Below are positions 1 through 23,175 of a DNA stretch of 23,175 nucleotides, one piece after another (positions within the stretch are counted from its first letter, which is position 1; every line of letters begins with the position of its first letter). The notes beneath the pieces are model-generated. The model was not told the origin of the DNA and ran no database searches. It saw only the letters and a list, made by a program, of their open reading frames with translations. The position numbers were made by a program, and so were the translations under genes. This DNA comes from a virus, in IMG/VR virus record IMGVR_UViG_3300038701_001019, positions 1 through 23,175 of that record; one strand, 5' to 3'.

Positions 1-6
1 AAGGGG

Positions 7-29
7 AACGGCGGGGGCAGCCGTTTTTT
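7..29 (+). terminator. Intrinsic terminator upstream of the terminase genes
   Basis: A perfect 6-bp stem (AACGGC at 7-12 pairing with GCCGTT at 20-25) with a 7-nt G-rich loop runs into a T tract ending at 29. This is a textbook Rho-independent terminator for plus-strand transcription. It probably ends a unit lying before the window and insulates the late operon. The rest of 30-93 is A-rich. It has an AATAAT-like -10 element around 59-64 but no convincing -35, so no promoter is called there. Confidence 0.75.
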
Positions 30-93
30 AACGCTAAACCCAAAAATGTAACGAGACTAATAATCTTTGGCTAAAACATGAGGATTGCTCACA

Positions 94-558
94 ATGCCGC
101 GCAAGCAGCGAATTGACAGCACAGAGGGCCGCGTCAAGGCGATGTCAGGCGCTGGTGTCCAGCTTCATCCCCCAAGCCATGTCCCCTTGTCTGACGTTGA
201 CCTGCCGTTCTTTGCCAATGTCATAGACGAATTTGCGCGAAGCGAGTGGACGGCGCACCAGCTAGAGCTTGCCGCGATGCTAGCGCGGTCCATGGCTGAC
301 CTTAATAGAGAGCAACAGCTTTTGCGCGAAGAGGGCTTTATCGCCGTGCGCGAAAACGGCACTACGGTTGAAAATCCGAGGGCCAGAGTGGTTAAATCGC
401 TGACTGGTGATATTTACTCTGGGCGTCGGTCTTTGGCGCTTCACGCGCGCGCGCGAAACGGCGGTGATAACCGCAATGTCGGGACGCGCAATAGCAGGGC
501 GAAAGAGATCGAGGCGGAAAGCCCGCTTGATGATGATTTGCTTGCAAGGCCGAGTTGA
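94..558 (+). CDS. terS: Terminase small subunit, P27 family
   Basis: This 154-aa protein is the predicted DNA-recognition subunit of the packaging motor; it would bind the concatemer's packaging site and recruit the large subunit. Length, a charged N-terminus, a central helical section with E/R-rich runs, and a C-terminal segment with LTGDIYSGRR fit the P27-type small terminase family. Its place directly before the large terminase supports the call. The ATG at 94 is chosen because GAGGA sits 9 nt upstream; the in-frame TTG at 85 abuts that RBS and is unlikely. The stop TGA overlaps the ATG of the next gene by one base (TGATG), so the two are translationally coupled. The family call rests on pattern and context, not on a search. 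Confidence 0.85.
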   Translation: MPRKQRIDSTEGRVKAMSGAGVQLHPPSHVPLSDVDLPFFANVIDEFARSEWTAHQLELAAMLARSMADLNREQQLLREEGFIAVRENGTTVENPRARVVKSLTGDIYSGRRSLALHARARNGGDNRNVGTRNSRAKEIEAESPLDDDLLARPS

Positions 559-2159
559 TGCCGAGGCTTCCAGCCGTTGTCAGAAACGCTATTCGGTCTG
601 GTCCAATACCAAAGCTGCGCGCGTGGCGGTCCGGCAGGTTAAGGCTAACGCGTGGTGAGAAAGTTTGCGCCTTCATTGAGCGATACTGCCGGATACCCGA
701 GGGCGCACAGGTGGGCAAACCGATGCGCCTTGACGCTTTTCAAGAGGCGTTCATTCTTGCAGTTTACGACAACCCGGCACAGACGCGATTGGCCATTTTG
801 GCTGTGGGCAGAAAGAACGGCAAATCGGCTTTGATTGCTGCTCTGGATTTGGCGCACATTGTCGGGCCGGAGGCGGTGCAAAATTCTCAGATCATATCTG
901 GCGCGCGGTCACGGGACCAGGCGGCGCTAGTGTTCAAGCTGGCGCAGAAGATGGTTCATCTCAATCCCGATCTGCAAAAGATATGCCGGATTGTGCCGAG
1001 CGGGAAAAGCATTGTCGGGCTGACGATGAATGTCGAATACAAGGCTATCAGCGCAGAAGCAGGGACGGCTCACGGCCTTTCCCCTGTCTTGGCAATTCTG
1101 GATGAGGTTGGGCAGATAAGGGGGCCGCATGACGCCTTTATTGAGGCAATCGAAACAGCGCAGGGCGCGTATGACAACCCGCTCAGGATTGCAATATCTA
1201 CGCAGGCCGCGACAGATGGTGATCTATTTTCAACATGGATTGATGATGCGCAGGCGTCCAAAGACCCGCGCATTGTATGCCATCTGTATACAGCGCCAGA
1301 GGGATGCGCGCTAGACGACCGAAATGCATGGCTTGCGGCAAACCCGGCGATGGGAAAGTTTCGCAGCCTGTCGGACTTGGAAAGTTTTGCGGAACAGGCC
1401 GCGCGACTGCCAGCCAAGGAAAACTCGTTTCGATGGCTGTATCTAAACCAAAGGATCGAAGCGAGCGCACCATTTCTCAGCCGGTCGGAATGGGAGGCGA
1501 ACAACGCCGCGCCTTCGCCTGCGGCTGGTGCCGTTGCTTGGGGCGGTCTTGACCTTTCCGCCAGCCGAGACTTGACCGCGTTTGTTATCGCGGTGCCTGA
1601 TGGAGACGAAACCCACATTGTGCCGAGGTTCTTTTTGCCGCGTGATGGTATCAAGGAAAAGTCCAGCTTGGACAAGGTGCCCTATGACGTGTGGGCGGAT
1701 CATGGGTATCTGACCTTGATTGACGGTCCTGTTATCAGGCCGGACGTTGTGGCGATGGCGCTGGCGGAGGCTGCCGAGGAATACCGATTTGAGGCGATTG
1801 CTTACGACCGATGGCGTATTAACGACTTGAAGCGGGAACTGGACGACATAGGCGTTTCCTTGCCCCTTGTGCCGTTCGGTCAGGGCTTCAAGGATATGGC
1901 CCCGGCGGTTGATAAGCTGGAAAAGATGGTTGCGCGTCGTCAGTTGCGGCACGGCGGCAACCCTATCCTGAATATGTGCGCGGCGGGGGCTATTGCTGTA
2001 AGCGACCCGGCGGGCAATCGGAAGCTGGACAAGAGCAAGTCTAGCGCGCGGATTGACGGGCTGGTGGCGCTGGCGATGGCTGTTGGGGCAATGTCGCACG
2101 AGCCGGAGCGCAAGATCACGTCGCCTTGGGAAAACCCGGATTTCTCGATTTCGGCATAG
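558..2159 (+). CDS. terL: Terminase large subunit (HK97-type ATPase/nuclease)
   Basis: This 533-aa protein is the packaging motor ATPase plus headful/cos nuclease. The N-terminal ATPase has a Walker A-like GRKNGKS near residues 84-90, Walker B LAILDE near 178-183 and a motif III-like ISTQA near 213-217. The C-terminal RNase H-like nuclease has the expected spaced acidic residues: D332 in GLDLS, D417 in AYDRW and D500 in DGLVALA. Size and motif order match the Terminase_1 (HK97 gp2-like) family, and all key residues look intact. The ATG at 558 overlaps the terS stop; an in-frame TTG at 555 would add one residue. It is followed by the only large AT-rich gap in the head module, so transcription may restart after it. 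Confidence 0.95.
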   Translation: MPRLPAVVRNAIRSGPIPKLRAWRSGRLRLTRGEKVCAFIERYCRIPEGAQVGKPMRLDAFQEAFILAVYDNPAQTRLAILAVGRKNGKSALIAALDLAHIVGPEAVQNSQIISGARSRDQAALVFKLAQKMVHLNPDLQKICRIVPSGKSIVGLTMNVEYKAISAEAGTAHGLSPVLAILDEVGQIRGPHDAFIEAIETAQGAYDNPLRIAISTQAATDGDLFSTWIDDAQASKDPRIVCHLYTAPEGCALDDRNAWLAANPAMGKFRSLSDLESFAEQAARLPAKENSFRWLYLNQRIEASAPFLSRSEWEANNAAPSPAAGAVAWGGLDLSASRDLTAFVIAVPDGDETHIVPRFFLPRDGIKEKSSLDKVPYDVWADHGYLTLIDGPVIRPDVVAMALAEAAEEYRFEAIAYDRWRINDLKRELDDIGVSLPLVPFGQGFKDMAPAVDKLEKMVARRQLRHGGNPILNMCAAGAIAVSDPAGNRKLDKSKSSARIDGLVALAMAVGAMSHEPERKITSPWENPDFSISA

Positions 2160-2160
2160 T

Positions 2161-2205
2161 GTTTGCAACTTAGCATCAATGTGTTATAAGGTTTGCAAAC
2201 TAGCA
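2161..2205. promoter_or_regulatory. Candidate promoter/operator before the portal gene
   Basis: The 56-base gap between terL and portal is much more AT-rich than its neighbours. It holds a 15-bp direct repeat (2161-2175 and 2191-2205, 13 of 15 identical, 30 bp apart). The second copy contains the perfect palindrome GTTTGCAAAC (2191-2200). Between them lies a sigma70-like pair: TTGCAA at 2163-2168, 16 bp, TATAAG at 2185-2190. The repeats overlap the -35 and abut the -10, the geometry of a repressed promoter. The promoter and operator function is inference. Confidence 0.5.
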
Positions 2206-2215
2206 GGCGGGATGC

Positions 2216-3415
2216 ATGGGCTTTTTCAGCCGCAAAAAGGCAGAAGTGCGCGAGGTGACAACCACGCAGAGCGCCCCGAACTTCTTGGAGGTTCTGGGCC
2301 TTACGTCCAATGTGGCCGCGTCTGGGGTGTATGTCACCACCACAAAGGCCCTTGGCATCCCGGCTTTTTGGGCTGGCGTCAACTTCCTCTCAGGCACCGT
2401 CGCGGGTTTGCCGCTGCATGTATACCGCCGCACGGATGAAGGGCGCGAAAGGCTCAACACGCCGCTTTCTCGCGTCCTTCATGATGCGCCAAACCCGGAG
2501 CAATCGTCGTTCGCATGGCGCAAGTATAGCTTTGACCAAGTATTCACCGGCGGGCGCGCTTTCAGCTACATTGAGCGCAACGGGCGTGGCGAGGTCAGGA
2601 ATATCTGGCCGCTAGACCCGTCCAAGGTCACGGTCTATTCCGACAAGTGGTCGCGGTATTACACCTATTCCGGCAAGCGGTATGAGGCGTCGGAAATCAT
2701 CGACATCCCGTTTATGCTGCACGAGGACATGGTTAAGCACTATGGCCCCGTAAAGACGCTGCGCAATGCGCTTGGCATGGCTATTGCGGCGTCCGAGTAT
2801 GGGGCAAAGGCATTTCAGTCTGGCGGCATTCCACCGGCTGTTTTGCAGGGGCCATTCACGACCGGCGCGGCGGCATCTCGGGCGTCTGATGACGTTCACA
2901 AGGCAATGATGCAGTTGCAGAAGGATGGCCGTCCTATCCTGGCAATGCCGGAAGGGCACCGTCTGGAAAAGATGGGCTTTTCGCCGGAAGAAATGCAGCT
3001 TTTGGAATTGCAGAATTTCTGCGTCAAGGAAATCGCGCGCATCCTGTCGTTGCCGCCCGTGTTCCTTCAAGACCTGCAATTCGGCACGTTCTCGAACACG
3101 GAACAGCAAGACCTGCACTTTGTGAAGCACACCGTCAAACGGTGGGTGGAGCAGACCGAACAAGAGTTGAACCTAAAGCTGTTCCCGCGCGGTTCTAACC
3201 TGTTTGTGGAGTTCAGCGTTGACGGTCTCTTGCGCGGCGACATCAAGACCCGCATGGAGGCGCACAGCACGGCAATCCAGAACGGCATCTATACCCCGGC
3301 ATATGCTGCCAAGATGGAAAACGCGCCATATCACGAAGAGGCTGACCAGATTTTCATGCAGGGCGGCACAATGCCGATTGGCGCGCAAGCGGAAGAGGGT
3401 GAAGGCGATGAATAA
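2216..3415 (+). CDS. Phage portal protein, HK97 family
   Basis: This 399-aa protein would form the dodecameric portal ring at one capsid vertex, through which DNA enters and leaves and to which the packaging motor and connector attach. Family hallmarks are the N-terminal FSRKK basic stretch, the FWAGVNFLSGTVAGLPLHVY segment near residues 43-62, repeated aromatic-rich beta segments, and the late LPPVFLQDLQFGTFSNTEQQ region near 280-300 that precedes the stem and wing helices. Length is normal for the family. The ATG at 2216 has only a weak G-rich RBS (GGCGGG). The 3' end overlaps the protease start by 8 bases. Position between terminase and protease is canonical. Confidence 0.95.
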   Translation: MGFFSRKKAEVREVTTTQSAPNFLEVLGLTSNVAASGVYVTTTKALGIPAFWAGVNFLSGTVAGLPLHVYRRTDEGRERLNTPLSRVLHDAPNPEQSSFAWRKYSFDQVFTGGRAFSYIERNGRGEVRNIWPLDPSKVTVYSDKWSRYYTYSGKRYEASEIIDIPFMLHEDMVKHYGPVKTLRNALGMAIAASEYGAKAFQSGGIPPAVLQGPFTTGAAASRASDDVHKAMMQLQKDGRPILAMPEGHRLEKMGFSPEEMQLLELQNFCVKEIARILSLPPVFLQDLQFGTFSNTEQQDLHFVKHTVKRWVEQTEQELNLKLFPRGSNLFVEFSVDGLLRGDIKTRMEAHSTAIQNGIYTPAYAAKMENAPYHEEADQIFMQGGTMPIGAQAEEGEGDE

Positions 3416-3965
3416 AGAAATCAGAATGTCGGCTGCGCCTGAAATCCGCGCGGAAGGCGATGCCGTCAAGGTCGCTGGATACGCCGCTGTGTTTGGCGAG
3501 GAAACCAACGTGGGCGGAATGTTCATAGAGGTGATCGAGCGAGGCGCATTTGAGGCGGCAATCGGGCGCGACGATGTGGTTTTTCTGATTAACCACGATG
3601 GGCTGCCTTTGGCGCGTTCGCGCTCTGGCACGTTGACATTGCGCGAAGATGATCGCGGGCTTTACATGGAAGCGGAATTGGACACTTCAGATCCTGACGT
3701 TTCCCGCATTGTGCCGAAAATGAAACGCGGCGATCTCGACAAAATGTCGTTTGCATTCTGGCCTGAGCGTCAAGAATGGGATGACAAAGGCGACATTCCA
3801 AAGCGGACTATCAAAGAGGCGTCTTTATATGATGTTTCAATCGTGACCACTCCGCAGTATAATGGCACAGAGATTGGATTGCGCGCGCTGCACGAGCACC
3901 GCAGCGAGGTCCAAGAAGATTTGCAGCTTTGGCGGCTTCGCATGAAGCGCAAGTTGCTACGGTAA
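3408..3965 (+). CDS. Prohead protease, HK97/U35 family
   Basis: This 185-aa serine protease is expected to cleave the delta domain of the capsid protein during head maturation. The family pattern is visible: VAGYAAVFG near residues 22-30, the catalytic His in FLINHD (H63) and the catalytic Ser in DKMSFAFW (S114), then the C-terminal EASLYDVSIVTTPQY segment (138-151). The ATG at 3408 lies inside the portal gene's last codons and begins MNKEIRMSA. The reading frame is open upstream to 3204, but that part is antisense-like Arg-rich translation of the portal gene and is rejected. The 92-nt gap that follows holds the capsid leader hairpin. Confidence 0.93.
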   Translation: MNKEIRMSAAPEIRAEGDAVKVAGYAAVFGEETNVGGMFIEVIERGAFEAAIGRDDVVFLINHDGLPLARSRSGTLTLREDDRGLYMEAELDTSDPDVSRIVPKMKRGDLDKMSFAFWPERQEWDDKGDIPKRTIKEASLYDVSIVTTPQYNGTEIGLRALHEHRSEVQEDLQLWRLRMKRKLLR

Positions 3966-4019
3966 CGGCGGCTCCCGCTGTTCGCCCTAATCACGCGCCT
4001 TGGGCAAGCGCTTGATTGA

Positions 4020-4057
4020 ACGCTGTGAAGCGTCCAGTCCCTTAGATGGAGGCCCTT
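4020..4057 (+). promoter_or_regulatory. Hairpin leader of the major capsid gene (GTGA tetraloop)
   Basis: A perfect 5-bp stem, ACGCT (4020-4024) with AGCGT (4029-4033), closes a GTGA loop, a GNRA-type tetraloop in RNA. Exactly 24 nt separate the stem from the capsid ATG, and these contain TTAGA followed by the GGAG ribosome-binding site. The same layout with a different stem sequence precedes the major tail gene at 7309-7346. A second 10-bp palindrome (CAAGCGCTTG, 4005-4014) lies just upstream. A role in mRNA stability or high translation is inference. Confidence 0.6.
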
Positions 4058-5329
4058 ATGGCTGATCTGAAAGAAATGCGGGAGAAGGCGGCGCGCACGC
4101 TGACCGAGGCCCGTTCGATGCTGGACAGCATCAAAGACAACGCAACCCCAGAAGAGCGCACCGAGGCGGAACAGTCCGTTGATCGCGCGCTGGCAGAGGC
4201 TGGCCGGATTGAGGCGGAAATCGACCGCCGCGAAAAGCTGGACGCCGCACAGCGTCGGATCGAAGAGCGCATGGATCAGGTGGACGAAACACGCCGCCCG
4301 ACGCTAGAAGGTGAGACACGCGGCAGTGACAGCGCCGACCAGATGGACTATCGCACTGCGTTCCACCAGTATCTGCGGTCGCAGGGCAATTTGGGCAACA
4401 TGGACGCGGAAGCTCGTGCAATCCTGCAAGCCGGGTATCAGCGCGTGGAAGCCCGCGCACAGACCACGACCGATGCGGCTGGCGGCTACACCGTTCCGAC
4501 CGAGCTGCTGAACATTCTGGTCAAATCGATGCTGGCATGGGGGCCGATGTATGATGAAAACATCGCCACCGTGATCACCACCAGCGGCGGCGGCACCCTG
4601 ACCATGCCGACCGTCAACGACACGGCGGTGACGCCGGTTGCGCACACCGAAGGCACCACCCTGACCGACGACGGCGGCAAGGATGTTACGTTCGGTCAAA
4701 AGCAACTGGACGCCTACGCGTGGAATACCGAATGGCTGCGGGTTTCCAAGGAGCTGGCCGACGACAGCATCTTCGCCATGGAGCAAATCCTTGGCGATCT
4801 GCTGGGTGAGCGTCTGGGCCGAATTGCCAACCTGCAATTGACCACCGGAACCGGGTCGAGCGCCCCCAACGGCATCGTCACGGCTTCCACGGAAGGCAAG
4901 GAGGCGGCATCGGCCACGGCCATTACCGCTGACGAAATCATTGACCTGCTACACTCGGTCGATCCTGCTTATCGCATGGGTCCGAAGGTGCGCTTCATGT
5001 TCAATGACGCCACGCTGGCGGTCATTCGCAAGCTGAAAGACGGTGACGGTAACTATCTCTGGCAGATGGGCAACTATCAGCAGGGCGTTCCCGGCAACAT
5101 CCTGGGCTATGCCTACAGCATCAATCAGGCGATGGCGTCGATTGCCACCACGACCAAGCCGATTGTGTTTGGCGATTTCGGCAAATACTACGTCCGCAAG
5201 GTTGGCGCGCCGCTGATCGGGGCAATCCAAGACAAGGATTTCTGGCCCGGTTTTGGTGTTGCAGGCTACATCCGTTTCGACGGTGAATTGGCCGATACCG
5301 CTGCGGTCAAGCATCTCGTGATGGGCTGA
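4058..5329 (+). CDS. Major capsid protein, HK97 fold
   Basis: This 423-aa protein would build the icosahedral shell. Residues 1-95 are a highly charged heptad-rich coiled coil typical of the scaffold-like delta domain. The HK97-fold body follows, with family segments AAGGYTVPTELLN near 140-152 and ILGYAYSINQAMASI in the second half, then GDFGKYYVRK. The upstream protease would remove the delta domain; the cleavage site is not obvious. The ATG at 4058 is chosen because GGAGG at 4048-4052 sits 5 nt upstream; the in-frame ATG at 4046 is part of that RBS region. It is flanked by a leader hairpin upstream and a large hairpin downstream (5331-5373), consistent with separate control of the most abundant structural mRNA. 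Confidence 0.95.
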   Translation: MADLKEMREKAARTLTEARSMLDSIKDNATPEERTEAEQSVDRALAEAGRIEAEIDRREKLDAAQRRIEERMDQVDETRRPTLEGETRGSDSADQMDYRTAFHQYLRSQGNLGNMDAEARAILQAGYQRVEARAQTTTDAAGGYTVPTELLNILVKSMLAWGPMYDENIATVITTSGGGTLTMPTVNDTAVTPVAHTEGTTLTDDGGKDVTFGQKQLDAYAWNTEWLRVSKELADDSIFAMEQILGDLLGERLGRIANLQLTTGTGSSAPNGIVTASTEGKEAASATAITADEIIDLLHSVDPAYRMGPKVRFMFNDATLAVIRKLKDGDGNYLWQMGNYQQGVPGNILGYAYSINQAMASIATTTKPIVFGDFGKYYVRKVGAPLIGAIQDKDFWPGFGVAGYIRFDGELADTAAVKHLVMG

Positions 5330-5330
5330 T

Positions 5331-5373
5331 CTGCTTTGCGAGGGGGCGGGCAACTGCCCCCTTTCCAAAGCAG
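5331..5373 (+). terminator. Two-tier hairpin after the major capsid gene
   Basis: Outer arms CTGCTTTG (5331-5338) and CAAAGCAG (5366-5373) are perfect complements. They enclose a second perfect 7-bp stem, AGGGGGC (5341-5347) with GCCCCCT (5356-5362), with an 8-nt loop. No T tract follows; instead the next gene's GTAGGAGG ribosome-binding site starts at 5374. It is therefore more likely a partial terminator, a 3'-end stabiliser or a translation-controlling structure than a full intrinsic terminator. Confidence 0.6.
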
Positions 5374-5386
5374 GTAGGAGGCCAGA

Positions 5387-5557
5387 ATGAAAATCAGGTT
5401 GCTAGTATCACGATCCGGCCCCGCTGGCGCACAAAATGCCGGTGATCAAATCGACGTGCCAGATGCGGAGGCAATGCGCATGATCGAGGCGGGGCAAGCG
5501 ACCCCTATTCGCACAGCAGCCAAAGGCAAGCCTGAGCGCGCCGTCAAGGATGCCTGA
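5387..5557 (+). CDS. Small conserved phage protein of unknown function (56 aa)
   Basis: A 56-aa basic protein beginning MKIRLLVSRSGP with a GDQIDVPDAEAMRMIEAGQA segment (20-39). A short beta-strand followed by a 'D..A.RMI.AGQA' helix is a pattern I associate with small proteins found between the capsid gene and the first connector gene in alphaproteobacterial phages, but I know no assigned function. A strong RBS (GTAGGAGG, 5374-5381) lies 5 nt before the ATG and directly abuts the hairpin 3' arm. The next gene starts 3 bases after its stop, so it belongs to the head-tail connector block. Confidence 0.75.
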   Translation: MKIRLLVSRSGPAGAQNAGDQIDVPDAEAMRMIEAGQATPIRTAAKGKPERAVKDA

Positions 5558-5559
5558 AA

Positions 5560-6162
5560 ATGGTTAAGCCGCTGCGTTGCCATGAAGCCTTAGAACGCAT
5601 AGAGGATGCCGCAGATTTGCCTGTGTCGGTCTGTGATGCGAAGATGCACTTGCGCATTACGTCCAGCGCAGAGGACGCTTATATCTCTGATCTGGTCTAT
5701 GCCGCCGTGGCGATGACTGACGGCCTTGGCACGCTTGGCAAGGCAATGATTACCCAGAAGTGGCGGCAATACTTTGGCGTCAATCCGGGCGTGGCGTATC
5801 TCAGCATTGGCCCGGTGCAGTCCGTTACCAAGATTGCGTATTACGATAAGGACGGCGTTGAGCAGGACGCGACGCTGACTGACTTTGACGTTTTTGGTAA
5901 TGGAAATGCAACGCGGGTAACGCCGAAGCCGGGGTTTTCTTGGCCTGATGCGCAGGATCGCCCGGACGCCATCTGGATTGAGTATGAGGCTGGATACGGC
6001 GACTTGCCTTCTGACGTTCCAGCCGCGTTGCGTCACGCAATCAAGATGCTCGTGGCGCACTGGTATGAGAACAGGGAAAACGCCACCGAGGCAGGGATGC
6101 GAAATATCCCATATGGATATGACGCCCTGATCAACACGGAAAGGGCGCGCTGGTATGGCTAA
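5560..6162 (+). CDS. Head-tail connector protein (gp6 / phiE125 gp8-like)
   Basis: A 200-aa protein of the family that forms the adaptor ring beneath the portal. Supporting features are the early helical segment with DAKMHLRI, the central LSIGPVQSVTKIAYYDKDG beta region near residues 81-99, the IWIEYEAGYG segment, and the C-terminal helix LRHAIKMLVAHWYENREN, which is the most recognisable part of these connectors. The AAGGA 9 nt upstream of the ATG is an adequate RBS. The 3' end overlaps the next gene by 8 bases. Position after the capsid and before the head-closure protein is canonical. Confidence 0.88.
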   Translation: MVKPLRCHEALERIEDAADLPVSVCDAKMHLRITSSAEDAYISDLVYAAVAMTDGLGTLGKAMITQKWRQYFGVNPGVAYLSIGPVQSVTKIAYYDKDGVEQDATLTDFDVFGNGNATRVTPKPGFSWPDAQDRPDAIWIEYEAGYGDLPSDVPAALRHAIKMLVAHWYENRENATEAGMRNIPYGYDALINTERARWYG

Positions 6163-6490
6163 GATCGGCCCCCTTGACCAGCTTGTGACGCTGCAATCCA
6201 GAACGCGCACAGCAGATGGTGGCGGTGGGTTTTCAGAAACGTGGGCAGACTTTGGAACTGACCCGCATGTGTGGGCCGATCCGCAGCCGCTGTATGGCAA
6301 GGAGGGCGTCGAAGATGGCGCTTTCAACGCAACTGGCGCGTGGCTGTTCAAGATCAGGAACAGAACTGACGTAAGCGAGCGTGACCGTCTTGTGTGGAAT
6401 GGCGAGCCTTACAACATCAGCCGGATCATGCGGCGCGGCGGGCGTGAGTTGTATCTAACCATTGAAGCGGTGCGCGGGGTGGCACAGTGA
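6155..6490 (+). CDS. Head closure / head-tail joining protein
   Basis: A 111-aa beta-rich protein resembling the SPP1 gp16-like stopper (phage head-tail joining) family. Typical elements are the start GPLDQLVTLQSRT, a gly-rich turn followed by FSETWADFG and VWADPQPL, and the C-terminal RLVWNGEPYNISRI segment. It would close the connector channel after packaging. It starts inside the last codons of the gp6-like gene and ends with a GTGA overlap with the next gene, so the connector genes are translationally coupled. Length is normal for the family. Confidence 0.88.
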   Translation: MAKIGPLDQLVTLQSRTRTADGGGGFSETWADFGTDPHVWADPQPLYGKEGVEDGAFNATGAWLFKIRNRTDVSERDRLVWNGEPYNISRIMRRGGRELYLTIEAVRGVAQ

Positions 6491-6900
6491 AGGTAGACAC
6501 AACGATCACCGGGGTTAATGATGTGGAGCTGTTGCTTAACAGCATTGCGCCAAATCAGGCAAAGAACATCATGCGCGCCACGGTTCACGACATGGCCAAA
6601 GAAGTGCGCGACGACGCGCGCGGCGACATGCCGGAAGATGAAGGCACCATGAAGGCAGTCACCGGCCACAAGCGCGAAAGGGCGTTGCCTTGGGGCGTGG
6701 CCAGCACGGTAAGGGTTGGCAAAGAAGCGTTCTACTGGCGGTTTCTGGAATACGGCGACGGACCTGATGGCGTGGCGTATGATTTCTTTCTGAAATCGGT
6801 TCACAAGATGCGTGGCAAGATGATGGGCACATTCCTGACGTCTTTTGGCAAAAAGTTTGAAGCGGCGGCGGCGCGCGCGGCAAAGCGAGCGGCGAAATGA
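6487..6900 (+). CDS. Tail completion protein, HK97 gp10 family
   Basis: A 137-aa basic protein of the HK97 gp10-like family, which sits at the head-tail interface. It shows the usual layout: a short N-terminal strand with GVNDVELLLNSI, a helix, then the VTGHKRERALPW and ASTVRVGKEAFYWRFLEYG segments (the 'YW.FLE.G' motif is characteristic, near residues 79-87), and an Ala/Lys-rich C-terminal helix. The start codon is GTG, overlapping the previous stop (GTGA); no better ATG lies close. The stop overlaps the next ATG. Confidence 0.88.
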   Translation: MKVDTTITGVNDVELLLNSIAPNQAKNIMRATVHDMAKEVRDDARGDMPEDEGTMKAVTGHKRERALPWGVASTVRVGKEAFYWRFLEYGDGPDGVAYDFFLKSVHKMRGKMMGTFLTSFGKKFEAAAARAAKRAAK

Positions 6901-7307
6901 GCGGATGGGATATTCAGCAGGCGATCTATATCAAGCTGACTGGCGCAACGTCCGTCACGTCACTTGTGCCTGCTGGTAGCATCGTTGACTTTGGGCCGCG
7001 CGAAAATGATGCGTCTGCAATTTACCCGTATGTGTCGTTTGGTGGGCTAATTTTGTCCGAGAATGATACGGACAGCACGACCGGCTTTGACATGGCCATT
7101 CGTATACACACTTACAGCGATCAAGGTGGGTCGCGGCAATGCAGGCAGATACAGGACGCGATCTATGGCGTTCTACACCTAGCAGAATTGACGGTTTCGG
7201 GGTATAACCCGATCATAACCTATCGCGAAGATACGCAGATCATGCAGACTTCGCGCGGGGCCTTCCATGGGGTTTGCGAATATCGCAGCCTTTTGGAGAA
7301 AACATAG
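6897..7307 (+). CDS. Tail terminator/completion protein, DUF3168 family
   Basis: A 136-aa protein matching the DUF3168 (gp17-like tail completion) pattern. It has the start WDIQQAIYIKLT, then VDFGPRENDASAIYPYVSFG near residues 29-48, an IHTYSDQGGSRQCRQIQDAIY segment in which a strand leads into a helix, and a C-terminal strand with YRSLLE. Proteins of this family cap the tail tube where it joins the head. It starts with an ATGA overlap. It is the last gene of the connector block; the 39-nt gap after it carries the tail leader hairpin. Confidence 0.88.
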   Translation: MSGWDIQQAIYIKLTGATSVTSLVPAGSIVDFGPRENDASAIYPYVSFGGLILSENDTDSTTGFDMAIRIHTYSDQGGSRQCRQIQDAIYGVLHLAELTVSGYNPIITYREDTQIMQTSRGAFHGVCEYRSLLEKT

Positions 7308-7308
7308 C

Positions 7309-7346
7309 GCGTCGTGAGACGCCCGAGCCTTTAGAAGGAGCCTGAT
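7309..7346 (+). promoter_or_regulatory. Hairpin leader of the major tail gene (GTGA tetraloop)
   Basis: A perfect 5-bp stem GCGTC (7309-7313) with GACGC (7318-7322) closes a GTGA tetraloop. Exactly 24 nt follow to the ATG, with TTAGA and AGGAG at the same offsets as in the capsid leader (15 of 24 positions identical without gaps). Three of the five stem pairs differ from the capsid leader but remain paired, the signature of a conserved RNA structure. Its function is inferred. Confidence 0.62.
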
Positions 7347-7748
7347 ATGGCACAAGCGGCGGGCCGCGATTTTGCGGTAAAAAAGAACAGCACGGTTATC
7401 GCGTCTGTTCGCAGCAAAAGCATCACATGGAACGGCACGTTGATCGATACGACCAACGATGACGACGAGGGCAAGACAACGTATCTGTCTGACAAGTTCG
7501 CGACCACGACGCTTGAAATCAGCGTTGAAGGTATGACCGACGACGACGTTCTGTCGGACTTGGCTTTCAGCGGCGACGACACTGATAAGTTTCTGTCTGA
7601 CCTGACGCTTGAGCGTCCGAATGGTGACGTGATTTCAGGCACGTTCATCCTGACGAACTACGTCGAGACCGGCCAGTATCAGGAGGCCGTAACCTTTACC
7701 GCGACCATCGTTCGTAGCGGCGCGCACACATGGACGCCTGCAACGTGA
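7347..7748 (+). CDS. Major tail (tube) protein
   Basis: A 133-aa acidic, beta-rich protein. The opening AAGRDFAVKKNSTVIASVRS, a Thr/Asp-rich middle with repeated 'D.FATTTLEISVEGM' type strands, and a closing VTFTATIVRSGAHTW are the pattern of TP901-1/GTA-type major tail proteins. These stack as hexamer rings to make the tube. It has the strong RBS expected of an abundant protein (AGAAGGAG, 7333-7340) and its own leader hairpin. The stop overlaps the ATG of the chaperone gene by one base. The small size is normal for short-chain tube proteins without an Ig domain. Confidence 0.87.
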   Translation: MAQAAGRDFAVKKNSTVIASVRSKSITWNGTLIDTTNDDDEGKTTYLSDKFATTTLEISVEGMTDDDVLSDLAFSGDDTDKFLSDLTLERPNGDVISGTFILTNYVETGQYQEAVTFTATIVRSGAHTWTPAT

Positions 7749-8140
7749 TGGATGGGTTTCAGGATATAACCCTGACATACAAGGGTGTGGACTACACGCT
7801 GAAAGCCAATCGAATGTTGCCTGTTGTGGCGCAGATCGAGGATGCAATTCGTGGCGACAGTGCGCGTCAGGCTGTTCAGATTTTGTTGCAGCCTGGGGGG
7901 CCAAGTTATCCGCGCTTGGCGATGGCTTACGCGGCTGCGTTGCGTGGCGCTGGGGCTGGGGTTTCGGCTGATGAAATTTATCTGAGCATCATGCAGGACT
8001 TTGCGGATGGCAATTCAGACGCGGCTGAGGGCGTCCAGCGTGCGATTTTCACGCTGCTATCCATCATGTCGCCGCCGATTGCCCGCGCTTTGGCTGAGGG
8101 TGCCGACGAGCCGGGGGAGGCGCAGGCGGCGGGATCGTAG
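7748..8140 (+). CDS. Tail assembly chaperone (GTA gp10-type)
   Basis: A 130-aa protein resembling the 'gene transfer agent family' tail assembly chaperone, equivalent in position to lambda gpG. It shows the ITLTYKGVDYTLKANRM N-terminal strands and an Ala-rich helical body with LAMAYAAALRGAG and SADEIY. The ATG at 7748 (TGATG overlap) is preferred over the in-frame ATG at 7730, which lies inside the tail gene. The last 14 codons also stay open in the -1 frame, which continues into a second chaperone domain ending at 8334. The C-terminus is a low-complexity tail, GEAQAAGS. It probably binds the tape measure during tail assembly. Confidence 0.82.
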   Translation: MDGFQDITLTYKGVDYTLKANRMLPVVAQIEDAIRGDSARQAVQILLQPGGPSYPRLAMAYAAALRGAGAGVSADEIYLSIMQDFADGNSDAAEGVQRAIFTLLSIMSPPIARALAEGADEPGEAQAAGS

Positions 8141-8334
8141 AGGCGCTACATGATCTTTGCGTTGGTCATGGGTGGATTTCGCCGCTGGACTTTTGGAACA
8201 TGTCGCCCGGTCAAGTGTGGTGGGTTATCAGGGCCAAAATGCCGAAAGAGGCTTTGAAGCGTAAGGATACCCAAGCTGATCTGTATCGGCTGCTGAAAGA
8301 GGCAAAAGCAAAGAATGGCCAAAGTAGTCGGTGA
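8113..8334 (+). CDS. Tail assembly chaperone extension, probably made by -1 frameshift
   Basis: The -1 frame relative to the preceding chaperone is open from 8098 to the TGA at 8332-8334. From 8134 it encodes IVEALHDLCVGHGWISPLDF, followed by WNMSPGQVWWVIRAK. This matches the SP..FW..(T/S)P helical pattern of the second GTA-type chaperone (rcc01693/Phage_TAC_6 style). It has no ATG, GTG or TTG before an internal ATG at 8200, which would delete the recognisable part. Expression is therefore best explained by frameshifting somewhere in 8098-8137, for example in the G-rich 8111-8120, giving a Gly/Ala-rich linker (AGGGAGGG). The slip site is not a classical heptamer. The 3' end overlaps the tape measure start by 20 bases, as in lambda gpGT. 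The start coordinate is approximate. Confidence 0.65.
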   Translation, partial: GGGAGGGIVEALHDLCVGHGWISPLDFWNMSPGQVWWVIRAKMPKEALKRKDTQADLYRLLKEAKAKNGQSSR

Positions 8335-10027
8335 TATTGCAGTCAAGGTCAGTGCCGATATTGGCGCGCTGCAAAAAGGATTGCGCTCTGGTGCGAAAAG
8401 CGTTGACGGGTTTGGTGACCGTGCCGCGCAAATGTCCATGCGCGTCGCCAAGGCCGGAGCTGTGGTTGCTGGTGCGCTTTCGGTTGCCGCAATAGGCGGA
8501 TACAACCTTGCGAAATCTGCGGCTGATGCTGGTGCCGAGATTGAGCGCATGTCTCGTTTGGCTGGGGTTACGCCGGAGCGGTTTCAGCGCATGGCGGCGG
8601 CGTCCAAGACGGTTGGCATTGAACAGGACAAACTTGCTGACATCCTGAAGGATGTGTCGGATCGAGTGGGTGATTTCCTTTCGACCGGCGGCGGCCCGAT
8701 GAAGGATTTCTTTGAAAACATCGCGCCAAAGGTGGGGGTGACTGCCGAGCAATTCAGAAACCTGAACAGCGCAGATGCGTTGCAGTTGTTCATTTCGTCG
8801 CTTGAAAAAGCCAATATTTCGTCGAATGAAATGACGTTTTACATGGAAGCGATGGCTTCCGACATGACTGCGCTATTGCCATTGCTCACTAACGGCGGCG
8901 CGGAAATGAAACGTTTTGGCGATGAAGCTGCGGCGGCTGGCGCTATCCTTTCAAATGATGCGGTCAAGGGTTCTGCCGATTTGCAAGCAGAATTGGAAAA
9001 CCTGACCAAGAGCATCAACACCCAGTTTACGCAGGCCATCCTTGACAACAAGGAAGAGATTTCGGCCCTAGTCGATAGTATCACTGACACTTGGATACCC
9101 GCGCTGATTAAAGTCGCAGAGGCAATGGGCAAGGTTTTGGAGGTTATCAACGCATCCATTGAAGGTTACGGCAACTGGAAGCGACTGATAACCACAGGGT
9201 CAACTGAACAAAGCATTTTTGACAAAGACCCGTCTCTTGAAGGCGCTGGCGGCGATGGGCGTAAATCGCCAAGTCAGATTTTTCAGGGTCTTGGCATAAA
9301 TACAGGTCCAAGCATTGCCGATGAATTTGGCGGGTTTGTCGGCGGTGGCGGCGATACCGATGTGGACGGCGGCGAAGGCGCTGACACTCTGGGCTTTATG
9401 TCCGACGCATCCGCGCGGGCAATAGAGATCGAGATGGAAAAGCAAGCGCGGCTTGCCGAGGTTTTGCAAGAAGGGTTTGCCAACCGCCTCAATCTGCTGT
9501 CCGAAGGTTACGGCGCGGAAGAGGAAATTACGCAAGAACACGCCGAAAAGATGCGCCGCATTGAAGAGTTGACGCAGGCGCAGCGTTTGGGGCTTGTGCA
9601 GGGTGCTTTTGGTGATCTGGCTTCGTTAATGAGCAGCGAGAATGAAAAGCTGTTCAAGATCGGCAAGGCAGCGGCGATAGCCGAGGCCACGATTAGCGGA
9701 TACAAAGCCGCTGTTGAGGCGTGGGAAAAGGGTATGGAGGTTGGTGGCCCACCTGTTGCTGCGGCCTTTACCGCAGCTTCCCTGGCGCGCACAGGTTCTC
9801 TTATCGCTGGCATTGCATCTCAGCAAATTGGCGGGGCTGGTGGCGGTGCAGGCGCGGCCACGGCGGGCGCAGCCGGTCAACCCGCCGCGCGCCCGGTGCA
9901 GAACATCCAGCTAGACATGATCGGCGCTAGCCCGTCGCAGTTGCAGGCGGTGCAAACGCTTGTGGATACGATGGTTGAGGCCAATAGGCAGGGGTATGAC
10001 CTGAACGCGATTGTGAGGGCGAGTTGA
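8315..10027 (+). CDS. Tail tape measure protein
   Basis: A 570-aa largely helical protein whose length would set tail length. The N-terminus GDIAVKVSADIGALQKGLRS is a typical tape-measure opening. An Ala/Gly-rich hydrophobic stretch lies near residues 46-62, then RMSRLAGVTPERFQRMA near 78-94 and an ALLPLLTNGG segment. The C-terminal part has coiled-coil charge pattern (EEITQEHAEKMRRIEEL), a hydrophobic region near 455-520 and a Gly/Ala-rich linker. At 570 residues it is short, suggesting a tail of roughly 80-90 nm by the usual 1.5 A per residue rule. The ATG at 8315 lies inside the frameshifted chaperone ORF; the stop overlaps the next ATG. Confidence 0.9.
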   Translation: MAKVVGDIAVKVSADIGALQKGLRSGAKSVDGFGDRAAQMSMRVAKAGAVVAGALSVAAIGGYNLAKSAADAGAEIERMSRLAGVTPERFQRMAAASKTVGIEQDKLADILKDVSDRVGDFLSTGGGPMKDFFENIAPKVGVTAEQFRNLNSADALQLFISSLEKANISSNEMTFYMEAMASDMTALLPLLTNGGAEMKRFGDEAAAAGAILSNDAVKGSADLQAELENLTKSINTQFTQAILDNKEEISALVDSITDTWIPALIKVAEAMGKVLEVINASIEGYGNWKRLITTGSTEQSIFDKDPSLEGAGGDGRKSPSQIFQGLGINTGPSIADEFGGFVGGGGDTDVDGGEGADTLGFMSDASARAIEIEMEKQARLAEVLQEGFANRLNLLSEGYGAEEEITQEHAEKMRRIEELTQAQRLGLVQGAFGDLASLMSSENEKLFKIGKAAAIAEATISGYKAAVEAWEKGMEVGGPPVAAAFTAASLARTGSLIAGIASQQIGGAGGGAGAATAGAAGQPAARPVQNIQLDMIGASPSQLQAVQTLVDTMVEANRQGYDLNAIVRAS

Positions 10028-10266
10028 TGGCAGTCGTGGAGACAATCAAGGTCGAGTTGCGCCATGAAAGGGCGTTGCGCGCGCTGAGCGATGCAATGGA
10101 AGAATGGACGAACGGTCAACGGCAGGCCTTTGCAGATGAATGGGCCGATCTTGTCGAAGCCGGTGCCGAGGTTGCGGACGTCCAGTTTGTGGGCGGGCGC
10201 GTCGTTGCATATCCTTCCGAGGATTTCACGATGCACTTGGCAAAATGGGGGGTGCATCTGGTATGA
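10027..10266 (+). CDS. Small tail-region protein of unknown function (79 aa)
   Basis: A 79-aa acidic protein starting MAVVETIKVELRHERALRAL. It is predicted mainly helical in the first half (EEWTNGQRQAFADEWADLVE) and strand-forming at the end (VQFVGGRVVAYPSEDFTM). I recognise no family. It is coupled on both sides: the ATG overlaps the tape measure stop (TGATG) and its stop overlaps the next ATG (ATGA). By position it may be a small tail-tip component or a tape-measure partner, but this is only inference. Confidence 0.7.
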   Translation: MAVVETIKVELRHERALRALSDAMEEWTNGQRQAFADEWADLVEAGAEVADVQFVGGRVVAYPSEDFTMHLAKWGVHLV

Positions 10267-11081
10267 CAGTTCTTATCGAGACCAGCTTCACCGGCAACAC
10301 CTACCCGCTCAACCACGGTCGCGTGTGCTGGCAACGCCTGTCAGGGACCATCACGGCCACCACGGAGGCGGCGGGCTTTGCTGCGGCCAATGCGGGCACG
10401 GTGCGGACGGATAGCTACTGGCAACCCACGGCGTTGCCTGCGAACTGGGTTCTGACATTCGCGGCGGCGACTGACGTTAGCTTTATCGGCATCGCGCGGC
10501 ATGACTTGGGGACGCAGAACGCCACGGTGAATTTGCAATACTTCGACGGCACGGATTGGGTCAACTTCCCCGGCCTGTTCAACATCATGCCGGACGACGA
10601 TGCGCCTATCCTGGCGCTTATGTCCACGCGCGAGGTTGAGGCGGTGCGGGTGCGGATACTGGCGGCGGATGGCAACCCCACGATTGGCGTCATATCGGTG
10701 GGTCTGGCGGATGAATGGCCGCGCCCGTTTACGTGGGTGGGCCAGCCGATCACGGAAGGCGACCAAAAGCAATTCGAGAACACCGTTAGCGTGGGCGGGA
10801 ATTGGCTTGGCAGATCGGCGACGGATCGCGGATTGCAGTTTGAATTGACCATGCAACACGCATCCGAGGCTTGGCGCAAGACGGACTTTCAGGCGTTCAA
10901 GGCGTGGGCGAATGGCGAGGGGGCGGCTTTCTTCATTGCCGCGCGCCCCGACGATTACCCGAATGAACTGGCTTATGCCATGTGCGGGGATGTGGTCACG
11001 GCATCGCGGGAAATCCCGAACAAGGCAGTATCAACGGCGGTCACGCTGCGCTGCATGGGGGTCAAAGACCTGAATGGCTGA
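10263..11081 (+). CDS. Putative distal tail / minor tail protein (272 aa)
   Basis: A 272-aa beta-rich protein beginning MTVLIETSFTGNTYPLNHGR. The first ~140 residues look like a galactose-binding (F5/8-like) jelly roll: an 'SYWQPTALPANWVLTF' strand, SFIGIARHDLGTQNATV, and VRVRILAADGNPTIGVISVG. The second half contains FENTVSVGGNWLGRS and FQAFKAWANGEGAAFFIAA, reminiscent of distal tail proteins that connect tube and tip. Position after the tape measure suits a Dit-like role. The frame is open upstream of 10263 but that part is Arg/Cys-rich shadow translation; the ATGA overlap decides the start. The assignment is structural inference, not a recognised family match. Confidence 0.65.
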   Translation: MTVLIETSFTGNTYPLNHGRVCWQRLSGTITATTEAAGFAAANAGTVRTDSYWQPTALPANWVLTFAAATDVSFIGIARHDLGTQNATVNLQYFDGTDWVNFPGLFNIMPDDDAPILALMSTREVEAVRVRILAADGNPTIGVISVGLADEWPRPFTWVGQPITEGDQKQFENTVSVGGNWLGRSATDRGLQFELTMQHASEAWRKTDFQAFKAWANGEGAAFFIAARPDDYPNELAYAMCGDVVTASREIPNKAVSTAVTLRCMGVKDLNG

Positions 11082-13392
11082 CAAGGACACATACGGGCGG
11101 AAACCTGTTGTCGTGGTGGATCTGATCCAGCCGCGATGCAGCAACCGTTTTGGGGTCTACACTCCTTCCAGCTTTGGCACGGCGCTGCACACGGCGGACG
11201 ATGGCGATACGGTGCTGGCATCGGTGTTCGATGCGACACAGCCCATTGTGGCGTCCACAGACGTGACATTCACAGCGTCACCCTTGGGCGTAATCTGGGA
11301 GCAGGGCGGCGGCGGCACGGGCAGCTTTCTAGGCGTCACTGGCACGGAATTGGTGTGGCGGGCCGGGTCTGGCGCTGACGGCGGCGATGCAAACACGGCA
11401 ATGATCCGAGTGCCGGTCGCGCAATTCGCTGGCCTAACAGTCAACATCATCGTTGAGGCGGTGCCTGCCACAGCATTTGCGCGCCTGACAGTGCGCACCA
11501 CGGACGGCGAGTTTCTGCTGCAATCCGACAATACCGCGTCGGGCGGGTCATTCCCGCTTGCGTCATGGGCGGGCGCGGGTGATGGCGGTATCGGGTTTGC
11601 ATCTGGCACCATGCCAGCAGGGGAAAGCACGGCGGACTTTAACGGCACAATCGGCACAGTTTCGTTCTATGAGACGACGATTACCTTTTCGGGCTGTCGC
11701 GCCACGGGAACACCGAAGTGCTACCAGACCTATACGACCTGCGGCGATACCGAGAATTACAACACGGACGGCAGCATAACTTGGCGGTTTACACGGCCCC
11801 AAGATGAACCCGGCCTGCTGTATGAGGAAACCGACAGCAACACGATCAAAACCAACGCCATTCCAATCCTGCAAAGCGTCACGACGACGACAAGCCGCAT
11901 TAACCCAGGTGCAAGCCGTGAAGGCGAAAGCCCGCTTGGACGGCGCGCAACGGCCTCTATCAGCGTGTCGAATGGCGTTTGGGATGACCATGTGGGCGAC
12001 TTCTATCTGAGCGACCGGCCCGCGCGCGATGCTGTGGGGTTCTGGTCGCTGTTCACGGCGCGCAACACTTTCACGCCGGGTTTTGAGGCGGTGATATACG
12101 AGGGCTATCAGGGTCAGGCGCTGGGCGACATGCAGTCGCGGCGGTTTAACGTTGAGGTTGTCAACGGCCCGGATGGCAGCGACAATTACACCATCCAATG
12201 CCGTGACCCACTGGACGATGTGCGGGGCAAAAATGCCAAGTATCCGCCCACGTCCCAGATTGATTTGGCCGACGATATCACGGCGGTTGCAACCGAAATC
12301 CCGGTGATCTGCAACGAAAGCGAATTGTCGCTGGACTTGGGCAACACGGGATCGACGCGATTTGCCGCGATAGGCGATGAAATCCTAAGCTACACCGGCT
12401 GGACCGGGACCGCGCCGGAATTTACCCTGACAGGCGTTCAACGCGGGGTGCTAAATACCGAGGCGGCATCGCACAGCCTGAATGACGCGGTGCAGCGTTG
12501 CGCGCGGCATGTGGCGCAACCGTTGTATCTGGTGGCGCAATACATCCTGACAGACCACACCACGGTTAAATCCAGCTACATCGACACGGCGCAATGGGCG
12601 GACGAGGGCGGCACGTATACATCTACGCTACAGGCCGACACGACCTTGCCCGAGCCTGTGGATGTGGACAAGGTGCTGGGCGAGTTGTGCCGTGACGGTC
12701 TGTTTAGCATCTATTGGGATGATCGCCGCCAGACCATCCCGCTCTTGGCTGTGCGCCCGCCACGCGAAACACCGCTGCAATGGACCGATGAAGATAATAT
12801 CGCCAGCCTGTCGCGCAAGACGGTGGCCGATGAGCGTATGACGCGGGTCAGCGTGTTTTTTGGCCCGCGTGTGCCAACTGCCAGCCTTACCGATGAATTG
12901 AACTACGCCAATCGGCGCATCCGCGTGGATACCGAGGTCGAGCAGGTAGACGTGGCGGGCGGAAAGATATTCGAGAACACTATCTTTTCCCGATGGACGC
13001 AGACATTCGGCAACGCGCTACTCGTGGGCGCTTCCCTGTTGTTGCGCTACCGCCTTCCCCCGCAATACCTGACTGTCGATCTCGACGCCAAGGACAGTGA
13101 CGCGCAGATCGGTGACGTTGTGGACCTGATTACGCGATACATCCGAGACAGCGAGGGACAGCCGATCACGACGCGGTGGCAAATCATCGGAGTTGATGAG
13201 CCGGTTCACGGCACACGGTTGCGCGTTGAATTGCAAAGCTACCGTTTTGTTGGTAAATTCGCGGTAATCATGGCCAATGACGCGCCAAGCTACGCTGACG
13301 CCACGGACGCGGAAAAGCTGAACGGGTGCTGGTTTGCCGATGACGCGACGGGCAAAATGCCGGATGGGTCGGAACCCTACCTGCTGCAATAG
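11074..13392 (+). CDS. Large tail-tip / baseplate hub-like protein (772 aa)
   Basis: The largest protein in the window. Residues 1-28 (VVVVDLIQPRCSNRFGV) and about 205-240 (CRATGTPKCYQTYTTCGD, then YN and WRFTRP) look like two halves of one Cys-containing tail-tip motif. The ~180 residues between them are Thr/Gly-rich beta with a LamG-like look. The rest includes a repeated segment with DDITAVATEIPVI, an AIGDEILSYTG strand pair and GVQRGVLNT (near 410-460), and a hub-like stretch with LRYRLPPQYLTVDLDAKDSD near 670-689. It overlaps the previous gene by 8 bases. By position and size it is the likely central tip or receptor-binding platform, analogous in place to lambda gpJ. No NlpC/P60 peptidase gene of the GTA type accompanies it. 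Confidence 0.7.
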   Translation: MADKDTYGRKPVVVVDLIQPRCSNRFGVYTPSSFGTALHTADDGDTVLASVFDATQPIVASTDVTFTASPLGVIWEQGGGGTGSFLGVTGTELVWRAGSGADGGDANTAMIRVPVAQFAGLTVNIIVEAVPATAFARLTVRTTDGEFLLQSDNTASGGSFPLASWAGAGDGGIGFASGTMPAGESTADFNGTIGTVSFYETTITFSGCRATGTPKCYQTYTTCGDTENYNTDGSITWRFTRPQDEPGLLYEETDSNTIKTNAIPILQSVTTTTSRINPGASREGESPLGRRATASISVSNGVWDDHVGDFYLSDRPARDAVGFWSLFTARNTFTPGFEAVIYEGYQGQALGDMQSRRFNVEVVNGPDGSDNYTIQCRDPLDDVRGKNAKYPPTSQIDLADDITAVATEIPVICNESELSLDLGNTGSTRFAAIGDEILSYTGWTGTAPEFTLTGVQRGVLNTEAASHSLNDAVQRCARHVAQPLYLVAQYILTDHTTVKSSYIDTAQWADEGGTYTSTLQADTTLPEPVDVDKVLGELCRDGLFSIYWDDRRQTIPLLAVRPPRETPLQWTDEDNIASLSRKTVADERMTRVSVFFGPRVPTASLTDELNYANRRIRVDTEVEQVDVAGGKIFENTIFSRWTQTFGNALLVGASLLLRYRLPPQYLTVDLDAKDSDAQIGDVVDLITRYIRDSEGQPITTRWQIIGVDEPVHGTRLRVELQSYRFVGKFAVIMANDAPSYADATDAEKLNGCWFADDATGKMPDGSEPYLLQ

Positions 13393-13400
13393 GAGACGAC

Positions 13401-13925
13401 ATGGCAAGCTGGACAGAACTAGACCCAAACGGACTGCTACCAGGCGAGCCGATGACAAGCGCAAAGGCGCTGGCGTTCTTTGAAAACCCGTCTGCGATTG
13501 CAGAGGGCGCGGCCAATGCCCCACGGGTTGCGCAAAAGGTCATTCTGCCTACGATAGGCACTGGAACAGCGACGTTTTCCGGCTTCACTGGTTGGCAGGG
13601 CGTCGTCGTCAATTTGTCAATGAACAACACCGGCGGGTCAACAGCGCGGCAGGTAAGCATTGCAGTTGGCGACGGAACATTCGCAACGGCCACAAACATT
13701 TTCGAAATACCTATCACGTCAGGCGTAGGACAGTTTCAGGTGTTCGTTGACTTTGTGACAGGTGCTTACAAGGCATCTTGGCTGGTCCTGACCACGACCG
13801 GAACAGCGTCGGGAACACTGGCATTGCCAGCAGGGGATGTGACTGAATTTCAGGTGAACGCCATCAGCGGCGATGTGCTGATAGGCGGCATCGCAATCGC
13901 AAACGGCGGGGCAAGCACGACATGA
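13401..13925 (+). CDS. Tail/fibre-associated protein of unknown function (174 aa)
   Basis: A 174-aa protein with the N-terminus MASWTELDPNGLLPGEPMTS, then AKALAFFENPSAIAEGA. I associate this opening with proteins located behind tail-tip genes in roseobacter phages. The remainder (residues 46-170) is strongly beta-forming, rich in Gly/Thr/Ala (GTGTATFSGFTGW, TTTGTASGTLALPAG), suggesting a compact beta-sandwich exposed on the tail tip. GGAG 6 nt before the ATG is a good RBS; this is the only tail-tip gene not overlapping its upstream neighbour. No catalytic motif is seen. It could be a fibre adaptor or a decoration protein. Confidence 0.65.
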   Translation: MASWTELDPNGLLPGEPMTSAKALAFFENPSAIAEGAANAPRVAQKVILPTIGTGTATFSGFTGWQGVVVNLSMNNTGGSTARQVSIAVGDGTFATATNIFEIPITSGVGQFQVFVDFVTGAYKASWLVLTTTGTASGTLALPAGDVTEFQVNAISGDVLIGGIAIANGGASTT

Positions 13926-14269
13926 CCGATACGACAGACTTACAGGACCAGATTGCCACGCTCAAAAGCGCGCTGGAAGCCGCATCACGGCGGGCGAAAG
14001 ACCTGCAAACCAAGCTGGATGCACAACGGGCAGAGAATGACGGGCTGCGTGATGCGGCGCAAAAGTCGCAATCCTATGGGGCAAAGCAGGCAAGCCGGGT
14101 GGCCGCGCTGGAAGGTCAGCTAGTGGCGGCAAAGGACAAGCTGGCCAAAGGGAAGGTGCGCAAGTGCCCGGAGCAGACACGCCTTTTGGCGGCATATCGG
14201 CGGGCCGTGCGCATCGCCAATGACCGGCTGGCCGATGCAAAGCGCGCCTGCGTCAAGGTGCCGGAATGA
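13922..14269 (+). CDS. Coiled-coil protein in the fibre region (115 aa)
   Basis: A 115-aa protein that is almost wholly heptad-repeat coiled coil from residue 5 to about 80 (LQDQIATLKSALEAASRRAK and ALEGQLVAAKDKLAKGK). It ends in a basic helix with two cysteines, KCPEQ near 80 and ACVK near 110. It has no signal peptide or membrane segment. It is coupled by ATGA overlap to the 174-aa gene before it. A trimerisation stalk or assembly chaperone for the following fibre genes is possible; a cytoplasmic role in lysis timing is an alternative. Function is unknown. Confidence 0.65.
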   Translation: MTDTTDLQDQIATLKSALEAASRRAKDLQTKLDAQRAENDGLRDAAQKSQSYGAKQASRVAALEGQLVAAKDKLAKGKVRKCPEQTRLLAAYRRAVRIANDRLADAKRACVKVPE

Positions 14270-14367
14270 GGGCGTCGGGGCGGTCGGTTATTCCAACTGT
14301 GCCCGCGTTGCCGTTTTGTGTTATACCTGTGAATGACGATGCAGAGCAGGCTATAAGGATCGACATC

Positions 14368-14730
14368 ATGTCTTGCTGCGTGGAAGAGATTTACGGGTGC
14401 ATCGCACAGGGCGCGGCGAAACGCTTTTCCTTCGAGGATGCGCAGGACGCGGACTTTTCCGGGGCGTCTGAAATCACGTTCGACGTGTGGCAAAAGAATT
14501 GGAAGGGCGAGCCAATTGGCGACCCTATCTTTTCGGCATCCCTGACAGGCGGCGGCGTTGACCCTGCTACACCTAGCCGCTTTATCGTGCGCGTGGGCAA
14601 CGTGGCCAGCGCGGCATTGCCTGCCGGGTCGCACTATTGCGAGGCGTGGGTTACGCTATCCAGCGGCAATCGGCGGTGCGTGGGCAAGGGCCGCTTTGAT
14701 GTAATCGACACAAGGAAATACGACACATGA
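14368..14730 (+). CDS. Small beta-sandwich protein next to the tailspike (120 aa)
   Basis: A 120-aa protein starting MSCCVEEIYGCIAQGAAKRF, followed by strands EITFDVWQKNWKGEPIGDP and FSASLTGGGVD and a closing HYCEAWVTLSSGNRRCVGKG. The pattern recalls the N-terminal domain of baseplate upper proteins (BppU-like Ig fold), but this is a weak resemblance. Start choice: AAGGA at 14355-14359 sits 8 nt before the ATG at 14368. The frame is open to an ATGA-coupled start at 14266, but the extra 34 residues look like translated spacer. Five cysteines in 120 residues are unusual for a phage structural protein. The stop overlaps the tailspike ATG, suggesting the two products act together. Confidence 0.6.
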   Translation: MSCCVEEIYGCIAQGAAKRFSFEDAQDADFSGASEITFDVWQKNWKGEPIGDPIFSASLTGGGVDPATPSRFIVRVGNVASAALPAGSHYCEAWVTLSSGNRRCVGKGRFDVIDTRKYDT

Positions 14731-16526
14731 CCGCGCGCGGGACTGAAAAAAACGTAGCAGTGAACGACGCGGGCGATGTGGTTCCGGGCGCTCAGATTGA
14801 GGTTCGGCTGGCATCTGACAATTCGCTGGCCACGCTCTACGCGGCCTCCACGGGTAGCACGACGCTGACCAATCCTTTTGACGCTGAGACGGACCCGGCG
14901 GGGGAGTATCAGTTCTGGGTCAATCCGGGCGAATATGTCGTTTCCGTGGGCGTGTCGCCTGCGCTCTACACCTATCCCCTGACCATTCTGGGCAACACCA
15001 ACTTTGCCACGCGGGCGCTGCTAAAGGCGGCTGTGGACGATGGCGGGGCATGGCCGGATGGCACTGTGATTACGGCTGGCAATCGCCAACTCATTGCAGA
15101 GACGGGATACGACAGCATCGGCGGCGATCTGGACGGGCTGCGGCCATTGCGCCCACGCATCGCGGTTATCGGTGACAGCTTGTCGCTTGTCGCGCCGGGG
15201 CGGTCCTATCCGTGGCCCAAGGCGCTGCAAGACCAGATTTCGCAAGTCGGTGTGGACTGCGAGTTTCAGATTTTCGCGGTCGGCGGTGCATCGTTCACTA
15301 CGGCGCTCAACAACTTCTGGAAGGATGCGGCAGGAAACAACATCGACCAGGTGGATAAGGCCGCGCTTTCCGAGTGTGACGCGGTTATCGTGGCGCTTGG
15401 CTATAACAATGCTTTCACCACGTCAGACACGATTGCTGAGGCCAAGGCGTCCATTGATGCTTTCGTGACCGCCATCAAGGCCGCGACAAGCGCGCCTGTG
15501 TTTTTCATCCGCCAGTATGTCTGGGACCGCCGGGTTATCACGCCAGACGGCACCGAAACGGCAATCCCGAACCGCCTTGTCATTCCCCAGCTTCACGCGA
15601 ATATCGGGCCTGGTGTTCCGTCTGGGACTGGTGGGTCTGATCGGTGTTCCAATCATCCGCTGTATTTCGACAACGATATCGGCGCGACGGCGCGCGGCAA
15701 AATGTATGTTTTGCAGCAGATGAACGATTACCTTGTGACGTTGGCGTCGGGCGATGCGCAGCTAAAGACGCTTGGCGAGTTGGACTTTTTCACGGTCGCG
15801 CGCATGGGGTGCCACACGGACGGTTTGCACGTCGATGAAATCGGCCATCGCCTCTTGGGTGCGAACCTGCTGGTCCCCGTGATCGACGCCATGCCGGAGT
15901 TGTTTCAGGCTGCGTTCATGGCCAAATATGAGGACAGCGAAATCTACAGCATGGATGACGTGTTCAACGCGACATTCATCGGTATTGATTACGGCAACGA
16001 CGAGGGCAGTTTCTATGACCCTGACCGCGTGATCGGCGGGTTTGGCCGGGATTACATCGTGTCTGGCAACACCGCGCAAACCTTGCTGGGCTATCACAAC
16101 TACCCGTTCCGCCAGCGGCAGGATACTTGGTATATCCAGTATTTCCGCGATATCGTCGTGACCATGCCGACAAGCGTGTATGACGCCAATACGCCTTTCA
16201 CCATTACGCTGCAAAACATGCCTGCCACTGACACGGTGACGGTGTGGAACCCCAACGCGGGGACGTGGCAAACGACGCGCACGGGTAGCTACAACGGCAA
16301 GGGGGCGGGGTTCAACACGTTCGGCAATCTCAGCTTCACCACGACGCTTGCGCAGCTTTACGGCGTGTCCACACCGCCGGGGGCAACTGACCCGCTGAAT
16401 GATCCGAGCGACCCAGCCGTGCCACCGTTGGATATTGGTATTCGCATCCAGTCAAGCACATGGCCGGAAGGCTATGCGTTCCTAGAGTTTTGGGGCAAGC
16501 TGCAAGTGTTGAATGATTTGCCATGA
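14727..16526 (+). CDS. Tailspike with SGNH/GDSL hydrolase (esterase) domain
   Basis: A 599-aa receptor-binding protein with a built-in esterase. Residues ~10-80 form a carboxypeptidase-regulatory-like beta domain (GAQIEVRLASDNSLATLYAA, then EYQFWVNPGEYVVSVG). The SGNH core follows: block I IAVIGDSLSL with nucleophile S151, a block II glycine in AVGGASF (186-187), block III GYNN with oxyanion N227, and block V DGLH with D365 and H368 as the Asp/His of the triad. All catalytic positions are present. Residues ~400-599 are beta-rich and probably bind the target glycan or form the trimer tip. The likely role is deacetylation or de-esterification of the host capsule or O-antigen during adsorption. 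It is ATGA-coupled on both sides. Confidence 0.85.
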   Translation: MTARGTEKNVAVNDAGDVVPGAQIEVRLASDNSLATLYAASTGSTTLTNPFDAETDPAGEYQFWVNPGEYVVSVGVSPALYTYPLTILGNTNFATRALLKAAVDDGGAWPDGTVITAGNRQLIAETGYDSIGGDLDGLRPLRPRIAVIGDSLSLVAPGRSYPWPKALQDQISQVGVDCEFQIFAVGGASFTTALNNFWKDAAGNNIDQVDKAALSECDAVIVALGYNNAFTTSDTIAEAKASIDAFVTAIKAATSAPVFFIRQYVWDRRVITPDGTETAIPNRLVIPQLHANIGPGVPSGTGGSDRCSNHPLYFDNDIGATARGKMYVLQQMNDYLVTLASGDAQLKTLGELDFFTVARMGCHTDGLHVDEIGHRLLGANLLVPVIDAMPELFQAAFMAKYEDSEIYSMDDVFNATFIGIDYGNDEGSFYDPDRVIGGFGRDYIVSGNTAQTLLGYHNYPFRQRQDTWYIQYFRDIVVTMPTSVYDANTPFTITLQNMPATDTVTVWNPNAGTWQTTRTGSYNGKGAGFNTFGNLSFTTTLAQLYGVSTPPGATDPLNDPSDPAVPPLDIGIRIQSSTWPEGYAFLEFWGKLQVLNDLP

Positions 16527-16927
16527 CCCTAGCCGCCGATAACTTCCGCCACGATTGGTATGGCCACCTGACAAACCAACTCGGGCATATGGTGCTGGGG
16601 CTGGCGGTCGTGGCGGGGTGGTGTGCTATCGGCGCGGCATGGCACGGGGAATTTCCGGCAAAAGTCGTCATGGCCTGCACCGTGGCGGCGGCTTATCTGG
16701 CGTTTGAGTTGGCCCAAGGCGGGCGGCTGGCGGACAGTATCGAGGACACCGTATTCGTTCTTTGGGGTGCTGGGCTGTGCCTGATTGTGTTTGACTGGTA
16801 TCAAGGCTGGGTATTCACGGGCGATTTGTCGCGCCTGCATCCGTGGGTGTGGATTTGCATCGCACAACTTACTTTGGGTTGTGTTTTGCGGTATATCTCA
16901 GGAAGGCGGTTAGGCAATGACGGATAA
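16523..16927 (+). CDS. Multi-pass membrane protein, candidate holin or exclusion protein (134 aa)
   Basis: A 134-aa hydrophobic protein with four predicted transmembrane helices at about residues 19-40 (LGHMVLGLAVVAGWCAIGAA), 47-64 (VVMACTVAAAYLAFELA), 72-94 (DTVFVLWGAGLCLIVFDWY) and 106-124 (HPWVWICIAQLTLGCVLRYI). Charged or polar residues H22, E62, D71 and E74 lie at helix ends. Four helices are more than most holins have. It opens the lysis block, overlapping the tailspike stop (ATGA) and the next gene by 11 bases. No family recognised with confidence; holin, antiholin or superinfection-exclusion roles are all possible. Confidence 0.65.
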   Translation: MTLAADNFRHDWYGHLTNQLGHMVLGLAVVAGWCAIGAAWHGEFPAKVVMACTVAAAYLAFELAQGGRLADSIEDTVFVLWGAGLCLIVFDWYQGWVFTGDLSRLHPWVWICIAQLTLGCVLRYISGRRLGNDG

Positions 16928-17219
16928 GGCTATGTATGATGGTGACGGCGGCTTTGGGGCGTTTGTTCGGGACTGGTGGACGATTGGTGTGTTTATGGCT
17001 GGTCTGGTCGTGTCATACATCGCGGGGCGTGAGCGGCAGCGGTATCGCATAGATGACCTATACGGCAAGGTGAAGGCCCAAGACGCGCGGCTGAAGGTGC
17101 TGGAGGATCAAGGGCAGGCCGAGGCGATCACGCTGGCGGAAATCCGGGTGCAGCAAGTCAACATCTTGGCCGCGCTATCCGAGATCAAGGACGCATTGGC
17201 GCGGAAGGCGGACAAATGA
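16917..17219 (+). CDS. Single-pass membrane protein with coiled-coil tail (100 aa)
   Basis: A 100-aa protein with one membrane helix near residues 20-38 (WWTIGVFMAGLVVSYIAG), followed by a basic stretch RERQRYR and then a long amphipathic coiled coil (VKAQDARLKVLEDQGQAEAI and LAALSEIKDALARKADK). This topology resembles small phage holin/haemolysin-XhlA-like or DUF2730-type proteins found next to endolysins. It lies directly before the endolysin with an ATGA overlap, supporting a lysis role. It could be a holin accessory, or an inner-membrane spanin-like protein separate from the Rz/Rz1 pair further on. Confidence 0.65.
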   Translation: MTDKAMYDGDGGFGAFVRDWWTIGVFMAGLVVSYIAGRERQRYRIDDLYGKVKAQDARLKVLEDQGQAEAITLAEIRVQQVNILAALSEIKDALARKADK

Positions 17220-17818
17220 ACCTTGACCTTGGCGACACTCGGCTGATTATCGACACGGCGCGCAAAGCGGGGCTGTATCGCAATCAACTGGCCTATGTGC
17301 TGGCAACGGCATATTGGGAAACCGCGAACACGATGGAGCCGGTTGAGGAGGCGTTCTGGATGTCGGACGCATGGCGGGCCAAGAACCTGCGCTACTATCC
17401 GTGGCATGGTCGCGGGTATGTGCAACTGACGTGGGAGCGCAATTATCTGCGGGCTGGCAAGGCGCTGGACGTTGACCTTATCAGCGATCCAGACTTGGCG
17501 CGCGACCCGCAGATTGCCGCGCCTATCCTTGTCACCGGAATGGTTGAAGGATGGTTTACAGGAAAGCGGCTTGATCAATACATCACGCTGCAAAAGTCGG
17601 ACTATGTGGGCGCGCGCCGGATCGTCAACGGCACGGATCGGGCGGCGCAGATCGCTGACATTGCGCGGCGGTATGAGGCGGCGCTGCTGGACGCTGGGTA
17701 TGGCGTTGATGTCAGGCCGCCAGCCCCGAAGTCTACTATTATCACCAGCACGGGCGGGCGCGACTGGCTGGCGGCGCTTCTGGCCGCACTCAAAAGCATC
17801 TTTGGAGGCAAGGCATGA
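17216..17818 (+). CDS. Endolysin, GH19 chitinase/lysozyme-like
   Basis: A 200-aa muralytic enzyme of the glycoside hydrolase 19 (chitinase class I-like) group used by many phages as endolysin; it would cleave the glycan backbone of peptidoglycan. Visible hallmarks are QLAYVLATAYWETA with the catalytic acid E35, acidic residues E41, E44 and E45 shortly after, YYPWHGRGYVQLTWERNY near 61-78 (the substrate-binding GRGYVQLTW motif is diagnostic), and GMVEGWFTGKRL. No signal or SAR helix is present, so release needs a holin. The C-terminal 18 residues (DWLAALLAALKSIFGGKA) form a separate amphipathic helix after a Pro/Thr-rich linker. The gene ends in an 18-bp sequence repeated at the end of the next gene. 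Confidence 0.9.
   Translation: MNLDLGDTRLIIDTARKAGLYRNQLAYVLATAYWETANTMEPVEEAFWMSDAWRAKNLRYYPWHGRGYVQLTWERNYLRAGKALDVDLISDPDLARDPQIAAPILVTGMVEGWFTGKRLDQYITLQKSDYVGARRIVNGTDRAAQIADIARRYEAALLDAGYGVDVRPPAPKSTIITSTGGRDWLAALLAALKSIFGGKA
17801..17818 (+). repeat. 18-bp direct repeat, copy 1 (gene junction)
   Basis: TTTGGAGGCAAGGCATGA is identical to 18034-18051. It encodes the C-terminal FGGKA of the endolysin, provides the GGAGG ribosome-binding site, and contains the ATGA junction with the next gene. Confidence 0.9.
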
Positions 17819-18051
17819 CGTATCGAGTGCGCGAAGCCATCGTTGACGTCTGTAACGGCTACACATGCTGGCGCGACCGCAGGTTTATTGCCGAACGCCG
17901 CGTGACGCTGTTCGGTCTGGTATCTTGGTGGTGGCCGGTGACAGATGGCAAGTGGCGGGAAACGTCGCACGAGGCGCGGCAGGACGCAGAGAGCGACGCC
18001 CGGTTGCGAGCGCCACTGGCAGCGCCGGAATATTTTGGAGGCAAGGCATGA
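17815..18051 (+). CDS. Unknown protein between endolysin and holin (78 aa)
   Basis: A 78-aa basic, Arg/Trp-rich protein: CWRDRRFIAERRVTLFGLVS, then WWWPVTDGKWRETSHEARQD. It has no clear transmembrane helix; the tryptophan-rich LFGLVSWWWPV stretch (residues 32-42) could touch a membrane interface. The C-terminus EYFGGKA shares its last five residues and the underlying 18 bases with the endolysin. It is ATGA-coupled on both sides with a good GGAGG RBS. I do not recognise the family. Position suggests a lysis accessory, but nothing in the sequence proves this. Confidence 0.6.
   Translation: MTYRVREAIVDVCNGYTCWRDRRFIAERRVTLFGLVSWWWPVTDGKWRETSHEARQDAESDARLRAPLAAPEYFGGKA
18034..18051 (+). repeat. 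18-bp direct repeat, copy 2 (gene junction)
   Basis: Identical to 17801-17818, 233 bp downstream. It again encodes FGGKA plus the stop, the GGAGG site and the ATGA start of the next gene. The two junctions probably arose by duplication or recombination. Confidence 0.9.
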
Positions 18052-18230
18052 ACACCGTTTACATCCGTATGGTGCTGTATTTCATCGCGCCGCTTGTGGG
18101 CATGTTGCCCGGTTTCACATACGCATCCGAGGCGGGGCAAATCATCATTGACCTTGACGCGGCGGCTCTGGGTCTGGCCGGGTCTGCGCTGTTCACGGGC
18201 GCTGTGTTCGCGCGCTGGGGCAAAAAGTGA
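18048..18230 (+). CDS. Small holin-like protein with two membrane helices (60 aa)
   Basis: A 60-aa protein with two predicted membrane helices, about residues 5-24 (YIRMVLYFIAPLVGMLPGF) and 38-55 (AAALGLAGSALFTGAVFA). A short acidic loop (SEAGQIIIDLD) separates them, and it ends in a basic RWGKK tail. Size, hairpin topology and a positively charged C-terminus fit class II holins. It sits right after the endolysin block and right before the spanin pair, the usual place for a holin. The start is the ATGA overlap at 18048; the longer open frame upstream is Arg-rich shadow sequence. This is the best holin candidate, ahead of the proteins at 16523 and 16917. Confidence 0.7.
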   Translation: MNTVYIRMVLYFIAPLVGMLPGFTYASEAGQIIIDLDAAALGLAGSALFTGAVFARWGKK

Positions 18231-18487
18231 TGTGGTGGGCGTCCGTCATACGCTACGGCCCATCAGCCTTGGCGGTGTTGGCGCTGGCGGGCGGCGTGTG
18301 GTGGGTGTCCAGCCTCGTGCGCACCGTGGATAGCCTGCGGGTCGATAACGACGCCCTGCGCGGTTCTCTGGCGGGCTGCAACGCCCGTGTGGACGACATA
18401 ACCAACGACAGGAAATCCGATGCGACTGTTACTGATCCCGGCGCTTTCGATGTGCCTGATGGCTGGCTCTTGCCTGCCAACCCCTAA
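18230..18487 (+). CDS. Inner-membrane spanin-like protein (Rz-type)
   Basis: An 85-aa protein with one N-terminal signal-anchor helix (residues ~9-30, YGPSALAVLALAGGVWWVSS), then a periplasmic coiled-coil segment TVDSLRVDNDALRGSLAGCN (32-51) and a polar C-terminus. This is the layout of an i-spanin, which pairs with an outer-membrane lipoprotein to disrupt the outer membrane after the endolysin acts. The partner gene starts inside this one in another frame, the classic Rz/Rz1 arrangement. It starts at ATG 18230 (TGATG overlap with the holin-like gene); a GTG three bases earlier is in frame. C50 could form an intermolecular disulphide. Confidence 0.72.
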   Translation: MWWASVIRYGPSALAVLALAGGVWWVSSLVRTVDSLRVDNDALRGSLAGCNARVDDITNDRKSDATVTDPGAFDVPDGWLLPANP

Positions 18488-18650
18488 GCCGGTGTATTCC
18501 GGGCCGCTGTTTTGCGACGTCGAGGAACCGCGCCGGTTTACGCGGTCGGAAATATCGTGGCGTCAGGTCAATGCGCCTGCTAATCTGGCGCGCGACTATC
18601 GGACGAATTTAGCTTGGGACCGCGAGTGCGCGGGCGAGGTGACGGAATGA
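18420..18650 (+). CDS. Outer-membrane spanin-like lipoprotein (Rz1-type)
   Basis: A 76-aa secreted lipoprotein candidate. The signal sequence MRLLLIPALSMCLMAGSC ends in a relaxed lipobox (A-G-S-C, lipidated C18), followed by a proline-containing LPTPKPVYSGP and a polar mature part with two more cysteines. The first 68 bases overlap the Rz-type gene in the +1 frame, as in known Rz/Rz1 pairs. AGGAAA lies about 8 nt upstream of the ATG. At ~59 mature residues it is longer than many Rz1 proteins but within range. The stop overlaps the next gene's ATG (ATGA). Confidence 0.72.
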   Translation: MRLLLIPALSMCLMAGSCLPTPKPVYSGPLFCDVEEPRRFTRSEISWRQVNAPANLARDYRTNLAWDRECAGEVTE

Positions 18651-18778
18651 TCGGTATCGGGCTTGGCATCAACAGGATCGGCGGGGGCGGGGCGGGGGTG
18701 CCTGCGAACGCCCTCACGCTGGATGACGGCACTCCGGTGCTCGACGACAACGGAAATTACATTCTAGTGGAGGCCTGA
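18647..18778 (+). CDS. Small Gly-rich protein before the second fibre gene (43 aa)
   Basis: A 43-aa ORF beginning MIGIGLGINRIGGGGAGVPA and ending ALTLDDGTPVLDDNGNYILV plus EA. The 'L.DDGT.VLDDNG.Y' strands look like a small repeat found at the ends of phage fibre proteins. The ATG overlaps the spanin stop (ATGA). TGA at 18776 is one base before the next ATG at 18780, and GGAGG at 18769-18773 serves the next gene. The tight coupling on both sides supports it as a real gene. The G-rich run 18680-18698 lies inside it. Function unknown. Confidence 0.65.
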   Translation: MIGIGLGINRIGGGGAGVPANALTLDDGTPVLDDNGNYILVEA

Positions 18779-18779
18779 C

Positions 18780-19562
18780 ATGGGCGTGAAAATTAGCGAA
18801 ATGAGCGTCACATGGGACGACGCTGGCACCACGTTCAGCGCGATCAGCATGGATGTGACGGACACGGCGTCTGCGTCTGGCTCCATGCTGATGGACTTGC
18901 AGGTGGGCGGGGTTAGTAAGTTTACGGTGGATAAGGGTGGGGATTTAACTGCTGGGTCTGGCGACCTGACTATATTCAATGGAACTTTTGCTTCTATCCG
19001 CCTAAATGGCGGTAACCAAGTATTTAACGCTGGGGGCCGTTCCATGACCTACGATTCCAGCGGCAAGTTGTCTTTGACTGGCGGTGGCAATCAAACTATT
19101 TTTGTCAATGGTCTGATCGTTGGAGACCGCACCCTTGAAACAAGTTCTGCATCCATTTGGGGAGAAGCCGCCAACACCCTCGCCCAGCGAAATGGCGCGA
19201 ATGCCCAAGAGTTCCGCCTCTACAACACCTACACCGACGCCAGCAACTACGAGCGGGGTGGGTTGCGGTGGGTCTCAAATATCCTGAGACTGGGGACGGA
19301 TGGCGCAGGAACAGGCACTTCCAGAAACGTGGAGATCGCACCCGGTGGCTCGCGCGCAGCTATCTTTACTGCATCTGCTATCGAGTTTTCTCGCGAAATT
19401 CGCATGAACTCAAACGAACTTGAGTTCACAGAAATGTCGCCCCCGACAACTCCTGGCGCGAACACCTGCAATATCTACGCCAAAGATAACGGCGCAGGAA
19501 AAACGCAGCTAGTCGTTTTGATGCCGGACGGTGCTGAAACCGTTTTGGCCACAGAGGGGTAA
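18780..19562 (+). CDS. Putative second tail fibre / beta-helix protein (260 aa)
   Basis: A 260-aa Gly/Ser/Thr/Asn-rich protein. Residues 1-60 (ISMDVTDTASASGSMLMDLQ, VGGVSKFTVDKGGDLT) are of the type found in fibre stalks. The middle has repeated short strands (RLNGGNQVFNAGGRSM, LSLTGGGNQTIFVNG) suggesting a triple beta-helix. Then come EFRLYNTYTDASNYERGGLR and LRLGTDGAGTGTSRNVEI, a segment common in environmental siphovirus fibres, and a C-terminal YAKDNGAGKTQLVVLMPDGA strand pair. Bases 18900-19450 are visibly more AT-rich than the flanks, a sign of separate origin. Unusually, it lies after the lysis genes. RBS GGAGG 6 nt upstream. Confidence 0.7.
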   Translation: MGVKISEMSVTWDDAGTTFSAISMDVTDTASASGSMLMDLQVGGVSKFTVDKGGDLTAGSGDLTIFNGTFASIRLNGGNQVFNAGGRSMTYDSSGKLSLTGGGNQTIFVNGLIVGDRTLETSSASIWGEAANTLAQRNGANAQEFRLYNTYTDASNYERGGLRWVSNILRLGTDGAGTGTSRNVEIAPGGSRAAIFTASAIEFSREIRMNSNELEFTEMSPPTTPGANTCNIYAKDNGAGKTQLVVLMPDGAETVLATEG

Positions 19563-19565
19563 AGC

Positions 19566-19766
19566 ATGAAACAAACGACATTCCCCATCCACGTAACCCC
19601 AGATCAGGCGCAATACATCGCGGACCTGATGCACAAGGACTGCGAAAAGAACGGCCTGCAATCGGCTATCTTCGCAGGCCCGGTGGCCGCACAGATCGTC
19701 GCGGGAATGAAGCAGCAACAGCAGGAACAGGAGGCCGACAATGGCGAAGATCACAGTGACAGTTGA
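19566..19766 (+). CDS. Small unknown protein (66 aa)
   Basis: A 66-aa protein: MKQTTFPIHVTPDQAQYIAD, then LMHKDCEKNGLQSAIFAGPV, ending in a Gln/Glu-rich acidic tail (KQQQQEQEADNGEDHSDS). The first part looks like a short strand plus helix-turn-helix-sized helices but has no recognisable DNA-binding motif. GAGGGG 8 nt before the ATG is a fair RBS. Its last 26 bases overlap the next gene in another frame, and that gene's AGGAGG lies within the Gln codons. Function unknown; it ends the fibre segment of the late operon. Confidence 0.6.
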   Translation: MKQTTFPIHVTPDQAQYIADLMHKDCEKNGLQSAIFAGPVAAQIVAGMKQQQQEQEADNGEDHSDS

Positions 19767-20013
19767 AGGCTCGGACATCGGGTCTGCGACGATCAGCACG
19801 GAATACAACAAAACCAACAGCGACCGCCTGGTGCGCTATCTGGTTGCGATGCACGGCACGGACGAGGACGGCAATCCGCGCGACCTGACCGGCATGGTGC
19901 AGGCGTATTGGGATGGCGTCGTGGCTGGCACACAGTCGAACGTTGTGCGATGGGAGCAGGAACAAGCCGCCCGCGCCGCAGCCGAGGCCGTGCCGCCGAT
20001 GGAGGCGCTCTGA
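19741..20013 (+). CDS. Small unknown protein, last gene of the late operon (90 aa)
   Basis: A 90-aa acidic protein starting MAKITVTVEGSDIGSATIST (two strands), then a helix with DRLVRYLVAMHGTDEDGNPR and a C-terminal Ala-rich helix. AGGAGG at 19729-19734 lies 6 nt before the ATG, a strong RBS. A hairpin at 20017-20033 begins four bases after the stop. I know no family. The pairing with the 66-aa gene (26-nt overlap) suggests the two act together. By position they could be fibre assembly chaperones, but this is speculation. Confidence 0.65.
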   Translation: MAKITVTVEGSDIGSATISTEYNKTNSDRLVRYLVAMHGTDEDGNPRDLTGMVQAYWDGVVAGTQSNVVRWEQEQAARAAAEAVPPMEAL

Positions 20014-20016
20014 GAC

Positions 20017-20033
20017 ACGCCCCATCGGGGTGT
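20017..20033 (+). terminator. Hairpin after the late operon
   Basis: ACGCCCC (20017-20023) pairs with GGGGTGT (20027-20033) around an ATC loop, giving 7 pairs including one G-T wobble. It lies 4 bases after the last plus-strand stop. It has no strong T tract, so it may act with the second hairpin at 20079-20102. Confidence 0.45.
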
Positions 20034-20078
20034 TCACCGGCCCGCGCGGTCCAGCTGGAAATCCGTTTTCGCCCAAGG

Positions 20079-20102
20079 CCCCCGACTTTCGCCGGTCGGG
20101 GG
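20079..20102. terminator. Perfect hairpin between convergent operons
   Basis: CCCCCGAC (20079-20086) and GTCGGGGG (20095-20102) form a perfect 8-bp GC-rich stem with an 8-nt loop. It lies in the 104-nt spacer where the plus-strand late operon and the minus-strand operon converge, and could block both transcripts. Neither side shows a clear T tract, so termination is inferred from position. Confidence 0.5.
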
Positions 20103-20117
20103 TCACGCGTTGCGGGG

Positions 20118-20486
20118 TCACCCACCCAGCCACCGATACACATGCACCACGCCTGTTTCACGCTCTGGCACCGTCACGCGCGGCGGAATGGCGATGTATC
20201 CATCGGGCGGGTAGACCGTGATGCGCTCGGACTGCCCGTCAACCTGCCACTCCATTTCGACCGTGATGGTCAGGCCCTCCCACGTCAGAGCAAACGTCTC
20301 ACTGGCGGCGTGGACCTCTGTGTTGCGAAACGTGACGCTTGCGACCGCCTCAGGGGCCGTGGGTGCGTGTATCGTGACGCTGGACGGGTCATAGCCGCTG
20401 GACGGTGTTCCGGGCCATACACGGGCATCCTGTGCGGTGGCTGTGGAGGCGAGGATGGCGGCGATTGCTGATAGCGTGCGGGTCAT
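20118..20486 (-). CDS. Secreted protein of unknown function (122 aa)
   Basis: A 122-aa protein with an N-terminal signal peptide: MTRTLSAIAAILASTATAQ with an AXA-like cleavage site (ATA/Q, near residues 17-19). The mature part is beta-rich (SVTIHAPTAPEAVASVTFRN, TFALTWEGLTITVEMEW, RITVYPPDGYIAIPP). It would be exported to the periplasm. The start at 20486 is chosen because the signal peptide begins there and a GGGGAG sequence lies just upstream; the longer open frame is Pro/Ser shadow. One base separates it from the previous stop. An exported product from a phage accessory operon suggests host-surface or superinfection modification, but there is no direct evidence. Confidence 0.68.
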   Translation of the reverse strand: MTRTLSAIAAILASTATAQDARVWPGTPSSGYDPSSVTIHAPTAPEAVASVTFRNTEVHAASETFALTWEGLTITVEMEWQVDGQSERITVYPPDGYIAIPPRVTVPERETGVVHVYRWLGG

Positions 20487-20487
20487 G

Positions 20488-20946
20488 TCACTCCCCCTCC
20501 CCACGCTTGACGCTGGCGACGATGGCGGCGGGGTCGAGGGCGCGGATGGAGTGCGCCGCGTGCAGGCGCCCCACCACCCCAACCCAAGGCTGACCGGGGA
20601 CGGTTACCCGTGTCACAACATCCGCCGCAGCCTCCAGCGCCGCCCGGACTGCCAGCTCCAGGTCGGCGTCGGTGGGGGTGAGGCTGGCGCGGCCCGCTGC
20701 ATAACCATCCTTGAACGCCTTGTCCTTCATCTTCACGTCCCATGCGCAGGACTGCGAATACTCCGGGGCCTCATCTTCGCGCCACATTCCCATGCCGTCC
20801 TGCGGTCCATCAGGGCCATTTGGGCCAACACGCTCGGCGGCTTCTTCAAAGCTGTATCGGCCTGCTTCGGATTTCAGCCCGGTGTATCCGCGCGCGTCAG
20901 GTCGATAATACAGGCCGCGCTTTTCGATCAAGAACATGTCACTCAT
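20488..20946 (-). CDS. Conserved phage protein of unknown function (152 aa)
   Basis: A 152-aa acidic protein. The N-terminus MFLIEKRGLYYRPDARGYTG, followed by KSEAGRYSFEEA, is a short module I recognise from small unnamed proteins of Rhodobacter-type phages, with no assigned function. The middle (GMGMWREDEAPEYSQSCAWD) is polar, and the last ~60 residues are Ala-rich helix ending IRALDPAAIVASVKRGEGE. The module probably binds a nucleic acid or protein partner, but no catalytic motif is visible. The start overlaps the previous gene's stop (ATGA, 20943-20946). Part of the minus-strand accessory operon. Confidence 0.7.
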   Translation of the reverse strand: MSDMFLIEKRGLYYRPDARGYTGLKSEAGRYSFEEAAERVGPNGPDGPQDGMGMWREDEAPEYSQSCAWDVKMKDKAFKDGYAAGRASLTPTDADLELAVRAALEAAADVVTRVTVPGQPWVGVVGRLHAAHSIRALDPAAIVASVKRGEGE

Positions 20947-21335
20947 TCCCCGCCCTCCTTAATGGCTGCGAGGACGATGGTCACATTCCTCAAATGCATG
21001 ATTGAGACTTGTGCGGTTACGCTATCGAATGGACCCCATTCTGGCGCATCTGCGGCGTGATGCTTCGCCAAGATTTCATACGGATCAAGCGCCTCCACCG
21101 CCATCGCCAGCTTCTCGGTCAGCGCGTCGCGCTGCGACGTGACCAGCGCAAGCATGTCGCGGTGGTCGCTCTGCATGTCTAGGCTTTCCTGCATGTCGTC
21201 TGCAATGCGCCGGCGCAGGCGTTCGTTCTCAACGGTCAGGGCCTCGATGCGGTCCGCAAGTTGTCCGATCAGGGTTCTTGAAAGGGGTAGATGTATCGCC
21301 GCGTCCCTTGCTCGCTTCACCAATTCATCACTCAT
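20943..21335 (-). CDS. Coiled-coil protein of unknown function (130 aa)
   Basis: A 130-aa protein with an N-terminal helix (DELVKRARDAAIHLPLSRTL), a coiled coil at about residues 28-80 (IEALTVENERLRRRIADDMQ, then SDHRDMLALVTSQRDALTEK) and a short C-terminal region (HHAADAPEWGPFDSVTAQVS). The 'LVKRAR' start plus 'ADRIEAL..EN..LR' heptads is common in small phage proteins of unknown role. A GAGGATAGGA sequence upstream of the ATG provides the RBS. The 127-nt leader upstream contains two strong hairpins (21356-21449), so this may be the first gene of its own transcript. Confidence 0.7.
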   Translation of the reverse strand: MSDELVKRARDAAIHLPLSRTLIGQLADRIEALTVENERLRRRIADDMQESLDMQSDHRDMLALVTSQRDALTEKLAMAVEALDPYEILAKHHAADAPEWGPFDSVTAQVSIMHLRNVTIVLAAIKEGGE

Positions 21336-21355
21336 CGTCCTATCCTCTATCTGTT

Positions 21356-21449
21356 GCCCCCGCGCTTTACGGTCCGTTGCGTTTCGGGCGCGGGGGCTGA
21401 CACCGCCGTTGCGACTGGTGACAGTCCAAAATTGACGCGCGGGCGGTGT
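21356..21449. other. Highly structured intergenic element (two hairpins, one nested)
   Basis: Hairpin 1 is a perfect 10-bp stem, GCCCCCGCGC (21356-21365) with GCGCGGGGGC (21388-21397), and a 22-nt loop. Two bases later, hairpin 2 has arms ACACCGCC (21400-21407) and GGCGGTGT (21442-21449). These enclose a perfect inner stem GACTG (21413-21417) with CAGTC (21422-21426) on a GTGA loop in plus-strand sense. It lies between two minus-strand genes and holds no credible ORF. It could be a terminator/leader of the minus operon or a small RNA on either strand. Confidence 0.5.
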
Positions 21450-21462
21450 GTCTGGTGTGGGG

Positions 21463-21555
21463 TCATGCCCCGGTGTTCTGTTTCCTGCGCCGCGCCGCCT
21501 CGATCAGCAGGCGCAGGGTGATAGCGCGGATCGTCGCGCGGTGGGCGGGGGTCAT
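21463..21555 (-). CDS. Very small basic ORF (30 aa)
   Basis: A 30-aa basic helix: MTPAHRATIRAITLRLLIEA followed by ARRRKQNTGA. Its ATG overlaps the stop of the Lar-like gene (ATGA), matching the coupling used throughout this operon. That is the main reason to accept it; a longer open frame upstream (to 21726) is antisense-like Arg/Ser-rich sequence across the Lar gene and is rejected. The amphipathic Arg/Leu pattern could bind nucleic acid or a membrane. It may be a genuine microprotein or a vestige. Confidence 0.4.
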   Translation of the reverse strand: MTPAHRATIRAITLRLLIEAARRRKQNTGA

Positions 21556-21770
21556 GGTGTTACCCTCGTGTTCCACTCGGTCGCGGCGTCGTCGTTTGAC
21601 CCCCTTCTGATCTGAGCGTGACCTTTCGGGCAGGCAATGATCCGATATTGATACGGATCGCCGTGCAGTTGGTCGTGGCGCACCTTGGACAGCATCCAGT
21701 GCGGTGACGCGCCGCAAAACGGGCATCCCAGAAGGGCGGGCTTTGGGCCTGACAGCAATGGGTCACTCAT
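21552..21770 (-). CDS. Lar-like restriction alleviation zinc-ribbon protein
   Basis: A 72-aa protein with the Lar_restr_allev pattern: LLGCPFCGASPHW with a CxxC pair (C16, C19), a second metal pair in ACPKGHAQI (C47, H51), and the diagnostic closing NDDAATEWNTR (W66-N-T-R). In the Rac prophage, Lar modulates host type I restriction so that unmodified phage DNA escapes cutting; many phage homologues exist whose function is untested. Here the fourth ligand is His rather than Cys. It is coupled by ATGA overlaps to genes on both sides. It likely acts early, consistent with its place in the minus-strand operon. Confidence 0.78.
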   Translation of the reverse strand: MSDPLLSGPKPALLGCPFCGASPHWMLSKVRHDQLHGDPYQYRIIACPKGHAQIRRGSNDDAATEWNTRVTP

Positions 21771-22021
21771 TCCTCGCCCCTCGCAACACGGGCCATGCGC
21801 TTTACGGTGGCATTTGCGCCGGGCGTTTCCATCTCGGCGATGCGGTCAAGGCAGGCTTTGGCGGCATGAAGCTGTTGACGCGTTTTATCCTCAGCATCCA
21901 GCGCGGCAGCGCGATCCTCTCGACACGCCCTGTAGATTTCACCCCATGCGTCTAGTGCGGTTTGTCGCGCGGAAAACTCCCCGCCCGTCAGCAAGTCTGC
22001 GATCCGGTGTGTCAGTTTCAT
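21767..22021 (-). CDS. Small helical protein of unknown function (84 aa)
   Basis: An 84-aa helical protein, MKLTHRIADLLTGGEFSARQ, then TALDAWGEIYRACREDRAAA and a charged C-terminal helix. It has the look of small phage proteins with an 'A.L.GE.YRACREDR' helix but no assigned role. The start at 22021 is fixed by a perfect GGAGG 7 nt upstream; the frame open to 22042 includes that RBS and is rejected. The ATG overlaps the stop of the 42-aa gene (TAATG) and its end overlaps the Lar-like gene. Function unknown. Confidence 0.65.
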   Translation of the reverse strand: MKLTHRIADLLTGGEFSARQTALDAWGEIYRACREDRAAALDAEDKTRQQLHAAKACLDRIAEMETPGANATVKRMARVARGEE

Positions 22022-22149
22022 TAGCAAGCCTCCGTAGGGCAACCAGGGTGAATGACGGGGTGCGGCTCGTGCAGCATGGCATAGGCCGACAGACCCAAGA
22101 ATACGGCAAGCGCGGTCATCAGCGCAACGGCGGACCAGTCACGTATCAT
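22021..22149 (-). CDS. Small single-pass membrane protein (42 aa)
   Basis: A 42-aa protein: MIRDWSAVALMTALAVFLGL, then SAYAMLHEPHPVIHPGCPTE and AC. One membrane helix (residues ~6-25) is followed by a His/Pro/Cys-rich tail, probably outside the cytoplasm. The two cysteines and three histidines near the end could bind metal or form a disulphide. The start overlaps the stop of the upstream gene by four bases (ATGA, 22146-22149). No family recognised; with the next protein it forms a pair of small membrane proteins in the accessory operon. Confidence 0.55.
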   Translation of the reverse strand: MIRDWSAVALMTALAVFLGLSAYAMLHEPHPVIHPGCPTEAC

Positions 22150-22364
22150 GCCAGCCCCCAAACGATAGCCGCCACAATCACCACGCCTGCCAGCGCGGCC
22201 CATAACACGGCATACCCACGCGGCTTGCGCGGCATATACAGAAACGGGTCGGCGCTGGGCGGGGCATCCCATTCCGGGCTGTGGCCACCGGCGTCACGGG
22301 CGATTTGCGCGCGCGTGTGCATCGCAATGTCAGTGCTGGTGGATGTGTGGTTGATGTTAGTCAT
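22146..22364 (-). CDS. Small membrane-anchored protein (72 aa)
   Basis: A 72-aa protein with a polar N-terminal half (THTR-like Ser/Thr/His-rich start, then ARDAGGHSPEWDAPPSADPF) and a C-terminal membrane helix (residues ~50-71, YAVLWAALAGVVIVAAIVWG) preceded by the basic anchor RKPRG. It would be a tail-anchored or N-in single-pass protein. GGAGAAAG upstream is a good RBS, and the start overlaps the previous stop by 8 bases. No family is recognised. Pairing with the 42-aa membrane gene suggests a membrane-located function such as exclusion, which is speculative. Confidence 0.6.
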   Translation of the reverse strand: MTNINHTSTSTDIAMHTRAQIARDAGGHSPEWDAPPSADPFLYMPRKPRGYAVLWAALAGVVIVAAIVWGLA

Positions 22365-22890
22365 TGGCTTTCTCCATCATGGCATGGGCGCGGTCGTCGT
22401 CGGCCATTTCCTTGAGGCCTTGCTGGCGCTCGGCTTCGGCCCAAAGGCAGGACCGGCACAAAAAGCGGTCGTCCACCATTTCAGTGCAGTTTTCGGCCCC
22501 GACCAGCGCGTGACACTCGGTGCAGCTTTCCTCGGCCTCGATGTCGTCAATCACGTCCATGCAGCCGATCAGACTTTCGGAAGCCGCGAAGTAGAAGCTC
22601 GGATCTTCGTCGCCGGTCGCGTTTTCATGCTGGCCGATATAGCAGCGCGGCATGGGGCAGGCGATATGCCAAACGCCCGACTTTGTGGTGTAGTTCCAGC
22701 CGTCACCATCCGGCACAGCCTTCATAGCGCGGTTGAACGCGGCGGCTGTGTATTCGGCAACATGGGGCGGCACGAAAAGCGTGATGTATTCGCCTGCGCT
22801 TGCCCCAACAAATGACAGGCTGTCGTTGTCATGCCCGGTCAGGTGGCGGTGTTCAGCCGCGCGAACATCATGGAAGTTTGCGGTAATCAT
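22357..22890 (-). CDS. Cys-rich putative zinc-binding protein (177 aa)
   Basis: A 177-aa acidic protein. The first ~110 residues mix strands and helices (SFVGASAGEYITLFVPPHVA, FNRAMKAVPDGDGWNY). The last third carries CTECHALVGAENC and CRSCLW, giving CxxC pairs at 123/126 and 145/148, a zinc-ribbon or treble-clef-like arrangement. Further cysteines occur at 78, 83, 110 and 135. No catalytic motif is visible. It may be a DNA- or protein-binding accessory factor. AGAGGATAGA upstream of the ATG is the RBS, nearly identical to that of the 21335 gene. A 60-nt gap separates it from the HNH gene. Confidence 0.65.
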   Translation of the reverse strand: MITANFHDVRAAEHRHLTGHDNDSLSFVGASAGEYITLFVPPHVAEYTAAAFNRAMKAVPDGDGWNYTTKSGVWHIACPMPRCYIGQHENATGDEDPSFYFAASESLIGCMDVIDDIEAEESCTECHALVGAENCTEMVDDRFLCRSCLWAEAERQQGLKEMADDDRAHAMMEKAND

Positions 22891-22950
22891 CGGTCTATCC
22901 TCTCGTTTGTGCCCCTACACCATCACACAATCCGCGCACCATTGCAACGC

Positions 22951-23175
22951 CTATTTTGCGCAATCAAGCATTTCAGAAACGCGTGCAAGGATGTGTTCAG
23001 TCGTGCCGTGAAGATCGTGAAACGCGCGCGGGCTGTAGTGATATGCGCCTTGTCCGTATTCCTGGCGGTGATGTCGCGGGCATAGCGGCACCGTGTTCCA
23101 GTCCGACCTTGGCTTTCCGATGTGGTGAACCTCGACGGGCCACGCCCCGCAAACATAGCACGGAAGCTGCGCAAC
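22951..23175 (-). CDS. HNH-type nuclease domain protein, 5' end cut by the window
   Basis: Only the last 74 codons are inside the window; the frame is open to the edge with no start. It shows the zinc/HNH pattern of small phage recombination nucleases of the Ref/DUF968 type: LPCYVCGAWPVEVHHIG (Cys pair then His-His), WNTVPLCPRHHRQEYGQGAY (second Cys and His-His) and HYSPRAFHDLHG. All putative metal and catalytic residues are present. Such proteins cut DNA during phage recombination or replication. Being upstream of the other minus-strand genes, it belongs to the same operon. The rest of the gene and any promoter lie beyond 23175. Alternative: a homing-type HNH, but the compact domain context argues against it. 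Confidence 0.75.
   Translation of the reverse strand, partial: VAQLPCYVCGAWPVEVHHIGKPRSDWNTVPLCPRHHRQEYGQGAYHYSPRAFHDLHGTTEHILARVSEMLDCAK

Follow-up and report, generated by a model that had tools for sequence, protein, structure and literature searches.

A structured mRNA leader common to non-homologous high-copy virion genes in phages of Alphaproteobacteria

In phages of Alphaproteobacteria, capsid, tail-tube and scaffold genes, related or not, have the same small folded leader just ahead of their ribosome-binding site. The element is a cis-acting structured mRNA leader, and its unusual feature is that it is common to non-homologous high-copy virion genes. It is an RNA structure with a fixed spacing, a sense bias and an association with genes for high-copy proteins, and it points to an undescribed control of the amount of virion protein. 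We read it as a translation-initiation module that would act in cis and whose reader would be a factor that the hosts share, with the 30S subunit as the likeliest candidate, and we put the probability of this reading at roughly one half.

Two leaders in one morphogenesis module

The window (the whole stretch of DNA analysed, 23,175 bases of an IMG/VR virus record) carries an HK97-type morphogenesis module comprising terminase, portal, S78 protease, capsid, connectors, tail terminator and tail tube, as assigned with Pfam and PHROGs. A preliminary description had pointed out two hairpins on its + strand, ACGCT-GTGA-AGCGT at 4020-4033 and GCGTC-GTGA-GACGC at 7309-7322, and both are indeed there. 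Each ends 24 nt before an ATG (at 4058 and 7347), their ungapped 24-nt spacers are identical at 15 positions, and the genes behind them are the major capsid and major tail genes that had been proposed, an assignment on which Pfam and PHROGs agree. The features of the two leaders and their genes are as follows.

3964..3982, + strand: hairpin A, AACGGCGG-CTC-CCGCTGTT (from sequence and fold)
3984..4011, + strand: putative pseudoknot B of the capsid leader (from helix covariation in the leader alignment)
4014..4039, + strand: hairpin C of the capsid leader (fold -11.3 kcal/mol, z -4.7; helices covary)
4048..4051, + strand: Shine-Dalgarno GGAG of the capsid gene, within the conserved block TCCCTTAGATGGAGGCC (from the leader alignment and spacing statistics)
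4058..5329, + strand: major capsid protein gene, HK97 fold (Pfam Phage_capsid, 9e-51; phrog_10, PHROG major head)
7307..7324, + strand: hairpin C of the tail leader (from sequence; covariance model R1 match 7274-7349, 35.7 bits)
7337..7340, + strand: Shine-Dalgarno GGAG of the tail tube gene, within CCTTTAGAAGGAGCC (from sequence and the leader alignment)
7347..7748, + strand: major tail (tube) protein gene (Pfam Phage_tail_2; phrog_1407, PHROG major tail)

The capsid leader of the window is the complete element, and the tail leader consists of hairpin C only, without pseudoknot B. Hairpin A, which overlaps the stop codon of the protease gene (TAA 3963-3965), is optional, and similar hairpins precede many capsid genes in relatives. 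In pseudoknot B, GCCC 3984-3987 would pair with GGGC 4002-4005 and GCGC 3995-3998 with GCGC 4008-4011, with loops TAATCAC, CTT and AA. The capsid hairpin had been described as a 5-bp stem; that stem is real, but the structure is longer, since beyond an A·C mismatch (A4019·C4034) the inner helix (4020-4024/4029-4033, GTGA loop 4025-4028) continues into an outer helix (4014-4018/4035-4039). The tail hairpin is built of a G7307-C7324 pair, a C7308·C7323 mismatch and a helix (7309-7313/7318-7322) closed by a GTGA loop (7314-7317). It is directly preceded by the stop codon of the upstream gene (TAG 7305-7307), and on its own it folds less convincingly (z = -1.6).

With just two sites in a 23-kb window and spacer sequence in common between them, one might suppose that the sites coincide by chance, or that they stem from gene duplication and share DNA ancestry without any RNA function. 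None of 200 dinucleotide shuffles places a 5-bp stem on a GTGA loop at precisely 24 nt from a following ATG, an arrangement of which the window has two, and GTGA hairpins with 5-bp stems at any position number four, against a shuffled mean of 0.08. The pattern of loop plus spacer matches twice where 0.02 matches are expected. Neither of the remaining two GTGA hairpins (at 4623, inside the capsid gene, and at 21413) has a ribosome-binding site at a matching distance. Covariance model R1 gives 83.7 bits at the capsid site, a score by construction because this site belongs to the set from which the model was built, and 35.7 bits at the tail site, which lies outside that alignment; the next match in the window reaches 9.2 bits.

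Anatomy and covariation of the leader

An alignment of 66 non-redundant composite leaders defines the full element. In 5' to 3' order it comprises a putative H-type pseudoknot (GCCY/RGGC and a 4-bp helix), hairpin C, the GGAG motif and the start codon. The leaders begin with GCCY, followed after 3-8 nt by the 4-bp helix, whose 9-nt loop reads CUU-RGGC-AA, and after a further 2-12 nt by hairpin C. Then comes a block of approximately UCCC-NNAGAWGGAG-(G)CC, and then the start codon. The hairpin that was at first taken for the whole element is thus real, but it makes up only the 3' half of a composite leader.

The consensus of hairpin C consists of 2 bp, a conserved A·C or C·C mismatch, 5 bp and a GNRA loop, with two invariant C-G pairs and the mismatch at a fixed position. 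Among 44 diverse hairpins, chosen for a complete inner helix, the mismatch below that helix is A·C in 28 and C·C or C·U in 12, and the position is paired in only 5%. Loops are tetra- or pentaloops, mostly GUGA or GUGAY, and a scan with a free loop adds GCGA, GAGA, GUAA, GGAA, GGGA and the deviating GGAY. The GTGA loop first described is therefore the commonest form of a loop that is GNRA rather than strictly GTGA. Sequence mimicry of 16S helix 36, which we take GTC-GTGA-GAT to resemble weakly, was dropped as an idea because the stems vary freely beside the loop.

The proposal that structure is what is kept holds well beyond the window, as the stems covary strongly in related phages. Across the 66 leaders, seven of the nine pairs in the 4-bp helix and the inner helix of hairpin C covary, and 98.5% of the cells are paired. 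Double-change cells number 133 compared with 38 in shuffles, and the covariation score reaches 0.618, whereas shuffles give 0.170 and slid controls no more than 0.093. In the set of 44 hairpins, the outer two pairs beyond the mismatch covary as well (93% and 82% paired, vs 49% and 39% when shuffled). The GCCY and RGGC strands stand in pseudoknot order: all seven leaders with AGGC carry GCCU, and the position is pairable in 64 of the 66. Two covarying strands in this order suggest that the leader forms an H-type pseudoknot. In the minimum-free-energy fold of the window, the loop GGGC pairs with GCC(C) 3' of the Shine-Dalgarno; this GCC is nearly invariant, so covariation is uninformative about that pairing.

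Two pattern scans that fixed only the loop and the Shine-Dalgarno neighbourhood and left the stem free yielded many further sites; their site counts are minimum values. Among the exact matches listed, 135 of 139 leaders before virion-related genes have a stem with at least four of five pairs, vs 1 of 18 others. The mean number of pairs per five, among the matches listed, is 4.6 with the real partners vs 3.6 with reshuffled ones. Compensatory changes across dozens of leaders already refute coincidence or bare DNA ancestry as the origin of the two window sites; the sense-only matches and the presence of the same element before non-homologous genes, both described below, speak against it too, and we give it practically no weight.

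Genes and phages that carry the element

A capsid protein search yielded 80 loci, chosen by capsid homology alone; the tail protein query alone found no relatives among viral sequences. Many of the 80 loci have a hairpin before the capsid gene whose stem differs in sequence yet pairs, and relatives carry a second copy before the gene about 3.3 kb downstream of capsid. The covariance-model search of relatives that the preliminary description had suggested was positive, with covarying stems at a fixed place before start codons. In particular, R1 gave 46 matches in the 80 loci (665 kb, both strands), all of them sense: the capsid start codon accounts for 30 and the tail-tube start codon for the other 16, with no matches before other genes. 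Some of these loci fed the model; the lack of matches elsewhere is independent of that.

Taken over all scans, the downstream proteins group into at least 22 clusters unrelated by BLAST. They include at least six major head families (phrog_10, 1005, 29, 212, 1357 and 371). Among the matches listed, the tail families behind the element are phrog_1407/13196, 158/584, 290 and 807 (phrog_290 is named minor tail in PHROGs), and the scaffolds phrog_3927 and 673 and the head protein phrog_240 also follow it. A few downstream proteins have no assigned function. The initial view that the element is used only for the major capsid and tail-tube proteins did not hold, since in other phages it also precedes genes for scaffolds, for further head proteins and for one head protease. 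At one locus (L448) the hairpin stands before the gene for a head maturation protease, which is not an obvious high-copy protein and so counts against our reading, and in one prophage (G557) the element stands before a ClpP-like head protease, the capsid gene, a gene for a 178-aa protein and one for a tail-tube-like protein.

In bacterial genomes the element is rare. Whole genomes with a match number 5 of 395 (about 1%) in the order of Primorskyibacter (Rhodobacterales), 12 of 398 (3%) in the order of Hansschlegelia (Rhizobiales/Hyphomicrobiales) and 3 of 385 in a class-level sample. A phylum-wide sample showed nothing outside the class (none in 399 genomes), a sampling that a rare prophage element could escape. 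Among the genome matches inspected, most precede the capsid or tail genes of prophages. Those at loci L435 and L445 are examples of weak matches that look like chance, and a pattern scan of genome contigs returned mostly stemless chance matches, with L315 as the only real site. The element is absent from Rhizobium 16-3, RHph_Y3_1, RHph_TM3_3_14B and Labrenzia vB_LagS-V1, which have related capsids. No host gene with the element was seen in the genomes scanned, which is odd and counts against a signal read by the host.

Spacing, known leaders and candidate readers

The distance from the end of the hairpin to GGAG is 14.8 +/- 1.0 nt, in a set drawn partly with patterns that limit that distance, and GGAG lies 7.1 +/- 0.9 nt from the start codon. 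The first spacing is as tight as the second, which fits a role linked to the ribosome and favours translation. The element fills the intergenic gap, with a median of 57 nt between the end of the upstream ORF and the loop. Predicted Shine-Dalgarno accessibility is 0.38 vs 0.42 for other genes of the same loci (p = 0.25), so that folding alone signals neither enhancement nor repression; a switch by Shine-Dalgarno sequestration was rejected on this ground.

The leader could, on the other hand, govern mRNA stability or processing. Once the long late transcript has been cleaved, the pseudoknot and hairpin would form a stable 5' end and hold off degradation in the 5' to 3' direction, and capsid and tail messages would outlive the remaining transcript. 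RNase J occurs in alphaproteobacteria. Such a role would suit the compact pseudoknot and the GNRA hairpin behind it, which lie in an intergenic gap near the upstream stop codon, and also the restriction to genes needed in many copies. However, protection from decay calls neither for a Shine-Dalgarno distance constant to within about 1 nt nor for the conserved bases around that motif, and hairpin-only leaders, such as the tail leader of the window, begin right after the upstream stop codon. We regard this explanation as unlikely, if worth keeping in mind.

With its 5-bp stem and its tetra- or pentaloop of GNRA type, the hairpin also resembles boxB, the nut site of lambda and P22, and the leader might accordingly be thought an antitermination site, or else a terminator or a promoter. 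BoxB works with boxA in transcription, independently of any start codon. By inspection, no boxA (about CGCTCTTTA) lies 5' of the hairpin in the aligned leaders, nor does the leader alignment hold a conserved promoter upstream. Intrinsic terminators (a GC stem with a U-run) are absent on the + strand at 4020 and 7309. Moreover, the sites are tightly coupled to start codons and recur within the operon, just before two genes, which makes a transcription signal very improbable.

Could the leader instead be an operator, at which a trans-acting RNA-binding protein of host or phage delays or times virion translation, in the manner of MS2 coat protein or T4 gp32? Hairpin C does resemble a protein site in its GNRA loop, invariant C-G pairs and fixed mismatch. 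A phage precedent, and the nearest working analogue for repression, is the T4 gene 32 leader, an H-type pseudoknot before the gene for an abundant phage protein and bound by its own product, gp32 (PMC3014915, PMC535899). The present leader would share the H-type pseudoknot with it and differs in that many unrelated products stand under one consensus and a GNRA hairpin follows. The tail leader of the window has no pseudoknot of the T4 gene 32 type. Control by a gene's own product is unlikely because a single consensus serves non-homologous capsids, tails and scaffolds in unrelated phages, and a phage-encoded regulator, as was once suggested, is disfavoured because the same element serves non-homologous phages. 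We consider an operator improbable.

Among known mechanisms, we think that the one most resembling the present element is probably that of the E. coli tisB mRNA, where a leader pseudoknot admits ribosomes as a standby site (PMC7708055). In tisB, roughly 100 nt separate the structure, close to the 5' end of the mRNA, from a sequestered ribosome-binding site, and it serves one host gene (PMC7708055), whereas the present element is a phage-wide module 15 nt from a ribosome-binding site that is not specially sequestered. The closest start-associated element of phages is the repeated SAS/ESAS (Start-Associated Sequences and extended SAS) of Cluster K mycobacteriophages, which stands immediately 5' of start codons and whose function is unknown (PMC3203893). 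Like the present leader, it includes the Shine-Dalgarno, has one orientation and precedes genes of different families; unlike it, SAS/ESAS belongs to non-structural genes of the right arm and to actinobacterial hosts, with little support for RNA hairpins in ESAS (PMC3203893), whereas virion genes and strongly supported RNA pairing characterize the leader described here. The sequences differ as well: SAS has a 13-bp GGGATAGGAGCCC at the ribosome-binding site, and TCCC-NNAGAWGGAGNCC stands here before structural genes. A scan of the window against Rfam 15 stayed empty up to E = 5. The scan of seven related loci, up to E = 1, hit nothing at the element (an int-alpA match lies elsewhere), and no earlier description of the element was found in the open literature.

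That non-homologous genes share one element speaks for a single reader that the hosts have in common. We infer that translation is the step affected, that the effect is positive and that the reader, either the ribosome or a host RNA-binding protein, is common to alphaproteobacterial hosts. As a structured leader of late phage operons, the element would mark the start codons of the most abundant virion proteins. Pseudoknot B and the GNRA hairpin C, held 15 nt 5' of the Shine-Dalgarno, would sit at the mRNA exit of the 30S subunit, their most probable role being that of a docking or standby site by which initiation at these genes is raised and insulated within one polycistronic mRNA. More tentatively, the module may be selected independently of the downstream protein in unrelated alphaproteobacterial phages and read by the host 30S subunit or another host factor, such that phages boost their highest-copy genes via a signal that the host does not use.

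One late operon must yield hundreds of copies of capsid and tail-tube proteins and few portals. Relative dosage is usually ascribed to promoters and to the strength of ribosome-binding sites, and a shared structured leader is a directly testable RNA answer. Altogether, the element offers a new RNA family and a marker for high-copy virion genes in uncultured phages, and it may provide a strong translation part for alphaproteobacteria.

Start codon and hairpins in the window

At window 4046-4060, the Shine-Dalgarno sequence of the capsid leader, AGATGGAGG, itself contains an ATG in the capsid frame, which results in an open reading frame at 4046-5329; because of this in-frame ATG, gene callers may set the capsid start 12 nt too early. 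Hairpin A, a third hairpin that lies 5' of the leader's pseudoknot and overlaps the protease stop codon, has counterparts in the leaders of many related capsid genes, whereas tail genes have none. Elsewhere in the window, a perfect 5-bp GTGA hairpin has neither a Shine-Dalgarno sequence nor a start at the usual distance, and a GH19-domain protein may be the endolysin.

Further features of the window
3964-3982: hairpin A, AACGGCGG-CTC-CCGCTGTT
14727-16526: protein of the structural region, GDSL lipase-like domain (below cutoff)
17216-17818: GH19 (chitinase class I) domain protein
21413-21426: hairpin GACTG-GTGA-CAGTC

Variant leaders in other loci

In loci other than the window (L-numbers), some leaders consist of the pseudoknot only, that is, the GNRA hairpin is absent and the Shine-Dalgarno sequence lies directly 3' of the pseudoknot, and two loci carry a tandem pair of GTGA hairpins 5' of a single start codon. 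The element also precedes a gene for a ClpP-like head maturation protease, which is an exception to the rule that it stands before genes of the virion proteins made in most copies. Int-alpA RNA gave a near-threshold Rfam match in one locus (34.4 bits vs a cutoff of 35.8).

Leaders and matches in other loci
L024, L030, L031, L039, L067: pseudoknot-only capsid leaders
L005 5435-5490; L076 9564-9623: pseudoknot-only tail leaders
L441 1501-1604; L591 155-229: tandem GTGA hairpins
L448 2333-2417: protease leader
L252 9723-9787 (- strand): int-alpA match

Capsid starts lacking the element

In relatives without the element, a GC stem with a UUCG loop, followed by a U-run, is common 20-30 nt 5' of the capsid start (L057, L063, L068, L016, L023, L028, L073); this terminator-like hairpin occupies the element's position just before the capsid ATG.

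The Rhizobium phages RHph_TM3_3_14B and RHph_Y3_1 have a stretch, CACCAC...GGAGACTTGC-ATG, in common between capsid and major tail starts (L451 and L452; capsid at 5995, major tail at 9884/9934). It is stemless and differs from the element, and the coupling of capsid and major tail starts may therefore have more than one evolutionary origin.
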